Source of the DNA: Catenulisporales bacterium
GTDB taxonomy: Bacteria; Actinomycetota; Actinomycetes; Streptomycetales; Catenulisporaceae
Assembly (NCBI GenBank): GCA_019510485.1
Contig: JAEKKI010000128.1
Location: 1-64,000 of the forward strand
Length of the DNA stretch: 64,000 nt
Reading direction: 5' to 3'
In this document: piece by piece, positions 1 to 64,000 of the stretch
Layout: the number at the start of each line of letters is the position of its first letter
How positions within the stretch are numbered: the stretch's first letter is position 1
Translations under genes and position numbers: made by a program
Notes under the pieces: generated by a model
Seen by the model: only the letters and a program-made list of their open reading frames with translations
What the model was told of the DNA's origin: nothing
Databases searched by the model: none

Positions 1-331
1 CGACGACGATGTCATCGAGAGCGTGCGGGGCATTCCCCTTCGGTGGTGCGTGCTGACGTCTTGGCCCGCACCGGTCGTGGGTCTGCCGGGTCCAGGTGCT
101 GGAATGCATCCCGGCCGCACCACGATTGTGCGCCGAGGCCGGCAGCGTGCGGAATCCGCCGAATGGGTTGTGCTTTGGCGGGCTCCGGCGTGTCGCGGCG
201 GCCCGCGGCGGGGAAGGAATCGCAGCTGCGAGCGGTGATCTTCATCGAAGGTGCCTACTCGACGTGAGCTCTCCAAGCTCAGGCTCTTTAGTCATGAGCG
301 GCTCTTGTGCGAAGTTTGATCTCAAGCCAAT
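1..331. other. No gene recognised; left edge and leader of the PNGase gene
   Basis: Short open frames exist on both strands here, but none has a convincing ribosome-binding site, a recognisable product or codon use that separates it from the overlapping alternatives. The last ~50 bases are less GC-rich than the rest and presumably hold the promoter and leader of the downstream secreted amidase. A gene that ends just outside the window cannot be excluded. Confidence 0.4.
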
Positions 332-340
332 GTGTCAGCC

Positions 341-2023
341 ATGTGGAGACCCCTCGCCCTGGCCGCCGCGGCGGCGTTGTTCGTCACCGGGACGCTCGCG
401 GGCACCGCCGCGGCTGCCGGACCGACCCCCGTGGAGATCAACTATCAGAACCCGGTGACGGCGCTGCCGCCGATCGCCCGGCCCGCGACGCACAGCTGCA
501 CCGTCACCGCCATGCAGCATGACTTCGCCAACAGCTACGGGCAGCCCTTCGCCGGCACCCTGACGCCGCCGGCCGGCTGTCCCGGGCCCTGGTCGAAGGT
601 GGTGCTGGACTGGTCCGGCAGCGTGGCGGGGCGGCAGTACGACCGGCTGGCGGCGGTGTGGGTCGGCGGGGCGGAGGTGTTCCGGACCAGCACCCCCGAG
701 CCGGATCCGGCGGGCATCAGCTGGCATGTCGACCAGGACCTCTCGGCGTTCATCCCGCTGCTGCGCACGCCGCAGCCGCTGGTGGTGGACCTGGGGAATG
801 TGGTGAACACCACCTACACCGGCATCTACCACATGACGATGACCGTGACGTACTACCAGGCCGACAAGCGCAACCCGGAGGCCGCGCACAGCGACGTGGT
901 GGTGCCGGTGTCGCAGAGCACGTCCGCGCCCGGCTGGTGGAGCTTGAACCAGGGACAGACCGCGAGCACCTCCGTGACGGTGCCCCGCAACACCGTCGAC
1001 GCGCGGTTGCAGGTGTACGCGCGCGGCGGCGGGTGCGAGGAGTTCTGGTACTCGAATGTGCCGGACTCCTACGCGGCGGCGCACCCGGACTACGGCCTGT
1101 GTGCCGGCGGGACGTACCGCGAGGTGGGGGTGCTGGTCGATGGCAAGCCGGCCGGGACCGCGCAGCCGTTCCCGGCGATCTACACCGGAGGCATCAGCCC
1201 GCTGATGTGGCGGCCGATCCCGAGCATCGACGCGTTTCGGACCCAGCCCTATGAGATCGACCTGACGCCGTTCGCCGGCGTGCTGGCCGACGGCGCCGCC
1301 CATACCGTGACGCTGGTGCCGCCGGCTGGGATCTCCGACACCTGGCTGATGGACGGCAGCCTGTTCGTGGATGTCGACCACGGTTCGGCGCAGACGTCCG
1401 GGGCGGTCACCGAGGACACGGTCACGCCTTCTCCGGCGGTGACCTACAACGTCGCCACGCAGGCCGACGGCAGTGACCTGATCACCGCCGCGGTCACCCG
1501 GGACTGGGCCGTCGCAGGGTACGTGGACACCTCGCGCGGCCGCGTGTACACCCGCGTGGTGCGGCACAGCGACTACTCGAACTCCAACGACGTCGCCCAG
1601 GCCGGCACGGTTCAGACCACGGCGCAGCGGGACTCCGGCTGGACCCGGACCACCACGACCGTCGGCCCCGGGCCGGGCCACCGGCAGGTGCGGCAGGACA
1701 ACTGGTCGTACCCGATCGACGTGAAGAGCACTTTCGTCCCGGGCGCGACCTCCGACTCGTACACGGTCACCGGGCAGGTGAGCGTCGCCCGGCATCTGGC
1801 GACAACCGAGGCCGGCCCCGGGAACGCGTTCAAGACGCTGTCCGTCGTCGACGACGCGGTCCGGGCCAAGGGGAACCTGCAGCGGGAGGCCGGGGTCGCC
1901 GTGGCGGCCGACGGCTCGGACTCGGAGCGGTACGTCGGCGTGGACGGCGGTACGTGCTACGGGCACTTCATCGCCGCCGACCACGGGTACGTGACCCAGG
2001 ATGTGGCGATCGGATGCCGCTGA
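341..2023 (+). CDS. Secreted PNGase A-like peptide-N-glycanase family protein
   Basis: A protein of about 560 residues that begins with a typical signal peptide: Trp-Arg, a long Ala/Leu core and an Ala-rich cleavage region near residue 25. The body is rich in Asn, Thr and Val. It resembles the peptide-N4-(N-acetyl-beta-glucosaminyl)asparagine amidase A family, in which plant and fungal members remove N-glycans from glycopeptides; this family call is from memory of the fold's paired beta-sandwich sequence pattern. GTG at 332 in the same frame would add three residues; I prefer ATG at 341, directly before the signal peptide. It acts outside the cell. The actual substrate in a soil bacterium (plant or fungal glycoprotein) is inference. 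It is a single gene, followed by an 80-base gap. Confidence 0.75.
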   Translation: MWRPLALAAAAALFVTGTLAGTAAAAGPTPVEINYQNPVTALPPIARPATHSCTVTAMQHDFANSYGQPFAGTLTPPAGCPGPWSKVVLDWSGSVAGRQYDRLAAVWVGGAEVFRTSTPEPDPAGISWHVDQDLSAFIPLLRTPQPLVVDLGNVVNTTYTGIYHMTMTVTYYQADKRNPEAAHSDVVVPVSQSTSAPGWWSLNQGQTASTSVTVPRNTVDARLQVYARGGGCEEFWYSNVPDSYAAAHPDYGLCAGGTYREVGVLVDGKPAGTAQPFPAIYTGGISPLMWRPIPSIDAFRTQPYEIDLTPFAGVLADGAAHTVTLVPPAGISDTWLMDGSLFVDVDHGSAQTSGAVTEDTVTPSPAVTYNVATQADGSDLITAAVTRDWAVAGYVDTSRGRVYTRVVRHSDYSNSNDVAQAGTVQTTAQRDSGWTRTTTTVGPGPGHRQVRQDNWSYPIDVKSTFVPGATSDSYTVTGQVSVARHLATTEAGPGNAFKTLSVVDDAVRAKGNLQREAGVAVAADGSDSERYVGVDGGTCYGHFIAADHGYVTQDVAIGCR

Positions 2024-2116
2024 TCCTTACTGGCAAGTAACATGTCAGGGGCGATCCTGGTGGGTCGCCCCTGAACCCGTCCGCTACGCGCCATCGCACA
2101 AAGCAAGGAGACGACC

Positions 2117-2533
2117 ATGGTCTTCTCGGTCCCGGTCACCGTCCGCGGCTACGAGCTCGACACTCAGGGCCACCTGAACCAGGCCGTCTACCTGCAGTAC
2201 TCCGAGCACGCCCGCTGGGAGGTGCTGCGCGCGGCCGGCATCCAGCAGAACGAGATGGTCGCCGGCGGCATCGGGCCGGTCGTGCTGGAGGCGAACATCA
2301 AGTACCTGCGCGAGCTGCGCGGCGGCGAGGAGGTGGACGTCACCTGCGAGTTCGCCTGGGCCGAGGGCAAGGTGTTCCAGATCAAGCAGCAGATCGTGAA
2401 GAAGGACGGCACTGTCTGCGCCGATATCGTCCTGGTCGGCGGCATCCTCGACCTGCGGGCGCGCAAGCTGGTGCCGGACCCGGTCGCCGCGCTGCGGGCC
2501 ATCGCGAGCGATCCGGCGTTGTTGGGGATCTGA
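2117..2533 (+). CDS. Hotdog-fold acyl-CoA thioesterase (YbgC/FadM-like, 4HBT)
   Basis: 138 residues, the usual length for a single hotdog domain. The N-terminal stretch Tyr-Glu-Leu-Asp-Thr-Gln-Gly-His-Leu-Asn-Gln, followed by a Tyr and then Glu-His-Ala-Arg, is the active-site signature of the 4-hydroxybenzoyl-CoA thioesterase group, with the catalytic Asp at about residue 16. It probably hydrolyses cytosolic acyl-CoA or acyl-ACP thioesters; the chain length cannot be read. An AAGGAG ribosome-binding site lies 6-7 bases upstream of the ATG. It appears monocistronic: a short hairpin and the chaplin gene follow. Confidence 0.85.
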   Translation: MVFSVPVTVRGYELDTQGHLNQAVYLQYSEHARWEVLRAAGIQQNEMVAGGIGPVVLEANIKYLRELRGGEEVDVTCEFAWAEGKVFQIKQQIVKKDGTVCADIVLVGGILDLRARKLVPDPVAALRAIASDPALLGI

Positions 2534-2569
2534 AGTCATACCTTCACTAGATCGGTCGATCACGGTGTT

Positions 2570-2586
2570 CGGGGCGTTTCGCCCCG
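2570..2586 (+). terminator. Short GC hairpin after the thioesterase gene
   Basis: A seven-base perfect stem (CGGGGCG / CGCCCCG) closes a TTT loop 36 bases after the thioesterase stop. There is no T tract. It may end that transcript, or lie in the leader of the chaplin gene. Confidence 0.4.
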
Positions 2587-2654
2587 CGCCACTGGTCGTT
2601 TCTCTCGACGAGCGGCACGTGATCGGTGCCGCCGCTACACAGGAGGAAGTACCA

Positions 2655-2897
2655 GTGCTGAAGACCAAGAAGATCGCCGCGCTCGTCGCCGCCACCGGCG
2701 GTCTGGTGATGGTCGGCGCCGGCATGGCCAGCGCGGCGTCGACCGCCGACAGCTTTGCCCAGGACTCGCCCGGCGTGGTGTCGGGCAACAACGCGCAGGT
2801 GCCGGTGCACGTGCCTGTGAACGCGTGCGGCGGCACGGTGAGCGTCATCGGCATCCTGGACCAGGCGTTCGACAACCCCTGCGTCAACGAGGGCTGA
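2655..2897 (+). CDS. Short chaplin (single chaplin domain, secreted)
   Basis: An 80-residue protein: a signal peptide of about 28 residues ending Ala-Ser-Ala-Ala, then one chaplin domain (Ser-Pro-Gly-Val-Val-Ser-Gly-Asn-Asn, the PVHVPVNACG core, and a second Cys in NPCVNE). Chaplins are secreted amphipathic peptides that assemble into surface fibrils and let aerial hyphae break the water surface. The two Cys, which form the conserved disulfide, are present. The frame is open further upstream to 2565, but GTG at 2655 is chosen because AGGAGGAAG lies 5 bases before it and the signal peptide starts there. A strong terminator follows directly, so it is its own transcription unit, next to a long chaplin gene. 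Confidence 0.95.
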   Translation: MLKTKKIAALVAATGGLVMVGAGMASAASTADSFAQDSPGVVSGNNAQVPVHVPVNACGGTVSVIGILDQAFDNPCVNEG

Positions 2898-2920
2898 CGT
2901 CCCGCGCGGGCGCGCGCCCC

Positions 2921-2961
2921 GGGCGGCCCCGAGGATCCCTGGCGGGTCCTCGGGGCCGCCC
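2921..2961 (+). terminator. Strong intrinsic terminator after the short chaplin gene
   Basis: 18-base stem (2921-2938 with 2944-2961) containing a single G-T wobble and a five-base loop CTGGC, followed by CCTTTGTGTT. It starts 24 bases after the chaplin stop codon. Confidence 0.9.
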
Positions 2962-3066
2962 CTTTGTGTTCCGGTTTCCCGTGCTGATTCGCGACGTGTC
3001 GGAAGGGTTGCCATATTTCACTCGTACGAACGATTCTCCGTTTAGTCACAAAAACCTCCGCACCCA

Positions 3067-3115
3067 CCTGTCGTTAGTCGGATAGGTCAATCAGCTCGTC
3101 TGACAAAACGACAGG
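3067..3115 (+). promoter_or_regulatory. Inverted repeat in the long-chaplin leader
   Basis: CCTGTCGTT at 3067-3075 is matched exactly by its reverse complement AACGACAGG at 3107-3115, ending 21 bases before the ATG. The surrounding 2990-3110 region is AT-richer than the genome. It could be a leader hairpin or a regulator site. No clear match to the BldN-type promoter that drives chaplin genes in Streptomyces was found. Confidence 0.4.
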
Positions 3116-3136
3116 CGTCAAGAGGCAGGGGCTTTC

Positions 3137-4063
3137 ATGCAGTCTCCAATGAAGCGGCGGATCGCGTTCGGGCTCACCACCGGCGGGCTGCTCGCCGGCG
3201 GCGGACTCGGGTTCGCGCACGCCGACTCGACCGGCACGGGGTCGGGGACCACCGGCACCACGGCCGGGGGATCGCCCGGGATCCTCTCGGGCAACACCAT
3301 CCAGGTCCCGGTCGACATCCCGATCAACGTCTGCGGTGTGACGGCGAACGTGGTGGGCCTGCTGAACCCGGCCGCCCACAACGGCTGCGCCAACGAGGGC
3401 GGTGCCACGGCGACCGGCGGTTCCGGTTCCACGAACTCCGATGGTTCCACCAGCGGCTCGACCGCGAACGGCGGCGCGCAGGGCTCGCCGGGGATCCTCT
3501 CCGGCAACAACGTGCAGATCCCGGTGAACGTCCCGGTCAACGTCTGCGGCGACACCCTCAGCGTGGTCGCCGTCGGCGACGCGGCCAAGGGTAACCACTG
3601 CTCCAACGGGGGCGGCGCGACGGCGACCGGCGGTTCCGGCTCCACGGCCACCGGCGGCGCGCAGGGCTCGCCGGGGATCTTGTCCGGCAACAACGTGCAG
3701 ATCCCGGTGAACGTCCCGGTCAACGTCTGCGGCGAAAGCGTGAGCGTGGTAGGCATCGGCGACGCGGCCAAGGGCAACCACTGCCACGCCGGCGGCGGTG
3801 CCGTGGTCCCGCCTCCGCCCCTCAGCTCCACCCCGCCGAGCACGGCGCCGCCGAGCAACCCGGTCACGCCCGGCGGCCCGATCGACTCGCACCCCGGCGG
3901 CTCGACGGGCGGCAGCGGCGGCAACGGCTCGCAGCCGGACACGTCCACCGGCGCGCTGGCCCACACCGGCGCCGACGGCCTCATGCTCGCACCCGTCGGC
4001 GCGGCGATGATCGGCGGCGGGGCGTTCCTGTACCGGAAGTTCAAGCCGCGCGGCAAGCAATGA
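3137..4063 (+). CDS. Long chaplin with three chaplin domains and sortase signal
   Basis: 308 residues: a signal peptide (about 1-29), three chaplin domains (about 46-88, 117-157 and 178-218; Cys pairs 66/84, 137/155, 198/216) joined by Gly/Ser/Thr linkers, a Pro/Ser/Gly-rich wall-spanning stretch (about 222-272), LAHTG at 274-278, a hydrophobic helix (about 283-299) and the basic tail YRKFKPRGKQ. The LAXTG-helix-basic tail layout marks it for class E sortase anchoring to the cell wall. Long chaplins of Streptomyces coelicolor have two domains; this one has three, with domains 2 and 3 almost identical. A second ATG at 3149 is possible. It presumably anchors fibrils formed with the short chaplin encoded upstream. 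Confidence 0.95.
   Translation: MQSPMKRRIAFGLTTGGLLAGGGLGFAHADSTGTGSGTTGTTAGGSPGILSGNTIQVPVDIPINVCGVTANVVGLLNPAAHNGCANEGGATATGGSGSTNSDGSTSGSTANGGAQGSPGILSGNNVQIPVNVPVNVCGDTLSVVAVGDAAKGNHCSNGGGATATGGSGSTATGGAQGSPGILSGNNVQIPVNVPVNVCGESVSVVGIGDAAKGNHCHAGGGAVVPPPPLSSTPPSTAPPSNPVTPGGPIDSHPGGSTGGSGGNGSQPDTSTGALAHTGADGLMLAPVGAAMIGGGAFLYRKFKPRGKQ
3473..3734 (+). repeat. Intragenic duplication of a chaplin domain (183-base period)
   Basis: The stretch 3473-3551 recurs at 3656-3734 with only a few base differences, starting GGCGCGCAGGGCTCG in both copies. It encodes chaplin domains 2 and 3, 61 residues apart. The first domain (from about 3272) is clearly more diverged, so this is a recent in-frame duplication. 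Confidence 0.9.
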
Positions 4064-4100
4064 CGCCGTCGCACAGAGAGCCGGAGTAGCAACCGGAAGC

Positions 4101-4146
4101 CGGAGCCGGAGCGTGAACCCGAAGGGGTGTTCACGCTCCGGCTCCG
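4101..4146 (+). terminator. Terminator hairpin after the long chaplin gene
   Basis: Perfect 18-base stem (4101-4118 with 4129-4146) and ten-base loop, 38 bases after the stop. There is no T tract, as is common in actinomycetes. Confidence 0.8.
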
Positions 4147-4240
4147 TCGCGTCCGCCCAGGCATTTTCATCACCCTTTCAACGAGTGACGGCACAGTCGT
4201 GGGCAATACAGCAAGAGCGGGGCGCCGAACAGGAGAGTGC

Positions 4241-5059
4241 ATGAAGACCGGCTGGATCGAGATCGCCGCCATCCCGGCGGCACTGCTGGTCCTCTACCTG
4301 CTGCGCTCCAACTACTGGGCCAGCGACCACGTACGGCGGGCCTGGTGCTGGATCAAGGCGTGGGCGAAGCTGGCGCCGTTCACCACCACGCTGTGGCTGC
4401 TGGTCGCCGTGCACGCGTGGATGCTCATCGGCCTGCCGGGCAAGCTGCGCGACGCGGTCCTGCTCACCCACTCCACGACCCTGTCCCACCTCAAGCGCGA
4501 GCCGCTGACCGTGCTGTTCGGCTCGGCGATGTGGACCGATGTCGACGAACTGCTGTTCCTGACCTTCACCGCGGTCATCTACCTGGCGCCGCTGGAGCGC
4601 TGGATCGGCACCCGGCGCACGCTGCTGGCGTTCCTGGCCGGCCACATAGGAGCCACGCTGCTGATCGCGCTGTGGATCGAGGAGACGGTGCTGATCACCC
4701 CGGAGCAAGACCGGGTGTACTCGCGCACCATCGACGTCGGCATCAGCTACGGCGCCTACTGCTGCGCGGCGCTGCTGGCCTACAGGCTGCGCTGGCCGTT
4801 CCGGATCTCGGTGTGGTCGCTGCTGCTGGCCTATCTGCTGTATCAGGCCTCGCTCACCGATTTCGACGCACGGGTCGACTACACCTCGCTGGGCCACCTG
4901 GTGGCCTTCGGTATCGGCCTGCTGCTGTGGCCGCTGACGCGTATCCGGCGCGCCCGGGAGCGCAGCCATGACCCGTGGATCAAGATCCCGGCGGCGACCT
5001 CGGCGCTTCCCGAGGTGGAGGCCGCAATCGATGATGAGGCCACGAGCCTGGCGCGGTGA
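4241..5059 (+). CDS. Rhomboid-like multi-pass membrane protein
   Basis: 272 residues with about six hydrophobic segments. The features are those of actinobacterial rhomboid-like proteins: a Ser in Gly-Ile-Ser-Tyr-Gly near residue 168 and a His in Leu-Gly-His-Leu in the last membrane segment, which could form the Ser-His dyad of intramembrane proteolysis. The Ser motif is GxSxG rather than the classical GxSG, so catalytic activity is uncertain. ATG at 4241 follows CAGGAGAG; the frame is open further upstream, but that part overlaps the terminator hairpin. The C-terminus is cytosolic-looking, acidic and unstructured. No functional partner is evident next to it. Confidence 0.65.
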   Translation: MKTGWIEIAAIPAALLVLYLLRSNYWASDHVRRAWCWIKAWAKLAPFTTTLWLLVAVHAWMLIGLPGKLRDAVLLTHSTTLSHLKREPLTVLFGSAMWTDVDELLFLTFTAVIYLAPLERWIGTRRTLLAFLAGHIGATLLIALWIEETVLITPEQDRVYSRTIDVGISYGAYCCAALLAYRLRWPFRISVWSLLLAYLLYQASLTDFDARVDYTSLGHLVAFGIGLLLWPLTRIRRARERSHDPWIKIPAATSALPEVEAAIDDEATSLAR

Positions 5060-5166
5060 CCCCGCGGATGCCGGCGCGTGACGACGACGTCCACCTACGC
5101 GGCGACATTAGGCCGACCGAGTGCCCGCCCGGCAACCGCCGCCCCGCCCGGCGACGTCTGAGGAAC

Positions 5167-5955
5167 ATGCGCACCAAGACCATCATCGCCTTCCACGCCC
5201 ACCCCGACGACGAGGCCCTCCTCACCGGCGGCACCCTCGCCCGTCTCGCGGCCGAGGGCCATCGCACCGTCATCGTCGTGGCCTGCGACGGTGCCATGGG
5301 CGCCGCCACCGAGCCCGGAGCCCTGGTGCGCCTGGACGAGCTGCGGGCCAGCGCGCGCAAGCTCGGCGTCGCCCGCGTGGTGCACCTCGGCTACGCCGAC
5401 AGCGGCCACGGCCCGATCCTGTTCCCCGACCCCGCCGACCGTGTCCGCTTCGTGCGCGCGCCGGTCGGGGAGGCCGCCGAGCGGCTCGCCGCCGTCATCC
5501 GCGAGGAGGGCGCCGACCTGCTGCTCAGCTACGACCCCAACGGCGGCTACGGTCACCGCGACCACGTCCGGGTGCACGAGGTGGGCGCCCGCGCCGCCGA
5601 GCTGACGGGCGTCCGGGTGCTGGAGGCGACTCTGCCGCGCGAGCCCGCGATACGCATCGCCAGAGCCCTGCAACGAGTCCGCCTCCTGCGGCGCTACGAC
5701 CTTGCCGCGCTCGACACCTCCTTCAGCTCCCGCGCCGACATCACCCACCGCATCGACGTCCGCCGCTACGCCGCCGCCAAACAAGCCGCGCTCGCGCAGC
5801 ACCGCACCCAGCTCGGCAAGGGCCGCGGCGGGCGGCTGCACCGCGTCATGGCCGGGCTCCCGGTGCCGCTCTACGCGGTCCTCGCCGGGCGCGAGTGGTT
5901 CGTCGAGCGGCCGCGCCGCCCCGGTCCCCGCCCTATACCTGATTCTCGGGAGTAG
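5167..5955 (+). CDS. PIG-L/LmbE family N-deacetylase
   Basis: 262 residues. The N-terminal His-Ala-His-Pro-Asp-Asp-Glu (residues 10-16) is the zinc-binding and catalytic signature of LmbE/MshB-type GlcNAc deacetylases, and the later Gly-His-Arg-Asp-His supplies the third zinc ligand. Family members act on GlcNAc-inositol (mycothiol synthesis), on antibiotic precursors or on other N-acetyl sugars; which one applies here cannot be told from sequence. ATG at 5167 is chosen because the motif then falls at the usual N-terminal place and GAGGAAC precedes it; the open frame begins at 5056. The SDR pseudogene begins 2 bases after its stop, suggesting a former two-gene operon. Confidence 0.85.
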   Translation: MRTKTIIAFHAHPDDEALLTGGTLARLAAEGHRTVIVVACDGAMGAATEPGALVRLDELRASARKLGVARVVHLGYADSGHGPILFPDPADRVRFVRAPVGEAAERLAAVIREEGADLLLSYDPNGGYGHRDHVRVHEVGARAAELTGVRVLEATLPREPAIRIARALQRVRLLRRYDLAALDTSFSSRADITHRIDVRRYAAAKQAALAQHRTQLGKGRGGRLHRVMAGLPVPLYAVLAGREWFVERPRRPGPRPIPDSRE

Positions 5956-5957
5956 CC

Positions 5958-6440
5958 GTGCATTCCGGCCTGCCCGAACCGCTGCCGCTCGGCACCCCGA
6001 TGGTGCCGCCGGGGACCTTCGCCGGCGTCCCCGCCCTGATCACCTGCGGCGGGACCGGGCTGGGCCGCGCGATGGCGGCGGAGTTCGCACGCCGCGGTGC
6101 CGGGGTCGGCATCGCCAGCCGCGGCGGCGAAGGCCGGCGTCGGGAACCTCACCAAGTCGCTGGCCGTGGAGTGGGCACGGACGGCATCCGCGTCAACGCC
6201 CTGGCCACGGGCCTGTTCCCGCACGAGGAGATGCGCGCCGATCTCAAGGCCCTGCGCGCCGATCCGGCCGAGGACGCCAGGCGGCGCTGCGCAGCGGCCG
6301 CCGCCACGAGATCGGCTGGGCCGCCACCTACCTGTGCTCTCCGTTCGCCGCCTTCCTCACCGGCCACACCCAAGTCGTCGACGGTTATGTACGTGCGGTC
6401 AGTGACGGCAGGTTCGATGAGTCGTTGACCGCCCGTGGAG
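5958..6440 (+). pseudogene. Degraded SDR oxidoreductase (2,4-dienoyl-CoA reductase-like)
   Basis: Pieces of one short-chain dehydrogenase lie in order but in three frames. The first (5958-~6120) has the Gly-rich nucleotide motif CGGTGLGRAMAAEFARRGA. Then comes a jump to Ala-Ala-Lys-Ala-Gly-Val-Gly-Asn-Leu-Thr-Lys-Ser-Leu-Ala-Val-Glu-Trp (~6123-6180, second frame), return to the first frame for Gly-Ile-Arg-Val-Asn-Ala-Leu-Ala-Thr-Gly, and finally a third frame for the C-terminal AATYLCSPFAAFLTGHTQVV (~6320-6380). Roughly 100 codons of the middle, including the catalytic Ser and Tyr, are gone. At least three lesions make a functional product impossible. The intact ancestor was probably co-transcribed with the LmbE gene. 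Confidence 0.85.
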
Positions 6441-6512
6441 CCGGCGCACCTCGTCGCTCCCGGCAGCGCGCAACCTCGGAGACCTCCGCTGATGTCTCCT
6501 ACCGGCCGTCGA

Positions 6513-7184
6513 TCACACGGGATACCCGATCTCCGCGACGTCCTGCACGAGGTCGTTCAAGTCGACCTCGGGGTTCAACGCCGCCACGACCTCCCGGTTG
6601 AGCGGCAGCAGGTCATAGACATGGCGAACCGCAGACAGCTCCACCTCCGCCTCGAAGTACTCCTCGGCGAAGTCCCGATACGCTTCGGCGCTGCCTTCCA
6701 CGAGCAGTTCGAACAGCCAGTCCGCGCTATCGGCGTCCTCATAGCCCGCGACACGGACATCCACCGGCCCGCAGCGCCACTCGCTATCCGAAGTCTCCCG
6801 CCAGAAGCACACCGTCGCACGCAGCGTCCCGCCGTCCGCGTCGGCGAAAGCCGGCTCCGCCACCTGCGCGTCGAACACCGCCGGAACAGTGTCGATCAAA
6901 CCTGGCCACAGAGTCGGCGGCACGGAACGGAACGGGCTCACTGGCGACTCGTGATCGAACCCGCGGGCCCATGCTCCCGCCGGAGCGAAGACGATCGAGT
7001 AGTCACTGCCGGAGCCGTCGCGCATTGACGCCATCTCCTGACCCGGCGACCAACCCGAGTCGAAGGAGAAGTACCTGTACTGCCACTCCGGGCTCAGGAT
7101 CGCGTCCAGCATCGCCATCGACCGCGAACGATCGCGGACAGTGGAGATGTCAGGCAGAGCGCGCACTACGTCGAAGACGGTCAT
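6513..7184 (-). CDS. Hypothetical acidic protein
   Basis: 223 residues, strongly acidic and rich in Trp, Phe and Asp/Glu, with no signal peptide or membrane segment. I do not recognise a family. ATG at 7184 (Met-Thr-Val-Phe) is preferred over the TTG at 7196. The sequence reads as a compact cytosolic protein with many aromatic residues, a composition also seen in SMI1/KNR4-like and other immunity-type proteins, but no motif proves that. It is isolated: the pseudogene ends 70 bases away and the next gene diverges. Confidence 0.6.
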   Translation of the reverse strand: MTVFDVVRALPDISTVRDRSRSMAMLDAILSPEWQYRYFSFDSGWSPGQEMASMRDGSGSDYSIVFAPAGAWARGFDHESPVSPFRSVPPTLWPGLIDTVPAVFDAQVAEPAFADADGGTLRATVCFWRETSDSEWRCGPVDVRVAGYEDADSADWLFELLVEGSAEAYRDFAEEYFEAEVELSAVRHVYDLLPLNREVVAALNPEVDLNDLVQDVAEIGYPV

Positions 7185-7374
7185 GACCACATCCAACCGT
7201 CAAGCTCCGACTGCCCTCACCCCAGCCCATCCATGGGTCAGGGTCACACCCAAAACCCCCGCCATAACGACGGCGGCCACCATCTGCGGCGCGACTTCGT
7301 GATGCCGCCGGTCACGGCGATCGGGGAGCAGCTGCCGCCGCGCGGCTGACGGTGCGCGCCGGTAGGTTGCCGGT

Positions 7375-8118
7375 GTGGAAGCACCGAGTGAGCGGGCCCC
7401 GGCCGCCGCGACCCTGGAGGCTTTGGACCGCGAGCTGTGCGACTGCCGCGCGTGCCCGCGTCTGGTGGCCTGGCGCGAGCAGGTCGGCGCGGTGAAGCGG
7501 AAGTCGTTCGCCGACCAGCAGTACTGGGCCCGGCCGGTGCCCGGGTTCGGGCCGCACGACGCCGGTGTGCTGATCGTCGGCCTCGCCCCGGCCGCGCACG
7601 GTGGCAACCGCACCGGCCGGATGTTCACAGGCGACCGCTCCGGCGACATCCTCGTCGCCACGCTGCACCGTCTGGGCCTGGCGAACCAGGCCACGTCGGT
7701 GGCCGCCGACGACGGCCTGGAGCTGCGGGGCGTCCGCTTCACCGCGCCGGTGCACTGCGCTCCGCCGGACAACAAGCCGACGCCGGCCGAGCGGGACACG
7801 TGCCGGCCGTGGCTGGTTCGTGAGCTGCAACTGATGCGCTCGACGGTGCGGTCGGTCGTGGTGCTCGGCGCGTTCGGCTGGCAGGCGCTGTTCCCGGCGA
7901 TCGCCGCGTCCGGTTACTGGAGCGTGCCGAGACCACGACCCGAGTTCGGGCACGGAGTGCGTGCCGATCTCGCGGCGGCCGACGGCGATGCGGACTTGAC
8001 GGTGTTCGGCTGTTACCACGTCAGCCAGCAGAACACCTTCACCGGCAAGCTGACCTCTGACATGCTGCGCGACGTGCTGGCCGCTGCTGCCGCCGAAGCG
8101 GGGCTGACGATCACTTGA
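7375..8118 (+). CDS. udgB: Type 5 uracil-DNA glycosylase (UdgB family)
   Basis: 247 residues. Motif 1, Gly-Leu-Ala-Pro-Ala-Ala-His-Gly-Gly-Asn-Arg-Thr-Gly-Arg, and the late His-Val-Ser-Gln-Gln-Asn-Thr motif are those of family 5 uracil-DNA glycosylases, which remove uracil and some deaminated purines from DNA. They lack the usual catalytic Asp/Asn in motif 1 (here Ala-Pro-Ala-Ala), as seen here. Cys residues in Cys-Asp-Cys-Arg-Ala-Cys-Pro near the N-terminus and further Cys downstream fit the [4Fe-4S] cluster of the family. GTG at 7375 is the likely start. It stands alone and faces the regulator gene at 8134. Confidence 0.92.
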   Translation: MEAPSERAPAAATLEALDRELCDCRACPRLVAWREQVGAVKRKSFADQQYWARPVPGFGPHDAGVLIVGLAPAAHGGNRTGRMFTGDRSGDILVATLHRLGLANQATSVAADDGLELRGVRFTAPVHCAPPDNKPTPAERDTCRPWLVRELQLMRSTVRSVVVLGAFGWQALFPAIAASGYWSVPRPRPEFGHGVRADLAAADGDADLTVFGCYHVSQQNTFTGKLTSDMLRDVLAAAAAEAGLTIT

Positions 8119-8133
8119 CACGGATGACCAGCG

Positions 8134-8466
8134 CTACGACTGCCCGGACGACCGGCGGGACAGGACCACTGAACCCCCGGCCCCGGCGACGATCTCCTGG
8201 AGCGCCAACACATGCCGGTCGAAGGCCGTGCGGCCCTCGGTGGTAAGCCGGGCCGAGGTGCGTGGCCGCTTGCCGACGAAGGCTTTACGGATCTCGACGT
8301 AGCCGGCGTCCGCCAGCGTGGTGAGCTGTTTGGACAGGGCGGAGTCGGACAGGCCGATGCCGTCGCGCAGGACGGCGAAGTCCGCCCATCCGGTCGCGGC
8401 GAGGAAGGCGACCAGCGACAGCCGCGTGGGCGCGTGGATCAGCTCGTCGAACCGCGGTGTGCTCAC
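8134..8466 (-). CDS. Winged-helix transcriptional regulator (MarR/ArsR-like)
   Basis: 110 residues forming a single winged-helix domain: a helix with PTRLSLVAFLAATG, the recognition-helix region GLSDSALSKQLTTLADAGYV and a wing KAFVGKRPRTSARLT. This is the short HTH family often encoded with a small membrane protein. It starts with GTG at 8466, overlapping the stop of the membrane-protein gene upstream (GTGA), so the two are translationally coupled. A perfect palindrome in front of the pair (8968-8988) is the obvious candidate for its own operator, giving autoregulation. The ligand is unknown. Confidence 0.85.
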   Translation of the reverse strand: MSTPRFDELIHAPTRLSLVAFLAATGWADFAVLRDGIGLSDSALSKQLTTLADAGYVEIRKAFVGKRPRTSARLTTEGRTAFDRHVLALQEIVAGAGGSVVLSRRSSGQS

Positions 8467-8951
8467 CCCTGCCTCCCGGACCGGCGCACCAGCACGGCCG
8501 CTTCCCACCGCACGAGCATTGGCCCGACGGCAGCGAACGCCACCGCGCCGACCGCGGTGGCGATCGTCGCCGCCTGGGACGCCCCGGCCGCCTTCAGGCC
8601 CAAGCCGGTCGCCAGCGTCGCGCCGATCACGACCGCCGCAAAGCCCGCCAACCCGAGCAGTGTCCTGCGGGCGGACCCCCACCCCGCCAGGCCGCGGCGT
8701 AGCGGGGCGGCGCGGGCCGCGCGGCGGACCGGAACGTCGACGACGAGCGAGCCGACCACGAACACGGCGATGCCGATCCCCGCGACCACGCCGCGCCCGG
8801 ACTCGACGGCCAGTGAGAACTCGACGATCAGGACGGCATATGCCCACCACCACCAGCCGGGGAAGACCTTCCGCCGGATCGCCTGCTCGCGACGCTGGTC
8901 GATCTCGCTCAGTGCGCGTGCGGCGTCCGCCGGCTCGACCTGACCGGTCAT
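8463..8951 (-). CDS. Small four-helix membrane protein, partner of the HTH regulator
   Basis: 162 residues with a charged N-terminal stretch (about 1-30) and about four hydrophobic segments beginning at WWWWAYAVLIVEF. No enzymatic motif is seen. ATG at 8951 follows GGAGGGAAA, an excellent ribosome-binding site. It is the first gene of a two-gene operon with the winged-helix regulator; such pairs are widespread in actinomycetes and are thought to sense envelope or small-molecule signals, but no function has been shown that I know of. Confidence 0.75.
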   Translation of the reverse strand: MTGQVEPADAARALSEIDQRREQAIRRKVFPGWWWWAYAVLIVEFSLAVESGRGVVAGIGIAVFVVGSLVVDVPVRRAARAAPLRRGLAGWGSARRTLLGLAGFAAVVIGATLATGLGLKAAGASQAATIATAVGAVAFAAVGPMLVRWEAAVLVRRSGRQG

Positions 8952-8967
8952 TTTCCCTCCTCGACAG

Positions 8968-8988
8968 TACTTTCCTATCGGGAAAGTA
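8968..8988 (-). promoter_or_regulatory. Perfect palindromic operator before the membrane protein/regulator pair
   Basis: TACTTTCC at 8968-8975 and GGAAAGTA at 8981-8988 are exact inverted repeats around TATCG. It lies 16 bases upstream of the ATG at 8951, where the -10 region or transcript start should be, ideal for repression by the winged-helix protein. Confidence 0.75.
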
Positions 8989-9042
8989 ACTGGCGGCTCC
9001 CCGGCGCGCAAGGCTGATCGCCGCTGTGGTCGCATAGTCGCC

Positions 9043-9585
9043 ATGAAACGGTTCGTCCTCACAGGGACCCCGGGTGCGGGTAAGACCACGGTCATCGACG
9101 CACTGCGGCAGCTCGGGCAGGCGGCGGTCGGCGAGGCCGCGACCGATGTGATCGACCGGGAGCAGGCCGCGGGGAATCCGGAGCCGTGGCGCGACGCGGG
9201 GTTCGTCGATGCCGTGGTCGCGGTGCAGCGGGAACGGGAGGCTGAGGCTTCCTCGCACGGTGCCGGGGTGTGTTTCTTCGACCGCTCGCCGGTGTGCACG
9301 CTGGCGTTGAGCCGCTTTCTGGGACGACCGACGAGTCCGGCGCTGGCCGCCGAGATCGATCGGATCCAGCGCGCTCAGACCTATCAGCGCACGGTGTTCT
9401 TCCTGGCGAACCTCGGTTTCATCGTGCCCTCGGCGGCGCGGCGGATCAGCTTCGAGGACGCGCTGGTGTTCGAGCGCGTGCATCGTGAGACGTATGGGGA
9501 GCTGGGATATCAGCTCCTCGACGTGGCGGTCGCGACGCCGGGGGAGCGGGCGGAGGCGATCTTGGAGATGGTGGCGGATCGCTAA
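9043..9585 (+). CDS. P-loop NTPase (AAA_28-like)
   Basis: 180 residues. The Walker A motif GTPGAGKTT lies at residues 8-16, followed by a predicted Asp-Arg-Ser motif (FFDRSPVCT) in the Walker B/lid region, as in small nucleotide-kinase-like ATPases. The protein is the size of a single kinase-like domain. The substrate is unknown; relatives are annotated as ATPases or predicted kinases. It diverges from the regulator/membrane-protein operon and its stop overlaps the stop of the convergent methyltransferase gene. Confidence 0.75.
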   Translation: MKRFVLTGTPGAGKTTVIDALRQLGQAAVGEAATDVIDREQAAGNPEPWRDAGFVDAVVAVQREREAEASSHGAGVCFFDRSPVCTLALSRFLGRPTSPALAAEIDRIQRAQTYQRTVFFLANLGFIVPSAARRISFEDALVFERVHRETYGELGYQLLDVAVATPGERAEAILEMVADR

Positions 9586-10952
9586 TCGCGGGCCGCGGGC
9601 CAGTCCACCGCGAGCCGGACGTGGTTCTTGACCACGACCAGGTCGGCCTGTGGCGGCGGCGCGTCGATCGGCCAGGCGCTGATGATCGGCGGTGGGCCGA
9701 AGCGGTGGTCGCGGTTCCAGGCGGCGGTCAGGGTGACCAGGCCGGCGGCCAGGGACTCGGCGTCGGGGCCGAAGGCATGGACACCGAGTTCGATGCGGCC
9801 GTCGGGACGGGGGCGGGCGGTCAGGTGGGCGAAGGCTGATTCGGTGGCGACGGCCGGGGTGCCCGAGCCCAGCGCCGGTTCCAGTGGTTCGGCTCCCGGG
9901 GCGTCCGGTGGTCCGGGAACGGCGGGTGCACCGGGGATGTGGACGGTGAGCTGGCAGTAGCCGGGGAAGGACGTGGCCAGCCACAGCGGCAGGGTGTCCC
10001 ATGGCTCCCAGCGCCAGACGTGGACATCGGACCAGCGTTCGACGCGCGGGGTGCGCAGCAGCTCCTCGATGCGCTTCTCGCCGGGGAGCGCGTGGACGTC
10101 GTCGGCTTCGAGCGAGAGATCGCCGCCGTTGAGGATGAGCTCTTCATCGGCGTGGTGGCCCGCGCCCCGCATCTTCACGAAGCCGCACATGCGCGCCGAG
10201 CGGCTGACGAGGTGGTCGATGCCGTCGCGACCGTCTCGGCCGCCGACCCGGTCGAAGGCGACCGAGCGGGTCAGGCCGCGCAGCCGCAGCGGCACGACGA
10301 GGCGGCCGTGCGGCGTGAGCTCCTGTGCCCAGGCCGGCGGCAGGTCCCACGCCTCGACGGTCACCACGATGCGGTCGTACGGCGCGTGGGCCGGCACCCC
10401 GCTCTCGGCGTCGGCGGTGAGCACGCGCACCTCGCGGTAGCCGGCGTCGTCGAGGCACGCCCGGGCGCGCGCGGCGACGTCGGCGTCGATATCGACGGTG
10501 GTCACCTCGCCGCCGGGCCCGGCGAGCTCGGCCATCAGCGCCGCGTTGTAGCCGCCGGAGCCGATCTCCAACAGCCGCATGCCGGGCTCGATCGCGGCCT
10601 GCTCCAGCATGATCGCCTGGATGTCCGGCGCGCTCACCGAGCTGGTCGGCACCCCGCTCCGGTCGCGTTTCACGAACACCACCTGGTTCGCGTACGCCAG
10701 CTCCAGCGGCAGCCCCGGCGCGAACCGGTGGCGCGGCACGGCCCGGAACGCCGCCGCGACCCGCGGCGTGGCGATCGCTCCTTCGGCGATGAGGCGGTCG
10801 GTCAGGGCGGCGCGAAGGCTCGGAGCTCGGCGGTCTTCGGGGGTGGCCGGCCGCCTTCGCCCAGCGGGCTGCGGTCCGGTGTCCGGAGATTCTCTTGTGC
10901 CGTCCGCGCGTGCGGCCTCGCGGCCGTCCTCGCCCGGACCCGCCGTCGCCAC
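9582..10952 (-). CDS. FxLD-type protein-L-isoaspartate methyltransferase-like enzyme
   Basis: 456 residues: an Arg/Pro-rich linker, a PCMT-like SAM domain (motif I LLEIGSGGYNAALMAEL, then Val-Asp-Ile-Asp and Tyr-Asp-Arg-Ile-Val-Val-Thr-Val) and a long C-terminal extension of about 200 residues not found in the DNA-repair-type PIMT. This layout is that of the 'methyltransferase, FxLD system' group, normally encoded with lanthipeptide-like precursors and dehydratases. GTG at 10952 is preferred to GTG at 10961 because AGGAGGTG then sits at normal distance. It is the last gene of a tight three-gene operon (MFS, unknown, methyltransferase). No precursor or dehydratase gene is visible, so the substrate is open. 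Confidence 0.82.
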   Translation of the reverse strand: MATAGPGEDGREAARADGTRESPDTGPQPAGRRRPATPEDRRAPSLRAALTDRLIAEGAIATPRVAAAFRAVPRHRFAPGLPLELAYANQVVFVKRDRSGVPTSSVSAPDIQAIMLEQAAIEPGMRLLEIGSGGYNAALMAELAGPGGEVTTVDIDADVAARARACLDDAGYREVRVLTADAESGVPAHAPYDRIVVTVEAWDLPPAWAQELTPHGRLVVPLRLRGLTRSVAFDRVGGRDGRDGIDHLVSRSARMCGFVKMRGAGHHADEELILNGGDLSLEADDVHALPGEKRIEELLRTPRVERWSDVHVWRWEPWDTLPLWLATSFPGYCQLTVHIPGAPAVPGPPDAPGAEPLEPALGSGTPAVATESAFAHLTARPRPDGRIELGVHAFGPDAESLAAGLVTLTAAWNRDHRFGPPPIISAWPIDAPPPQADLVVVKNHVRLAVDWPAARD

Positions 10953-10976
10953 CTGCGCCACCTCCTCGTCCCCGTC

Positions 10977-11567
10977 TCATGGTTCTTCCCCCGCGGAATA
11001 CAGCGAGTAAGCCTTTTCATAACTGGTTCCCTCCTCCGGGTGCGGTGGCAGCGCCGGGTGCGGCGCCCGGCCGCCGTGGACGACCGTGCGTATCGCCCCG
11101 CGGCTGAGCGGCTGGGCGAAGCGGTCGCGCAGCAGCCAGCCGCGCACCGTGGACTGGTGGCCGTCGGCGGTGTGGCAGGGGTCGCGGCAGCTGCGCAGCA
11201 CGATGCCGACCGGCTCGCCGGTGAGCGCGCCGAGCAGCAGCAGCGCGCCGAAGGTGGTGCCGGCGCCCGCGCGGTCGGTCAGGCACCGGCGGCCGCGGCG
11301 GGACATCGCCAGGTCCGCGGCCAGGCCGGCTTCGCCGTCGTCGCCCCGGGCCAGGCAGGTGAGCAGGTGCTCGCCGTCGTCCGCCGCGCGGGTCAGGCGG
11401 TCGATCACGTCCTCGGCCAGCCGGCGCGCGGTCTCGATGGCGGCCAGCGGGTCGGCCGCCACCTCGGCCGCGTGCCAGATCGCCCGGCCGGTTCGGCGGC
11501 GGACCCGGTCGGCGTTCTTGATCCACAGGTTCCGGGACGGGGTCCGGGAGGCGGCGTCGGCGGTCAT
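10977..11567 (-). CDS. Unknown 196-residue protein in the methyltransferase operon
   Basis: I do not recognise this protein. It has a basic N-terminal half (Lys-Asn-Ala-Asp-Arg-Val-Arg-Arg-Arg), a helical acidic middle, a short hydrophobic stretch TFGALLLLGALTG near residue 110, Cys residues (CRDPC) near residue 130, and a Pro/His-rich, Tyr-containing tail ending SYEKAYSLYSAGEEP. The ATG at 11567 lies 2 bases after the stop of the MFS gene, and its stop is 24 bases before the methyltransferase start, so all three are one transcription unit. It could be a substrate, a partner or an adaptor of the methyltransferase; that is inference from position only. Confidence 0.65.
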   Translation of the reverse strand: MTADAASRTPSRNLWIKNADRVRRRTGRAIWHAAEVAADPLAAIETARRLAEDVIDRLTRAADDGEHLLTCLARGDDGEAGLAADLAMSRRGRRCLTDRAGAGTTFGALLLLGALTGEPVGIVLRSCRDPCHTADGHQSTVRGWLLRDRFAQPLSRGAIRTVVHGGRAPHPALPPHPEEGTSYEKAYSLYSAGEEP

Positions 11568-11569
11568 GG

Positions 11570-12880
11570 TCAACCCCCTGGTGGTGCGGACGGTTCCGGT
11601 GCGATCGCTGTCTCGATCGACCTTTCGTCCACGGTAGTAGAGGGGTCTGACAAGTAAGGATCTTCCAGGTCGATCCGGCGGATAGCGGGCACCGCGAGCG
11701 TGGCGAGGTTCGTGGCGAACTGGAACACCGCGCCGAACGCCAGGAACGCCGTCAGCCCGAACACCGACGCCAGCGGCCCGGCCGCCGCCAGCCCGATCGG
11801 CCCCAGAGCGAAGGCGCCGAGCATTTGGTAGGCCGTGATGCGGCCCAGTACGTCGGCCGGCAGCCGCTGCTGGATCACCGTGTTCTCCAACGCCGTGCCG
11901 ATCGCGCCGCCGGCCCCGGTGATGGCCGCCGCCGCGCATACCCAGGGCAGCGGTAGGTCGCTGGCCAGCAGCGCCGGCGTCAGGGCGTAACCGAACGCCG
12001 CCACGACGGACAGCAGCAGTGGTCGGCGTGGCCGCCGCCCGAGCAGTGCCAGGCCGCCGAGGACCGAGCCCGCGCCGTTTGCGGCGAGCACCAGGCCCCA
12101 GGCGCCGGCGCCGCCGAGCCGTCGTTCGGCGACCACCGGTCCCAGTACTAGGTACGGGGCCCAAACCAGGGCGTTGAACAGGCAGAACTGGAGCGTGGAG
12201 ACCCAGAGCCAGGAGCGTGAGCTGAACTGCTGCCAGCCGTCTCGCAGCTCCCTGATGAGGGACGGGGATTCGCCCGGCTGCGGTTGCGGCACGTGCGCCA
12301 GGCGGATCAGGACTATGACGCTGACGGCGTAGCTTGCGGCGTCGATGAGCAGCACGGCGGCCGGGCCCGCGGCCCCGGAAGCCCCGGACAGTGACGCCGC
12401 GACCAGGCCGCCGAGCGCCGGACCGGCGACTGCGGTGCCGGACACGGCGATGCTGAGCAGGGCGTTGGCGTCGCTGAGGTGGTCGGTGGGGAGCAGCTTC
12501 GGGATCAGGGCTTGGAGTGAGGGGGTGAAGACGCCTTCGCCGATGCCGGAGAGCACTGCGGTGACGATCATGGCGGCGAGGGAGGCGCGGCCGGTGAGCA
12601 GCAGGAGGGCGAAGGCGGCCTGGGCGGCGCAGCGCAGGACGTCGGAGGCGATCATGACTCTGCGGCCGCCGAGCCGGTCGGCGAATACGCCGCCGAGCAG
12701 GAGGAGCAGTACGACCGGCACGATTCGCGCGGCCATGACGTAGCCCAGGCCGGCGGGTCCGGCGCCGGTGTGGAGGACGGCGAAGGCGGTGGCGACCGGG
12801 GCCATGGCGGTGCCGAGCTTGGAGGTGAGGTAGCCGGTGAAGAACCAGCGGAAGTCTCGGTCGGCTAGGGCGGTGAACAT
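11570..12880 (-). CDS. MFS efflux transporter (enterobactin exporter-like)
   Basis: About 436 residues with 12 hydrophobic segments. The N-terminal FTALADRDFRWFFTG and the inter-helix loop with GGVFADRLGGRRVMIASD are typical of the DHA3-type drug/siderophore exporters of the major facilitator superfamily. ATG at 12880 is used; the frame remains open to a TTG at 12925, and no good ribosome-binding site distinguishes them. It is the first gene of the operon with the unknown protein and the FxLD-type methyltransferase, which suggests export of a modified small molecule or peptide. Confidence 0.85.
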   Translation of the reverse strand: MFTALADRDFRWFFTGYLTSKLGTAMAPVATAFAVLHTGAGPAGLGYVMAARIVPVVLLLLLGGVFADRLGGRRVMIASDVLRCAAQAAFALLLLTGRASLAAMIVTAVLSGIGEGVFTPSLQALIPKLLPTDHLSDANALLSIAVSGTAVAGPALGGLVAASLSGASGAAGPAAVLLIDAASYAVSVIVLIRLAHVPQPQPGESPSLIRELRDGWQQFSSRSWLWVSTLQFCLFNALVWAPYLVLGPVVAERRLGGAGAWGLVLAANGAGSVLGGLALLGRRPRRPLLLSVVAAFGYALTPALLASDLPLPWVCAAAAITGAGGAIGTALENTVIQQRLPADVLGRITAYQMLGAFALGPIGLAAAGPLASVFGLTAFLAFGAVFQFATNLATLAVPAIRRIDLEDPYLSDPSTTVDERSIETAIAPEPSAPPGG

Positions 12881-12983
12881 TCGGGACACGGGGGGAGCGT
12901 TGCTCGGCGGTTGGGGGAGGCTCAATGGTTTTCTGCGCTGGAATTGAGTCTCTTTGCTTTAACTTTGCTGTGGGTGAGTTCTA

Positions 12984-13067
12984 CCGCAGTAAACAACTGC
13001 GTCTCCGCGAGGTATTACACTTCTTCTGGCTTGGATTCTGGGGAGGTGGGGCGGATGTTTACTGCGG
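12984..13067 (+). repeat. 12-base inverted repeat flanking the recombinase leader
   Basis: CCGCAGTAAACA at 12984-12995 is perfectly repeated in inverse orientation as TGTTTACTGCGG at 13056-13067. The second arm starts inside the ATG start codon of the truncated recombinase. The 60 bases between are unusually AT-rich for this genome. The left arm also contains part of a smaller inverted repeat (CGCAG / CTGCG, 12985-13001). Confidence 0.8.
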
Positions 13068-13879
13068 CGGATTCGGATTTTGCGCCGCCGGTCGAGTACG
13101 CGGTGGCGGTCGACCGGTTCTTGGATTCGGCGGGGTTGAGCCCGGCTTCGCAGCGGGTGTACCGGATCGCGCTGACGACGTGGGCTTGGATGCTGGTCGA
13201 GCGCGAGTCGCCGGTGGGCGTGGCACGGCGGGGCGCGTCGGCGCCGGTGGTGCCGCTGGGGCTGGTGGACAGTGCGGACGCGCCGGCGCGGCTGGCGGCG
13301 GGGTTCGCGGCTCGGGAGGCGTCGGTGGGGGCGCGGACGGCGAATCGGGAGCTGGCGATTCTTCGCAGTGCGCTGTCGTGGTGGCGGTCTCAAGGCTGGA
13401 TCACGTCGGATCCGACGGCCGGCATCCGACGGCGTGCGGCGGAACCGGCGCCGGGTGCGGGGCCGCTGAGCGAGGAGCAGGTGCGTGCGGTGCTGCGGCT
13501 GCGCGCGCCGCTGCGGGAACAGGCGCTGTGGCACGCGGTGTATGACAGCGGCGGTGGGATCGAGCGGATTCTGGCGCTGGACGTTTCGGATCTGGATGCC
13601 GGCGGTCGGCGTACGCGTCCGGGGGTGCGGGGGCCCGCACTGCACTGGCGGCCGAGGACGGGGCAGTTGCTGGGGTTTTTGGCAGCGGGGCGGGCGACGG
13701 GGCCGTTGTTTTTGACGGACCGGCGGGCGCCGGCCGGTACGGCTGCGCGCGACCGGTGCCCGGTGACGGGGCGTGGGCGGTTGTCGTATCGGCGGGCTGC
13801 GGAGGTTTTCGCGGAAGCGACGCGGGGGTTGGATGGGGGTGGGCGGGGGTGGACATTGCGGCAGTTGCGGCGGGGGTGA
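13055..13879 (+). CDS. Truncated tyrosine recombinase-like protein, probably catalytically dead
   Basis: 274 residues. An N-terminal SAM-like core-binding domain (about 10-120) with a helical SQRVYRIALTTWAWML segment is followed by the start of the catalytic domain (PLSEEQVRAVLRLRAPLREQ). Family members carry Arg in the segment YxxxxRxxExLxL; here it reads YDSGGGIERILALDV, with Gly at the Arg position. The protein ends at TLRQLRRG, where the HxxR box would begin, so the catalytic His, second Arg and Tyr are absent. ATG at 13055 follows GGGAGGTGG. Strong third-position GC bias makes it a real coding frame. It is either a decaying integrase or a DNA-binding protein derived from one. Confidence 0.75.
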   Translation: MFTAADSDFAPPVEYAVAVDRFLDSAGLSPASQRVYRIALTTWAWMLVERESPVGVARRGASAPVVPLGLVDSADAPARLAAGFAAREASVGARTANRELAILRSALSWWRSQGWITSDPTAGIRRRAAEPAPGAGPLSEEQVRAVLRLRAPLREQALWHAVYDSGGGIERILALDVSDLDAGGRRTRPGVRGPALHWRPRTGQLLGFLAAGRATGPLFLTDRRAPAGTAARDRCPVTGRGRLSYRRAAEVFAEATRGLDGGGRGWTLRQLRRG

Positions 13880-13923
13880 GGGGCGTTTTCGGCGGGTGGG
13901 GCGAAAGCCGAGGGGTACTCCCC

Positions 13924-13941
13924 CTGTTCTGCCTGTTCTGC
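13924..13941 (+). repeat. Tandem nonamer CTGTTCTGC x2
   Basis: CTGTTCTGC occurs twice in direct tandem (13924-13932, 13933-13941), followed by the partly similar CCGTTCGGG, in the 165-base gap between the recombinase and the Trp-motif protein. It may be a regulator site or chance. Confidence 0.35.
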
Positions 13942-14044
13942 CCGTTCGGGTAACCGGCACTGCCCTCGTGGGCGCTCCATGGACCGGTGCCTTCGACACG
14001 CACCTGCCGCCACGATGGTGGCAGCTGCGTGAGAGGAGACATCC

Positions 14045-14386
14045 ATGGCCGCACCCGACGGAGCCCAGCTCTCGGAGGACGGTAACTATTGGTGGGACGG
14101 CAGCCAGTGGCAGCCGGTCGCGGATTCTTCGACGGCTTCGAGCTCCAGCGGGGGCGCGGAGGTCGGCACCCGCTCCGAGGACGGCAACTACTGGTGGGAC
14201 GGCAGCCAGTGGCAACTGGTCGAGGGCGGCCCGAACCAGTCCGGCGGCGACCAGCCGATCGACGTCGACTGGTCCCAGTACCCATCGCTGGCCCGCGCCA
14301 TCACCTACGGCCAGGACGTCGACGCCTACCTGCAGGATCTCGGCCTCGACCCGTCCGTCATGAGCGACGACACCGCGAACGCCTGA
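14045..14386 (+). CDS. Small acidic protein with duplicated SEDGNYWWDGSQWQ motif
   Basis: 113 residues without signal peptide or membrane segment. The motif SEDGNYWWDGSQWQ occurs twice (about residues 10-23 and 44-57), separated by a Ser-rich linker; an acidic C-terminal part (DVDWSQYPSLARAITYG...) follows. The Trp-Trp-Asp-Gly-x-x-Trp pattern recalls the short Trp-rich modules (DUF2510-like) that occur at ends of actinobacterial membrane proteins, but the match is by pattern only. ATG at 14045 has GAGAGGAG 8 bases upstream. It is followed 14 bases later by a small hydrophobic protein gene, and the two probably form an operon. Confidence 0.75.
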   Translation: MAAPDGAQLSEDGNYWWDGSQWQPVADSSTASSSSGGAEVGTRSEDGNYWWDGSQWQLVEGGPNQSGGDQPIDVDWSQYPSLARAITYGQDVDAYLQDLGLDPSVMSDDTANA

Positions 14387-14400
14387 GGGAGGGTACGGAC

Positions 14401-14691
14401 ATGGCCTGTTACAAAGAGAAGGTCACTCTCGGGATCGCGCTGGCCGGCGTGGTGACCGCGGTCGGCGGCACGGCGCTTACTTCGACGACCCCGGCGGCGC
14501 TGCTCGGCCTGGTGGCCAGCGCGGCGGCCGGCGCCGGGCTCGCCCTCGCGCTCATCAACCTGGCCGAGTGCCTGGAGCAGAACGGGCAGCCCGAGATGGC
14601 CAGGACGCTGCGGGAGCAGGCCCAACAGATCGACGAGGAGCTCGACCGGCTCAGACGGTTCGCGGCGGACCACGGTGTCGTGATCCCGTGA
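14401..14691 (+). CDS. Small hydrophobic protein with a coiled-coil tail
   Basis: 96 residues. The first 55 contain two Ala/Gly/Leu-rich hydrophobic segments that could span the membrane or form a hairpin; the rest (from about LAECLEQNG) is a charged, probably helical tail with heptad-like Leu/Ala spacing (TLREQAQQIDEELDRLRRF). Two Cys (residues 3 and about 59) are present. ATG at 14401 follows GAGGGAGGG. No family is recognised. It pairs with the Trp-motif gene upstream. A holin-like, toxin-like or scaffold role is possible, but nothing in the sequence decides. Confidence 0.65.
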   Translation: MACYKEKVTLGIALAGVVTAVGGTALTSTTPAALLGLVASAAAGAGLALALINLAECLEQNGQPEMARTLREQAQQIDEELDRLRRFAADHGVVIP

Positions 14692-15063
14692 TCTTCTCGT
14701 ACTAGGGAATCGGCTCCGCGTACACCGTGCGCGGGGCCTGATACTCAACGACGATCACCAGCGACCCGTCGCGACCTCCTGCCCTGCTTGCCGAGCATAG
14801 TGTGGCTCCTGCCCCAGGTCGTCCTCTGCGACGCGTCCGGCTCGTACACGGACCCGAGATGCGCACGGACGTCCGTGCGAAAGCCGCGCTCCGGCGGCGC
14901 GGGCCGAAAAAAGTTCTGGGCCGGATGGGTGATTCGGGGGCGATCTCCGGCATCTGTGGGTTGACGTTTGCGACAATTGGTACATATGGTGGTGTGCCCC
15001 CAGGGAGGGGTGGGGCGTTCCCCCGGGTCGCCGGATCAGTGTGCTGACTTAGGGCGGCGGTGC
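14692..15063 (+). promoter_or_regulatory. Gene-free stretch with a probable sigma-70-type promoter
   Basis: No supported gene lies here. The part from 14941 on contains TTGACG (14961-14966) and, 18 bases later, TATGGT (14985-14990), a good HrdB-type promoter for the acyltransferase that starts at 15064. This part is AT-richer than the surroundings. The upstream 250 bases hold only short frames without ribosome-binding sites. Confidence 0.55.
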
Positions 15064-17247
15064 ATGGAGGCTGGTGAGGGGGCGCGGCCGCTCCCGCGTC
15101 ATCAGTTCGTGGCGATGCCGGTGTTCGCGGCGACAGTCGAGGGCGTCCGGGCTGGTGGCGGGCCTGGGTCGAACACTGAACCGATCACCTCCGCGCGTGT
15201 CGCGGCGCTGGACGGGCTTCGGGCGCTGGCCGTGGTCGCCGTGCTGCTCTACCACGCGGGGGTGGCGCGGGTGCGGGGCGGGTTTCTGGGGGTCGACGTC
15301 TTCTTCGTGCTCTCCGGGTACCTCATCACCGGGCTGCTCGCGCGCGAGTACCTCTCAACCGGCGCCGTGGTGCTGCGGCGCTTCTATCAGCGGCGGGCGC
15401 GGCGGCTGCTGCCGGCGCTGTTCGCCCTCGTCGCCGGGGTTTGCGTCCTCGTCATCGTGCGGTTGCCGGGGGAGGCGGCCGGGTTCCGGGACGACGCCTC
15501 CGCCTCGCTTTTGTACGTCACCAACTGGTGGTTCGTCGCCAAGGGGCAGTCCTACTTCGGCGGGACCGGTCGGCCGAGCCTGTTGCTGCACCTGTGGTCG
15601 CTGGCGGTGGAAGAGCAGTTCTACCTGGTGTGGCCGGCGTTCCTGATGGTCGCCCTGGGGCGGTTGCCGGGGGCTGCGCACGCCGAGCGGGTCAGAGCCC
15701 TGTGGCGGGCCGTCGGGTGGGCGACCTTGCTGTCCGCGTGCTCGATCGGGCTGACCGTGCTGCTCTATTCGCCGTGGCGGGACCAGTCGCGGGTTTACTA
15801 CGGCACTGATACCCGCGCCTTCGAACTGCTCATCGGCGTGATCGCGGCACTGGTGCAGCTCGCGCGCGGTCGAGTCGAAACCCGAGCGCAGCCCCGAGCG
15901 CCACGCCGCGTGGTCGCCGAAATCGCATCATTCGTCAGCCTGGCGGGCGTGTTGTGGGCCTTCGCAGCCGTCCCGGCGACGTCGTCCCGCCTCTATCCGG
16001 TGGGCCTGATCGACCTGTCGGTGGTGACCGCGGTGCTCATCAGAACCCTGGTCGCCGGGACCGCGGTCGCCGGTCTCCTCGCCTGGAAACCACTGGTCTG
16101 GCTGGGCGAGCGCTCTTACGCCCTCTATCTATGGCACTGGCCGGTGTTCGACATCACGCGTCCCGGCGTCGACCTCAGCTGGCCACCAGAAGCGGTCTTC
16201 CTGATCCGCATCCCGCTGTCCCTGCTGCTCGCGAGCCTCACCTACCGGTTCATCGAGACCCCGATCCGGCACGGCGCCCTCGGCCGCATCGCCGAACGGG
16301 CTCGCACCGCTCTGCGCGACCGACGTCCCGCCATGCCGCTGGCGACAGCCGGAGCCGCGCTCGCCGTGACCGTCGCCGTCGTCATGCTCGCCGACACCCT
16401 TCTGGTCACCGCCGCCGCGCACCCGGCGAACGCGCGAGCCGCCGCAGTCGACAACCGGCCGGCCACCGCCTTGACCGCGGCTCCGCATGCCACCACACCC
16501 AACGCCGGCCCCGAAACCGCCCCGGCGTACCCGACCGCTCTCCCCCCGCCTCCCAAACACCCGCCGCGCGTAGCCCTGATCGGCGACTCCCAGGGCATGA
16601 CCCTGGCCCTCAACCGCCCCCCGGACACCGCCGCCTACCTCAGCCTCCTCGACGACACCACCGAGGGCTGCGGCCTGCTCGGCGGCCGCATCAGCTCCCG
16701 CGTCGGCGACCGCCGTGACCTGGACGCCCAGTGCGGCCACGCACAGGCGGCCTGGGCCCAGCGCGTCCGGCGCGACCACGCCGACATCGCGGTCCTGATG
16801 ATCGGCGCCTGGGACCTGTTCGACGAGCACGTCGACGGTGCCGAGCTGCCCTTCGGCACACCGGCCTGGGACGCCTACTTCGGCGCGCGGCTCGGCAAGG
16901 CTGTCGACGCCCTGGCCACGACCGGCCTGGCGCAGCTCGACCTCGCGCTGCTGCCCTGCTATCGGCCGTTCCGCGCCCCCGGCGGTTCCGGCGGGCTGTG
17001 GCCGGAGCGCGGAGACGACACCCGGGTCGCGCACGTCAACATGCTGCTGAGCGGCTACGCCAAGGCGGTCCAGGCATCACGCGCCGCGCCGCGCCGCATC
17101 CGCGCGCTCTACCCGCCGCCGGAGTTCTGTCAGGACTCGACCATCGGGACCAGCCGCTCCTACCGCTGGGACGGTGTCCACTACTACAAGCCCGGTGCGC
17201 GGCTGTATCTGCGAACTGCGATCCCGCAGCTGCTGGCCCGGCAATAG
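15064..17247 (+). CDS. OafA/YrhL-type acyltransferase with SGNH domain
   Basis: 727 residues. Residues about 40-400 are a membrane acyltransferase-3 domain with about ten helices: ALDGLRALAVVAVLLYHAG (His of the active site), GFLGVDVFFVLSGYLIT, the FYQRRARRLLPALF loop and LWSLAVEEQFYLVWPAF. Residues about 510-727 are a periplasmic SGNH hydrolase domain (Ala-Leu-Ile-Gly-Asp-Ser-Gln, later WDGVHYYKPGARLYL with Asp and His). This fusion transfers acyl groups onto cell-surface polysaccharide or peptidoglycan. ATG at 15064 is used; ATG at 15115 and GTG at 14968 are alternatives. It is monocistronic with a promoter and a terminator of its own. Confidence 0.9.
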   Translation: MEAGEGARPLPRHQFVAMPVFAATVEGVRAGGGPGSNTEPITSARVAALDGLRALAVVAVLLYHAGVARVRGGFLGVDVFFVLSGYLITGLLAREYLSTGAVVLRRFYQRRARRLLPALFALVAGVCVLVIVRLPGEAAGFRDDASASLLYVTNWWFVAKGQSYFGGTGRPSLLLHLWSLAVEEQFYLVWPAFLMVALGRLPGAAHAERVRALWRAVGWATLLSACSIGLTVLLYSPWRDQSRVYYGTDTRAFELLIGVIAALVQLARGRVETRAQPRAPRRVVAEIASFVSLAGVLWAFAAVPATSSRLYPVGLIDLSVVTAVLIRTLVAGTAVAGLLAWKPLVWLGERSYALYLWHWPVFDITRPGVDLSWPPEAVFLIRIPLSLLLASLTYRFIETPIRHGALGRIAERARTALRDRRPAMPLATAGAALAVTVAVVMLADTLLVTAAAHPANARAAAVDNRPATALTAAPHATTPNAGPETAPAYPTALPPPPKHPPRVALIGDSQGMTLALNRPPDTAAYLSLLDDTTEGCGLLGGRISSRVGDRRDLDAQCGHAQAAWAQRVRRDHADIAVLMIGAWDLFDEHVDGAELPFGTPAWDAYFGARLGKAVDALATTGLAQLDLALLPCYRPFRAPGGSGGLWPERGDDTRVAHVNMLLSGYAKAVQASRAAPRRIRALYPPPEFCQDSTIGTSRSYRWDGVHYYKPGARLYLRTAIPQLLARQ

Positions 17248-17257
17248 GCCAGGCGAA

Positions 17258-17312
17258 GGCCGCCTTCTCCGTCGTCGCCGAGTTCGGGCGGGCTCGGCGT
17301 GAGAAGGCGGCC
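17258..17312. terminator. Bidirectional terminator hairpin between convergent genes
   Basis: Outer 12-base perfect stem (17258-17269 with 17301-17312) and inner six-base stem GCCGAG / CTCGGC (17277-17282 with 17293-17298), between the stops of the acyltransferase and of the response regulator. Confidence 0.85.
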
Positions 17313-17373
17313 GAGTTCTAAACGGCTCATCCGGCAGCGCGGTTCAGCAGAAAGCTGAGAACGCTGAGAATCT

Positions 17374-18036
17374 TCAGTCCTGGGACCCGATCCCGTGCCG
17401 CACCGCCCACAGCGCCGCCTGCGTCCGGTCCGCGACACCGAGCTTCATCAGGATGTTGGACACGTGCGTCTTCACCGTCTTCTCGGCCAGGACCAGCGTC
17501 CGGGCGATCTCGCGGTTGGACCGCCCCTGCGCGATCAGCAGCAGCACCTCACGCTCGCGTGCGGTCAGCGACGCGGCCTGCGGCCCGGAATCGCTCGCCG
17601 AGCCGCTCCCCGAATCCAGCAGTGCCGCAGCCACTTCGGGCTCCAGCAGCACATGCCCGGCGTGCACCGAGCGGACCGCGGTGGCCAGCGCCGCCGGGTC
17701 GACGTCCTTGTAGACGTAGCCGCGCGCGCCGGCGCGGATCGCCGGGACGATCATGCGCCGGTCGGTGAAGCTGGTGACGACCAGCACCCGGGCCGTCGAG
17801 CCCGCCTCGCGCAGCAGCTCCATCGCGCCGACGCCGTCCACGCCGGGCATGACCAGGTCCAGCAGGATCACATCCGGCGCGAGCTCGGCGGCCAGCGCCG
17901 CGCACTCGGCGCCGTCGGCGGCCTCGCCGACCACCTCGACACCGTCCTGCAGCTCCAGGAACGTGCGCAGGCCCTGCCGGACCATGCGGTGGTCGTCGGC
18001 GATCAGTACCCTGATGTCATCAGGCCGCGCGGCCAC
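17374..18036 (-). CDS. NarL/LuxR-type response regulator
   Basis: 220 residues: a receiver domain with Asp-Asp at residues 14-15, phosphoacceptor Asp60 (ILLDLVMPG), Thr/Ser in VVTSFTD and Lys in YVYKD, and a C-terminal LuxR helix-turn-helix ([20 protein letters not shown] ... [20 protein letters not shown]). It activates or represses target genes when phosphorylated by the sensor kinase encoded just upstream. GTG at 18036 overlaps the kinase gene's 3' end by 17 bases, implying translational coupling. Targets are not visible in the neighbourhood. Confidence 0.93.
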
Positions 18037-19189
18037 GGTCCACCTCCAGCCGGATCGTCGTCCCCTGCCCCGGCGCCGAGGTGACGCCCAGGCGCCCGCG
18101 TACGGACTTGGCGCGGTCGCGCATCGACACCAGGCCCAGGCTGCGGCCGGCGCGGCGGACGGCGGCCGGGTCGAATCCGGCACCGTCGTCGGCCACTTCC
18201 AGCAGCGCGCCTCCGCAGTTCCCGGTGCCGGCGGGGCAGTGCTCGCCCAGCCGCACGGTGATCGTCGAGGCGTCGGCGTGCCGCAGCGCATTGTGCAGCG
18301 CCTCCTGGGCGATCCGCAGCAGCACCTCCTCGGCGGCCGGCGACAGGGCCTTGACATCGCTGCCCTCGAAGCGGACCCGGGGCCCGCCGGCGCTCTGGTT
18401 CACCCGGTCCAGCACCTCCACGTGCTTGCGCAGCGTCACCGCCAGGCCGTCCTCCTCCAGCTCGGCCGGGCGCAGCTCGACCACCACCGAGCGCAGTTCC
18501 TCGGCGGCCTCCCGGGCCAGCACCGCGACCTGTTCCAGCTCGGCGCGGGCGCGCTCGGGGTCCTTGGCCAGCAGGTCGGCGGCGGCCTGCGAGGTCAGGC
18601 GCAGCGCGAACAGCTTCTGCGCGACCGCGTCGTGCAGCTCGCGGGCCAGGCGGTTGCGCTCGCGGGTGATCGCCAGCTCGCGCTCGCGCTCGTACAGCCG
18701 GGCGTGGCGCAGCGCGATGGCGGCGTGCCCGGCCAGGACGCCGAGCAGTTCCTCGTCGTCCTCGGTGAACCCGCCGGGCTTGTTGGCCAGGAAGATGGCG
18801 CCGAGGATCTCGTCGTCGTCGCGGATCTGCCGGCCCAGGAAGGCGTCCAGCTCCGGATGCGCCTTCGGCCACCAGCCGAAGCGCGGATCCTCGCGGATGT
18901 CGGGGAGCCGCTGCGGGGTCGGGTCCTGGAGCATCACGGCCAGCATGCCGTGCTGGCGCGGCAGCGGCCCGATCGCCGCCCACTGCTCGTCGCTGACGCC
19001 GTCCACCAGGAACTGCGCGAAGCTGCCAGCGCCGTCGGGGATGCCCAGGGCCGCGTACTCGGCGCCGATCAGCTCGCGCGCGGTGGCCACGATGGTCTGC
19101 AGCACCTCGTCGGTGGCCAGGTGCCGGCTGACCGCGAGGACGGCCGCCGACAGCCGGCGGATGGTGTCCAGCGCGTTCTGGGGGCTCAT
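18020..19189 (-). CDS. GAF-domain sensor histidine kinase (HPK7-type)
   Basis: 389 residues, cytosolic. A GAF domain (about 25-175) precedes a HisKA_3 dimerisation domain with phospho-acceptor His in [16 protein letters not shown] and a HATPase domain with N box ALHNALRHA and G box [10 protein letters not shown]. There is no transmembrane segment, so the signal is intracellular and presumably bound by the GAF domain. ATG at 19189. It is the first gene of a two-gene operon with the NarL-type regulator, a standard VraS/LiaS-like soluble two-component pair. Confidence 0.92.
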
Positions 19190-19336
19190 GACCGCAGGGT
19201 ATCTCCAATGATCGCCGCACCTCATCGGGCCGTGGACCGGGCGGGCGTAGGGCGCAAGTCGTAGGACCAAGGGCCGTGCGCGAATCCGGTCCCGCGCCCG
19301 ATCCCCGCAGCGGCGGTGGCGAGCAGGGTGAGGGGC

Positions 19337-20119
19337 ATGAGCGATATGACGAAGCAGACCGAGAGCACGACGAACGACGCCGCGCCCTGGCGCGGCAACC
19401 CGGTGGCCGTCATCACCGGCGGGTCCCAGGGCCTGGGGCTGGCCCTGGCCCGCGGCCTGGCCGAGCGCGGCTGGTCCCTGGTCATCGACGCGCGCAGCGC
19501 CGAGAAGCTGGCCGCCGCCGACTACGAGCTGTCGAAGCTGACGACGGTGGTCTCGATCACCGGCGACGTCACCGACGACGACCACCGCGCCGAACTCGCC
19601 GAGGCGGCATCGAACCTGGGCGGCGCCAGCCTGCTGGTGAACAACGCCTCCGCGCTCGGCGGCTCCCCGATGCCGACGCTGGCGGACTTCCCGCTGCCGG
19701 ACCTGCTGACCACGTTCGAGGTGAACGTGCTGGCGCCGATCGCCCTGGCCCAGCTGCTGCTGCCGCAGCTGCGGGAGCACGGCGGCGAGATCGTGAACAT
19801 CTCCTCGGACGCCGCGGTGGAGCCGTACCCGGGCTGGGGCGGGTACGGCGCTTCCAAGGCCGCGCTGGACCACGCCTCGGCGATCCTCGGGCTGGAGGAG
19901 CCGAAGGTGCGGGTGTGGGCGGTGGACCCGGGCGACCTGCGGACGCAGATGCACCAGGACGCGTTCCCCGGTGAGGACATCAGTGACCTGCCGCTGCCGG
20001 AGACCGTGGTGCCGGGGTTCCTGCGACTGCTCGACGAGCGGCGGCCGTCGGGCCGCTATCAGGCTCCTGACCTGCTGGCCCGGGTGTCGGAGGCGCCGGC
20101 GGATGCGGAGGTGGCGTGA
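19337..20119 (+). CDS. SDR family NAD(P)-dependent oxidoreductase
   Basis: 260 residues with the classical SDR signs: ITGGSQGLGLALARGLAERG (nucleotide binding, about residues 26-45), the Asn-Asn-Ala-Ser motif of NNAG type, catalytic Ser in ISSDAA, and Tyr-Gly-Ala-Ser-Lys. ATG at 19337 is preceded by GGTGAGGGG; the open frame begins at 19316. Only one base separates its stop from the ATG of the QueA-like gene, so the two are co-transcribed and likely linked in function. The substrate is unknown. Confidence 0.88.
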   Translation: MSDMTKQTESTTNDAAPWRGNPVAVITGGSQGLGLALARGLAERGWSLVIDARSAEKLAAADYELSKLTTVVSITGDVTDDDHRAELAEAASNLGGASLLVNNASALGGSPMPTLADFPLPDLLTTFEVNVLAPIALAQLLLPQLREHGGEIVNISSDAAVEPYPGWGGYGASKAALDHASAILGLEEPKVRVWAVDPGDLRTQMHQDAFPGEDISDLPLPETVVPGFLRLLDERRPSGRYQAPDLLARVSEAPADAEVA

Positions 20120-20120
20120 G

Positions 20121-21248
20121 ATGACCGCGACCCTGTGGGAGCCGATCGCGGCGAGGGCCGGGTCCGCCGCGCCGGAGCCCGTCAGCCCGCTGGGAACGGG
20201 CTTCCGGGTCGCCCCGGACCTGCTGGCCCGCAAGCCCGCCGAGGCGCGGGGGCTGGACCGCGACGGCGTCCGGCTGCTGGTGGCCCGAGATACCGGCGGC
20301 GACGATCCCGAGGTGGCGCACCACGTCTTCTCGGACCTGCCGGATGTGCTGCGACCCGGCGATCTGCTGGTGGTGAACAACTCCGGGACGCTGCCCGCGG
20401 CGTTGGACGCCGAGGATCTGGACAGCGGCGAGCGGCTGGTCCTGCACGTGTCGACCGGGACGCCGGAGGCGCCCGACGCGTGGATCGTCGAGCTGCGCCG
20501 TCCGATGCCGGACGGGGCGACGAAGCCGTTCGCGTCGCCGAGCCCGGCCAAGCCGGGACTGCGGTTGCGCGTGACCGGCGGAGCGACCGTGACGCTCCAG
20601 CGCCCCTACACCCCGCGTCTGTGGGTGGCCCGGCTGGACCTGGGCATGTCAGTGGCCGATTACCTGACCCGCCACGGGCGCGCGATCCGCTACAACTACG
20701 TCGACCGCGACTGGCCGATCTCCGCCTACCAAACGGTCTTCGCCGCGATCCCCGGCAGCGCGGAGATGCCCAGCGCGGCCCGGCCATTCTCGACAGAGGT
20801 GGTGGCGCGCCTGGTGGCCAAAGGCGTGTACATCGCGCCGATCACGCTGCACACCGGAGTCGCCTCGCCCGAAGCGCACGAGAAGCCGTACGCGGAGTGG
20901 TATTCGGTGCCCGAGGCGACGGCGGAGCTGGTGAACCACGTGCGGGAACGCGGCGGCCGGGTGATCGCGGTGGGCACCACGGCGGTGCGCGCGCTGGAAT
21001 CAGCGGTCGACGAGGAGGGGACGGTCCATGAGAGCCGGGGGTGGACCGAGTTGATCATCACGCCCGAGCGTGGCGTGCGGGCGGTGGACGGGCTGCTCAC
21101 GGGTTTTCATGAGCCGGAGGCGTCGCATCTGCTGATGCTGGCGGCGATCGCCGGACCGCGACTGATCCGGGCGGGTTATGAGGCGGCGGTGGCGAATCGG
21201 TATCTGTGGCATGAGTTCGGAGATGTGAACCTCTTGCTGCGCCGATGA
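20121..21248 (+). CDS. queA: QueA-like S-adenosylmethionine:tRNA ribosyltransferase-isomerase
   Basis: 375 residues, slightly longer than the E. coli enzyme (356). Blocks typical of QueA are readable: GDLLVVNNSGTLPAAL, RAIRYNYVDRDWPISAYQTV, ITLHTGVASP and VIAVGTTAVRALESA, and the tail HEFGDVNLLL. QueA transfers and rearranges the ribose of S-adenosylmethionine onto preQ1 in tRNA during queuosine synthesis. No other queuosine gene (tgt, queC, queD, queE, queF, queG) is in the window, and the enzyme is coupled to an SDR. Actinobacterial QueA-like proteins may therefore act on another substrate. Symbol is by homology. Confidence 0.85.
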   Translation: MTATLWEPIAARAGSAAPEPVSPLGTGFRVAPDLLARKPAEARGLDRDGVRLLVARDTGGDDPEVAHHVFSDLPDVLRPGDLLVVNNSGTLPAALDAEDLDSGERLVLHVSTGTPEAPDAWIVELRRPMPDGATKPFASPSPAKPGLRLRVTGGATVTLQRPYTPRLWVARLDLGMSVADYLTRHGRAIRYNYVDRDWPISAYQTVFAAIPGSAEMPSAARPFSTEVVARLVAKGVYIAPITLHTGVASPEAHEKPYAEWYSVPEATAELVNHVRERGGRVIAVGTTAVRALESAVDEEGTVHESRGWTELIITPERGVRAVDGLLTGFHEPEASHLLMLAAIAGPRLIRAGYEAAVANRYLWHEFGDVNLLLRR

Positions 21249-21305
21249 CTGCGCGGGGAGGGGTCCCCTAGGCCCCGGCCGCCGCGGCCAGCAGAATGGG
21301 TCCCC

Positions 21306-21719
21306 ATGATCACCCTCGATCTCGAATCGGCGCGGAAAGTCCTCGCCGCACAGCCCTTCAGCGTCCTGGTCGGAGCCCGCGTGGCGGTCTTCGAGCCGGG
21401 GCGCGCCGTGCTCGCGCTGGACATCCGCCAGGATCTCAAGCAGCAGAACGGCTTCCTGCACGGCGGGGTGCTCGCCTACGCCGCCGACAACGCGATCACC
21501 TTCGCGGCCGGGACGAAACTCGGGCCGGAAGTGCTCACCAGCGGGGTGACGATCAGCTACATGCGTCCGGCGTCCGGTGCGACGCTGGAGGCCGAGGCGA
21601 CTGTCACCTATGCCGGGCGCCGTCAGGCGGTGTGCCGTTGCGATCTGATCGCGGTCAGCGAGGATGGGGCGCGGACGCTGTGCGCGGTGGCGCAGGGTTC
21701 CGTTCTCGCGGTCGGCTGA
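21306..21719 (+). CDS. PaaI-family hotdog thioesterase
   Basis: 137 residues, a single hotdog domain. The motif Asn-Gly-Phe-Leu-His-Gly-Gly-Val-Leu-Ala-Tyr-Ala-Ala-Asp (about 49-62) is the active-site helix start of the PaaI/DUF4442 group, and the later TSGVTISYMRPASG strand is typical. It probably hydrolyses aromatic or medium-chain acyl-CoA esters in the cytosol. It lies 57 bases after the QueA-like gene in the same direction and converges with another hotdog gene. Confidence 0.85.
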   Translation: MITLDLESARKVLAAQPFSVLVGARVAVFEPGRAVLALDIRQDLKQQNGFLHGGVLAYAADNAITFAAGTKLGPEVLTSGVTISYMRPASGATLEAEATVTYAGRRQAVCRCDLIAVSEDGARTLCAVAQGSVLAVG

Positions 21720-21784
21720 GCTGCCGGCCGGCCTGCGAATGCAGTCGCCCTCCACGTGACGGTCACGCGGCGGGCGAAGCCACT

Positions 21785-22267
21785 TCAGCTGTTCGGGCGC
21801 AGCGTCCAGACGATCGTCATCTCACCGGTGACCGCCTCGTCACTGTCACGCTGAATCCGCACATGCACCGGGAACTCCGGCCGGATGCCGCCCCGCAACT
21901 CCGCGAGGATCTCCGGGATCGCGCGGCCCAGCGTCGCAGTCGCCGTGATGTCACCGCGAGCAACCTTCTTGAAATCGATGGTCGCGGTGGTCGGCAACGG
22001 CGTCGCCTCGGCTGTCAGATGCCCGAAGGCCGCTACCACGACCGCGCCCGACGCCGACTCGGCCAGTGTGAACATCGCTCCAGCGTGCGGACCGCCGATG
22101 TGGTTGCGGTACTCGGGCTGGTCGCGGAACTTCAGGACGGCGCGCTCCGGCGTCGTCTCGACGTACTCCAGGCCCAGCGTGCCGACCATGGGCACGGCGG
22201 CGGTCAGGAAGGCGCCGATGTCGAACGGCTCGGCGGCAGCGGCGGTGGTCTCAGCCTCAGCAGTCAT
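21785..22267 (-). CDS. DUF4442/YiiD-type hotdog protein
   Basis: 160 residues with the hotdog pattern RNHIGGPHAGAMFTLAESAS followed by TIDFKKVARGDITATATLG. It belongs to the PaaI-like or DUF4442 thioesterase group, but a strong catalytic Asp/Glu after the His-Ala-Gly is replaced by Glu in AESAS, as in that group. It starts 10 bases after the nickel/cobalt permease gene and is probably its operon partner, which is unusual for a thioesterase. A short Ala-rich N-terminus precedes the domain. Confidence 0.8.
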   Translation of the reverse strand: MTAEAETTAAAAEPFDIGAFLTAAVPMVGTLGLEYVETTPERAVLKFRDQPEYRNHIGGPHAGAMFTLAESASGAVVVAAFGHLTAEATPLPTTATIDFKKVARGDITATATLGRAIPEILAELRGGIRPEFPVHVRIQRDSDEAVTGEMTIVWTLRPNS

Positions 22268-22277
22268 GCCGCCGATC

Positions 22278-23456
22278 CTACTGATCGGTAACTTCCTCGG
22301 CCACAGCCACCGCCAGCTTGCCGTCCGTCCCCGCCAGCCCGGCCGACCACTTCTCCTCGATCCGGCCGAGCTTCCACACCGCCACAGCCGCCAGCCACAC
22401 CAGTGCGAACATCCCGACGATCGCGAAGCCCACGGTGTTCAGGTTGACGTTCGCGACCCAGTTCCAGAGGCCGCCGGTGAGCGAGAACTTGTCCTGCAGG
22501 ATGCTCAGCAGCTCGATGGTGCCGATCACCAGCGCCACCGCCACCGACAGGCCGGTGATGGTGATGTTGTAGAAGACCTTGCGGACCGGCTTGGAGAACG
22601 CCCAGCCGTAGGCGAAGTTCATGAACGAGCCGTCGATGGTGTCCAGCAGCGACATGCCGGCGGCGAACAGGACCGGCAGGCACAGGACCGCGTACCACGG
22701 CAGGCCCGAGGCCACCGAGGTCCCGGCCAGCACCAGCAGCCCGACCTCGGTGACGGTGTCGAAGCCCAGCCCGAACAGCACCCCGACCGGGTAGATCTGC
22801 CAGGGCTTGCTCACCGCGCGCATCGCCCGGCCCAGGAAGCGGTTCATCAGGCCGCGGTTGTTGAGGTGCTCCTCCAGCGTCGCCTCGTCGAACTCGCCGC
22901 GGCGCATCTGCCGGAACACCTTCAGGATCCCGACCAGCACCACCAGGTTGATGATGGCGATCAGGTACAGGAACGTGCCGGAGACCGTGGTGCCGACCAG
23001 GCCGCCGAACTTGTGCAGGCCGGAGTCGTCGTCGGAGATCTCCACGCCCAGCGACTTCAGGCCCACGGCCAGCAGCAGCGTCAGCGTCACCACGATCGTG
23101 GAGTGCCCGAGAGAGAACCAGAACCCGACCGACAGTGGCCGCTTGCCCTCGGCCATCAGCTTGCGGGTGGTGTTGTCGATGGCTGCGATGTGGTCGGCGT
23201 CGAAGGCGTGCCGCATGCCCAGGGTGTAGGCGGTCAGCCCGGTCCCGAAGCCGAACAGGCCGCCCTGCAGCCGGTAGTGCTCGGGCACGACCAGCGCGGC
23301 CAGGATGCCCCAGCCGACCACGTGCAGCAGCGTGATGAAGCCGAACATGCCGCCGACGCGGCCCCACTCGGCGGGGGTCAGGCTGCCCCGGATCCGGGCC
23401 AGCCGGCCGGTCCCGGCGGCGGCGCGGGCGTTCGCGCTGGCGGTGGTGGCTGTCAT
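22278..23456 (-). CDS. HoxN/NixA family nickel/cobalt permease
   Basis: 392 residues with about eight membrane helices. The family signature RHAFDADHIAAIDNTTR (second helix, about residues 74-90) with its His and Asp metal ligands is intact, as are LGHSTIVV, LGFDTVTEVGLL and LDTIDGSFMNFAYGWAF. It takes up Ni2+ and/or Co2+ for enzymes such as urease, NiSOD or cobalamin synthesis. ATG at 23456. A Nur-like box 73 bases upstream points to repression by nickel. A hotdog gene follows 10 bases downstream. Confidence 0.95.
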   Translation of the reverse strand: MTATTASANARAAAGTGRLARIRGSLTPAEWGRVGGMFGFITLLHVVGWGILAALVVPEHYRLQGGLFGFGTGLTAYTLGMRHAFDADHIAAIDNTTRKLMAEGKRPLSVGFWFSLGHSTIVVTLTLLLAVGLKSLGVEISDDDSGLHKFGGLVGTTVSGTFLYLIAIINLVVLVGILKVFRQMRRGEFDEATLEEHLNNRGLMNRFLGRAMRAVSKPWQIYPVGVLFGLGFDTVTEVGLLVLAGTSVASGLPWYAVLCLPVLFAAGMSLLDTIDGSFMNFAYGWAFSKPVRKVFYNITITGLSVAVALVIGTIELLSILQDKFSLTGGLWNWVANVNLNTVGFAIVGMFALVWLAAVAVWKLGRIEEKWSAGLAGTDGKLAVAVAEEVTDQ

Positions 23457-23528
23457 GGCGCTACGCGCCCCCCTTGGCTCGGTTCGTGGCGGGTGGTGCT
23501 GCATCCCCCAGACGCGATTATTTTGCAG

Positions 23529-23545
23529 TTGCGAAGAGTTTGCAA
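23529..23545 (-). promoter_or_regulatory. Nur-like nickel-uptake-regulator box
   Basis: TTGCGA-AGAGT-TTGCAA matches the Streptomyces Nur consensus tTGCaa-N5-ttGCAA in 11 of 12 positions. It lies 73 bases upstream of the permease ATG in an AT-rich promoter region. The match is read by eye against the published consensus. Confidence 0.75.
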
Positions 23546-23670
23546 CTAGTCGTCGCGGCGGCGGGATGTCGCGGGCCGTGATGCGATCCACTCCGCGTCC
23601 GTTTTCTCCGGATTCGTTAAGGTGCGGATGATCTGATGTGTCGATAACGGGTGAGAAGGAGTCGACACAC

Positions 23671-25971
23671 ATGGCCTTGGGTGGGAATCAGATCATCGAC
23701 TATCCGCGCGCCGGCAAGCCCGGCCTGAAGCGCTGGATCCCGTCTCTCCGCCTCGTCGGCTCCCTGATCTTGACCTTCGTCGTGCTGCTCACCGGCGGCG
23801 CCTGGGCCGTCTACGCCTCGGTCCAGATCCCGCCGATGAACGAGTCGGTGACCCAGCAGCACCTGACCGTGGTCGACGCGAAGGGCGTGGTCCTGGGCCG
23901 GCGAGGCCCGGAGATCCGGCAGGACGTGCCGTTGTCCCAGGTGGCGGCGGCCGTCCAGAACGCGTTCCTGTCCGCCGAGGACCGCGACTACTGGTCGGAG
24001 AGCGCGATCTCGCTGACCGGCACGGCCCGCGCCGTCGTGAACGACGTGGGCGGCGGCGACACCCAGGGCGGCTCGACCATCACGCAGCAGTACGTGAAGA
24101 ACGCCTATCTGACCGACGAGCGGTCCCTGTCGCGCAAGATCAAGGAAGCCGTCATCGCGATGAAGATCTCGGACAAGCAGTCCAAGGCCGAGATCCTGCA
24201 GGGCTACCTCAACACCGTTTACTTCGGGCGCGGCGCCTCCGGCGTGCAGATGGCGGCGCGCGCCTGGTTCGGCAAGGACGTCGACCGGCTGTCGACCGCC
24301 GAGGGCGCGGTGCTGGCCGCGCTGGTCAACGCGCCGTCCTACTTCGAGACCGCGCAGAAGGACCCGCAGGCGATGGCCAAGCTCAAGGGCCGCTGGAACT
24401 ACGTGCTCGACGGCATGGTCGCCATGGGCAAGCTCACCGAGGCCGAGCGGGACGCCGAGCAGTTCCCGACCCTGGCGCCGTGGCCGCGGCCGTCCAGCGA
24501 GTCCGACGCTCAGTATCCGTATCTGGTCGAGGCGGCGATCGCCGAGGCTCAGGCGAAGACCGGGCTGACCCGCGAGCAGTTGGTGACCGGCGGGTACACG
24601 ATCAAGACCACGTTCGACGCCAAGATGCAGGATGCGGCGGCCGCTGCGGTGAAGAGCCAGATCACCGATCAGCTCGATCCGGCGAAGCGGGACGTGGACA
24701 AGTACGTGCACACGGCGATCGCCACGGTCGTGCCCGGCGACGGTGCGGTTCGGGTGCTGTATGGCGGCGACGACTACGCCAAGCAGTCGTTCAACGCCTC
24801 CTGGCAGGGCACGCTGTCGCCGGGGTCGTCGTTCAAGACCTTCGCGTTGGCCGCGTATCTGCAAGCCGGTGGCTCGGTCGACGATGTCTTCGACGGGAAT
24901 TCGCCGTATCGCGTGCCCGGCCGCGACAACACCGTGATCCCCAACGAGGGCGGGCGGAGCTACGGCGGCGTTTCGGTGCAGTACGCGCTGAATCGGTCGA
25001 TCAACACGGTGTTCCTGGAGATGGGGCAGCAGATGGGGATGAGCAAAGTTGCCGACGCGGCGCGTGCTGCCGGAATCCAGGTCGACGCCGCGCAGCAGGA
25101 CCTGCCGTCGCTTCCGCTGGGTGTGACCTCGACCAGTCCCGAGCAGTTGGCCGGCGCGTATGCCACCTTCGCCGCGCACGGGCGGCAGGCGACGCCGTAT
25201 ACGGTGACCAGTGTTGTGCAGGGTGGCAAGACGGTCTACACGCATCAGGGCCGGGTCAAGCAGGCGTTCACGCCGGACATCGCCGACCAGGTGACGCGTT
25301 CGCTTCAGGACGTGGTGGTCGACGGCTCCGGTGCCGGCGCGGCGCTGTCCGACGGCCGGGACGTGGCCGGCAAGACCGGCACCACGGACCTGCCGGGCGA
25401 TGGGACGAAGCTGGGATCGGCGTGGTTCGTCGGTTACACGCCGGGGCTGTCGACGGCGGTGGCGGTGTGGGGGCAGACGGACAGCGGGACACTGACGGCG
25501 ATCAACGGTATGGCCGGTAGGACGGTGGGGGGCGGGGCGTTGGCGGCGCCGCTGTGGTCGGCGTATATGGACAAGGCGGTGGCGGGGACGGCGGTGCGGT
25601 CGTTCAGTCTGGCGGCGCCATCGACGAATCCGCCGGAGTCCACTTCGAGGTCGTCTTCGGGGTCGACGCCGAGTGAGTCCTCGCCGAGCGATCAGGGGAC
25701 GACGCAGAACCCGAGTCAGGGGCAGGCATGGTCACCGAGCGCGCCGCAGCCGACCGGGCCGAGTCCGTCGGGCGGCGCCACGTCGTCGCAGCCGAGTGGG
25801 ACGGCGGGCTCGACGGGGGCGACGAGCGGGTCGGCGCCGGGATCGCCGTCCTCGTCGGGGGCGACTGGTGGGTCGACGAGTGGGGGGAGTAGCACGAACG
25901 GATCGTCGGGTACCAGCTCACCTTCGGGTGGCCCGGTTTCGAATGGATCGTCGAGCGGTTCGCATCGCTAA
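23671..25971 (+). CDS. Class A penicillin-binding protein (PBP1-like)
   Basis: 766 residues: a basic cytosolic start, one transmembrane helix (about 26-48), a glycosyltransferase-51 domain with Glu103 in SAEDRDYW and GGSTITQQYVKNAYL, and a transpeptidase domain with Ser386 in the SSFK box, Ser-Ile-Asn at 443-445 and Lys-Thr-Gly at 568-570. It polymerises and cross-links peptidoglycan at the outer face of the membrane. The last about 115 residues are a low-complexity Ser/Gly/Pro/Thr tail. ATG at 23671 follows GAAGGAG; the GTG at 23638 in frame is less likely. It diverges from the nickel permease. Confidence 0.95.
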   Translation: MALGGNQIIDYPRAGKPGLKRWIPSLRLVGSLILTFVVLLTGGAWAVYASVQIPPMNESVTQQHLTVVDAKGVVLGRRGPEIRQDVPLSQVAAAVQNAFLSAEDRDYWSESAISLTGTARAVVNDVGGGDTQGGSTITQQYVKNAYLTDERSLSRKIKEAVIAMKISDKQSKAEILQGYLNTVYFGRGASGVQMAARAWFGKDVDRLSTAEGAVLAALVNAPSYFETAQKDPQAMAKLKGRWNYVLDGMVAMGKLTEAERDAEQFPTLAPWPRPSSESDAQYPYLVEAAIAEAQAKTGLTREQLVTGGYTIKTTFDAKMQDAAAAAVKSQITDQLDPAKRDVDKYVHTAIATVVPGDGAVRVLYGGDDYAKQSFNASWQGTLSPGSSFKTFALAAYLQAGGSVDDVFDGNSPYRVPGRDNTVIPNEGGRSYGGVSVQYALNRSINTVFLEMGQQMGMSKVADAARAAGIQVDAAQQDLPSLPLGVTSTSPEQLAGAYATFAAHGRQATPYTVTSVVQGGKTVYTHQGRVKQAFTPDIADQVTRSLQDVVVDGSGAGAALSDGRDVAGKTGTTDLPGDGTKLGSAWFVGYTPGLSTAVAVWGQTDSGTLTAINGMAGRTVGGGALAAPLWSAYMDKAVAGTAVRSFSLAAPSTNPPESTSRSSSGSTPSESSPSDQGTTQNPSQGQAWSPSAPQPTGPSPSGGATSSQPSGTAGSTGATSGSAPGSPSSSGATGGSTSGGSSTNGSSGTSSPSGGPVSNGSSSGSHR

Positions 25972-26071
25972 GACCCCACCGACCCGCGGAATCGATCAAG
26001 ACGAACCGCGGCGAGCAGCACCGCGTGCCCCTGAGCCGCCATCAGATCAGCGAAAAACGTAGGGTGTTGCG

Positions 26072-26488
26072 ATGACTGAGGATGGCAACCCGGACGATGC
26101 CACGCTCATCGCGGCGTTGAATACCGAGCGAACTGATGCCTGGCGCGCGATCGTGGAGCTCGATGAGGATTTTCGGAATCGGCCGCACGCCGATGATGAC
26201 TGTGTCTGGTTGCCGCACTATCCCCAGTACGGCGCGCGGGTCCAGACGGCATGTCGGCTGTTGGGAGAACTCGGTGCCGTCACACCCGCGTACCACTGGA
26301 TGCAGCGGAAGCCTCCCGCCCTCGGCATCGATGGCACGGTGAGCCCTGCCGATGCCATTCGCCTCGCCACGACGGTCATCCGATCGGAGCGATTCGGATA
26401 CGGGAACATCGAGGGGGCTCTGACCGCCGGAATATTACAGGCGGTGATCGCCGCGCTGGCGGCCTGGCACCGGGAACAGGCCGGCTGA
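26072..26488 (+). CDS. Small cytosolic protein, DUF6508-like
   Basis: 138 residues. The C-terminal half, with ADAIRLATTVIRSERFGYGN and then ALTAGILQAVIAALAAW, resembles what I remember of the DUF6508 family, in which an Arg-Phe pair follows a helix of this kind; the assignment is not firm. The N-terminal half (HADDDCVWLPHYPQYG) is aromatic-rich. No signal peptide or membrane segment. The ribosome-binding site is weak. Function unknown. It lies 100 bases after the PBP gene in the same direction. Confidence 0.6.
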   Translation: MTEDGNPDDATLIAALNTERTDAWRAIVELDEDFRNRPHADDDCVWLPHYPQYGARVQTACRLLGELGAVTPAYHWMQRKPPALGIDGTVSPADAIRLATTVIRSERFGYGNIEGALTAGILQAVIAALAAWHREQAG

Positions 26489-26597
26489 AGGGGAAGGGTC
26501 ATTGGAAGGGGGACTACCACCCGCTGCTCAATGCTCTCAAACCGTCAACCGCCGAAGGAAGCCCCCGCCACCGGAGACCGCCCGATCGGACCAGCGC

Positions 26598-27137
26598 TCA
26601 CGCCGCCCCCGCCCGCATCCGCTCCATCTCCGCCAGCACATTCTTCCGCTGCCGCTTAGTGAGCCGATCGATGTAAAGCCGGCCCTCCAAATGATCGAAC
26701 TCATGCTGCAGGCACCGCGCGAAGTACCCCGTGCCCTCGACCCTGATCGGCTCCCCCTTGAGATCGAAACCGGTGATCACCGCATAGTCGGGACGCGGCA
26801 ACTCGTGATGCGGTCCCGGAACCGACAAGCACCCCTCCGCGGAGTCGTCGAGGTTGCGCCGGTCAGGGGGCAGTTCGGCCAGGGTCGGGTTCACCACGTG
26901 GCCGATGTGCTGGACGCCGTCGTCGTCGTGGCAGTCGTAGACGAAGATCCGGAGCGGGACGCCTATCTGGTTGGCGGCCAGGCCCACGCCCTCGGCGGCG
27001 TACATCGATGCGAACATGTCGTCGATGAGTGTCGCGAGTTCCTCGTCGAACTTCTCCACCGCGGAGCAGGGGTGGTGCAGCACCGGGTTGCCGACGATGG
27101 TGATGGGGCGGGCGGTGCCGGGGCCAGAGTCGCTCAT
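26598..27137 (-). CDS. def: Peptide deformylase
   Basis: 179 residues with all three deformylase motifs: [10 protein letters not shown] (50-59), EGCLSVPG (Cys103, metal ligand) and QHEFDHLEG (His145, catalytic Glu146, His149). The enzyme removes the formyl group from the N-terminal Met of new proteins. Length and spacing are normal. ATG at 27137. No fmt gene is adjacent, so this may be one of several deformylase copies. It diverges from csoR; the 121-136 bases between contain the CsoR-like operator. Confidence 0.95.
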
Positions 27138-27218
27138 GGCGTTAATCTTACGGGCCGGCGCGCGGCCGCCCGTTACTGTGGGTAGACATCCGGGGAACAC
27201 GGACTCGGGTCGGTTTGT

Positions 27219-27237
27219 TACCCCGCGGGGGTATAGT
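27219..27237 (+). promoter_or_regulatory. CsoR-like operator overlapping a -10 element
   Basis: TACCCC (27219-27224) and GGGGTA (27228-27233) are exact inverted repeats around GCG, the TACCCC/GGGGTA pattern of CsoR operators. TATAGT at 27232-27237 is a good -10 hexamer overlapping the right arm, so CsoR binding would block its own promoter. Confidence 0.8.
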
Positions 27238-27273
27238 TTCCAGGGCTGACGACGATGGATGGGGAAGCGGGCC

Positions 27274-27555
27274 ATGCACGGGTACACCGACCGCAAGGAC
27301 GACTACAACAAGCGGCTGCGCCGCATCGAGGGCCAGGTGCGCGGCCTGCAGCGGATGGTCGAGGAGGACAAGTACTGCATAGACATCCTCACCCAGATCT
27401 CCGCGGTCTCCAAGGCTCTGCAGTCGGTCGCGCTCGGCCTGCTAGAGCAGCACGTCGCGCACTGCGTCGCCGACGCCCTGGCCACCGGCGGCCCCGAAGC
27501 CGATGCGAAGGTCAAGGAAGCCAACGAGGCGATCGCGCGGTTGGTCCGTTCCTGA
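27274..27555 (+). CDS. csoR: CsoR-family copper-sensing repressor
   Basis: 93 residues from the ATG at 27274, which has GGGGAAG upstream; ATG at 27259 in frame lacks one. The DUF156 helical fold is evident: [22 protein letters not shown] and then LLEQHVAHC. The Cu(I) ligand set of CsoR, Cys35, His60 and Cys64, is complete, which separates it from RcnR and FrmR (which have His or Pro/Cys at the N-terminus). Copper binding releases it from DNA. A CsoR-like palindrome in its own promoter indicates autoregulation. No copper pump or chaperone follows in the window, so its other target lies elsewhere. Confidence 0.93.
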
Positions 27556-27617
27556 AGCACCGGAACCCCTCAAGAAGCGGCGCGCGTCAGCACCGGCCCT
27601 GCGGCACACTGGCGGGT

Positions 27618-28313
27618 ATGACGCAGCAGGCGGACGAGGTCACCGGCACCCCCATCGTCGTGAGCGTCCGGGGCGAGGCGAACGTGGAGGCCGACCCGGA
27701 GCTGTGCGAGTTCGCGGTCACGGTCACCGCCCGCGACCGGGACCGCCGCACCGCGCTGGAGCAGCTGACGCGGCGTAACAAGGAACTGCTGGACCAGGTT
27801 CGCGCCGGGTACGGCGAGGCGCTGGAGAAGCTGGAGACCGGGCACTTCTCGGTGTATCCGGAGTGGCGCGGCAAGCGCTCGGAGAAGGTGGGGCCGTATC
27901 AGGGCTCGGTCCGGATCCGGATCGTGGTGAAGGACTTCGCGGTCCTGGGCGAGATGGTCACCGAGATCGCCGACGGCGAGGGCCGCGCGATCGACGGCCC
28001 CTACTGGACGCTGCGGCGTGACTCCGAGGTCCACCAGCGTGCCCGTACCGAGGCGGTCGGCGAGGCGGTGCGCCGGGCCCGGGAGTACGCGGCGGCCGTC
28101 GGCTCGACGCTGACGCAGCTGCTGGAGCTGGCCGACACCGGCATGTCAGGCGGGGCGCCGCACCCTGGGGCCCGGGTGATGGACGCGGTGGCGTTCGCCG
28201 GGTCCGGCGCGGCCGATGAGGGGGTGCCGGCGCTGGATCTGGAGCCGGTGCGGCAGAACGTTTACGCGGAGGTCGAGGCACGGTTCTCGGCCACGCAGCC
28301 GCGGAAGCTGTAG
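27618..28313 (+). CDS. SIMPL-domain (DUF541) protein
   Basis: 231 residues. The pattern VVSVRGEANVEADPELCEFAV at the start, then long charged strands and the helix ARTEAVGEAVRRAREYAAAVG, is the SIMPL (DUF541) domain, found in proteins of oxidative-stress and envelope functions. There is no signal peptide here, unlike many Gram-negative members, so this one is probably cytosolic. ATG at 27618 is preceded by GGCGGG only. It follows csoR by 62 bases in the same direction; a role in metal stress is possible but unproven. Confidence 0.85.
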   Translation: MTQQADEVTGTPIVVSVRGEANVEADPELCEFAVTVTARDRDRRTALEQLTRRNKELLDQVRAGYGEALEKLETGHFSVYPEWRGKRSEKVGPYQGSVRIRIVVKDFAVLGEMVTEIADGEGRAIDGPYWTLRRDSEVHQRARTEAVGEAVRRAREYAAAVGSTLTQLLELADTGMSGGAPHPGARVMDAVAFAGSGAADEGVPALDLEPVRQNVYAEVEARFSATQPRKL

Positions 28314-28471
28314 GAGTCGCGCAGCCGCCGCCTATGGCGGAACCCTCCAGATCCGACACGACCGGCTTGGGGCTTCCATGACCACCGGTGCACATGTCAG
28401 CACGCGAGGATCGTAGGGAGCAAGCGCCCCGCGAGGAGCCGTCCCCGCGAGCAGACTTCAGGAGGCTCCGC

Positions 28472-29410
28472 GTGCCCGGTTCCCGGATCGTCGCCCTCGG
28501 CCACAGCCAGCCGGCCCGCGTCGTCACCAACGCCGACCTGCTGCAAGTGGTCGACACCAGCGATGAGTGGATCACCTCCCGGGTCGGGATCCGCACCCGC
28601 CGGATCGCCGAGCCCGGCCAGACCGTCGACGAGTTCGCCGCCGACGCCGCGGCCAAGGCGCTGGCCGGGGCCGGGATCGCGGCCGGGGACGTGGACCTGG
28701 TGCTGGTCGCCACCAGCACCGCCACCGCGGCCAGTCCGAACACGGCCGCGCGCGTGGCCGCCCGGCTCGGCATGGCGGCGCCGGCCACCATCGACGTCAA
28801 CGTGGTCTGCTCCGGCTTCACCCACGCCCTGGCGCTGGCCGATCAGGCGATCCGCTGCGAGCAGGCGACGAATGCGCTGGTCATCGGCGCCGACTTCATG
28901 AGCGCGGTGACCGACTGGAGCGACCGCTCCACCTGCGTGCTGGTCGGCGACGGCGCCGGCGCGGCCGTGGTCACCGCCACGGAGCAGCCGGGAATCAGCC
29001 CTGTGCTGTGGGGATCGGTGCCCGAGCAGGGCCGCGCGGTGGTGATCGAGGGCACGCCGAACCGGTTCTCGCAGCAGGGGCAGGCGGTGTTCCGCTGGAC
29101 GACCACCGCCCTGCCGGCGATCGCGCGGCAGGTGTGCGAGCGGGCCGGGGTGACGCCGCAGGAGTTGGCCGGTGTGGTGTTCCATCAGGCCAACCTGCGG
29201 ATCATCGAGCCGCTGGCGGCCAAGCTCGGCGCGGTGAACGCGGTGGTGGCCAAGGATGTGGTCGAGTCCGGGAACACCTCGGCGGCCTCGATCCCGATCG
29301 CGCTGGCGAAGCTGGTGGAGCGGCGGGAGATCCCCGCCGGGGCGCCGGTGCTGCTGTTCGCCTTCGGCGGGAACCTCTCGTATGCGGGGCAGGTCATCGC
29401 CTGCCCCTGA
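28472..29410 (+). CDS. FabH-like 3-oxoacyl-ACP synthase III
   Basis: 312 residues with the complete Cys-His-Asn triad of KAS III enzymes: Cys113 in DVNVVCSGF, His238 in VFHQANLRI and Asn268 in SGNTSAASIP. It condenses an acyl-CoA starter with malonyl-ACP, either to begin fatty acid synthesis or in a secondary pathway. GTG at 28472 is fixed by AGGAGG 7 bases upstream; the longer frame from 28388 has no such site. It is not next to fabD/acpP/fabF, so it is an extra copy or belongs to another pathway. It converges with the secreted protein gene. Confidence 0.92.
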   Translation: MPGSRIVALGHSQPARVVTNADLLQVVDTSDEWITSRVGIRTRRIAEPGQTVDEFAADAAAKALAGAGIAAGDVDLVLVATSTATAASPNTAARVAARLGMAAPATIDVNVVCSGFTHALALADQAIRCEQATNALVIGADFMSAVTDWSDRSTCVLVGDGAGAAVVTATEQPGISPVLWGSVPEQGRAVVIEGTPNRFSQQGQAVFRWTTTALPAIARQVCERAGVTPQELAGVVFHQANLRIIEPLAAKLGAVNAVVAKDVVESGNTSAASIPIALAKLVERREIPAGAPVLLFAFGGNLSYAGQVIACP

Positions 29411-29415
29411 GCTGC

Positions 29416-30576
29416 CTAGAAGGATGTGTAGCTGACGAAGAAGTCGGACGGCGCCGCCACCCCGGTCCCGCTGAAGCAGTCCACTGACTGGATCTGCAAG
29501 CTGCCGGAATTGTTGATCCACGGCGTCGATCCGGCGGGCTCGCCGAAGCGGCAGAAGCCGGGTCCGGGGCCGAAAGCGGTGACGTTGGCAGTGCCGGGCG
29601 TGGCGCCGAACCCGATGGCGCGGAACACGACCATGATGCCTGCCGGTGGCACCGTGCCGCTGACGACCGAGCCCCAGCCGGCGGCGACGTCGAAGTCGGT
29701 GAGGATCGGTGCGCCGCCGTGCTGCCAGAAGTAGCCCCAGGCGTTTCCGAACTGTCCGCGTAGGTCGAGCCGGAACTGGTAGGTGAGACTCCACGGGGAG
29801 TCCATCGGCGCACCAGTGGCGCCGTTGAAGCACAGGACGGTGGCCAACTGTGTGCCACCGCCGTTCACCCAGTCGCCGACCTTGCAGCGAGTCGGGGTCG
29901 CGCCGGAGCCCTGTCCGGTGACCTGGAGGTCGCCGCCGAGGTCGATCCCGCCGGGCCCGACGCCGGGCAGCTTGACCTTCCACACGCCGATGCCGATGTG
30001 GCTGACGGACGGTGGGATGCCGCTGGAGTCGTACTGCGCGATCAGCGCCGAGCCGCCATCGGACTGCGCGTAGGCGAAGTCGGGGCTCGGTGCGCCGGTG
30101 AAGGTGGCGGAGACGTAGGTGATGGCGAACCCGGTTGGGAACTTCACGATCGTGCCGCCGCTGAGCGCCCAGCAACTCACCACCACGATCTCATCCGATC
30201 CGGAGGAGGACCATTTGACCGGCTCGCACCACGACGGCGGCTGCGGTGTCGGATTCCCCGTCTTGCTGATAGCCGTGACATGCACGACTCCTTGAGCCGT
30301 GCCGACCCCGGGGAACACGACGACGTAATTGTTCCCGGATACGGATATCAGCTGTCCTATCGAGGCGGCGCTGGTCCTCGACGCGGTCAGCGGCCCCGGC
30401 CCCGGAGTCGCGGGGTCGTGGTACCCGTAGCCCCATGCGTCGGGCAGGAAAGCGTGCGCCGCCCGCGCCGGCACGAACGCCATCGCGGTCCCTGCGATCA
30501 GGGCCAGAAGCGTCAACAGAACTCTGCTCCGAAGCCCGCGCCGACCGGCGGCGGGCGCGGATGCGGTGGCTGGCAT
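29416..30576 (-). CDS. Secreted protein of unknown function
   Basis: 386 residues: a signal peptide (about 1-43, with RSRVLLTLLALIAGTAMAF core and Ala-rich cleavage site), then Gly/Ser/Thr-rich beta-type sequence with paired Cys. Similar local patterns recur (VVFPGVGTAQGVVHVTAIS near 90 and VVFRAIGFGATPGTANVTAF near 325; ITYVSATFTG and FFVSYTSF), suggesting at least two related domains. No known motif. ATG at 30576 follows GGGAGGAGAT. It is probably exported and soluble. It lies downstream of the conservon cluster but 107 bases away, with its own ribosome-binding site. Confidence 0.7.
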   Translation of the reverse strand: MPATASAPAAGRRGLRSRVLLTLLALIAGTAMAFVPARAAHAFLPDAWGYGYHDPATPGPGPLTASRTSAASIGQLISVSGNNYVVVFPGVGTAQGVVHVTAISKTGNPTPQPPSWCEPVKWSSSGSDEIVVVSCWALSGGTIVKFPTGFAITYVSATFTGAPSPDFAYAQSDGGSALIAQYDSSGIPPSVSHIGIGVWKVKLPGVGPGGIDLGGDLQVTGQGSGATPTRCKVGDWVNGGGTQLATVLCFNGATGAPMDSPWSLTYQFRLDLRGQFGNAWGYFWQHGGAPILTDFDVAAGWGSVVSGTVPPAGIMVVFRAIGFGATPGTANVTAFGPGPGFCRFGEPAGSTPWINNSGSLQIQSVDCFSGTGVAAPSDFFVSYTSF

Positions 30577-30695
30577 CTCGATCTCCTCCCGAACGGCCGA
30601 CGCGGCGCGCCGGCCGAAGACTGATGAGCCTGCAGTCAGCATGCTGCGACAGCACGGAAGAGGAAAGAGCAGCGGCGAGTACGGAGGGTTATCTC

Positions 30696-31970
30696 TCAGT
30701 CCGGCAGCGTCGCCAACTCCTGAATCTCCACGTTCGCCAACGCCGTCCCGTCCGTCTGCACCCGCCGCAGATACCACTTCTGCACCGGCGCATGAGTGGC
30801 GGTCGCGAACTGCCACGCCCCCCGCGGGCTGTCGATCCGCCCCAGCGCCGCGATCGCGTTGTTGATCGCCTCGGGGCCCGCGTTCGGGCCGGCCTTGGTG
30901 ACCGCCTCGTCCAGCAGGGCCGCCGCGTCGTAGCCGGTCAGTGCGTAGACGCTCGGCTGTTCGCCGTCGTGCTCGGCGGACCAGGCCGCGACGAAGGCGC
31001 GGTTCTCGGCGGTGTCGACGTCGGGGGAGTAGTCGAGCACTGAGGTGATGCCGGCGGCGGCCGTGCCCTCCTGCTTCAGCAGCGGTCCGTCGGTGACGAA
31101 GCCGGCGGCGAACAGCGGTACGTTCCGCACCGCCGACTGCGCGTACTGCTGCACGAAGCGCACAGCCTCCTGGCCGGTGAACGAGCAGTACACCGCCTTC
31201 GCGCCCGAGGCCTTGATCGCCGCCAGGTACGGTGCGAAGTCCGCGCTGTCCGCCTTCTGGACGAACGTCGCCAGCCCCGAGGGGTTGGCCAGGGTGCCGC
31301 CCAGGGAGCTGAAGTAGTCCGTGAAGCCGCGGATCTGTTCCCAGCCGCCGGGGTAGTCGCCGCCGATCGCGTATACCGGGCCCTTTATGTGCGCGTATAT
31401 ATACGGTGCGATGGCGGTGCCGGGGTCGGTCGACATGAAGGCGACGTTCCAGACGTAGCGGACGTCCTGCAGGTCCGGCCGCGCCCCCACGCCGATCAGC
31501 GGGACGTGCGCGGCGTTCATCATCGGTGCGATCGCCTGGAAGTCCATGCCCACCACCGCCTGCGCCCCGCCGTGCAGCAGGCCCTGCAGCTCCGACACCG
31601 CGGTCTCGGCCATCGTTCCCTCGTCGGCGACGGTGAGCTCGGCCGAACGGCCGCCGAGCTGGCCGCCGTGCCGGGCGACGTAGAGCTCGAACCCGTCGCG
31701 CACGTCCATGCCGATCGAGCTGTAGGGCCCGGACGTGCTCAACAGCAGCCCGATGGGGATCGGCGGACCGTCGGCGGCCTCGGCGGCCTCCGCACCGCCG
31801 CTGCCACCTCCGCCGTTCCCCCGGCCGCCGCCGTTCCCGCCGCCGAGGCCCAGGCCCGTGCCGCAGCCCCCGGCGGCGGTCGTCGCGGCCGCCAGCAGCA
31901 GCGCCGCGAATGCTCTGCGGCGGGAGCGGCGGGAGCGGCGGCGGCCGGCGGACGAGGGGGCCGCGCCCAT
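30696..31970 (-). CDS. Lipoprotein, branched-chain amino-acid-type ABC receptor (Peripla_BP_6)
   Basis: 424 residues. A very Arg-rich start, a hydrophobic stretch and AAGGC (lipid-modified Cys36) form a lipoprotein signal; the SRRRAF segment could make it a Tat substrate. A Gly-rich linker (about 37-68) precedes the LIVBP-like domain (PIGLLLSTSGPYSSIGMDVRD ... VVGMDFQAIAPMMNAAHVP). No permease or ATPase of a LIV-type transporter is nearby. Its ATG overlaps the stop of the GTPase gene (ATGA), so it belongs to the conservon operon and may act as a ligand receptor for it rather than as a transport protein. Confidence 0.85.
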   Translation of the reverse strand: MGAAPSSAGRRRSRRSRRRAFAALLLAAATTAAGGCGTGLGLGGGNGGGRGNGGGGSGGAEAAEAADGPPIPIGLLLSTSGPYSSIGMDVRDGFELYVARHGGQLGGRSAELTVADEGTMAETAVSELQGLLHGGAQAVVGMDFQAIAPMMNAAHVPLIGVGARPDLQDVRYVWNVAFMSTDPGTAIAPYIYAHIKGPVYAIGGDYPGGWEQIRGFTDYFSSLGGTLANPSGLATFVQKADSADFAPYLAAIKASGAKAVYCSFTGQEAVRFVQQYAQSAVRNVPLFAAGFVTDGPLLKQEGTAAAGITSVLDYSPDVDTAENRAFVAAWSAEHDGEQPSVYALTGYDAAALLDEAVTKAGPNAGPEAINNAIAALGRIDSPRGAWQFATATHAPVQKWYLRRVQTDGTALANVEIQELATLPD

Positions 31971-32554
31971 CAGTTCATCCAGCCGTCGGGCTCGGCGCTG
32001 CGCAGCCGCTGCTGCATGATCGCGTGTTCCAGCAGCGTCACCAGCACGCCCTTGGCCGAGTCGCGGCGGCGGGCGTCGCAGACGATCAGCGGCGTGTCGT
32101 CGTCCAGCGCGAGTGCCTGCCGCAGCTCCTCGTGCCCGTACACCTGCGCGCCGTCGAACTGGTTCACCGCGATGATGTGCGGGATGTGCCGGTCCTCGAA
32201 GAAGTCGATGACGGCGAAGGCGTCGCCGAGCCGGCGCACGTCGGCCAGCACCACCGCGCCGAGCGCCCCGCGGGAGAGCTCCTCCCAGAAGAACCAGAAG
32301 CGCTCCTGGCCGGGCGTGCCGAACAGGTACAGGATCAGGTCCTCGGCGATGGTGATGCGGCCGAAGTCCATGGCCACGGTGGTGCTGCGCTTGGCCGGGA
32401 TCAGGTGGACGTCGTCCAGGCCGAGGCCGGCCGTGGTCATCTCGGCCTCGGTGGTCAGCGGCTGGATCTCGGAGACCGAGCCGACCAGGGTGGTCTTCCC
32501 GACGCCGAAGCCGCCGGCCACCACGATCTTCGCGGCGGTGGTGAGCGCCCCCAT
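31970..32554 (-). CDS. cvnD: Conservon GTP-binding protein (CvnD)
   Basis: 194 residues. Ras-like features: P-loop GGFGVGKTTLVGSVSE (about 14-29), GTPGQERFWFFW (G3 motif, about 83-94) and Asn-Gln-Phe-Asp as G4 (NxxD instead of NKxD). This is the small GTPase of the Streptomyces cvn systems, where it works with a membrane-bound sensor kinase and roadblock and DUF742 proteins in a G-protein-like complex. Start and stop overlap both neighbours as ATGA, so it is tightly coupled in the operon. Confidence 0.92.
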   Translation of the reverse strand: MGALTTAAKIVVAGGFGVGKTTLVGSVSEIQPLTTEAEMTTAGLGLDDVHLIPAKRSTTVAMDFGRITIAEDLILYLFGTPGQERFWFFWEELSRGALGAVVLADVRRLGDAFAVIDFFEDRHIPHIIAVNQFDGAQVYGHEELRQALALDDDTPLIVCDARRRDSAKGVLVTLLEHAIMQQRLRSAEPDGWMN

Positions 32555-32988
32555 CAGCGCGCCCCGGTCACGCCGTCGGACAGCATCCGGGCCCGGGCCA
32601 CCGGCGTCAGCGTCGCGCCGACCTGGTTGATCAGCTCGGCCATGGCGTAGGAGACCTGGCCGATGTCGCACTCGCGCCGGGCGTAGACCAGCAGCGAGGC
32701 GCCGTCGCTGACCGCCATCGAGAACAGGAAGCCGGCGCCGAGCTCGGTCAGGTTGCTGCGCACCGGCGGCGACTCCAGCAGCCGCGCGGCCCCGGCCAGC
32801 AGGCTCACCAGCCCGGCGGCCACCGCCGCGAGCTGGTCGGCCTGGTCCTCGACCAGGCCGGGGGAGGCGGCCACGACGATGCCGTCGGCGGACACCGCCA
32901 GCGCGTGCACCACCTGCGGGACCCGCTGCACGAAGTCGTTGAGCAGCCAGTCGAGGTTGTCCTGCTGGTCGGATATCGGTTCGCTCAT
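32554..32988 (-). CDS. cvnB: Roadblock/LC7-domain protein (CvnB)
   Basis: 144 residues of the roadblock/LC7 fold: LDWLLNDFVQRVPQVVHALAVSADG, LLAGAARLLES and the Gly/Phe pair FLFSMAVSDGASLLVYA. CvnB proteins regulate the GTPase as part of the conservon complex. ATG at 32988. The stop overlaps the CvnD start by ATGA. The place between them, where cvnC (DUF742) sits in the usual gene order, has no room for a gene. Confidence 0.92.
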   Translation of the reverse strand: MSEPISDQQDNLDWLLNDFVQRVPQVVHALAVSADGIVVAASPGLVEDQADQLAAVAAGLVSLLAGAARLLESPPVRSNLTELGAGFLFSMAVSDGASLLVYARRECDIGQVSYAMAELINQVGATLTPVARARMLSDGVTGAR

Positions 32989-33028
32989 GGGGCGGTTCCT
33001 GAGGTCGGGGAATGGGAGGGTGCTGATG

Positions 33029-35566
33029 CTACGGCTTCGGGCCGCCGCGGCCGGTCAGTCCGCGCGCGTAGGCGGCCATGGTGGCCGAGACGCGCTCGGG
33101 GTCGTATTCGTCGTCGGGTTCGGCCGGGCCACCGGTTTCAGGCTTCTGCGACGTAGCGGGCCGGCGGCGGGCCTCGGCGGGGAGCCGGGACTGCCGGACG
33201 CGGACGGGCAGGCCGTTCACGGTGGTCGGGATGGGAGGCGGGGCCGGGGATTCGGCCGAGGGCTCGGCGGCCGGCTCCGGCGGCGAACCGTTCAGCGCTT
33301 CAGCCGGCGGTTCGGTCATCGGTTCGGTCATCGGTCGGGTCGGCGGCGGGACGGGCGGTGCGTAAGCGGCGTCGGGGCCCGCGGTGGCAGTGGCGGCGAT
33401 CCGAACACTCGCCACAATACCTTCGTGCCCTGACACACTTGGCCCCGGCCTCGCGGCGGGTGCGTGCGGGGCGTCCGGCGACGGCGACGGCAGCGCCGAC
33501 GCCGACGGCGGCTCGGGCCGCTCGGCGCCGCCGTATACGGCATCGGCGACGGGCCCTGATCCGGATCCGTCGCCGACCGGAGCCGTCACCACCACCGTCG
33601 ACGGCAGCCCCACCTCGGCCACCGTCCCGCCGCCCGGCCGGGCCAGCAGCTCCACCCCGATGCCGTACCACGCCGCCAGATGCGCGACCACGGTCAGGCC
33701 CATCGCCCGCACCGTCTCGCTGTCCACCTGGCGCGGCGCGGCCAGGCGGGCGTTGAGCTCCGCCCGGCGGCTCGGGGTCATGCCGATGCCGCGGTCGATG
33801 ATCTGGATGGACACGCGGTCGTCCGACCGGCGGATCTCGACCGTGACCCGGCTGTCGGGAGAGGAGAACGCCGTGGCGTTGTCGAGCAGCTCCGCGCACA
33901 GGTGCACCAGGTGGTCCACGGCCTGCGGCGCGACGGTGATCCCGGAGTCGAAATCCAGGTCCACCCGCGTGTACCGCTCGATCCGGCCGAGCGCGGCCCG
34001 CACCACGTCCAGCAGCGGGACGCCGCGGTCGCGGACCCGGGCCGTGCCCTCGCCGCCCAGCACCAGCAGGCTCTCGTTGTTGCGGGTCATGCGCGCGGCC
34101 AGGTGGTCCAGGACGAACAGCCGGGCCAGCCGGTCCGGGTCCTGCTCGCTGCGCTCGGCGCGGTCCAGCTCGGAGGTCAGCGCGCCGGTGAGGCGCTCGC
34201 CGCGGCGGGCCAGCGCCACGAACGTGGCGCCCACGCCGGCGCGCAGCAGCACCTGCTCGGCGGCGGTGCGGATGGCCTCGCGGTGCACCGAGTTGAACGC
34301 CCCGGCGACCGCGGCGAGCTCGTCCTTGGGGTCCTCGGGGCGGATCGGGCCGCCGCGGCCGAGCCGCCTCGATCCCTTGCCGGCCTGACCGCTCAGCCCC
34401 CGGACCCCGCCCGACCGGCGCCGGCCGAGCGTCAGCGCGTCGCCGGCCTGGTCGGCGAACTCCTCCGGGGTGCGGCCGGTGAGCGACTCGGTGGCGCGCA
34501 GCTCGTCGACCGCGGCCGGCAGCCGCTCGTAGGCCACGGCGAGCGCGGCGTCGCGCAGCTGGCGCAGGCCGCGGACCATCGGCCGGCCCAGCCGCAGGCT
34601 GATCATCACCACCAGCAGCGCGGTGCCGGCGATCGCCGCCGCCTCGGCCTCGGCGACCCGCTGGGCATGGTCGCGCAGCTGCGCGATCGCGCTCAGCGTC
34701 GACAGGTCCAGGTCCTCGCGGACGGTGTCCAGGATGTCCCGCCGGGCGCTCATCGACCGGGCCCAGGCGACCTTGTCGATCTTCAGCGTGTCGCCGGCGG
34801 ACAGCCGCCCCACCCGGTCCTCGAACTGCTGCGCGGTCGTGACCTGCGGGCTGGTCAGCGCCTCGTCCGGACGCTCGTGCCACTCGATCGGCGCCTGGAT
34901 GTCGAAGGACTCCATCGCGTCGCCGAACGCCCGCCGCTCGCGCGCCAGCTCGGTGACCATGGCCGGGGTCAGCGGCAGCCCGCCGGCCGAGCGCAGCACC
35001 TCCGCCTCCTCCTGCCCGGTGGCCTCAGCGGCCTGATACAGCAGGTTGGCGGCGTGGATCCGGGTGGCGATCTGCTGCGGCGCGCTGCCGGCGTTGCTCA
35101 CCGCGTCCCGGAACTGCGCCAGGTCGGCGATCGCGATGCGGTACTGGAACACCACGGACGACAGCGCCGGGGCCGACCCGCTCCGGATCTGCTCGCGCAG
35201 CGTGTCCAGCTGCGTCAGCTCCTGATCGATGCGGGCCAGCAGGTCGTGGGTGACCTGAGGGGTTTTGGGCAGGGCGTGGACCTGCCGCCGGAACGCCGCG
35301 ACCGCGATGTCGGTCTGCTCGATCTGGCTCCGGATGGCGGTGCTCGACGTCGGATCCGGGCCGGTCAGCAGCAGCGCCATCATCGTGCGCTCGTCCTGCA
35401 GCTCGCAGATCAGCTGCCCGGCGGCGGTGGAGGTGTGCATCAGGGACCAGAGATGATCGCTGCGCACGGTCTCGCCGGTGGAAGTGTCCAGCGCGACCGC
35501 GCCGAAGCCCGACACCGCGGCGAGTGGGACGGCGACCAAGACGCCGAGCCTTCGCGTGATCCTCAA
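33029..35566 (-). CDS. cvnA: Conservon sensor kinase with nitrate/nitrite-sensing domain (CvnA)
   Basis: 845 residues from the TTG at 35566 (GAGGGG upstream; the frame is open to 35671). One N-terminal helix (LGVLVAVPLAAVSGFGAVAL), an extracytoplasmic all-helical sensor domain of the NIT (nitrate- and nitrite-sensing) type to about residue 290, a second helix near 300, a signalling helix region and a HATPase domain with N box LCAELLDNATAFS and G box IDRGIGM. The region before the HATPase has no canonical phosphorylatable His box, as usual for CvnA. The last about 220 residues are Pro/Ala/Glu-rich and disordered. First gene of the cvnA-cvnB-cvnD-receptor operon. Confidence 0.9.
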   Translation of the reverse strand: MRITRRLGVLVAVPLAAVSGFGAVALDTSTGETVRSDHLWSLMHTSTAAGQLICELQDERTMMALLLTGPDPTSSTAIRSQIEQTDIAVAAFRRQVHALPKTPQVTHDLLARIDQELTQLDTLREQIRSGSAPALSSVVFQYRIAIADLAQFRDAVSNAGSAPQQIATRIHAANLLYQAAEATGQEEAEVLRSAGGLPLTPAMVTELARERRAFGDAMESFDIQAPIEWHERPDEALTSPQVTTAQQFEDRVGRLSAGDTLKIDKVAWARSMSARRDILDTVREDLDLSTLSAIAQLRDHAQRVAEAEAAAIAGTALLVVMISLRLGRPMVRGLRQLRDAALAVAYERLPAAVDELRATESLTGRTPEEFADQAGDALTLGRRRSGGVRGLSGQAGKGSRRLGRGGPIRPEDPKDELAAVAGAFNSVHREAIRTAAEQVLLRAGVGATFVALARRGERLTGALTSELDRAERSEQDPDRLARLFVLDHLAARMTRNNESLLVLGGEGTARVRDRGVPLLDVVRAALGRIERYTRVDLDFDSGITVAPQAVDHLVHLCAELLDNATAFSSPDSRVTVEIRRSDDRVSIQIIDRGIGMTPSRRAELNARLAAPRQVDSETVRAMGLTVVAHLAAWYGIGVELLARPGGGTVAEVGLPSTVVVTAPVGDGSGSGPVADAVYGGAERPEPPSASALPSPSPDAPHAPAARPGPSVSGHEGIVASVRIAATATAGPDAAYAPPVPPPTRPMTEPMTEPPAEALNGSPPEPAAEPSAESPAPPPIPTTVNGLPVRVRQSRLPAEARRRPATSQKPETGGPAEPDDEYDPERVSATMAAYARGLTGRGGPKP

Positions 35567-35759
35567 GAACGGCCCCTCGCGAAAGAGCTGACAGGGTACA
35601 GGGTTTGCGCGGTGTGGCGATCGTGCAAGGGGGGTGCGCTCATCCAAGCGGCATACAGGGGACTGAGTCAAGCCTGGTGGGGACTCTGCTTTTCGAGCGC
35701 GTTAACGCGACGTCAAAATTGGGTGGCCGCTCACCCAAACCCTCCTCTACGGTTCGATC

Positions 35760-37460
35760 GTGCGCGACCTGCCCGAGCCGGACCCCGGCATACCCGATAC
35801 CGGGTCGGCGACGCGGTACCTGTTCTGGCTGGTCCGCAAGAGCTGGACGTCGATGGCGCTCGGCGCGTCCTGGGGCGTGGTGTGGATGGTCAGCCAGGCG
35901 CTGATGCCCGCCGCGATCGGCAAGACCCTCGACGCCGGCGTCACCGCGAAGGACACCGCCGAGCTGTGGCGCTGGTCGGCGGTGGTGCTCGGGCTCGGCT
36001 GCGTGACCGGCATCGCCGGCATCATGCGGCATCGCAGCGCGGTCACCAACTGGCTGGCCGCCTCCTACCGCACCGTGCAGCTGACCGCGCGCCAGGCCGC
36101 GGCACTGGGCGCGACGCTGCCCGGCCGCATCGCCACCGGCGACGTGGTGGCGGTCGGCACGGCCGACGCCTCCAGCATCGGCAGCACGATGGACGTCACG
36201 GGCCGGTGCTGCGGGGCGGTCGTGTCGATCATCGTGGTCGCGGTGCTGCTGCTGGCCGCCGACCTGCGGATCGGCCTGACCGTGCTGATCGGCGTGCCGC
36301 TGATCATGGCCCTGGTCGGGCCGCTGCTCAAACCCATGCACCGGCGGCAGAGCGAGGTGCGCGCGCTCCAGGGCAAGCTGACCGGGCGGGCCAACGACAT
36401 CGTGGCCGGCCTGCGGGTGCTGCGCGGCATCGGCGGCGAGCCGGAGTTCGCCGAGCGCTACCGCGCCGAATCGCAGCGCCTGCGCAACGCCGGGGTGCGG
36501 GTGGCGCGCGTGGAATCGGTGCTGGAGTCGGCGCAGGTGCTGCTGCCGGGATTGTTCGTGGTCGGTGTGACGTGGCTGGCGGCGCGGATGGCGGTGTCGG
36601 GGGAGATCACCACCGGGCAGCTGGTCGCGTTCTACGGCTACGCGGCGTTCCTGGTGATCCCGCTGCGGACGGTCACCGAGACGTGGGGCCGGTTTCTGCG
36701 GGCGCACGTCGCGGCCACGAAGGTCGTCAGGGTGTTGGCACTTCGCAACCCCCTGCTGGCGAACCCGGGCTCTGATATGACCGGCGAGGGCCGGGGCGCG
36801 ATGGCCGACGCGCACTCGGGCCTGACGCTCGCCCCCGGCACGTTCACGGCGGTGGCCGCCGCCGATCCGGCCGAGGCGATCGACCTCGCCGACCGGCTGG
36901 GCCGCTACCGGCCGGCAGACGGGGTCACGCTGGACGGCGTGCCGGTCGACACCCTGCCGCTGGCGACCGTGCGGCGACGGATACTGGTCGCCGACAACGA
37001 CGCGCGGCTGTTCGCCGGGCGGCTGGCCGATGAGCTGGCGCCGGACCGACACGCGGCCCCCGTCGCCGCGGCCCTGCACACGGCCGCGGCCGAGGACATC
37101 CTGGAAGCCCTGCCCGAGGGCCTGGACACCGAGGTCACCGAGCGCGGCCGCTCCTTCTCCGGCGGCCAGCAGCAGCGGTTGCGCCTGGCGCGCGCCCTGC
37201 TGGCCGATCCCGAAGTGCTGCTGCTGGTCGAGCCGACCAGCGCGGTGGACGCGCACACCGAGGCCCGCATCGCCGACCGGCTGGCCGCCGCGCGAACCGG
37301 GCGCACCACCGTCGTGTTCACCGGCAGCCCGCTGATGCTGGACCGCGCCGAGCACGTGGTGTTCCTGGCCGGCGGCCGGGCCGTGGCCACCGGGCGGCAC
37401 CGCGAGCTGCTGGCGTCCGTGCCCGCCTACCGGGCCGCCGTGACCAGGGAAGAGGACTGA
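35760..37460 (+). CDS. ABC exporter half-transporter with degenerate nucleotide site
   Basis: 566 residues: six membrane helices (about 25-305) and an NBD. The signature SFSGGQQQRLRLARAL is intact (SGGQ at 467-470), but the Walker A site reads AVAAADPAEAIDLADRLG without the Gly-Lys-Ser/Thr, and the Walker B reads EVLLLVEPTSAVD with Val for Asp. It therefore contributes only its signature loop and partners with the adjacent half-transporter as a heterodimer. GTG at 35760 begins the frame; the next gene starts one base after its stop. Substrate unknown (drug or lipid). Confidence 0.9.
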   Translation: MRDLPEPDPGIPDTGSATRYLFWLVRKSWTSMALGASWGVVWMVSQALMPAAIGKTLDAGVTAKDTAELWRWSAVVLGLGCVTGIAGIMRHRSAVTNWLAASYRTVQLTARQAAALGATLPGRIATGDVVAVGTADASSIGSTMDVTGRCCGAVVSIIVVAVLLLAADLRIGLTVLIGVPLIMALVGPLLKPMHRRQSEVRALQGKLTGRANDIVAGLRVLRGIGGEPEFAERYRAESQRLRNAGVRVARVESVLESAQVLLPGLFVVGVTWLAARMAVSGEITTGQLVAFYGYAAFLVIPLRTVTETWGRFLRAHVAATKVVRVLALRNPLLANPGSDMTGEGRGAMADAHSGLTLAPGTFTAVAAADPAEAIDLADRLGRYRPADGVTLDGVPVDTLPLATVRRRILVADNDARLFAGRLADELAPDRHAAPVAAALHTAAAEDILEALPEGLDTEVTERGRSFSGGQQQRLRLARALLADPEVLLLVEPTSAVDAHTEARIADRLAAARTGRTTVVFTGSPLMLDRAEHVVFLAGGRAVATGRHRELLASVPAYRAAVTREED

Positions 37461-37461
37461 C

Positions 37462-39261
37462 ATGGCGCCGAACCCGCCCGCGCCGCCCACCCCCGGCCGG
37501 CAGGCGCTCCCGGTCGCGGCCTATCCCGAGGTGCGCCGCTACGCCGCCCACCTCGCCCGGCGCCGGGGCCGCGACCTGGTGCTGACCGTCGCCCTGTTCG
37601 CGCTGGCGGCGGTGGCCGGGCTGGTGGTGCCGCGGCTGCTCGGCGCGCTGATCGACGGCGTGCAGCACGGCACGACCACCGGGCACGTCGACACCATCGT
37701 CGCCCTGATCGCGCTGACCCTGGTGGTGCAGACGGTCATGACCCGCTATGCCAACCTGGCCGCCGGCACGTTCGGCGAGGGCGTGCTGGCCGAGCTGCGC
37801 GAGAACTTCGTCGCCCGGGTGCTGGAACTGCCGCTGTCGGTGGTGGAGCGGGCCGGGAGCGGCGATCTGCTGTCCCGGTCCTCGCGGGACGTGGACGCCC
37901 TGAGCCAGGCCGCGCGCTTCGGGGTGCCGGTCACGCTGGTCGCGATCGTCACCACGGTGCTCACGGTGGGCGCGCTGGCCCTGATCACACCTTGGGCGAT
38001 GCTGCCGCTGCTGGTGATCGTGCCGCCGATCGCGGTGGTGTTCCGCTGGTACATGCGGCGCGCGCCGGCCGGCTACCTCGCCGAGAGCGCGCGGCACGCG
38101 GACATGACCGACGGCCTGGCCGAGACCGTCGACGGCGCGCGCACGGTCGAGGCGCTGGGATTGCAGCAGCGGCGGATCAAGCGCACCGACGAGGACATCC
38201 GGCGCCAGTACGCCACCGAGCGGTACACGCTGTACCTGCGGTGCGTGTTCTGGCCGGTGACAGAGTCCTGCTACATCGTGCCGGTGGCGCTGACGTTGCT
38301 GTTCGGCGGCCTGGGCTACATCCACGGCTGGTTCTCCCTGGGCCAGGTCACCGCCGCGGCCATCTACATGCAGCAGATCATGGGGCCGATCGACGAGATG
38401 CTGGCCTGGGCCGACCAGCTCCAGGTGGGCGCCGCCTCGCTGGCGCGGCTGCTCGGCGTGGCCGGTGTGCCGGCGGACCGGCAAGCGTCCGCGAAGCGGC
38501 CCGACGGCGAGGACATCCAGGCCCGTGACGTGCGCTACTCCTACCTGCCGGGCCGCGAGGTGCTGCACGGCGTGGACCTGTCGGTGCGCGCCGGCGAGCG
38601 CCTGGCGATGGTCGGGCCCTCCGGCGCGGGCAAGTCGACCCTGGGCCGGTTGCTGGCCGGCATCCACGGTCCGACCGAGGGGTCGGTGCAGGTGGGCGGC
38701 GTCCCGCTGGTGGAGCTGCCGCTGGGCGATCTGCGCGGCCAGGTGGCGCTGGTGAACCAGGAGCACCATGTGTTCGCCGGCACCGTCCGCGACAACGTGG
38801 TCCTGCCCCGGCCGGACGCCACCGACGAGCAGGTGCGCGACGTCCTGGCCGCCGTGGACGCGCTGGCCTGGGTCGACGCCCTGCCCGACGGGCTGCGCAC
38901 GCCTGTCGGCGCCGACGGCCACAAGCTCACGCCGGCGCAGGCGCAGCAGCTGGCCCTGGCCCGCCTGGTCCTGGCCGACCCGCACACCCTGGTCCTGGAC
39001 GAGGCGACCTCGCTGATCGACCCGCGCTCCGCCCGGCACCTGGAGCGCTCGCTGGCGGCCGTCCTGGCGGGCCGCACGGTGATCGCCATCGCGCACCGCC
39101 TGCACACGGCGCACGACGCCGACCGGGTGGCGGTGGTCGAGGACGGTGTGATCACCGAGCTGGGCAGTCATGGGGAACTGGTGGCTGCCGGCGGCGCCTA
39201 TGCGGGGCTGTGGGAGTCCTGGCACGGCCGCGGTGCCGCGGCTCCGACCCTCAATTCCTGA
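37462..39261 (+). CDS. ABC exporter half-transporter with intact Walker motifs
   Basis: 599 residues: six-helix transmembrane domain (about 30-310) and an NBD with Walker A GPSGAGKST (385-393), Walker B LVLDEATSLID (Asp513, Glu514) and switch His in AIAHRLH. The signature is degenerate: LTPAQ (489-493) instead of LSGGQ. Paired with the previous protein, the one canonical ATP site is made of these Walker motifs and that protein's SGGQ. ATG one base after the preceding stop means strong translational coupling. It is an export-type (type IV) transporter of unknown substrate. Confidence 0.93.
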   Translation: MAPNPPAPPTPGRQALPVAAYPEVRRYAAHLARRRGRDLVLTVALFALAAVAGLVVPRLLGALIDGVQHGTTTGHVDTIVALIALTLVVQTVMTRYANLAAGTFGEGVLAELRENFVARVLELPLSVVERAGSGDLLSRSSRDVDALSQAARFGVPVTLVAIVTTVLTVGALALITPWAMLPLLVIVPPIAVVFRWYMRRAPAGYLAESARHADMTDGLAETVDGARTVEALGLQQRRIKRTDEDIRRQYATERYTLYLRCVFWPVTESCYIVPVALTLLFGGLGYIHGWFSLGQVTAAAIYMQQIMGPIDEMLAWADQLQVGAASLARLLGVAGVPADRQASAKRPDGEDIQARDVRYSYLPGREVLHGVDLSVRAGERLAMVGPSGAGKSTLGRLLAGIHGPTEGSVQVGGVPLVELPLGDLRGQVALVNQEHHVFAGTVRDNVVLPRPDATDEQVRDVLAAVDALAWVDALPDGLRTPVGADGHKLTPAQAQQLALARLVLADPHTLVLDEATSLIDPRSARHLERSLAAVLAGRTVIAIAHRLHTAHDADRVAVVEDGVITELGSHGELVAAGGAYAGLWESWHGRGAAAPTLNS

Positions 39262-39615
39262 AACGTTCGCCGCGATGCCCACGCCGCCGTCGCGGCGAGA
39301 CGTAGCGTGTGAGAACTCTGAGACAGGTGTGGACGCCGCGCCCGATCATTCGGCAGATTCATGTGCCATGAGATCAGAACCTTCACCTCGCACGGGCTGT
39401 TTCGATCGTCCCGCCGATCACCCCACCGGTAACTGGTGTCCCACCTCGCAATTTACTCCTGTGATCAAGGATTGATTCCGAAGGATTTTCAGCGCTAGTC
39501 TGGTCAGACACAATATCTTCCTGACTGTTCCTACGCTCACCTACGCTCACCCACACTCCCCAACCCTCCCACACCCCCGACCTCCGTCTTCCCCCGACCC
39601 TGGCGAGGTGACCCC
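39262..39615. promoter_or_regulatory. Gene-free stretch before the DUF6421 gene
   Basis: No gene is supported in these 354 bases. The second half is AT-rich and holds a perfect palindrome GTCTG-GT-CAGAC at 39498-39509, just before CACAATAT, a possible -10 region, and a tandem decamer CTACGCTCAC x2 (39531-39550). These suggest a regulated promoter for the DUF6421-SDR-aldolase operon. Confidence 0.45.
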
Positions 39616-41793
39616 ATGCGGCAGCACACGGGATTCTTGAAAGTCCTGTTCGACGAGGCGCACAGCGAGGCCTGGACCATCGATCCGAAGGCCGCGCTCG
39701 CGATGAATCCCGTGAACCCGGCCGACGCCGGCTACACGCACGCGGCCGATTCGCTGCGAACCCGCGGCTACGACGTGGACGCGCACCGGGACGGAGTGTT
39801 CACGGCCGAGACGCTGGCCGGAACCGACGTCATGGTGATCGCGCACCCCGCCGACCCGGCGCGCGAACGCACCACGGGCCTTGGCAGCCCGGTGTTCACC
39901 GGCGCCGAGCTGGACGCGTTGCAGGCCTACGTCAAGGCCGGCGGCGGCCTGGTGCTGCTGGCCGACAGCGAACAGGACACCGGCACCAACCTGGCCGCCC
40001 TGCTCGCCCGCTTCGGCGTCGGCATCGAGCACCTCACCGTGCAGGACGCCGTCCGCCGGCACCGCGGCAACGCCCGCTGGGTCCTGGCCGAGCGCGCCCG
40101 GCTGCCGGAGAGCCGGACCGAGCCGGAGGACGTCCTGGCCGGCGTCGCCGAGGCCTGCTTCTACCGCTCCGGGACCCTGTTCACCGCCGCCGACGCCGAC
40201 GTGCTGCCGCTGCTGAACTCCTCGGCCACCGCCGACCCGGCCGACCGGCCGCTGGCCGTCGGCGTGCGCTTCGGCGAGGGCCGCGTGGCGGTATTCGCCG
40301 ACTCCGACCTGTTCGGCGACGACTCGATCGGCGACTACGATCACCGCGCGCTCTGGGTCAACGCCGTGACCTGGGCCTCGCGTCGTCCGGCGGGCACCAA
40401 GGACGGCACCGAGGACACTGACACCGCGACGAACGCCGCCCGGGACGCCGCCACGGCGACCGTGCCGGCGTTCCGGCTGCCCGCCTTCGCCGATCTCAAG
40501 GCCGCCATCGAGGACCTGCGCCCGATGCAGTCCAAGGACGGCTCCATCGACTTCGAAGCCGGCCACGACCTCGCTCGCGCCGAGGAGCTCGCCGCCCGGA
40601 TCGGCGCCGCGGTGGACGAGCTGGCGCCGGCGTTCCCGCACGACGCGGACTACCTCGCCGCGGTCCACAAGGACCTGCGCCGCTGGGCCGAGGGCGGCTT
40701 CGGCGTGCCGGACTTCCTGGACTCGCTGGTCGCCTTCAACCCGGCGCGCCAGCGCCAGAACGGCCGCGAGCACCTCGTGGTGTTCCCCATGTACACGCAG
40801 AACGGCAACCCGGACCGCAACTTCGAGGCGCTGATCATCCGCGCCGTGTGGCCGGACTGGATCGCCGAGCTGGAGCGGGACAAGTACTCGAACAAGCAGT
40901 TCCTGCCGATCGAGTTCGCCGCGCCGGACGCCTTCACCGCCGGCTACGACACCAACAGCGCGGTGCTGTTCCCCGAGACCGTCGCGGTCCGGGAGACGCC
41001 GGTGTTCACCTGGGGTGCGATCTTCTGCGACCGCGAGGCCGCGCGCTTTCGCATGGTCACCTCCGCCGCCGCCCAGACCCTGAAGGTGTCGCTGCCGCCG
41101 GACGCCGCGCGGCTGCTGGCCGACCAGCGGCTGACCCAGGAGGTGTTCGTGCTCTGGGACCTGGTCCACGACCGGACCCACAGCCACGGCGACCTGCCGT
41201 TCGACCCTTTCATGATCAAACAGCGGATGCCGTACTTCCTGTATTCGCTGGAGGAGCTGCGCTGCGACCTGACCGCGTTCCGGGCCGCGGTGGAGATGGA
41301 GCGCGAAGGAGGCGCCGGCGGGTCGCACGCGCGCCTGGTCCAGTACGCGATCCTGTTCGACCGCCTCTTCCGCTTCCCGATCACCGGCGGCCGGGTCAAG
41401 AACTACGACGGCCTCGGCGGGCAGCTGCTGTTCGCCTACCTGCACCGGCACGGCGTCGTGCGCTGGACCGACAACCGGCTGACCGTGGACTGGAACCGGA
41501 TCGCCGACGCGGTGATCGCGCTGGCCACCGAGATCGAGACGCTGTACCGGGACAGCATCGACCGGCCCAAGCCCGCGCACTGGCTGGCCGCCTACCGGCT
41601 GGTCGCCGGCTACCTCGCGCCGAACCCGGCCTCGGTGTGGGCGCGGGGCGCCTCGGCGCTGCCGCTGGACGGACCGCCCCGGGGCCTGGTCGACGCGGTG
41701 CTGCCGGACGAGTTCCCGCTGTCGATGTTCTACGAGGCCCTGAGCAAGAAGCTGGCGCCGGTGGTGGAGGCCACGCGCGGCGTCACGGGCTGA
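39616..41793 (+). CDS. DUF6421 protein with N-terminal GATase/DUF4350-like domain
   Basis: 725 residues in two parts. Residues 1-270 look like a class I amidotransferase-like Rossmann domain (VLFDEAHSEAW at the start, then VMVIAHPADPA and GGGLVLLADSEQD) as in DUF4350/ThuA proteins. Residues about 290-725 match the actinobacterial DUF6421 family. The latter holds a His/Asp cluster, LVHDRTHSHGDLPFD, followed by YSLEELRCDL, which could bind a metal and loosely recalls M49 peptidases; activity is unproven. It is the first of three genes (SDR, threonine aldolase) that I recall occurring together in Streptomyces. Confidence 0.75.
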   Translation: MRQHTGFLKVLFDEAHSEAWTIDPKAALAMNPVNPADAGYTHAADSLRTRGYDVDAHRDGVFTAETLAGTDVMVIAHPADPARERTTGLGSPVFTGAELDALQAYVKAGGGLVLLADSEQDTGTNLAALLARFGVGIEHLTVQDAVRRHRGNARWVLAERARLPESRTEPEDVLAGVAEACFYRSGTLFTAADADVLPLLNSSATADPADRPLAVGVRFGEGRVAVFADSDLFGDDSIGDYDHRALWVNAVTWASRRPAGTKDGTEDTDTATNAARDAATATVPAFRLPAFADLKAAIEDLRPMQSKDGSIDFEAGHDLARAEELAARIGAAVDELAPAFPHDADYLAAVHKDLRRWAEGGFGVPDFLDSLVAFNPARQRQNGREHLVVFPMYTQNGNPDRNFEALIIRAVWPDWIAELERDKYSNKQFLPIEFAAPDAFTAGYDTNSAVLFPETVAVRETPVFTWGAIFCDREAARFRMVTSAAAQTLKVSLPPDAARLLADQRLTQEVFVLWDLVHDRTHSHGDLPFDPFMIKQRMPYFLYSLEELRCDLTAFRAAVEMEREGGAGGSHARLVQYAILFDRLFRFPITGGRVKNYDGLGGQLLFAYLHRHGVVRWTDNRLTVDWNRIADAVIALATEIETLYRDSIDRPKPAHWLAAYRLVAGYLAPNPASVWARGASALPLDGPPRGLVDAVLPDEFPLSMFYEALSKKLAPVVEATRGVTG

Positions 41794-41867
41794 GCGCGCC
41801 CGGGAGCGGCGGAGCCCGTAGCCTTCAGTCTTCAATAGCGACTCGCGTGATCGGAGACATCAGCACC

Positions 41868-42581
41868 ATGAGCCTGAACAACGAGTCCGTGGTCGTGGTG
41901 GCCGGCGCCGGCGGCGGGGCCGGCGGCGCCCTGGTGCGCGCGCTGACCGCCGCCGGGGCCACCGTCATCGGCATCGACACCACGATCGAGCACGCCGAGC
42001 GCGCCGCCGCGGTCGCCGTCGGCCCGGGCCGTGCCGTTCCCGCGGTGGTGGACCTGCTCGACTTCGAGGCCACCAAGGCGTTCGCCGAGGGCGTGGTGAA
42101 GGAGCACGGCCGGGTCGACGGCCTGGTCCACCTGGTCGGCGGCTGGCGCGGGTCGAAGTCCTTCGCTGAGACCAGGCTGGAGGACTGGGACCTGCTGCAC
42201 AAGCTGCTGATCCAGACCACCCAGCACACCTCGCTGGCGTTCGCCGAGCCGCTGGCGGCCTCCGGCGACGGCCGCTTCGTGCTCGTCTCGGCCACCGCCG
42301 CCGCCGCCCCGACCGCCGGCAACGCCGCCTACGGCGCCGCCAAGGCCGCCGCCGAGGCGTGGACGCTGGCCCTGGCCGACTCCTTCACCAAGGGCGGAGA
42401 CCAGGCCGCGGCGGTGGTCCTGGTGGTCAAGGCCCTGCTCACCGACGCGATGAAGGAAGCCAAGCCGGAGGGCACGTTCCCCGGCTACACCCATGTCGAC
42501 GATCTCGCCGCCGAAATCGTGAAAGTCTGGGATTCCCCGGCCGCGGAGGTCAACGGCACTCGCGTCCGGCTCGCGCCCTGA
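41868..42581 (+). CDS. SDR family oxidoreductase
   Basis: 237 residues. Nucleotide-binding motif VVVVAGAGGGAGGALVRAL, catalytic Ser in LVSATAAAA and Tyr-Gly-Ala-Ala-Lys. ATG at 41868 with GGAG upstream; GTG at 41847 is possible. It lies between the DUF6421 gene and the threonine aldolase gene, 74 bases and 55 bases from them. The substrate is unknown; because the same three-gene set is conserved in relatives, it presumably works on the same metabolite as the aldolase. Confidence 0.85.
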   Translation: MSLNNESVVVVAGAGGGAGGALVRALTAAGATVIGIDTTIEHAERAAAVAVGPGRAVPAVVDLLDFEATKAFAEGVVKEHGRVDGLVHLVGGWRGSKSFAETRLEDWDLLHKLLIQTTQHTSLAFAEPLAASGDGRFVLVSATAAAAPTAGNAAYGAAKAAAEAWTLALADSFTKGGDQAAAVVLVVKALLTDAMKEAKPEGTFPGYTHVDDLAAEIVKVWDSPAAEVNGTRVRLAP

Positions 42582-42613
42582 TCGACCTGACCGACCTGAT
42601 CAACCTGACCGAC
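42578..42613 (+). repeat. 18-base tandem repeat spanning the SDR stop codon
   Basis: CTGATCGACCTGACCGAC (42578-42595) is followed at once by a copy with one change (42596-42613), then a partial third copy CTGA. The repeat begins inside the SDR stop codon and lies in the leader of the threonine aldolase gene. Probably slippage-derived. Confidence 0.7.
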
Positions 42614-42636
42614 CTGAGCATCCCCGAGGGAACCCC

Positions 42637-43701
42637 GTGACCATCACCCGCCGCCACGACCCCGAATACCGCGGCTTCGCCAGCGACAACTACGCCGGGA
42701 TCCACCCCGAGATCCTGGAGGCGATCGCGGTCGCCAACGGCGGCCACCAGGTCTCCTATGGCGAGGACGTCTACACCGAGCACCTGCGGGAGGTGTTCCG
42801 GGGTCACTTCGGCGAGCGCGCCGAGACGTTCCCGGTCTTCAACGGCACCGGCGCCAACGTCATCGCCCTGGACGCGATGAGCGAGCGCTGGGGGGCGGTG
42901 GTCGCCGCGGACAGCGCGCACATCAACGTCGACGAGTGCGGCGCGCCGGAGAAGATCGGCGGCCTGAAGCTGCTGACCGTGGCGACCCCGGACGGCAAGC
43001 TCACCCCGGACCTGATCGACACCCACGCCTGGGGCTGGGGCGACCAGCACCGGGCGCAGCCGCTGGTGGTGGCGATCACCCAGTCCACCGAGCTCGGGAC
43101 CTGCTACACCCCCGAGGAGATCACAGCGATCTGCGACCACGCGCACGCCCACGGCATGAAGGTGTTCCTGGACGGCTCGCGCCTGGCCAACGCCGCGGCC
43201 ACCCTGGGCCGGCCGTTCCGGGAGTTCACCACCGACGCCGGCGTGGACGTGCTGACCTTCGGCGGCACCAAGAACGGGCTGCTGGCCGGGGAGTGCGTCG
43301 TCGTGCTCAACCCCGAGGCCGCGCACGGCGTGCTGTACCTGCGCAAGATGTCGATGCAGCTGGCCTCCAAGATGCGCTTCATCTCGGCGCAGTTCGAGGC
43401 GCTGTTGTCCGGTGACCTCTATCTGCGCAACGCCTCGCACGCGAACGCCATGGCGCAGCGGCTGGCCGCGGCGGTGCGCGACATACCGGGTCTGCGGATC
43501 ACGCACGAGGTGCAGGCGAACGCGGTGTTCGCGGTGATCCCGGCCGAGGTGACCGAGCGGCTGCAGAAGCGGTTCCGGTTCTACACGTGGGACGAGCACA
43601 CCGGCGAGGTGCGGTGGATGTGCTCGTTCGACACCACCGAGGCCGATATCGACGCGTTCGCCGCGGCGGTGCGCGAGGAGATGGGCGCCGCCGAGGGCTG
43701 A
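42637..43701 (+). CDS. Threonine aldolase-family PLP enzyme
   Basis: 354 residues. Fold-type I PLP enzyme of the beta-eliminating lyase/L-threonine aldolase family: FASDNYAGIHPEI at the N-terminus, PVFNGTGANVIAL, the Asp-Gly-Ser-Arg pair (VFLDGSRLANAA) and the PLP-binding Lys in TFGGTKNG. It cleaves threonine or a related beta-hydroxy amino acid to glycine and an aldehyde. GTG at 42637 follows GAGGGAAC. Third gene of the DUF6421-SDR-aldolase unit and followed by a terminator. Confidence 0.92.
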   Translation: MTITRRHDPEYRGFASDNYAGIHPEILEAIAVANGGHQVSYGEDVYTEHLREVFRGHFGERAETFPVFNGTGANVIALDAMSERWGAVVAADSAHINVDECGAPEKIGGLKLLTVATPDGKLTPDLIDTHAWGWGDQHRAQPLVVAITQSTELGTCYTPEEITAICDHAHAHGMKVFLDGSRLANAAATLGRPFREFTTDAGVDVLTFGGTKNGLLAGECVVVLNPEAAHGVLYLRKMSMQLASKMRFISAQFEALLSGDLYLRNASHANAMAQRLAAAVRDIPGLRITHEVQANAVFAVIPAEVTERLQKRFRFYTWDEHTGEVRWMCSFDTTEADIDAFAAAVREEMGAAEG

Positions 43702-43719
43702 CTCTCCGCCGACGCCGGC

Positions 43720-43745
43720 GCGGGGCCGCTCTACCGCGGCCCCGC
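43720..43745. terminator. Bidirectional terminator between aldolase and MerR genes
   Basis: Ten-base perfect stem (43720-43729 with 43736-43745) and loop TCTACC. It begins 18 bases after the aldolase stop and includes the stop codon of the convergent MerR gene. Confidence 0.75.
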
Positions 43746-44492
43746 CCGCTCCTCGATCAGCGTCGTCGCCACCTCGTCCAGCGCCATCCGCATCAGGGCC
43801 AGCACCGAGTCCAGGGCCAGCGGCCGCAGCCGGTCCAGGCCGCTGAGGATCTCCGGCCAGGCGTCGGCGGGATGGCCGGCGGCCTCGAACGGGGCCCAGA
43901 TCTGGTCCATGTAGAGCTGGACGAAGCATTTCGCCACGGCCTGCACATGTGCGCGCGCCTCCGTCGCGGCCTTCAGCGCCCGGGCCGGCGGGATGCCCAG
44001 CGCCATCAGCTCCGCGCCGATGCGGGTCAGGCGTGGCGAGCGTTCCTCGTAGCGGCCGTTACCCAGCGGACGTAGCAGTCCCAGTTCGACCGCTGAGTCC
44101 AACAGCGCGGCGCCTTGGCCGTCGTCGGAGGAGCCTTCCTCCAGACCGGGAAACAGGGTGTGGACGTCCTCCAGCCGCACCACCCGGCGCTCGCCGTCGT
44201 CGAACGCCTGGTGCACCGCCGCGGCGAACGAGGCGAACTGCGCGCCGCCGCCGAGCATCCGCCGGATCGACTCCAGGGTGAAGCCGTCGGCCTGCAGGCG
44301 CTTGATCTGCTCCAGCCGTTCCAGGTGCTCCGGCCCGTAGTAGCCGACCCGGCCCCGGACCGTCGGGGCCGGCAGCAGGCCGCGGGACTGGTGCTCGCGG
44401 ATGTTGCGGACCGTCATCCCGGAAAGGCGCGCGAGGTCGTCGACGCGGTACTGGCGGTACTCGTCGTCGGTCACCCTGTGCGCCTCTTCCAT
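43731..44492 (-). CDS. MerR-family transcriptional regulator
   Basis: 253 residues. An N-terminal MerR helix-turn-helix (YRVDDLARLSGMTVRNIREH, then SRGLLPAPTVRGRVGYYG) and dimerisation helix (HLERLEQIKRLQADGF) are followed by a long helical C-terminal domain that looks like a ligand-binding domain of the TetR/FadR-type fold. No Cys metal site is seen. It lies 25 bases downstream of the SDR gene in the same direction, last of the MaoC-SDR-MerR unit, so it probably controls this fatty-acid or steroid-type pathway. Confidence 0.88.
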   Translation of the reverse strand: MEEAHRVTDDEYRQYRVDDLARLSGMTVRNIREHQSRGLLPAPTVRGRVGYYGPEHLERLEQIKRLQADGFTLESIRRMLGGGAQFASFAAAVHQAFDDGERRVVRLEDVHTLFPGLEEGSSDDGQGAALLDSAVELGLLRPLGNGRYEERSPRLTRIGAELMALGIPPARALKAATEARAHVQAVAKCFVQLYMDQIWAPFEAAGHPADAWPEILSGLDRLRPLALDSVLALMRMALDEVATTLIEERAGPR

Positions 44493-44517
44493 GTTCGTTC
44501 AGCTATAAGGGTTGACT

Positions 44518-45357
44518 TCAGGACATCATCCCGAGCCACTGACCGCCGGTCACGTTCAGCACCTGGCCGGTCACGTAGTTCGCCCACGGCGAGCACAGGA
44601 AGAACACGCCGCCGGCGGCCTCCTCCGGCGTGCCCGGGCGGCCCAGCGGGATCAGGAAGCTGGTCGCGCCGATCATCGCCTCCGGGATGCCCAGCTGGAC
44701 CGTCTCGCCGCCGATGGTCATGGTGTTGTCCTCGGTCTTCGCCGCGGTCAGGCGGGTCTCGATGTGGCCGAAGGCCACCGCGTTGACGTTGACCTTGAAC
44801 TGGCCCCACTCCTTGGCCAGGGTCTTGGTCAGGCCCACGACCGCGGACTTGGCCGCGGAGTAGTTGGCCTGGCCGGCGTTGCCCATGGTGCCGGAGACCG
44901 AGGAGACGTTGACGATCTTGCGGAAGACCTCGATGCCTTCCTCGCGCTCCTTCTTCGCCGGCTCGCGGAAGTACGGCGCGGCCGCGCGGATGGTGCGGAA
45001 CGGGACCACGGTGTGGATGTCGAGCATCCGCTGGAACCAGTCGTCGCTCATCAGGTGGATCGGCTTGTCCAGGGTGTAGCCGGCGTTGTTGACCAGGATG
45101 TCGATCTTGCCGAAGCTGTCCACGGCCTTGGCCACCAGCGCCTCCGGGACGCCCTCGGCGGTCAGGTCGCCGCCGAACACCGCCGTGTCGGCGCCGTGCG
45201 CCTTGGCGATCTCGGCCGCGGTCTCGGCGGCGACGTCCGCGTCCAGGTCGTTGATCAGGACGCCGGCGCCCTGCGAGGCCAACAGGTCGGCGGTGGCCCG
45301 CCCGATGCCGCGCGCCGATCCGGTGACGATCGCGACCTTGCCGTCCAGGACTCCCAT
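44518..45357 (-). CDS. SDR, 3-oxoacyl-ACP/CoA reductase or 3-hydroxyacyl-CoA dehydrogenase
   Basis: 279 residues: VAIVTGSARGIGRATADLLASQG, Asp in INDLDAD (NAD preference), NNAGYTL, Ser in VNVSSVSG and Tyr-Ser-Ala-Ala-Lys. Extra segments after the NNAG motif and near the C-terminus make it longer than FabG. It resembles the dehydrogenase part of peroxisomal multifunctional enzyme type 2. ATG at 45357 has AAGGAGC upstream. MaoC hydratase is encoded upstream and a divergent SCP2 gene lies nearby, so a beta-oxidation-like role in fatty-acid or sterol side-chain turnover is likely. Confidence 0.88.
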   Translation of the reverse strand: MGVLDGKVAIVTGSARGIGRATADLLASQGAGVLINDLDADVAAETAAEIAKAHGADTAVFGGDLTAEGVPEALVAKAVDSFGKIDILVNNAGYTLDKPIHLMSDDWFQRMLDIHTVVPFRTIRAAAPYFREPAKKEREEGIEVFRKIVNVSSVSGTMGNAGQANYSAAKSAVVGLTKTLAKEWGQFKVNVNAVAFGHIETRLTAAKTEDNTMTIGGETVQLGIPEAMIGATSFLIPLGRPGTPEEAAGGVFFLCSPWANYVTGQVLNVTGGQWLGMMS

Positions 45358-45433
45358 ACTGCTCCTTGGCTCCTTGATGTGACTTCTGGTCATTGGCGTT
45401 GTCCGGTGACCGAGGGCCGGGCTGAAAGGCGGC

Positions 45434-46270
45434 TCAGGGCTCGAAGACCGCCAGGCCGTCCTTGAGGACCACCGCCTCGGTTTCCGAGGCGGTCTCGAAC
45501 GCGTATGCCCCGGCCCCGCTCCGCCATATCCGGGTGCTGATGTCCTGCCCTGGCGGCACCGGTTTGGCGAAGCGTACGGCGAGCCGCTTCAAGGTGCGAG
45601 GATCGGCCTCTGCGATGCCGATCACAGCATGCGAGGCGAACGCCATCGTGCACAGGCCGTGGTTGATGATCCCCGGCAGCCCGACCGAGCGCGCGAAGTC
45701 TTCGTCCAAATGGATCGGGTTGTGGTCGCCGGACGGTTCGGCGTAGCGCACGGTCTGGTCGGCGTCCACGTGCTGCTTCGCCTCGCCGACCGGATCGGTG
45801 CCGCGCACCGCCTCGGCCGGCGCGTGCCCCGGTGCCGACTCGCCGGCCGACCGCTGGCCCTGCGCGCCGCGGAAGAAGGTGGACATCCACTGCTCGTTCA
45901 CCAGGTCGCCGCCGGCGGTGCGGGTCTCGGACCGCACCGCGACCACCACGCCGGCCGAGGTCTGCCGCACGCCCACCGGCGCCGAGCGCGTCGACAGCTC
46001 CATGCCCGGCGTGATCGGCCGGTGGTAGAAGAAGTCCTGCTCGCCGTGCACCAGCATCATGAGCAGCTCGGCCGGAGCCACCGCCAGCACGGCCTCGGCG
46101 CCGGAGTCGAACGCCGGCAGCACCGCGAACACCGGCGGGGCCAGCTCGCCGCGGCGGTGCTCGGCGATCGGGTCGTTGGTCGCCGCCGCGTACGCCGCGA
46201 TCCGCTCCGGCTCGACGGTGAAGCGCTTCGGCTCGGTCCAGACGCCGAGCGCCTCCAGGTTGAAGCTCAT
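45434..46270 (-). CDS. MaoC-like enoyl-CoA hydratase, two-hotdog form
   Basis: 278 residues with two hotdog halves. The C-terminal half carries the R-specific hydratase motif [20 protein letters not shown] (Asp-x4-His) and then [10 protein letters not shown]; the N-terminal half lacks catalytic residues, as in the MFE-2 hydratase 2 domain. ATG at 46270 is chosen over the longer open frame to 46459. First gene of the MaoC-SDR-MerR unit, divergent from the SCP2 gene at 46368. It hydrates trans-2-enoyl-CoA to (R)-3-hydroxyacyl-CoA, and the SDR would oxidise the product. Confidence 0.9.
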
Positions 46271-46367
46271 TTCCCACTGCCCCTTGCGGACGCCGGGTCG
46301 GCGGACAAGACTGTGACGCAACTGAACGTACCGTAGAACGACGTAACGATCCAGAGGTGATTCCGCC

Positions 46368-46859
46368 ATGACTGAGACCTCCGGGACGTCCGGGACCTCC
46401 GGCACTGGCGGCCTGCCCGTGGAGCTGGCCGGTGCCGACCCGAACCAGCTGGCCGGCATGGTCGGCGGGCTCTCCGACGCCGAACTGCGCGCGGTCCTGG
46501 CCGACCCGGCGCTGCGTACTCAGGTGCTGGACGAGGTCTTCCGCCGCATGGGTGACCACTTCCGGGCCGACAAGGCCAAGGGCCAGACCGTCGCGGTGCA
46601 CTTCGTGATCACCGGCGGCCCGGACGGCGCCAAGGACTCGTACCAGGCGTTCATCAAGGACGGCGTCTGCACCACCTCCAAGGAGCTCACCGAGCACCCC
46701 CGGGTCACCATCACGGCTGACGGCGTGCCGTTCCTGCGGCTGGTGACCGGCGCCGTCCGCGGCGTGGAGCTGTTCCTGAAGGGCAGGCTCAAGATCGGCG
46801 GCGACATGATCTTCGCCGCGTCGGTGCCGGGGTGGTTCGCGATTCCGGATGGGAAGTAG
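46368..46859 (+). CDS. SCP2 sterol-binding-domain protein
   Basis: 163 residues. A Gly/Ser/Thr start, then a short helix region, then the SCP2 domain (about 55-163): VAVHFVITGGPDGAKDSYQ, VTITADGVPFLRLVTGAVRG and LFLKGRLKIGGDMIFAA. SCP2 domains carry fatty acyl or sterol lipids. ATG at 46368 with AGAGGTG upstream. It diverges from MaoC with a 97-base shared promoter region, so the two transcripts are likely co-regulated by the MerR protein. With SDR and MaoC it completes the domain set of a peroxisomal MFE-2. Confidence 0.9.
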   Translation: MTETSGTSGTSGTGGLPVELAGADPNQLAGMVGGLSDAELRAVLADPALRTQVLDEVFRRMGDHFRADKAKGQTVAVHFVITGGPDGAKDSYQAFIKDGVCTTSKELTEHPRVTITADGVPFLRLVTGAVRGVELFLKGRLKIGGDMIFAASVPGWFAIPDGK

Positions 46860-46865
46860 GTCCGG

Positions 46866-47678
46866 TCAGTCGTCAGCGGCGTTCGAACCGGTGGTGACAC
46901 TGTCAGTCAGCACCTGATGCAGCCGGGCGGCGAAGCCTCGGGGGCGTAGAAGGAACCCGGTGTGGCCGCCGGGGAAGTCCATGAGCGGCTGGTCCAGTTC
47001 GGCCGCGAGCATGTGGACGCAGCGTCGGGAGAGGCTTTCGGCGTCGGCACCGCCGGCCGGTACGATCCGCTGCGCGATCGCGCGCAGGCGGGGCAGGTCC
47101 AGCCGGTAGCGGCGCACGGCGGGCGCGTCGTGGGTGAGGAAGAAGTCCAGGTTGGCGATGCGGTCCGGCGCCGGAGGCGGGATTTCGACGTCGTCCTCGC
47201 GGTCGTCGTAGCGGATCGCGGCGATGGCCATGAACTTCGTCATGGCCTCGCGTAGTCCGTGTCGCCGGTAAAGGGTTTCGACCTCCTCCTGGTCGGCGGC
47301 GGCTTGGTCGCGTTCGGGCTCGGGCAGCAGGTGGGTCGCCGGGGGCTCGTGGGCGATCAGCAACCGAACTTGCTCGGGATGCCGGGATATCAGGTCCAAG
47401 CCGATGAGCGCGCCGATGCTGGAGCCGAAGACGAGCGCCGGTTCGTCGGTGAGCGCGGCGAGGAGATGCGACACGTCCTGGCTGTGCGTCGACAGGTCTA
47501 TAGCGGCGTCGGGGTCGTCGATCGGGCTGCGCGAGAGCCCGCGCCGGTCGTGGGTCAGAACCGTGTAGTGGTCCACGAGATGGTCGGCGAGCCGATCCGT
47601 CGCATCGGCGTTCCCGTCCCCGCCTTGCAGGATCAGCAGTAACGGCCCGTTGCCTCTGAGTTTGTAGTGCAGCTTCAC
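46866..47678 (-). CDS. Alpha/beta hydrolase
   Basis: 270 residues. Oxyanion region LLLILQGGDG, nucleophile Ser87 in GSSIG, and His in GGHTGF near residue 242; an Asp in the AELDQP region may complete the triad. Soluble, no signal peptide. Substrate unknown. It is divergent from a TetR gene with a 23-base palindrome between, so expression is probably controlled by that repressor. Its stop lies 6 bases from the SCP2 stop. Confidence 0.85.
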   Translation of the reverse strand: MKLHYKLRGNGPLLLILQGGDGNADATDRLADHLVDHYTVLTHDRRGLSRSPIDDPDAAIDLSTHSQDVSHLLAALTDEPALVFGSSIGALIGLDLISRHPEQVRLLIAHEPPATHLLPEPERDQAAADQEEVETLYRRHGLREAMTKFMAIAAIRYDDREDDVEIPPPAPDRIANLDFFLTHDAPAVRRYRLDLPRLRAIAQRIVPAGGADAESLSRRCVHMLAAELDQPLMDFPGGHTGFLLRPRGFAARLHQVLTDSVTTGSNAADD

Positions 47679-47690
47679 CAGACCCCCTCC

Positions 47691-47713
47691 ATAAGAAACT
47701 CCGCGTTTCCTAT
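47691..47713. promoter_or_regulatory. Palindromic operator between hydrolase and TetR genes
   Basis: ATAAGAAAC-TCCGC-GTTTCCTAT: nine-base arms with one mismatch around a five-base centre, 13 bases from the hydrolase ATG and 45 from the TetR start. Size and symmetry fit a TetR-family dimer. Confidence 0.75.
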
Positions 47714-47758
47714 GAGGCTAGCTGGCTCGGATAAGGAACGCCAAGTACCCTATTGGCC

Positions 47759-48322
47759 GTGACCTCTTCACCGCGTACCCGTCGCCGGGGGGCAGCACTG
47801 GAAGACGCCATCCTGGATGCCGCGTGGGAGGAACTCGCCCAAGTCGGCCACGACCGGGTGACGATGGGTGCCGTCGCGGAACGTGCGGGGACCAGCAAGG
47901 CCGTTCTCTACCGGCGCTGGCCCAACCGCGGCGGACTGCTCGCCGCGGCCATCGCGCGGCGGGTCACGCCGCTGAACGCCGGTCCGATCGAGACCGGCGA
48001 CCTGCGCACTGATCTGCTGGAGCTGCTGAGGACACTTAAGCAGCGCTGTGACAGCGTGGCCGCTGGTCCCGAACCCGACGGCGGGCTCGCGGCGTCGGTG
48101 CGACGCCGCGCCGCCCGGGACGGCTTCGAGTCGATGACGCTGATCCTTGACCGAGCACGGCAGCGCGGACAGATCAGCGAAGCGCCCGACGACCACATCG
48201 TCCGTCTTCCGATCGCCTTGCTATACGGCGAACTCTCCCTGGCCGAGACGCCGGTACCGGATCGGCTGATCGAGGCGATCGTCGACGAGATCTTCCTGCC
48301 TCTTGTCAGCCGCTACTCCTGA
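47759..48322 (+). CDS. TetR-family repressor
   Basis: 187 residues. N-terminal HTH: DAILDAAWEELAQVGHDRVTM, then VAERAGTSKAVLYRRWPNR; the C-terminal helical ligand domain is of the TetR_C type with LDRARQRGQISEAPDDHIV. GTG at 47759 is taken; TTG at 47753 is in frame. Divergent from the hydrolase gene, with a palindrome in the 80-base gap, so it probably represses both itself and the hydrolase. It converges with the VOC gene and overlaps its stop by 10 bases. Confidence 0.9.
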   Translation: MTSSPRTRRRGAALEDAILDAAWEELAQVGHDRVTMGAVAERAGTSKAVLYRRWPNRGGLLAAAIARRVTPLNAGPIETGDLRTDLLELLRTLKQRCDSVAAGPEPDGGLAASVRRRAARDGFESMTLILDRARQRGQISEAPDDHIVRLPIALLYGELSLAETPVPDRLIEAIVDEIFLPLVSRYS

Positions 48323-48678
48323 ATGACTGACAGCCAGTTCCCCGCCGGGTCCTTGAACCAGGCGATCAGCGGGCCGCCGGACCGGTTGATCCCGTCCTCG
48401 CCGACGCCGGGCAGCTGCTCGAAGGCGACACCGCGCTCCTTGAGCTGCTTCACCGTCGCCTCGATGTCCGTCACCGGGAAGTTCAGGATCGTGAAGGTGG
48501 CGGCGCGGTGCGCCGGGCCCTTGGGGTAGACCAGGATCTCGGTGCCGCCGGCGATGTGCAGGCGCAGCATGCCGTTGGCCTCGGTCACGGGGATGCCGAG
48601 GACCTGGTTGTAGAACTGCTTCGCGGCCGGGATGTCGTCCACCGAGAAGCCGCTGAAGGCTTTCGTATTCTCGAACAT
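48313..48678 (-). CDS. VOC (glyoxalase/bleomycin-resistance fold) protein
   Basis: 121 residues, two beta-alpha-beta-beta-beta units: GFSVDDIPAAKQFYNQVLGI and LNFPVTDIEATVKQLKERGV, ending with WFKDPAGNWLSVIQE. The final Glu is the usual metal-ligand position. Such proteins may be isomerases, dioxygenases or antibiotic-binding proteins; the substrate cannot be read. ATG at 48678. Single gene. Confidence 0.85.
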   Translation of the reverse strand: MFENTKAFSGFSVDDIPAAKQFYNQVLGIPVTEANGMLRLHIAGGTEILVYPKGPAHRAATFTILNFPVTDIEATVKQLKERGVAFEQLPGVGEDGINRSGGPLIAWFKDPAGNWLSVIQE

Positions 48679-48719
48679 GATGCGACCGTACCCGCCGGGA
48701 CCGACAGTACCCGGCGCGC

Positions 48720-48755
48720 AACGGCCGTCCCCCGAGCATTCGGGGGACGGCCGTT
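48720..48755. terminator. Perfect 16-base terminator hairpin after the DHA2 exporter gene
   Basis: Stem 48720-48735 with 48740-48755 and loop GCAT, lying 43 bases beyond the stop of the minus-strand MFS gene and 42 bases upstream of the VOC start. It ends the exporter transcript. Confidence 0.85.
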
Positions 48756-48797
48756 GTCATCGCGCGTGTTCGGGTTGTACTGGCTGCTACCTGGCTC

Positions 48798-50348
48798 CTA
48801 GTTGGCCGACACCGCGTCGCCCACCGGCAGGATCGCGATGTGGTCGGTCTCCTCGGCCAGCTCGATCGCGTGCTCGTCGACCGCCGGCAGCGCGTTCTTG
48901 CCCGGGAGCAGGAACACCGTGGCGATCGCGGCCAGCACGCCCAGCCCCGCGCCGGCCAGCAGCGCCGTGCCGAAGCCGCCGGACAGCGCCTGCGTCGGGC
49001 TGTCGCCGGTGCCGAACAGGTGCGTGGTGCGCGCCGAGGCCACCGCGGCCAGGATCGCCAGGCCCAGGGCGCCGCCGATCTGCTGGGAGGTGTTCAGCAG
49101 GCCCGAGGCCAGGCCGGACTCCTCCTCCGAGGCGCCGGCGGTGCCGGCCACGGTCAGCGCCACCCAGGCCAGGCCGGCGCCCAGGCCGATGACGATCTGC
49201 GGGAGCAGCAGGTCGGTGACGTAGCTGCCGTCCGCCGGCATCCCGGAGGCCCACAGCAGGCCCAGGGACATGATCACCATGCCGCCGATGGTGGTGGGCT
49301 TGATGCCCATCTTGGCCACCAGCTGCCCGGCGATCGTGGCCGCCACCACGATCGCCAGCGCGATCGGCACCAGCGACAGCCCCGACTTCAGCGGCGAGTA
49401 GCCCAGGACCTGCTGGGTGTACAGGGTCATGAAGAAGAACGCCGGCATCAGGCCCATGACCTGCAGCAGCGAGGCGGCGTTGGCGCCGCGCAGCACCGGC
49501 CGCCTGAAGATCGACAGCGGCACCAGCGGCAGCCGGGTCCGCGACTCGATCACGATGAAGGCGGCGATCAGCGCCAGGCTCACCGCGCCCAGGCCCAGGG
49601 TCTCCGGCGAGGTCCAGCCCACCTTCTGGGCGTTGACGAGCACGAACACGATCCCGGCCAGACCGCCGGTGACGGTGAAGGCGCCGGCCAGGTCGAACCC
49701 GGTCCGGTTGCCCGTCGGCGCGCCCTCCGGCAGCACCCGCGGCGCCAGCAGCGCGGCCGCGACCCCGATCGGCACGTTCACCCAGAAGCAGGCCTCCCAG
49801 CCGAACCAGTCGGTCAGCATGCCGCCCAGGATCAGGCCGACGGCACCGCCGGCCCCGGCCACCGCGCCCCAGACGCCCAGCGCCTTGTTGCGCTCGGCCT
49901 TCTCGGCGTCGGTGTTGTCCGGAAAGGAGATCAGCAGCAGGGACAGCGCGGCGGGGGAGACCACCGCGGCGGCGAAGCCCTGGATGGCCCGGGCGCCGAT
50001 CAGCCAGCCCGGTGAGGGCGACAGCGAACCGAGCAGCGAGGCCGCGGAGAACAAGATCAAGCCGCCCATGAACATCCGGCGGCGCCCGAAGTAGTCGGCC
50101 AGGCGCCCGCCCAAGAGCAGGAAGCCGCCGAACATCAGGGTGTAGGCATTGGTGACCCAGGACAGGTCGTTCTGGGCGAAGCCCAGCCCCTTGACCAGGG
50201 ACGGCAGAGCGACGCCGACGATACCGGCGTCCAGGACCAGCACGAACTGAGTCATCGCGAGCAGGCCCAGCGCCGCGCCGCGGTTGATGGTCCGGCCCTC
50301 CGGCGTGGCCGGCGCTGTGCTCGGAGCAGCAGCTGACACGAGATGCAT
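48798..50348 (-). CDS. DHA2-type MFS multidrug exporter
   Basis: 516 residues, the size of 14-helix EmrB/QacA-type exporters. Motif A region GGRLADYFGRRRMFMGG, motif [17 protein letters not shown] and the first-helix Asp (VLVLDAGIVGVALPSL) are typical. Proton-driven export of drugs or dyes is expected. ATG at 50348. Divergent from a TetR gene with inverted repeats in the gap, which fits drug-induced expression. A clean terminator follows the gene. Confidence 0.93.
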   Translation of the reverse strand: MHLVSAAAPSTAPATPEGRTINRGAALGLLAMTQFVLVLDAGIVGVALPSLVKGLGFAQNDLSWVTNAYTLMFGGFLLLGGRLADYFGRRRMFMGGLILFSAASLLGSLSPSPGWLIGARAIQGFAAAVVSPAALSLLLISFPDNTDAEKAERNKALGVWGAVAGAGGAVGLILGGMLTDWFGWEACFWVNVPIGVAAALLAPRVLPEGAPTGNRTGFDLAGAFTVTGGLAGIVFVLVNAQKVGWTSPETLGLGAVSLALIAAFIVIESRTRLPLVPLSIFRRPVLRGANAASLLQVMGLMPAFFFMTLYTQQVLGYSPLKSGLSLVPIALAIVVAATIAGQLVAKMGIKPTTIGGMVIMSLGLLWASGMPADGSYVTDLLLPQIVIGLGAGLAWVALTVAGTAGASEEESGLASGLLNTSQQIGGALGLAILAAVASARTTHLFGTGDSPTQALSGGFGTALLAGAGLGVLAAIATVFLLPGKNALPAVDEHAIELAEETDHIAILPVGDAVSAN

Positions 50349-50412
50349 CCCCTCAAACGGAAGGTGAGTTACGGTTCCGGTTTTAATGTTTACGACAGTA
50401 GCGGAGCGCTCC

Positions 50413-50437
50413 CTCCGGTTGTCAAGCGGAACCGGAG
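50413..50437. promoter_or_regulatory. Inverted-repeat operator between DHA2 exporter and TetR genes
   Basis: CTCCGGTT (50413-50420) and AACCGGAG (50430-50437) are exact inverted repeats nine bases apart. Related half-sites (ACGGTTCCGGTTTT near 50370 and AACTTCCGTTT near 50442) flank it, so several repressor dimers may bind. Confidence 0.7.
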
Positions 50438-50470
50438 TTCAACTTCCGTTTAGTCAACGGGCGGTGTACC

Positions 50471-51115
50471 GTGCGAAACATGGTCCTCACCCAGTCCCCG
50501 CCGACCCGCCCCCTGCGCGCCGACGCCCGCCGGAACCGGGAGGCGATCATCAGCGCCGCCGACGACCTGTTCCGCACCCAGGGCATGTCCTTGCAGATGG
50601 ACGAGGTGGCACAGCGGGCCGGCCTGGGCGTGGGCACGGTCTACCGGCACTTCCCGACCAAGGAGGCGCTGACGGTCGAGCTGGTGACGTACCGCTCGGA
50701 GACCGTCATCACCCAGGCCGAAGACGCGCTGGTGACCGACGCGCCGGCGGTGGCCATTCGCGGCTTCTTCCACGCCATGGCCCGGCTGATGAGCGAGGAC
50801 GTCGGGCTGCGCGAGACCTTCAAGATGCAGTCGACGGCCGACCTGCAGGGCGAGTCGTGCGCGTACTTCCGCCAGGACTTGCACGAGCGCAAACTCGCGA
50901 TCATGCAGCGGGCGCAGCGGGCCGGAGCGGTGCGCGGGGATCTGGGCGTCGAGGACTTCGACGCGCTGATGTGCGGGATGGGGCAGGCGATCGTGGCCGG
51001 CGGGCGGCCGGAGCTGATCGCCGACGTGATTCTGGAGGGGTTGCGGGTTCCGCTGGGGGACGGTGCGGATTCGAAGGGGTCTGACGCGCGCCGAGCGGGT
51101 GTTGACGGGGCCTGA
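50471..51115 (+). CDS. TetR-family repressor of the MFS exporter
   Basis: 214 residues (ATG at 50480 is an alternative). HTH: REAIISAADDLFRTQGMSLQ, EVAQRAGLGVGTVYRHFPTK; the C-terminal domain has the SBD pattern with MARLMSEDVGLRETFKM. It is divergent from the DHA2 gene; the inverted repeats between them are the likely operators. Ligands would be the drugs exported. The last 15 residues are charged and probably disordered. Confidence 0.92.
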   Translation: MRNMVLTQSPPTRPLRADARRNREAIISAADDLFRTQGMSLQMDEVAQRAGLGVGTVYRHFPTKEALTVELVTYRSETVITQAEDALVTDAPAVAIRGFFHAMARLMSEDVGLRETFKMQSTADLQGESCAYFRQDLHERKLAIMQRAQRAGAVRGDLGVEDFDALMCGMGQAIVAGGRPELIADVILEGLRVPLGDGADSKGSDARRAGVDGA

Positions 51116-51150
51116 TCGGTGGCACGGCATAGCGCCGGCCGCAAGGGACA

Positions 51151-52110
51151 ATGGTGGGTGTGAACGCGACACCGAACCCTGTCTCAGCGTCCGTACCCGC
51201 GCCCGCACCGGCGCCCGATCGCTTGTGCACCGGCCTGAGCTGGTTCGAGGAACGGCCCGCGTTGACCGCGGTCGACGGTGGCGACCTTCGGCTCAAAGCT
51301 TTGGCACCGGGCACGCGCCTGGCGCTCACCTGGTCGGGCCGCCGCCGTTGCATCGGGTGGACCGCGCCTGGTACCGGCCGTACGCCGTGTGCGGGCGACG
51401 CTGACATCGATGCGGGGTCGACACTGGCGCAGTGTCCTGCCTGTCAGAACCGCGATCATGGTTTGGCCATCGCGCGGGACCGCATTACTGATGACGGTCG
51501 TAGCTACCAGCTCTACTTGGCGTGGTTCGCGCCCGGGATGCTGAAGGTGGGTATCACGGCGGTGCAGCGCGGTGTGGCTCGGCTGCTGGAGCAGGGGGCG
51601 ATCGGGTACACGTTGGTCGCGACCGGGCCGCTGCCGGCGATACGGCGTGCTGAGCTCACGTTGTCTGCTTCGGGGCTGGCGAAGGAGCGGTACCGGTCGC
51701 GGGCGAAGGTGGAGGCCTGGTGGGGGTTGCCGGACGCCGAGGGGTTGCGGTCGGCGTTGACGGAGGCTCGAAGCAGAGCTCTGCGGATCCTGGCGGACCA
51801 TGCGGTCGAAGCGTTTCCGGATGGTCCGATCATCGACAACACGGCCTTTTTCGGCCTGACCGATGGCGCGCCTGCGACGTATCACGAGGTCGAGGCGCTG
51901 GATGACACCGGAACGCTGGTGGGCGAGGTGCGGACGGTGATCGGCAAGCATGTGCTAGTGGCCGTGGACGACGGCGCGCCGCTGCTGCTGGATACGCGGC
52001 TGCTGGCAGGGCGGCACACCGTTGCGGCTGGGGACGGTGCGCGTGTCGGTGGGATGCGGACGGCTGAGCGTCGGCGGCCGTTGGTTTACGACACGCCGAC
52101 GCTGTTCTGA
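51151..52110 (+). CDS. DUF2797 protein with GIY-YIG-like segment and Cys cluster
   Basis: 319 residues. The Cys residues in CIGW, Pro-Cys-Ala and CPACQNRD (about 67-100) look like a zinc site. It is followed by YQLYLAWFAPGMLKVGITAVQR and RLLEQGAIG (about 120-150), which resemble the GIY-YIG nuclease core (YxxYI..GxxKVGIT...R...L...GA). This is the DUF2797 family. Function unknown; a nucleic-acid role is likely from the fold. GTG/ATG start at 51151, shortly after the TetR gene. Confidence 0.75.
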   Translation: MVGVNATPNPVSASVPAPAPAPDRLCTGLSWFEERPALTAVDGGDLRLKALAPGTRLALTWSGRRRCIGWTAPGTGRTPCAGDADIDAGSTLAQCPACQNRDHGLAIARDRITDDGRSYQLYLAWFAPGMLKVGITAVQRGVARLLEQGAIGYTLVATGPLPAIRRAELTLSASGLAKERYRSRAKVEAWWGLPDAEGLRSALTEARSRALRILADHAVEAFPDGPIIDNTAFFGLTDGAPATYHEVEALDDTGTLVGEVRTVIGKHVLVAVDDGAPLLLDTRLLAGRHTVAAGDGARVGGMRTAERRRPLVYDTPTLF

Positions 52111-52165
52111 GCTATACGGCATCAGTGCTCGCGGAGGCGGATGCTCGGGGTAATCCGCAGCCTCC

Positions 52166-52993
52166 TTACCCGAAGTAGCCCTCGATCTCCGCATGCGGAA
52201 GCACCCCGCTCCGCCCGAACTCGAACGTCCCCCGCTCCGCGATCTCCCGCGCGCCGGCGATCGCCGCGCTCACTGCCGCCCGCGACAGGTTCGAGCCGAG
52301 GCTGATCCGCCGCACGCCCCATTCGCCGAGCTGCTCGACGGTGGCGTTCAGGCGCGCGCCGCCGGCCAGGACGTTCACCGGTTTGCCGACCTCGGAGGTC
52401 ACAGCGCGGATCTGTTCCTCGGTGGTCAGTCCGGGTGCGAACAGGACATCGGCGCCGGCTGCCTCGTACGCCTGCAGGCGTGCGATGGTGTCCTTCAGAT
52501 CGTCGTGTCCGTACAAGAAGTTCTCGGCGCGCGCGGTCAGCGTGAACGGGAACGGCAGTGCACGGGCCGCTTCGATCGCCGCCGCGAGGTGTTCCAGCGC
52601 TTCCCCGAGCGGGATCACCGCGCCGTCGACCGCGTCCTCGATGGAGCCGCCGACCAGGCCGTTATCCGCGGCCAGCCGGATGGTCCCGGCGATACCGTCG
52701 CCGTCGGCGGCGAAACCGCTCTCCAAATCGCCCGCGACCGGTAGGTGGGTGGCGGCGGCCAGGGCGCGGGCGTTCGCCAAGGAAGCGTCGCGACTGATGG
52801 CGCCGTCGCCGAGGCCGAGGCTGTGGGCGATGCCGGCGCTGGTGGTGGCCAGGGCCCGGAAGCCGAGGGCGGTGAAGATCTTCGCGGTGCCGGCGTCCCA
52901 GGCATTGGCGATCACGAAGACGTCGGGTCCGGCGTGCAGTTCGGCGAAGGCTTCGGCGCGGCGGTACTGGTCTTCGGCGGTCAGCAGGCTCAT
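52166..52993 (-). CDS. Isocitrate lyase/PEP mutase superfamily enzyme
   Basis: 275 residues, a TIM barrel of the PEP mutase-like group. FVIANAWDAGTAKIFTALGF, GDLESGFAADGDGIAGTIR and TARAENFLYGHDD are typical; the Cys of methylisocitrate lyase (KKCGH loop) is absent, so carboxyphosphonoenolpyruvate mutase, oxaloacetase or an unknown C-C lyase activity is possible. ATG at 52993; 10 bases from the P-loop kinase gene in the same direction, with which it may be co-transcribed. Confidence 0.85.
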   Translation of the reverse strand: MSLLTAEDQYRRAEAFAELHAGPDVFVIANAWDAGTAKIFTALGFRALATTSAGIAHSLGLGDGAISRDASLANARALAAATHLPVAGDLESGFAADGDGIAGTIRLAADNGLVGGSIEDAVDGAVIPLGEALEHLAAAIEAARALPFPFTLTARAENFLYGHDDLKDTIARLQAYEAAGADVLFAPGLTTEEQIRAVTSEVGKPVNVLAGGARLNATVEQLGEWGVRRISLGSNLSRAAVSAAIAGAREIAERGTFEFGRSGVLPHAEIEGYFG

Positions 52994-53003
52994 ACATCGA
53001 ACC

Positions 53004-53603
53004 CTATGCGGTAGAGGCCTCGGCGATCATCTCGACAGCCGCCACCACGCCGTCCGGTCGAGAGTCCGAAGTGTCGACCACATGGTGCGGCACCGGAGGC
53101 GGCGTATCCGGAAGTATCGCCGCCGCCCACCTGTCGAAGGACGCGAGCTTGGCCGCGTCCGCCCCGCGCCCCCGCGCGACGATCCGCTCCCGCAGGATCG
53201 GGACCTCGCACCGTACCCACACCAGCCGCACCGTCCCGCCGCCGAGTTCGGCGCACCATCGCGCCCACCGCCCCGGATCGCGGACCTGCGACGTGAACGG
53301 CGCCACCAGCATCACCGGGCAGCCGTGGGAACGGATCTCCCGCGCCGCCGCGGTCATCCCGCCGTACTCGTGCGCCTTGACGTGCTCGTCGTACCAAGCC
53401 CCCTCGCGTTCACCGTAGTCCCGCCCGGCAGCCGCCAGGGTCTCGGCGACGAAGCCGCTATACAACGTGTCCTTGTCCAGCACCGCCGGCACCGGCGACA
53501 GCCGCCGCGCGAGCAGCGCGGCGACCGTCGACTTCCCGGCACCGGGAGCGCCGGCGACGACCCAGAGATCGGCGGGCGCGGCGGGTTCGACCCTCGAAGA
53601 CAT
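53004..53603 (-). CDS. P-loop kinase-like protein (zeta-toxin/gluconate-kinase type)
   Basis: 199 residues. Walker [10 protein letters not shown] (residues 18-26), then [10 protein letters not shown] as the Walker-type Asp loop and [18 protein letters not shown] in the lid region with the conserved Arg. Single kinase domain with unknown small-molecule substrate. ATG at 53603. It follows the lipase gene by only about 9 bases on the same strand and precedes the PEP-mutase-like gene by 10, so the three could be one transcript. Confidence 0.8.
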
Positions 53604-53612
53604 ACGCCGACC

Positions 53613-54581
53613 CTAAAGGAGCCCCGTCACCACCCCGGTCACCCCGCCCAGCAGATCAGCGCACGTCGTGGGCGTCGCATCCTGCGGATCCAAAGCATTC
53701 GCCGCCTCATGCAGCGCGACCCCGTCCACCGTCCCGACCAGCACGTGCTCCGACACATCCAGCGGACACAAGTCCTGCACCACGACGTTCCGCACATCCG
53801 GCCCGACCAGGAACTGGTTCGTATACGGCGTCATCACCTCGTCCAGCCGCGTCACGATCGTCGTGTAGCGCACCCCGGGCACCGTGTCCCCGCCGGCGTC
53901 CAACTTCTCGTTGAAATCGGACCCCACCATCTGCTCCACACACGACGGGCACGCCGTCCCCAGCACCTCCGTGGCCCCCGGCACCTGCTGCGCCAGCGTG
54001 AACACCCCCGACGCGGTGCCGCCGTGGTTCGTCGGCGCGATCCCGACCAGCATGTGCACCTTCGCCGCCCCGCCGAGGAACTTCAGGTAGTAGCGCGGCA
54101 GCGCCCCGCCGCCCTGCGAGTGCCCGACGATGTCGACCTGGTGCGCGCCGGTCGCCGCCAGCACGCGGTCGACGTAGCCGTCCAGCTGCCGCGCCGAGTC
54201 CTCGATCGGCGCGAGCCCGTGCACCAGCGGGATGTCGTCGTACTGTCCGTAGTCGAGCTCGAAGACGCAGTACCCGCGCGCTGCGAAGTACGGTCCGCCG
54301 ATCGGCCACTGTGCGGTCGGGTTCAGGAACGTCCCGTGCAGCAGCACCAGCGGCCGCGGGTGCTCGGCGCTCGGGCGGCAGGCGAAGTCGTCGATGCCGG
54401 AGGAGGGGGAGAAGGGGAACGAGGAGGGATCGGCATGGGCCGGCGCGGCCGCCGCCACCGCCGCAGCGGCGGCCAGTGCGGCGGCGGCCAGCAGCCGGGC
54501 CGCCTGGTGCCGGAGGAGGTGCCACCGGTGCTCTCGAAGGTCAGATCGCAGGGTTCGTGGATGCTCCGGTCGCGATCGCAT
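53613..54581 (-). CDS. Secreted lipase/esterase (alpha/beta hydrolase, LipA type)
   Basis: 322 residues: an Ala-rich signal peptide (to about residue 50, ending AAPAHA), oxyanion LVLLHGTFLNP, nucleophile Ser in GHSQGG (about residue 155), Asp/Glu and His near EVMTP and the last third, and paired Cys (ACPSC, DLCP). This is the extracellular actinomycete lipase family (PF01674). It hydrolyses triacylglycerol or esters outside the cell. ATG at 54581. It faces away from the acyl-CoA synthetase gene, which could use the released fatty acids (inference). Confidence 0.9.
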   Translation of the reverse strand: MRSRPEHPRTLRSDLREHRWHLLRHQAARLLAAAALAAAAAVAAAAPAHADPSSFPFSPSSGIDDFACRPSAEHPRPLVLLHGTFLNPTAQWPIGGPYFAARGYCVFELDYGQYDDIPLVHGLAPIEDSARQLDGYVDRVLAATGAHQVDIVGHSQGGGALPRYYLKFLGGAAKVHMLVGIAPTNHGGTASGVFTLAQQVPGATEVLGTACPSCVEQMVGSDFNEKLDAGGDTVPGVRYTTIVTRLDEVMTPYTNQFLVGPDVRNVVVQDLCPLDVSEHVLVGTVDGVALHEAANALDPQDATPTTCADLLGGVTGVVTGLL

Positions 54582-54749
54582 GAGTCCTTTCTAGGCCTCC
54601 GGCGCGTCCGGGTACATTCTCAACACTATGACATTCACCCGTCCGGCCCCCGGCCCGGCCGCCACCCGCGCGGGGTATTGACGTCCGCTCCAATTTACCG
54701 GAGGGTAACTTCGAGCGTTCCGGCGAACGAACGAAAGCAGGTACCGACC

Positions 54750-56375
54750 ATGCCCGGCCCGGCAGGCGCGACCATCGACGGCGGCGGCTCCCCCCTGACG
54801 GTGGCCGCGACCCTGGTACGGGCCGGGGTGATCCGCCCCGGACCCCCGCACCGCAGTGCCGGGCAGCTGCGCGCGCTGTTCTCCTGGGGCGCGACCATCG
54901 CCGGCGGCTTCCGCGCCGCCGCCGCGCGCAGCCCCAACGCCGAAGCCGTCGTCGACGAGCGCGTCGTGCTCACCTACCGCCAGCTCACCACCCGCGCCAC
55001 CCGCCTGGCCAACGGACTGGAGGCGCGCGGCATAAAGCCCGGCGACAAGATCGCGCTGCTGTGCCGCAACCACGCCGGCATGATCACCTGCTTCGTCGCC
55101 TGCGCCGAGCTGGGCGTGGACGCGGTCCTGCTGAACACCGGCCTGTCCGCCGGGCAGCTGGCGCAGGTGATCGAGGAGCAGCAGCCCGCGGCGGTGATCG
55201 CCGACACCGAGTTCGACGCGGTCCTGTCCGGCTGCCCGAGCCGGGCGCTGCGCCTCAACTCCTGGTACGAGGAGGGCGCCGAGGTCCCGCTGACCCTGGA
55301 CGACGTCGTCGACACCGCCTCCGCCGCGGCCCGCAAGCCCCCGGCCAGGCCCGGCCGCATCATCGTGCTCACCTCCGGCACCACCGGCGCCCCAAAGGGC
55401 GCGCGCCGCCCGAACCCGCCGGGTATCGGCGCGGCCGCCTCGATCCTGAGCCGCATCCCGCTGCGCGCCGGCGAGCGGATCCTGGTCCCGGCGCCGATGT
55501 TCCACACCTGGGGCCTGGCCGCGCTCCAGCTCGGCATGGCGCTGCGGGCCACGCTGATCATGCAGCGCCGCTTCGATCCGGAGGCCACGCTCAAGGCGGT
55601 CCAGGCCAAGCGGCCCACGGCGGTGTTCGCGGTGCCGGTGATGGTGCAGCGCATCCTGGACCTCGGCGACGACGTGATCAAGAAGTACGACACCTCCTCG
55701 CTGCGCGTGGTCGCGCTGTCCGGCTCGGCGATCCCGGCCGCCGCCGTGACCAGGTTCCTGGACGCCTTCGGGCCGGTGCTCTACAACCTCTACGGCTCCA
55801 CCGAGGTCTCCTGGGCCTCCGTCGCCGACCCCGAGGACCTGCGCCGGGCCCCGACCACGGCCGGCCGGCCGCCGCTGGGCTCGAAGATCGTGATCCGGGA
55901 CGTGGACTCCGGCGAGCCGGTGCCGACCGGCGAGGTGGGCCGCATCTTCGTCTGGAACGACATGCTCTTCGAGGGCTACACCAACGGCGCCGGCAAGGAG
56001 GTCGCCGACGGCTACATGGCCACCGGCGACCGCGGCTTCGTCGACGCCCACGGACTGCTGTTCGTCTCCGGCCGCGACGACGACATGATCGTCTCCGGCG
56101 GCGAGAACGTCTTCCCGCGCGAGGTCGAGGAGCTCATCGCCGCCCAGCCCGGGGTGCGCGAGTGCGCCGTGGTCGGGGTGCCGGACGCCGGGTGGGGCCA
56201 GCGCTTCGCCGCCTACATCGCGCTGCTGCCCGGCGCCTCCATGACCGAAGAGGACGTCAAGACCCTGGTCAAGACCGGTCTGGCGCGCTTCTCGGTGCCG
56301 CGGGACGTGTACTTCGTCGACGAGCTGCCGCGCAACGCCACCGGCAAGGTCGTCAGCCGGCTGCTCGGCGACTGA
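54750..56375 (+). CDS. AMP-binding acyl-CoA synthetase (FadD-like), first of two
   Basis: 541 residues. P-loop-like motif TSGTTGAPKG, A5 motif YGSTEVSW, A7 TGDRG (MATGDRGFVD), A8 GRDDDMIVSGGENVFPREVE and the acetylation/catalytic Lys in LPRNATGKV are all present. It activates a fatty acid as acyl-AMP and then as CoA thioester. ATG at 54750; the long open frame upstream to 52341 is antisense noise. It is followed by a terminator hairpin and a paralogue with about half its residues identical by eye. Confidence 0.93.
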   Translation: MPGPAGATIDGGGSPLTVAATLVRAGVIRPGPPHRSAGQLRALFSWGATIAGGFRAAAARSPNAEAVVDERVVLTYRQLTTRATRLANGLEARGIKPGDKIALLCRNHAGMITCFVACAELGVDAVLLNTGLSAGQLAQVIEEQQPAAVIADTEFDAVLSGCPSRALRLNSWYEEGAEVPLTLDDVVDTASAAARKPPARPGRIIVLTSGTTGAPKGARRPNPPGIGAAASILSRIPLRAGERILVPAPMFHTWGLAALQLGMALRATLIMQRRFDPEATLKAVQAKRPTAVFAVPVMVQRILDLGDDVIKKYDTSSLRVVALSGSAIPAAAVTRFLDAFGPVLYNLYGSTEVSWASVADPEDLRRAPTTAGRPPLGSKIVIRDVDSGEPVPTGEVGRIFVWNDMLFEGYTNGAGKEVADGYMATGDRGFVDAHGLLFVSGRDDDMIVSGGENVFPREVEELIAAQPGVRECAVVGVPDAGWGQRFAAYIALLPGASMTEEDVKTLVKTGLARFSVPRDVYFVDELPRNATGKVVSRLLGD

Positions 56376-56397
56376 CGCCCCGCGTCCCCACCAGCTG

Positions 56398-56436
56398 CCC
56401 GGTCCCGCGCCGACTCGCTCTCGGCGCGGGACCGGG
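56398..56436 (+). terminator. Terminator hairpin between the two acyl-CoA synthetase genes
   Basis: Perfect 16-base stem (56398-56413 with 56421-56436) and loop CTCGCTC, 22 bases after the first stop and 63 before the next start. Confidence 0.85.
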
Positions 56437-56498
56437 CGACCAGCCGCACCGGCTGGCCGTTCGACGGCCCGACTGCCTGACAGGAAGGCACCCGCATC

Positions 56499-58178
56499 AT
56501 GTCCGTCACCCGCAGCGAAGTCGCCGGTCCGAAAGGGAACCGGATCCGCGTCCTGCGCATCCTGACGCGCTCCGGCATCCTGGCCGCGGCCCGTCCCGAC
56601 CGCACCGTCCGCCAGCTGGCGATCGTGGCCCGCTGGGGCGCCACGGTCGCCGGCGGCTACCGCGCGGCCGCGGCCTGTTCGCCGAAGCGGATCGCGGTGA
56701 TCGACGAGCGGCGCCAGGTGACGTTCGGGGAGCTGCACCGCCGCGCCGTGCGGCTGGCCAACGGCCTGGAGGCGCTGGGCGTGGCCCCGGGGAGCAGGGT
56801 GGCGGTGCTGTGCCGGAATCACGCCTGGTTCGTGGAGACGGTGGTGGCCTGCGCTGAACTCGGCGCCGATGTGATGCTGCTGAACACCGGGCTGGCGCCG
56901 CGGGCCACGGCCGAGGTGCTGCGCAGCCACAGCCCGGCGGTCGTCGTCGCCGACGCGGAGTTCGCCGAGCACGTCGCCGCCGCGCGATTGGACACGCCGG
57001 TGGTCGTCGCTTGGCCGGATGCGAGTGCCGGCCCGGTGACGAGCCGATTCAGCCGGCAGGCGTACCGAACCGCGTCGGTCGGCACCGTCGACGACGTCAT
57101 CGCCGCCGCCAGCCCCCGCAAGCGCCGCCCGCCGAAGGTCCCGGGCCGTCTCATCGTCCTGACCTCCGGCACCACCGGTGCTCCCAAGGGCGCCTACCGT
57201 GCCAATCCGCCCGGGCTGGCCGCCGCGGCGGCGCTGCTGTCGCGCATCCCGCTGCGCTCGTGCGAATCAGTGCTCGTGGCCACGCCGCTGTTCCACATGT
57301 GGGGCCTGGCCGCCCTGCAGATCGGGATGGCGCTGCGCGACACCCTGATCCTGCAGCGCGCCTTCGAGCCCAAAGCGGCGCTGCGGGCCGTCGCCGAGCA
57401 CCGGTGCTCGGTCGTGTTCGGCGTTCCGGTGGTGCTGCAACGGATCCTGGAGCTGCCGCCGGGGCTGCGCGACAGCTTCGACACCGGCTCGCTGCGCGTC
57501 GTGGCGACCTCCGGGGCGCCGATCCCGTCGCCGGTCGTGACCACTTTCATGGATGTCTTCGGCGAGGTCCTCTATAACTTCTACGGCTCCACCGAGGTCT
57601 CGTGGGCGGCCATCGCGGAGCCGGCGGACCTGCGCATCGCCCCGACCACGGCGGGCCGCCCGCCGCTGGACTCGCGGCTGGTGGTGCTGGACGAGCACGG
57701 CGCGATCGTGCCGCGCGGCGTCACCGGCCGCATCTTCGTGTGGAACGACATGCTCTTCGAGGGCTACACCACCGGCGCCACCAAGGAGTACCGCGGTGGA
57801 TACATGGCCACGAACGACCGTGGTCACCTGGACTCCTCCGGGCGGCTGTTCGTGCACGGCCGGGACGCCGACATGATCGTCTGCGGCGGGGAGCAGCTGT
57901 TCCCGCGCGAGGTCGAGGACCTGCTGTCCGCGCTGCCGGAGGTGCGGGAGGCCGCCGTGGTCGGGGTGCCGGACGGCGATCTGGGGCAGCGGTTCGCCGC
58001 CTACGTCGTGGTGCGTCCCGGTGCGGAGATGTCGGCGCCGCAGGTGCGCGGGGTCGTGGCCCGGCACCTGGCCAGCGCCACGGTGCCGCGCGACGTGGTG
58101 TTCGTCGACGCCCTGCCGCGCAACGCGACGGGTAAGGTCATGGTGCGTGACCTGCCACCGTCGCTGACCGGAGGCTGA
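56499..58178 (+). CDS. AMP-binding acyl-CoA synthetase, second paralogue
   Basis: 559 residues. Same architecture as its upstream neighbour, with TSGTTGAPKG, YGSTEVSW, GRDADMIVCGGEQLFPREVE and LPRNATGKV. The A7 motif reads MATNDRGHLD: Asn replaces the Gly of the usual TGD, a change near the ATP ribose that may lower or alter activity. ATG at 56499 with AAGGCACC upstream (weak). Tandem duplication with its own transcript end before it suggests separate regulation and different chain-length preference. Confidence 0.92.
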   Translation: MSVTRSEVAGPKGNRIRVLRILTRSGILAAARPDRTVRQLAIVARWGATVAGGYRAAAACSPKRIAVIDERRQVTFGELHRRAVRLANGLEALGVAPGSRVAVLCRNHAWFVETVVACAELGADVMLLNTGLAPRATAEVLRSHSPAVVVADAEFAEHVAAARLDTPVVVAWPDASAGPVTSRFSRQAYRTASVGTVDDVIAAASPRKRRPPKVPGRLIVLTSGTTGAPKGAYRANPPGLAAAAALLSRIPLRSCESVLVATPLFHMWGLAALQIGMALRDTLILQRAFEPKAALRAVAEHRCSVVFGVPVVLQRILELPPGLRDSFDTGSLRVVATSGAPIPSPVVTTFMDVFGEVLYNFYGSTEVSWAAIAEPADLRIAPTTAGRPPLDSRLVVLDEHGAIVPRGVTGRIFVWNDMLFEGYTTGATKEYRGGYMATNDRGHLDSSGRLFVHGRDADMIVCGGEQLFPREVEDLLSALPEVREAAVVGVPDGDLGQRFAAYVVVRPGAEMSAPQVRGVVARHLASATVPRDVVFVDALPRNATGKVMVRDLPPSLTGG

Positions 58179-58220
58179 CATATCCTTGAGCCCAGGCTCC
58201 GGTCCCCAGATAGCTGAGGA

Positions 58221-58255
58221 CCGGATGGCGCGCCCGCCAGGTGCGCGCCATCCGG
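58221..58255. terminator. Terminator between acyl-CoA synthetase and FtsX-type permease
   Basis: 13-base perfect stem (58221-58233 with 58243-58255) and a nine-base loop, between convergent genes. Confidence 0.8.
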
Positions 58256-58288
58256 CCGCTTCTCACCTCTGCCCGCGTCGGCCCCCGG

Positions 58289-61234
58289 CTATCCGCGTCG
58301 TCGCCGAATCTCAACCTTCGACCGGGTCACCAGCGCCGCGCCGACCCCGGCGAGTATCGGAACGAGCACGATCGTGCCGGTCAGGAACCACCACGGGATC
58401 GCGAGGTAGCTTTGCGCGTGCACGGTCCGCGGGCCGCCGAAGGGGCCGAACCCCCCGCGGGCGTCGACCGCGGACTGCACGAAACTGTGCGAGCGCGCCT
58501 CGATGATCGCCACCGCCGGCACCAGCCCGGTCGCCGAGCCCAGGACCGCCCCCATCACCGCCGTGATCGTGGCCTGGGAGCCGGCCAGCGTGCGCCGCAC
58601 GCGCGGGCGCGCCCCGACCGCGGCCAGGGTCTCCAGGTCGGCCTGGCCGTCGGTGATCGCCAGTCCGGTGGCGATGGCCGCCGCGCCCAGGGTCACGAAC
58701 GCCGCGACCGCGGCCAGCGCCAGCATCGCGGCGTCCTGGCCGCCCTGGTATCCGCGCTCCACCTTCAGCAGCGCGGTGGTGCCCAGCGTCTCGGCGGCGG
58801 CGTTGGCCCGCTCCTCCTCGGCGCGCGTGGGCGTGCGGTTGGTGTCGAACAGGATCATCGAGGGTGTGTACTTCACGGGGTACTTGTCCGCCGCCGACTG
58901 CGGGATCAGGGCCCGGACGCCGTTGACGGCGCTGCCGTCCTTGGTCCGGGCCACGGCGGCCGGCAGCGTCAGGTCGCCCGGCGGCGGTCCGGAGCAGTAG
59001 GGCTGGAACTGCTTGCGCACCTCGGCCGGCATGTCCGCGCCGTCCGGCGGGCACTGGCGCTGCAGGGCGATGGTCGAGGTCGCCCGGCCGGTCGCCGGAT
59101 CGTCGGTGGTGAGGTCGTAGCGGTTGAAGACCACCATGCCGCCGGCGGCCAGCACCTTCTCGGCCTCCGGGTTCTCCCGGCCGGTGAGCGCGCGCAGGGT
59201 GCCGGCGTCGCCGGGCACGACCTCGCCCCCGCCGTACGCCGCCGCGCAGCGCGGATCGGCCTGCATCATCGACTCCCCGTCCTGGCCGGCCGGGATCGGG
59301 GCGCTGTTCGCGCCGAAGAACGGGCAGTCGCTGGCCGTCGGGCGCTTCACGACCAGGTTCACCGGAACGAAGCCGTTGTAGTCCTGGGCCAGGATCACCG
59401 AGGCCGAGCGCACCGGCAGCGCGGCGCCGATCGCGGCGATCGCCTTCCGGGTGTCCGCCGGCTTGCTGTCCGGCCCCATGTCCACGCCGCTGAACCGCAA
59501 TCCGGGCCGGGACCTGTCCTCGGACTCCCGGGCGGCGGCCGAGCCGAACATCAGCGCCACCTGCCCGGGACGCAGGGTGCTGTGATACTGCGCGCGGCCG
59601 CGGGCGGCGTCGGTGGCCAGCAGCGTGGCCACCGCCGTGGAGCCGGCCACGGCGGCCAGGATCGCCGCGACCGCCGGCGCCGTGCGGCCCCGGTTGCGGG
59701 CGCCGTCGCGCAGCGCCATCCGCCCGGTCAGTGGCAGCGCCCGCCCGAGCTTGCCGGCCAGCGCCACCAGCAGCGGGGTGCAGGCCACGACGCCGAGTTC
59801 GGACACCGCGATCCCGGCCACCAGCGGCACGGTGTGGATGCCGGGCTGGTAGACGGCGTAGCCGGTGGCGGCGATCCCGGCCAGCAGCACCGCGGCGCCG
59901 AACGCGGCCAGCCGCCACGGCGCGCCGCGCGCCCCGCGCCGGCCGCCGGTCAGCGATTCCAGCACCTGCTGCCGGCCGGTGAGGATCGCCGGGATCAGCG
60001 CCGCGACCAGGCCGGTGGCCACGCCCAGCAGCGCGGCGCCGGCCAGGTCCGGCGGCGCGATCCGGAACGCGCCGGGCTCGCGGTGCGTCAGGTTCACCGC
60101 CTCCGGGAGCGCGAGCCGTCCCAGCAGAACCCCGGCCAGCGCGCCCAGCAGGCCGCCGACGGCGCCGAGCACCAGGCCGTCGGCCAGGACCACGGCCCGC
60201 ACCATGCGCTGGTCGGCTCCGGCGGCGCCCATCAGGCCGAAGTCGCGGCGCCGCTTGCGCGCTCCGACCGCGAATGCGGGGCCGGCCAGCAGCACCACTT
60301 CCAGCAGGGCCATGACGATCCCGACGGCGCTGACCGCCACCAGCGCCTCGGTGAGCCGGCTGCTGCCCGCGGCCGCGCCGCGGTGGTCGCGCAGCAGCGG
60401 GACCTGGGAATCCGGCGGCGGGTTCTCGCCGACCTGCCGGGACTCGGCCGAATACCCGCTCTGGTTCAGGTTCAGCACCTGCGCCCAGGACAGGCCGCCG
60501 GGGACGCTCGCGAGCCAGTGGCCGGGGCCGGGATCGTCCGGTGCGGAGGGCAGGGTGCCGGGGTAGGCGAAGATCTCGTCGTCGTCCAGGTGCGAGGGAT
60601 CGTCGTACTCGCCGACGATCGTCAGCGCGTGCTCGGCCAGGCGGCCGTCGGGGCCGGGCTGTTCAGTGCGGGTGAGGTACTCGGCGCTGATCTGGTCGCC
60701 GGGGTGTTTGTCGAGCGAGTTCAGCAGCGAGGTGGACAGCGTCACCTCGTTCTTCGCGTGCGGTGCGCGGCCGGACATGTGCTTGTAGATGCCGGTCAGC
60801 AGCGGGTCGTTCAGGTCGCGTTCGGCGATTTGGACGGTGTAGGAGCCATGCGGCGATCGGACTCGCAGCTGCTGCTTGTTCGGCATCGGCACGACGCGCG
60901 AGCCCGGCGGCAGTACTCCGGCGTCGGTCGGTGAAGCGATCTGGACGCCTTGCAGCGCGCCGGCGAGCATGCCTCCGGCTTGCGGCGGCGCCGGGACGGT
61001 GCCGTTCGGGAGCTGCTGGATCTGTGCCGGGGCCACGAAGGAGACGAGCGCGTCGGCCTGGCCGAGGTCGCGCTGGAGCTGCTCGGCGGTGGTCAGTTTG
61101 ACCGTGTGGTAGACCGTGTCGGCCGCCGCGGCCCCGGCGACCGGGAGCGCGAGCATCGCCGCGACCAGTGCGGAGCGGCCCTTGTGGCGCAGGGCTTCGC
61201 GGCGCGCGATGCGCACGGCGACCTTCCAGATCAT
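58289..61234 (-). CDS. Large FtsX-family ABC permease
   Basis: 981 residues, two FtsX-like domains: an N-terminal helix (ALVAAMLALPVAGAAAADTVY), a large extracellular part, three helices around 270-400, a second pair, a second extracellular part (about 560-830) and C-terminal helices ending SKVEIRRRRG. This is the actinobacterial 10-helix mechanotransmission/MacB-like permease type, which acts with a separate ATPase. No ATPase gene is adjacent, which is unusual since most such genes are paired. ATG at 61234. Confidence 0.88.
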   Translation of the reverse strand: MIWKVAVRIARREALRHKGRSALVAAMLALPVAGAAAADTVYHTVKLTTAEQLQRDLGQADALVSFVAPAQIQQLPNGTVPAPPQAGGMLAGALQGVQIASPTDAGVLPPGSRVVPMPNKQQLRVRSPHGSYTVQIAERDLNDPLLTGIYKHMSGRAPHAKNEVTLSTSLLNSLDKHPGDQISAEYLTRTEQPGPDGRLAEHALTIVGEYDDPSHLDDDEIFAYPGTLPSAPDDPGPGHWLASVPGGLSWAQVLNLNQSGYSAESRQVGENPPPDSQVPLLRDHRGAAAGSSRLTEALVAVSAVGIVMALLEVVLLAGPAFAVGARKRRRDFGLMGAAGADQRMVRAVVLADGLVLGAVGGLLGALAGVLLGRLALPEAVNLTHREPGAFRIAPPDLAGAALLGVATGLVAALIPAILTGRQQVLESLTGGRRGARGAPWRLAAFGAAVLLAGIAATGYAVYQPGIHTVPLVAGIAVSELGVVACTPLLVALAGKLGRALPLTGRMALRDGARNRGRTAPAVAAILAAVAGSTAVATLLATDAARGRAQYHSTLRPGQVALMFGSAAARESEDRSRPGLRFSGVDMGPDSKPADTRKAIAAIGAALPVRSASVILAQDYNGFVPVNLVVKRPTASDCPFFGANSAPIPAGQDGESMMQADPRCAAAYGGGEVVPGDAGTLRALTGRENPEAEKVLAAGGMVVFNRYDLTTDDPATGRATSTIALQRQCPPDGADMPAEVRKQFQPYCSGPPPGDLTLPAAVARTKDGSAVNGVRALIPQSAADKYPVKYTPSMILFDTNRTPTRAEEERANAAAETLGTTALLKVERGYQGGQDAAMLALAAVAAFVTLGAAAIATGLAITDGQADLETLAAVGARPRVRRTLAGSQATITAVMGAVLGSATGLVPAVAIIEARSHSFVQSAVDARGGFGPFGGPRTVHAQSYLAIPWWFLTGTIVLVPILAGVGAALVTRSKVEIRRRRG

Positions 61235-61324
61235 GCTGACCAGGAATACCGGGTATATTCGTGCTCTGCATCCTGCGGAAAGCGTAGATCCTTCACGCTG
61301 CGTGAGCTACTGCTCGGGCCGTAC

Positions 61325-62980
61325 TCAGCTCCAGGGGATTTCCGGGGACTTGTAGTATTTGATGCCCAGCCGGTCCCACAGCGGGCCCTGCTTGGCCAGC
61401 CGCTGCGCGAACTTCCGCCAGTCGTGGGTGGCCGGTGTGGACCAGCCGATCTCGGCGATGGCCGGAATACGCGGATAGGCCAGGGTCTCGGCGTCGGCCA
61501 GGCTCTTGACCGTCTCGGTCCACAGCGGGGCCTCGACGCCGAGGACCGCCGCCGGGGCGACGCCGGGCAGGACCGTGACCGGGTCCCAGTCGTACGCCTT
61601 GGACACCGGGATGTAGCCGGCCCAGTGCAGGCCGAGCGGGAAGCCGGGGGTGTACTGCTGGTCCAGGTAGGCGTGGCTGCCGGGGGCCATGATCAGCTTG
61701 CTGCCCTTGGCCGCGGCCTGCGTGGCGGGGGGCTGCGGCTGTGCGGTGTTCCAGTATTCCAGCACGGTCTGCGGCAGCAGCGGTGCGGTGGCCGCCTCGG
61801 CCCAGGCGATGGGGGTGCGTCCGTGGGCTGCGACGGTGTCCTGCGTGCGCTTGATGAAGGCGTTGTACCGGGTCAGGTTCAGCGCCTGGGCCTCGTCACC
61901 GCCCATGTGCAGGTACGGTCCGGCGGTCGCGTCGGCGGCGGCCGCGGTCGCTGAATCGACAAATCTGTATGTTGATTCACTCGACGGGCACAGCGCGTCG
62001 AACGCCGGCGAGACGGTGGTCACCGGCCCGTGCTCGCGGCCGTCGCAGGCGAGTTGCGGATAGGCGTAGACGGCGGCGCCGACGTGCCCCGGCATGTCGA
62101 TCTCGGGGATCACCGTCATATAGCGGGAGGCGGCGTAGTCGACGATTGCCTTCAGGTCGGCGGCGCTGTAGGAGCCGCCGGGACCCCCGCCGACCTGCGT
62201 CGCGCCGCCGGCGGACGCGAGCTTGGGCCAGTCCGGCACGGTCAGGCGCCAGCCCTGGTCGTCGGTGAGGTGCAGGTGGAACTCGTTGACCTTGTACAGC
62301 GCGGCGGCGTCGATGTAGGACTTCACGTCGGCGACGCTGAAGAAGTGCCGTGCGACGTCGAGCATGACGCCCCGGTAGGCGAAACGCGGCTGGTCGGTGA
62401 TGGCTCCGGCCTGGACCTTGGTGTCGGTGACGAGCTGTCGCAGGGTTTGGACGCCGTGGAACAGGCCTGCGGGGTCGGCGGCGGTGAGCTTGATCGAGGC
62501 GGTGGTGATCTCCAGTTTGTAGCCTTCGGCGCCCAGGGCGGGGTCGCCGCCGGTGGGTTGGAGCGTGAGCTGGATGTTGGCGGGGCTGTTCGCGTCGGCG
62601 GCAAGCGTGAGGCCGGTCTGCTGCTTGAGGTAGGCGGCCAGGTCGGCGGCGACGGGCTCGGCGCCGGGGTCGGCGTGGATCGTGGTGGCGGCGCTGAGGG
62701 TGAAGGCGCCGGTGTATGCGGTGATGTTCGCCGGCTGCGGTACTACGCGTTGGAGTGCGGCGAGATCGGCGGGGGAGCCGGGGGTGGGCGGCTGGGCTGT
62801 CGGTGGCTGGCTTGTGGTCGGGTTCGAGCCCGCGGTTGTGCTTGTCGCCGTTGTCGCCGTCGTGGGAGGCGCGGACGCGGGGCTGCTCCCGCTGCCGCCG
62901 CAGGCGGTTGCGATCAGTAGGGGCGCTGCGCACACACTGACGATCGTGGCGGTCCGGAAGGTCGGGGCTCGGCCGGTCAT
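61325..62980 (-). CDS. GH20 beta-N-acetylhexosaminidase, lipoprotein
   Basis: 551 residues. The signal peptide ends at ATAC (lipid Cys27), followed by a Thr/Pro-rich linker (about 28-70), a GH20b-like domain (about 75-200) and the catalytic barrel with FHLHLTDDQGWRL, VIPEIDMPGH and the catalytic Asp-Glu pair in LHMGGDEAQ. It removes terminal GlcNAc/GalNAc from chitin oligosaccharides or glycans at the cell surface. ATG at 62980. Possibly in one transcript with the FtsX gene, 90 bases downstream. Confidence 0.93.
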   Translation of the reverse strand: MTGRAPTFRTATIVSVCAAPLLIATACGGSGSSPASAPPTTATTATSTTAGSNPTTSQPPTAQPPTPGSPADLAALQRVVPQPANITAYTGAFTLSAATTIHADPGAEPVAADLAAYLKQQTGLTLAADANSPANIQLTLQPTGGDPALGAEGYKLEITTASIKLTAADPAGLFHGVQTLRQLVTDTKVQAGAITDQPRFAYRGVMLDVARHFFSVADVKSYIDAAALYKVNEFHLHLTDDQGWRLTVPDWPKLASAGGATQVGGGPGGSYSAADLKAIVDYAASRYMTVIPEIDMPGHVGAAVYAYPQLACDGREHGPVTTVSPAFDALCPSSESTYRFVDSATAAAADATAGPYLHMGGDEAQALNLTRYNAFIKRTQDTVAAHGRTPIAWAEAATAPLLPQTVLEYWNTAQPQPPATQAAAKGSKLIMAPGSHAYLDQQYTPGFPLGLHWAGYIPVSKAYDWDPVTVLPGVAPAAVLGVEAPLWTETVKSLADAETLAYPRIPAIAEIGWSTPATHDWRKFAQRLAKQGPLWDRLGIKYYKSPEIPWS

Positions 62981-63051
62981 CCCGCGAGGGTAGCCGAAGA
63001 GGGCGCTATTCCGGCCGCGCCTGGCCGCCTAGACGCGGTCCCGGACGACGA

Positions 63052-63672
63052 TCACCGCTCCCGAACTGCATAGCTCAGATGCGTCACCCGCTCCGTCGGC
63101 TCCGACCGAACCGGCTCCAGCGCCACGCGACCGGCGTCCACGCCCTCGAACAGACGGACTCCCGAACCGAACAGCACCGGCGACAGCGCGATCGAGAACT
63201 CGTCCACCAGGCCGGCGTTCACGTACTCCACGATCGTCTCGCCGCCACCCGCGATGCGGACGTCCCGATCGCCGGCGGCCGCGCGGGCCTGGTCGAGCGC
63301 GGTCTCGATGCCGTCGTTGACGAAGTGGAAGACGGTCCCGCCCGGCCGCTCCCAGGGGTCGCGCTTCTCGTGCGTCACGACGAAGACCGGGGTGTGGAAC
63401 GGCGCCTCTTCCGGCCACGCCTTCTCGCCGGCGTCGAACATGCGCTTGCCCATCACGCTCGCGCCGGTGCGTTCGAACGTCTCCCGCACGATGTCGTTAT
63501 CGCGCCCCTCATCGCCGCCCACGCCGAACTTCAGGTTCTCCCGGAAGAACCGCAGCGGGAAGATCCACTGCTGCAGTTCCATCCACTGCTGCCCCATGAG
63601 CTCCTCAGGAGAGTCCGGCGCCATGAACCCGTCCAGCGACATCGACACGCTGAAGAACGTCTTCCCGGCCAT
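63052..63672 (-). CDS. RibD C-terminal/dihydrofolate-reductase-fold protein
   Basis: 206 residues: FFSVSMSLDGFMAPD, RTGASVMGKRMFDAGEKAW, RIAGGGETIVEYVNAGLVDE and SPVLFGSGVRLFEG give the DHFR/RibD reductase fold. Actual folate or riboflavin reduction is not implied; most such proteins are uncharacterised NADPH-dependent reductases. The ATG at 63672 overlaps the stop of the SRPBCC gene (ATGA), so they are coupled. Confidence 0.9.
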   Translation of the reverse strand: MAGKTFFSVSMSLDGFMAPDSPEELMGQQWMELQQWIFPLRFFRENLKFGVGGDEGRDNDIVRETFERTGASVMGKRMFDAGEKAWPEEAPFHTPVFVVTHEKRDPWERPGGTVFHFVNDGIETALDQARAAAGDRDVRIAGGGETIVEYVNAGLVDEFSIALSPVLFGSGVRLFEGVDAGRVALEPVRSEPTERVTHLSYAVRER

Positions 63673-64000
63673 CAGTCCTCAACTCCTTTGGCGAACGATG
63701 TCGCGACGTATGCGGCCAGGTGGTCCAGGGTCTGCCGGCCGCCCTCGATCGCGTGGTACTTCTCGACCGCCTCGTCGCGCAGCTCCTTGGTGGGGAACAC
63801 CGTGCGCATCTCGATCCGGGTCGCCGCGCCGTCGGGCGCGAACGTCACGACTGACCGGAAGGCGTTCGGGTCGTCGCTGGACTCACGGTGCACCAGCACG
63901 ATCCGCTCCGGCCGGGCGATCTCGGTGAAGGAGATCCACTCCTGGTAATCCGTCCCGTCCGGACCGTGCATCACGAAGTCCCACACCCCGCCGACGCGGA
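63672..64000 (-). CDS. SRPBCC/AHSA1-domain protein, partial (5' end outside the window)
   Basis: The C-terminal about 109 residues of an activator-of-Hsp90-like (SRPBCC) domain: RVGGVWDFVMHGPDG at the window edge, then YQEWISFTEIARPERIVLVH, VVTFAPDGAATRIEMRTVF and a helix ending RQTLDHLAAYVA. These proteins bind small hydrophobic ligands. The reading frame is open across the window edge, so the start is missing. It is coupled to the DHFR-like gene downstream. Confidence 0.88.
   Translation of the reverse strand, partial: RVGGVWDFVMHGPDGTDYQEWISFTEIARPERIVLVHRESSDDPNAFRSVVTFAPDGAATRIEMRTVFPTKELRDEAVEKYHAIEGGRQTLDHLAAYVATSFAKGVED

Follow-up and report, generated by a model that had tools for sequence, protein, structure and literature searches.

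The window, a stretch of 64,000 nucleotides from a member of the Catenulisporales (contig JAEKKI010000128.1), encodes a short and a long chaplin side by side. The genes and other features of the locus are arranged as follows.

332-2023, plus strand: PNGase A-like gene (Pfam)
2117-2533: thioesterase gene, upstream of the chaplin pair (Pfam)
2655-2897, plus strand: short single-domain, ChpH-like chaplin gene with a GTG start, directly upstream of the long chaplin gene (Pfam, 5.1e-24)
2921-2961, plus strand: terminator-like hairpin between the short and the long chaplin genes (terminator and inverted-repeat scans)
3053-3076, plus strand: putative ECF-sigma-like promoter pattern, AAC-N16-CGTTA, in a conserved block upstream of the long chaplin gene
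3137-4063, plus strand: long chaplin gene, 308 amino acids (open reading frame list, Pfam)
3137-3223, plus strand: probable Sec signal peptide, MQSPMKRR...FAHA/DS, its cleavage site judged by eye
3233-3394, plus strand: chaplin domain 1 (PF03777, 76.2 bits)
3446-3607, plus strand: chaplin domain 2 (PF03777, 78.9 bits)
3454-3784, plus strand: 183-nt tandem repeat, 1.8 copies, spanning domains 2 and 3 (repeat search)
3632-3787, plus strand: chaplin domain 3 (PF03777, 77.8 bits)
3956-4060, plus strand: LAHTG sortase signal, hydrophobic stretch and basic tail (motif search; tail read in the sequence)
4101-4118/4129-4146, plus strand: perfect 18-nt inverted repeat 3' of the long chaplin gene, not called by the terminator scan

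The gene at 3137-4063 is a long chaplin by its domains, its cysteines and its sorting signal. From a signal-like start, the protein runs through three chaplin domains and a Pro/Gly/Ser-rich spacer to LAHTG, which lies at position 284 of the open frame that begins at 3104. Pfam family PF03777 (ChpA-C) covers three stretches of it (E 5.2e-61, 202.8 bits, for a cut-off of 21). The start (GGCTTTCATG) is conserved in all nine aligned genomes, the window's among them, and the secretion signal is probably genuine, being typical by eye. The first-pass annotation had described a long chaplin with three domains, and this description is borne out by the three Pfam placements and the C-terminal LAHTG. Its end at 4146 overshoots the end of the reading frame at 4063 and takes in the inverted repeat, a possible transcription end.

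Each of the three domains has two cysteines and an SGN motif. The middle CGN is absent from all of them and is replaced by CGV, CGD or CGE, and the residues before the second cysteine are GN in domains 2 and 3 and HN in domain 1. The pattern of three GN motifs per chaplin domain (PMC13251363) is thus not found here, yet Pfam scores all three domains well above its cut-off. The cysteine pair is itself not universal, since the second (C-terminal) domain of ChpB is given without cysteines in the part of PMC13251363 available to us. In Streptomyces sp. BK340 (L205), both cysteines are likewise missing from chaplin domain 3. NCBIfam returned no match for either the short or the long chaplin at E up to 0.01, and a sequence comparison of the long chaplin with solved structures gave none at E up to 1. 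AlphaFold2, run on nine orthologues, produced no usable fold (mean pLDDT 39.6, pTM 0.26); the only regularity in this poor model is a similar strand pattern at each chaplin domain.

The long chaplin lies in a conserved neighborhood. The PNGase A-like, thioesterase, short chaplin and long chaplin genes occur in the same order in eight of the nine other genomes of the genus sample (spread over two contigs in G009), so that the PNGase A-like gene stays near the chaplin pair in all eight. A Rhomboid-like gene (Pfam), found downstream of the long chaplin in the window, comes next in seven of these eight; in the eighth, G001, the contig stops inside the long chaplin. The start motif of the short chaplin, VLKTKK, is identical in 8/8 translated relatives. 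Outside the genus, only the two chaplins of nine window genes compared find a match in 11 presumed Streptomyces loci and three sister-genus loci.

The block at 3010-3136, just upstream of the long chaplin, is strongly conserved in the nine aligned genomes (window's included), and both halves of AAC-N16-CGTTA and their spacing are kept in all nine. A spacing of 16 nt is usual for ECF sigma factors, and the reader of the pattern is presumably sigma BldN. The pattern has two matches in the window for 0.16 expected, a count that is not independent as the pattern was spotted first and counted later, and the looser AAC-N16-CGTT has eight for 2.4 expected. A sigma-70 promoter scan found none. Terminator-like hairpins in the scanned region number two for 1.1 expected. 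Streptomyces chaplin genes are named as sigma BldN targets in the accessible part of PMC4125116. We regard the block with its AAC-N16-CGTTA pattern as a candidate developmental ECF-sigma promoter.

Domain number was compared across a genus sample of 10 genomes (G000-G009, one per species), in which G000 is the window's genome and G003 its sister. Domains were counted by Pfam on whole genomes, by motif and by a clean chaplin profile. At the syntenic locus, 7/10 genomes (G001, G002, G004, G006, G007, G008 and G009) have four domains and 2/10 (G000 and G003) have three. We take G004 to be probably Catenulispora acidiphila. For G005, no orthologue of the long chaplin was found and its whole assembly holds a single chaplin match by Pfam; assembly loss or true loss may account for this. 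LAHTG is present in seven of the eight other orthologues of the genus, the exception being G001, whose long chaplin is cut by the contig end after the fourth domain and before the position of any sorting motif. A first chaplin profile also gave an antisense signal of up to 58.8 bits, which was rejected as some of its seeds were reverse-strand translations; the clean profile listed no antisense matches.

Beyond the genus, three domains beside a short chaplin were found in each of three sister-genus genomes (G010, G012 and G013; the genus is probably Actinospica). A three-domain protein with LASTG occurs in G011, from another genus of the same family, and a four-domain protein with LAHTG in G015, from another family. 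Among 11 picked long chaplins of presumed Streptomyces, ten are two-domain proteins and the remaining one has a single domain. Scanning genome contigs with the single protein detected no relative, and relatives were found with the aligned domain regions as query. Named loci were taken as the best 80 of 574 confirmed matches, ranked by likeness to the three-domain query, so that no frequency can be derived from them; among these 80, 68 have at most two domains, 11 have three (ten Streptomyces and one Actinospica) and one, a Streptomyces locus, has four. One of the three-domain loci among the best 80 is that of S. scabiei 87.22 (L199), a complete genome. A class-wide draw gave a chaplin match in 28 of 148 genomes, the window's and ten presumed Streptomyces included. 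At 12 of the 19 loci new in this draw, each taken with roughly 1,500 bases of flank on both sides of its match and read with a lenient domain cut-off, a frame carries three to eight weaker chaplin-like domains, and seven of those 12 frames have LAxTG or LPxTG.

More than two chaplin domains is therefore ordinary in the group to which the window belongs. The first-pass annotation had stated that ChpA-C have two domains, and the available parts of five papers say the same (PMC3079736, PMC5618241, PMC7766987, PMC5650626, PMC13251363). This rule of exactly two domains describes S. coelicolor and is not defining for long chaplins, because some Streptomyces break it too. From clade to clade the domain number varies; within either of the two clades of the genus, the sampled species all agree. 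The earlier expectation that it would be loose among close relatives finds no support in the species sampled, as seven other species all have four and the window's genome and its sister both have three; the counterpart that the same annotation had named, a three-domain protein ordinary for the clade, is largely what the counts of relatives give. In the passages searched, from a literature mostly without subscription papers, no statement was found on long chaplins that have three or more domains.

Chaplins with several domains are also found elsewhere in these genomes. The window's genome has a second anchored chaplin of 616 amino acids (L041:2309-4159, plus strand, contig C231), with six domains and an LPHTG after a Pro-rich spacer. 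A six-domain chaplin is present in eight of the nine other genus genomes and was not found in G005; LPHTG is seen in G003, G004, G006, G007 and G009, and the contig stops earlier in G001, G002 and G008. G004 has two more three-domain chaplins (L133:4658-5446 and L134:4761-5498, plus strand), which are perhaps secreted and not anchored, because they lack an LAxTG or LPxTG motif.

The history of the domain number was approached through species trees. In a tree of rpoB DNA (3,495 columns, 12 genomes, with G010-G013 as outgroup), the window's genome and the seven four-domain species form sister lineages at 96/98. A midpoint-drawn tree of PNGase A DNA from nine genus genomes unites it with G003 at 100/100. 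The rpoB protein alone leaves the genus unresolved, and rpoB found no match in the assemblies of G003 and G005, so that G003 is placed by PNGase A and domain 1 only. Three domains are likely the ancestral state and the fourth a later gain in the larger clade of the genus; this is the simplest account because the outgroup genus and the first branch both have three. The Streptomyces long chaplins with three domains probably represent separate gains, because two domains are found in most Streptomyces loci sampled.

The best-surviving alternative, though an unlikely one, is an ancestor of the genus with four domains, one of which was lost by unequal crossing-over in the lineage of G000 and G003, with domains 2 and 3 homogenized likewise. 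Seven of the nine genus orthologues do have four, and domains 2 and 3 of the window's protein, apart from each other, most resemble the third domain of G006 (87% and 85%). Against this, the outgroup has three and the rpoB tree does not put the window's genome within the clade of four-domain species, so that one gain is more parsimonious, by just one step, than a four-domain ancestor with one loss.

As first noted, domains 2 and 3 of the window's protein lie 183 nt apart and are near-identical over 79 nt, the best 79-nt stretch agreeing at 77/79 positions. Over their full register, 145 of 165 nt agree (89%), and exact in-register matches extend to 53 nt at most; domain 1, compared in this register, is 65% similar. 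In the domain tree, the two group at 97/87 as each other's nearest relatives, and the nine domain 1 sequences of the genus form a clade at 99/98, so that domain 1 is a type of its own throughout the genus. The dS between domains 2 and 3 is 0.145, the lowest of nine such pairs in the genus (others 0.159-0.549). Their DNA identity is 89% in the window's protein, 76% in G003, 74-80% in the sister genus and 84-89% in the seven four-domain proteins. All domain comparisons rest on 41 codons, and the trees are shallow.

The two domains had been called recently duplicated. This is partly borne out: they are nearest relatives, and recency is favored by the lowest dS and by an identity above that in the sister and the sister genus. 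Against it, the four-domain relatives reach equal identity, domain 1 itself shows a dS of 0.117 between the window's genome and G003, and conversion of old copies fits as well. Because of these values and the 41 codons available, the event need not postdate the split from G003. In AU tests, the placement of the window's domain 2 (p 0.077) and domain 3 (p 0.093) with their positional counterparts from the seven four-domain species was not rejected, nor was that of domain 2 with domain 2 of G003 (p 0.215) and of domain 3 with its domain 3 (p 0.192). In G003, domain 3 sits beside the domain 1 group at 85/79. Because of this position, and because G003 lacks a close pair of domains 2 and 3, a one-to-one match between the domains of the two sisters is uncertain. 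A plausible reading of the alignments is that the later domains were copied or converted among themselves in the lineage of the window's genome, possibly as far back as its split from G003.

A duplication in this species alone, deriving domain 3 from domain 2 of a two-domain ancestor while the sister gained its third separately, appears improbable. It would suit the 97/87 grouping, the lowest dS of 0.145, the mere 76% identity in G003 and the 183-nt tandem unit, and events of this kind are plain in Streptomyces strains NK08204 and A012304. It is opposed by the three domains already present in G003 and in three sister-genus genomes and by the four of seven genus members, and conversion of old copies explains the grouping equally well; domains 2 and 3 of G002/G008 also group together (81/91, not starred). 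In the Streptomyces pair of cases (L202/L206), domains 1 and 2 of the long chaplin of NK08204 are 100% identical in protein and the four domains of that of A012304 are 90-98% alike. Judged from their sequences, these two are clearer instances of recent domain copying than the window, and they make a stronger case for a change in copy number. An assembly artefact concealing a gene with two, or more than three, domains is hardly credible, even in a draft of 326 contigs that is 77% complete, because the copies differ at 20/165 positions with no exact in-register run above 53 nt, which makes simple assembly duplication unlikely, and relatives with single-contig genomes have three (G012) or four (G004) domains.

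Taken together, we consider it very probable that this gene corresponds to chpC of Streptomyces: a secreted, sortase-anchored scaffold that acts together with the adjacent upstream short chaplin, and whose three domains were inherited and to which a fourth was added later elsewhere in the genus. The proposed orthology to chpC draws on the gene pair and the domain make-up. The window's genome has six sortase matches, of which three could be classified, two as class E (above the NF033747 cut-off). By analogy with ChpC/ChpH, a class E sortase would join the LAHTG end of the long chaplin to the wall. Its three domains, borne on flexible linkers, would assemble jointly with the secreted short chaplins, and the anchored protein would tether their amyloid layer to the hypha, as suggested by S. 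coelicolor; a role in aerial growth would follow the same analogy. In evolution, three domains would be the inherited set, common to the sister genus and sister species, with the larger clade of the genus gaining its fourth later; domain 1 would be kept as its own type, and the later domains occasionally copied or converted among themselves.

That the protein might instead serve mainly as a surface adhesin for hyphal attachment, and not as a scaffold of the aerial coat, seems rather improbable to us. Chaplins take part in attachment too, according to the accessible part of PMC4255298, and extra domains on linkers would suit such a task. The pairing with a ChpH-like short chaplin speaks for the coat scaffold, since it is as in Streptomyces, where ChpC and ChpH serve aerial growth in the available text of PMC3079736. 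The two roles are not exclusive.

By itself, the window gene is an ordinary long chaplin for its clade, with three domains and a predicted wall anchor. The textbook split between one-domain short and two-domain long chaplins fits S. coelicolor and not the wider group. More tentatively, domain number could be an evolving setting characteristic of each clade, in which domain 1 stays constant, the later domains turn over through copying and conversion, and the number sets how many sites per anchored molecule are available to the short chaplins for seeding or tethering. The series would run from two domains in most Streptomyces loci sampled, through three in the sister genus and the lineage of the window's genome and four in the rest of the genus, to six in the second anchored paralogue. 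Chaplin domain number as such an evolving 2-3-4-6 setting would be the mildly new point; if it tunes the seeding or tethering of the coat, the series offers natural test variants.

One of the closest known systems is that of S. coelicolor. As far as the accessible parts of the sources go, long chaplins there consist of two domains and a sorting signal, and sortase attaches ChpC to the wall (PMC3079736, PMC5618241, PMC7766987); long chaplins are regarded as scaffolds or tethers for the short ones (PMC7766987, PMC5618241). The genes chpC and chpH have adjoining numbers, SCO1674/SCO1675 (PMC5650626), and in a strain with ChpE only, the addition of chpC and chpH led to aerial growth that was slower but robust (PMC3079736). 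A review covering 100 actinobacterial genomes listed Catenulispora acidiphila with reciprocal hits of ChpB and ChpD (PMC4255298, likewise seen in part). The window protein is like ChpC (SCO1674), as described in these partial sources, in its N-terminal chaplin domains, its C-terminal sorting signal and its ChpH-like (SCO1675) neighbor. It differs in having three domains where ChpC has two, and in CGV, CGD or CGE at the place of the middle CGN. A short chaplin followed by a long one also occurs in the presumed Streptomyces genomes, with two domains there; the window's other neighbors that were compared have no match in the 11 presumed Streptomyces loci.

The other long chaplins of the genus share the locus, neighbors, promoter block and type of domain 1 of the window protein; they have four domains in 7/9 other genomes and three in G003, and none was found in G005. 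The sister-genus long chaplins (G010, probably Actinospica acidithermotolerans L198; G012; G013) likewise have three domains, an adjacent short chaplin and LAETG or LAQTG. Identity is 51% for G010, and the other neighbors of the window were not found at the three sister-genus loci. The long chaplin of S. scabiei 87.22 (L199) shares the three domains as well, with LAQTG and a short chaplin in the locus.

Follow-up and report, generated by a model that had tools for sequence, protein, structure and literature searches.

A Catenulispora operon with an FxLD-type methyltransferase, a predicted folded protein and an MFS transporter, and no visible precursor beside it

A three-gene operon on the minus strand of the 64,000-nucleotide stretch of Catenulisporales DNA analysed here (the window) is conserved across the genus Catenulispora and ends in an FxLD-type methyltransferase; in our preferred reading, to which we assign a probability of about 0.4, this enzyme would be a stand-alone peptide/protein L-aspartyl O-methyltransferase (PAMT) of the genus core that works with a folded partner and an MFS exporter on a substrate encoded elsewhere. 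FxLD-type/PAMT enzymes usually alter aspartate in peptide antibiotics. The genes (9582-12880) run in the order MFS transporter, 196-aa protein, methyltransferase, with gaps of 2 bases and, if the methyltransferase starts at GTG 10952, 24 bases, and the tight arrangement described in the first-pass annotation agrees with this in coordinates and both gaps. The features of the region are as follows.

9043-9585, convergent with the operon and facing it: AAA_28 protein
9582-10952, minus strand: FxLD-type (PAMT) methyltransferase, 456 aa from GTG 10952
10802-11020, minus strand: out-of-frame ORF of 72 codons from an embedded ATG at 11020, crossing the methyltransferase start
10977-11567, minus strand: 196-aa protein (ATG 11567), member of an unnamed actinobacterial domain family
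11030-11037, minus strand: Shine-Dalgarno-like GGAGGAGG within the 3' end of the 196-aa gene
11570-12880, minus strand: MFS transporter of the DHA/drug-efflux type, 436 aa (ATG 12880), first gene of the operon
12984-12994 and 13057-13067, divergent intergenic region: inverted repeat CCGCAGTAAAC ... GTTTACTGCGG
13055-13879, plus strand: conserved 274-aa protein, divergent from the MFS gene

The 196-aa gene and the methyltransferase are found in 10/10 sampled Catenulispora genomes, and the full trio together with the divergent gene in seven of them, the contig ending within the trio in the remaining three; in the named records the orthologous loci all belong to Catenulispora (C. rubra, C. pinisilvae, C. 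pinistramenti and two MAGs). The orthologues of the 196-aa protein are 63-81% identical to the window protein, those of the methyltransferase 68-79% and those of the MFS protein 73-80%, the MFS gene holding the same position wherever contigs are long enough. The three-gene set is syntenic across the sampled Catenulispora genomes, more than chance would give, and the loss of neighbourhood named in the first-pass annotation as a refuting case is not what we see. The dN/dS values (0.15-0.54 for the 196-aa gene, 0.19-0.46 for the methyltransferase) place the operon genes under purifying selection. The transporter is recognised by Pfam MFS_3 (122 bits) and MFS_1 (109 bits), and scores 190 bits against TIGR00900, under that model's cut-off. 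The genes flanking the MFS end (divergent gene, acyltransferase) are also conserved wherever contigs extend, which makes the region look like chromosomal core rather than a recent island; a plasmid search returned no match to the 196-aa protein. Confinement of the operon to Catenulispora within the collections searched is provisional, because these sample the class without covering it.

The methyltransferase consists of a variable, disordered N-tail, a PCMT core and an additional C-terminal domain. It scores 463 bits against TIGR04364 (curated cut-off 320) over model positions 2-394 of 394, and its AlphaFold model (pLDDT 88) superposes across residues 46-453 on 1dl5, a two-domain PIMT from Thermotoga (Z 28.2, 309 residues, rmsd 8.2 Å), the high rmsd probably reflecting domain orientation; the PCMT core and extra C-terminal domain of the FxLD system noted in the first-pass annotation are thus both confirmed. 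A PCMT core (PF01135, 119 bits) joined to a homologous C-terminal domain of >100 aa defines a PAMT, both domains here align to 1dl5, and the C-terminal domain is the hallmark of these enzymes (PMC10787088). Models for canonical PIMT all score below cut-off (TIGR00080, 95.5 of 159 bits; PRK00312/NF001453, 118.5 of 188; NF010549, 113 of 282), so the enzyme is not a canonical PIMT. A WXXXGXP motif has been reported in the enzymes of imiditide, lasso and graspetide systems; 10/10 operon enzymes carry a W-x6-G-x-(G/P)-P variant in its place, the lanthipeptide-linked enzymes being variable at this site. A tree of 44 FxLD-type enzymes groups those of the operon in a single clade (support 100/100) on a long stem (0.71), separate from the enzymes that lie beside FxLD precursors or are linked to lanthipeptides. 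The first GTG in the methyltransferase frame is at 10961; we prefer GTG 10952 because GAGGAGG lies ~8 nt upstream of it and this start recurs in most species. Further FxLD-type methyltransferases without a visible FxLD precursor occur at loci L096, L097, L099 and L100, those of L097 and L100 adjoining beta-glucosidase-like and transporter-like genes.

The 196-aa protein matches no Pfam or NCBIfam family in profile searches, in keeping with its earlier description as unassignable, and yet it belongs to a wider actinobacterial family: an independent profile built from Streptomyces proteins alone retrieves full-length proteins of the operon with E values from 1e-7 to 1e-12, and profile-profile comparison (hhalign) gives a probability of 97%. 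The profile search proposed for this protein therefore gave no named family but did place it among relatives, including a second Catenulispora paralogue. The Streptomyces relatives are ~300 aa long with an extra N-terminal region, are covered by no curated family and have no methyltransferase adjoining them; the gene (L088, L089, L091) lies between acyl-CoA/acetoacetyl-CoA synthetase-like and ptsI-like genes, names that we read from the sequences, with an rRNA operon nearby in one of the two loci tested (L088), the other contig stretch ending before that point. Most of the wider family likewise lacks a methyltransferase neighbour. Among the further FxLD-type loci inspected, no relative outside Catenulispora stands beside a methyltransferase, and class-wide searches, with a reduced first step that scored 8 candidates per genome, returned only other members of the family, for none of which an enzyme of this kind was seen as neighbour. 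On each of two Streptomyces-group contigs (G031:C1:3204-7158 and G008:C40:3223-7750), the domain is present in two additional copies ~4 kb apart.

The AlphaFold model of the 196-aa protein (pLDDT 81.8, pTM 0.81) predicts the element order aa-bbb-a-bbb-a, that is, two helices followed by two bbb-a units. Because of this model and the wider family, we take the protein to be a folded one and not a leader-core precursor; its N-terminus is variable and it has no leader/core layout. The model has no usable match among solved structures (Foldseek best E 0.18 against PDB and 0.004 against viral structures; VIA best Z 3.8, rmsd 4.0, 81 aligned). Several weak matches to an MHC-like fold were set aside, as they may reflect just the bbb-a repeat.

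No precursor, dehydratase or cyclase is seen beside the operon, in agreement with the first-pass annotation. TIGR04363, the FxLD precursor model, finds nothing near the operon in any genome of a 60-genome sample, in which such precursors do lie close to many FxLD-type enzymes, and nothing above cut-off in the window's own genome (assembly of 5.5 Mb, 77% complete). Three genomes that keep the operon (G000, G009 and G011, the latter two 99-100% complete) hold no TIGR04363 protein above cut-off; an FxLD precursor is therefore not the general substrate, and the proposal that one encoded elsewhere plays this part does not hold as a general account. The LanB dehydratase (PF04738) is absent near the operon in any genome and from G000 altogether, the window's own genome has no Lant_dehydr_N protein, G009 and G011 have only weak Lant_dehydr_N matches located away from the operon, and no dehydratase or cyclase is seen among the adjoining genes. 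A scan of 10 loci for small conserved ORFs left no precursor-sized candidate within several kb whose own product is conserved, and the locus shows no precursor of the pamtide/imiditide type, either a short peptide in which a conserved Asp lies close to Gly/Pro or a zinc ribbon with a central Asp. Where small-ORF matches did recur, most were alternative-frame readings that covered the 196-aa/methyltransferase junction or called genes or lay upstream of the transporter gene.

The matches at the junction led to an embedded start signal. Within the last 20 codons of the 196-aa gene, all 10 species carry GGAGGAGGGAACnnnnTATGAAAAGGC, which reads as a Shine-Dalgarno stretch, a variable spacer and ATG AAA AGG in a frame different from that of the 196-aa gene; the Shine-Dalgarno stretch is identical or nearly so in 10/10 loci, with one change in each of two species. 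Of 671 columns with an invariant residue in the four genes aligned, only 4 have an invariant codon ending in A or T. Three of the four, GGA, TAT and GAA, make up the Shine-Dalgarno stretch and the ATG; in these genes TAT accounts for 16% of Tyr codons and GGA for 7% of Gly codons. Across the five genes compared, the pattern GGAGG-N5-12-ATG is found at no other place (20 times in the window, counting both strands), and no such embedded ATG is present in the five relatives checked outside the operon. At the level of conservation the signal is real. What it would start is less constant: the ORF spans 59-159 codons across the 10 species, its stop is not conserved, and its Arg-rich product has no invariant Asp and is conserved only over MKRxxR(C/S), about 7 residues. 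Predicted RNA structure at the junction is no more stable than in shuffled sequences in four species (z -1.2 to +1.5). At this junction (window positions 10977-10952) both genes are read in the same frame in 10/10 species, one in-frame TGA separating them in 9/10, and a fusion of the two proteins by stop-codon readthrough is conceivable from this arrangement.

On the other side of the operon, the divergent 274-aa protein retains 77-81% identity in 6 other Catenulispora loci, always adjoins the MFS gene and has no Pfam or PDB match; it could be a regulator of the operon. By eye it resembles a truncated tyrosine recombinase without the catalytic tail. The inverted repeat CCGCAGTAAAC/GTTTACTGCGG in the intergenic region is kept in the 7 loci aligned, one arm being slightly changed in some, and each arm is single-copy in the window. 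A conserved block, TTTTCTGCG...TTGAGTCTCTTTGC, lies upstream of the MFS gene, and the repeat and the block are possibly a shared operator or promoters.

In the preferred reading, the operon enzyme would be a stand-alone PAMT that is not part of a lanthipeptide cluster. Known PAMTs methylate one Asp, with mass changes of +14, then -32, then +18 Da (PMC10787088), and by analogy with these relatives the operon enzyme would methylate one Asp side chain, giving an aspartimide and then mostly isoaspartate. The 196-aa protein would be its folded partner, most likely delivering the substrate or restricting access to it as an adaptor or regulator, and less likely being the substrate itself; the substrate would probably be a protein or peptide encoded elsewhere, and the MFS pump may export the product or a toxic compound. 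The RiPP-like operon proposed in the first-pass annotation stands to the extent that an FxLD/PAMT enzyme, an exporter-like MFS protein and an unassignable protein are conserved together in the genus; as a RiPP operon it is no more than a candidate.

The enzyme family, the two-domain architecture, the synteny, the purifying selection, the folded partner family and the lack of a conserved precursor are also compatible with an enzyme that methylates proteins in general, or with a small-molecule pathway. The operon enzyme might be the genus's general protein Asp/isoAsp methyltransferase, serving repair or proteome-wide signalling, with partners only loosely linked to it: in G000, G009 and G011 a PF01135 search finds no PCMT-family protein besides it, the other PCMT proteins of Catenulispora are mostly FxLD copies (several adjoining lanthipeptide genes), the genus seems to have no canonical PIMT, and the Thermotoga PIMT likewise has a C-terminal domain. 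The cut-offs of the PIMT equivalog models are nevertheless missed, a tight operon with a dedicated partner is unexpected for such an enzyme, and many bacteria manage without a PIMT (7/14 control genomes have none), and we consider this role rather unlikely. A methyltransferase acting on a metabolite that the pump exports would suit a drug-efflux type of MFS protein, but the enzyme has the C-terminal domain and the sequence of peptide-acting PAMTs, and no biosynthetic genes are recognised among those adjacent; we think a small-molecule export operon very unlikely.

Two further explanations would place the substrate at the locus or among short peptides. The 196-aa protein adjoins the enzyme and is conserved with it in all 10 genomes, and a PAMT beside a large protein has been described (PMC10787088). 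What has been proposed for PAMT-containing FHA-VWA clusters might apply here too, with one Asp of this folded protein turned into aspartimide/isoAsp. Asp98, in a predicted loop, does not vary within the operon clade and is missing from the methyltransferase-free relatives; it looks specific to the clade. The five invariant Asp residues of the orthologues are followed, however, by P, L/V, R, L and R and never by G, S, N, T or H, modified Asp being followed by G, T, N or D in lanthipeptides and by H in NmaA (PMC13001092). With no conserved permissive Asp, no precursor layout and a family mostly without methyltransferases, the 196-aa protein did not hold up as a precursor-like substrate, and we judge its being the target improbable. 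A missed short peptide, either unlinked or made from the out-of-frame ORF at ATG 11020, would be in line with the start signal kept in 10/10 loci and with pamtide precursors, which often go unannotated beside their PAMT (PMC13001092); the brief conserved stretch and variable stop of that ORF, its Arg-rich product without an invariant Asp, and the lack, over several kb, of any other conserved small ORF whose product is itself conserved make us give this little credence. A bolder form of the preferred reading, which we regard as a long shot, has the PAMT and its dedicated folded partner lying outside known RiPP classes and the embedded signal acting as a real start that sets the substrate or the level of the enzyme, as an overlapping gene or translational switch.

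Comparison with known systems sets the operon apart from each of them. Its enzyme is of the same NCBIfam equivalog family as that of the FxLD lanthipeptide clusters (TIGR04363 precursor, LanB, LanC, TIGR04364 methyltransferase), but the operon has no visible precursor, LanB or LanC and its enzyme forms a clade of its own. Like the pamtides and imiditides (PMC10787088, PMC13001092), it has a PAMT without other RiPP enzymes next to a small uncharacterised gene; that neighbour is, however, a 196-aa folded protein rather than a ~45-aa G/P/D-rich or zinc-ribbon precursor, and an MFS gene is added. As in the PAMT-FHA/VWA clusters (PMC10787088), the PAMT adjoins a large non-peptide protein that is a possible target, although the operon has three genes and no FHA or VWA-like protein is recognised among the adjacent ones. 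The Streptomyces family beside ptsI and the rRNA operon (L019-L033) shares with the 196-aa protein a homologous C-terminal domain. PMC10787088 reports pamtide, FHA-VWA and rSAM clusters, with 3,653 of 9,408 PAMT-like enzymes lacking an associated substrate, and the Catenulispora operon fits none of the contexts described there; we found no paper on this operon in the literature.

The operon gives one orphan PAMT a conserved partner and three genomes without a competing FxLD precursor, and the target of such an enzyme thereby becomes testable. The embedded start signal, with its conservation at synonymous sites, is a rare sequence-level hint that an overlapping gene or translational control may operate at a PAMT locus.
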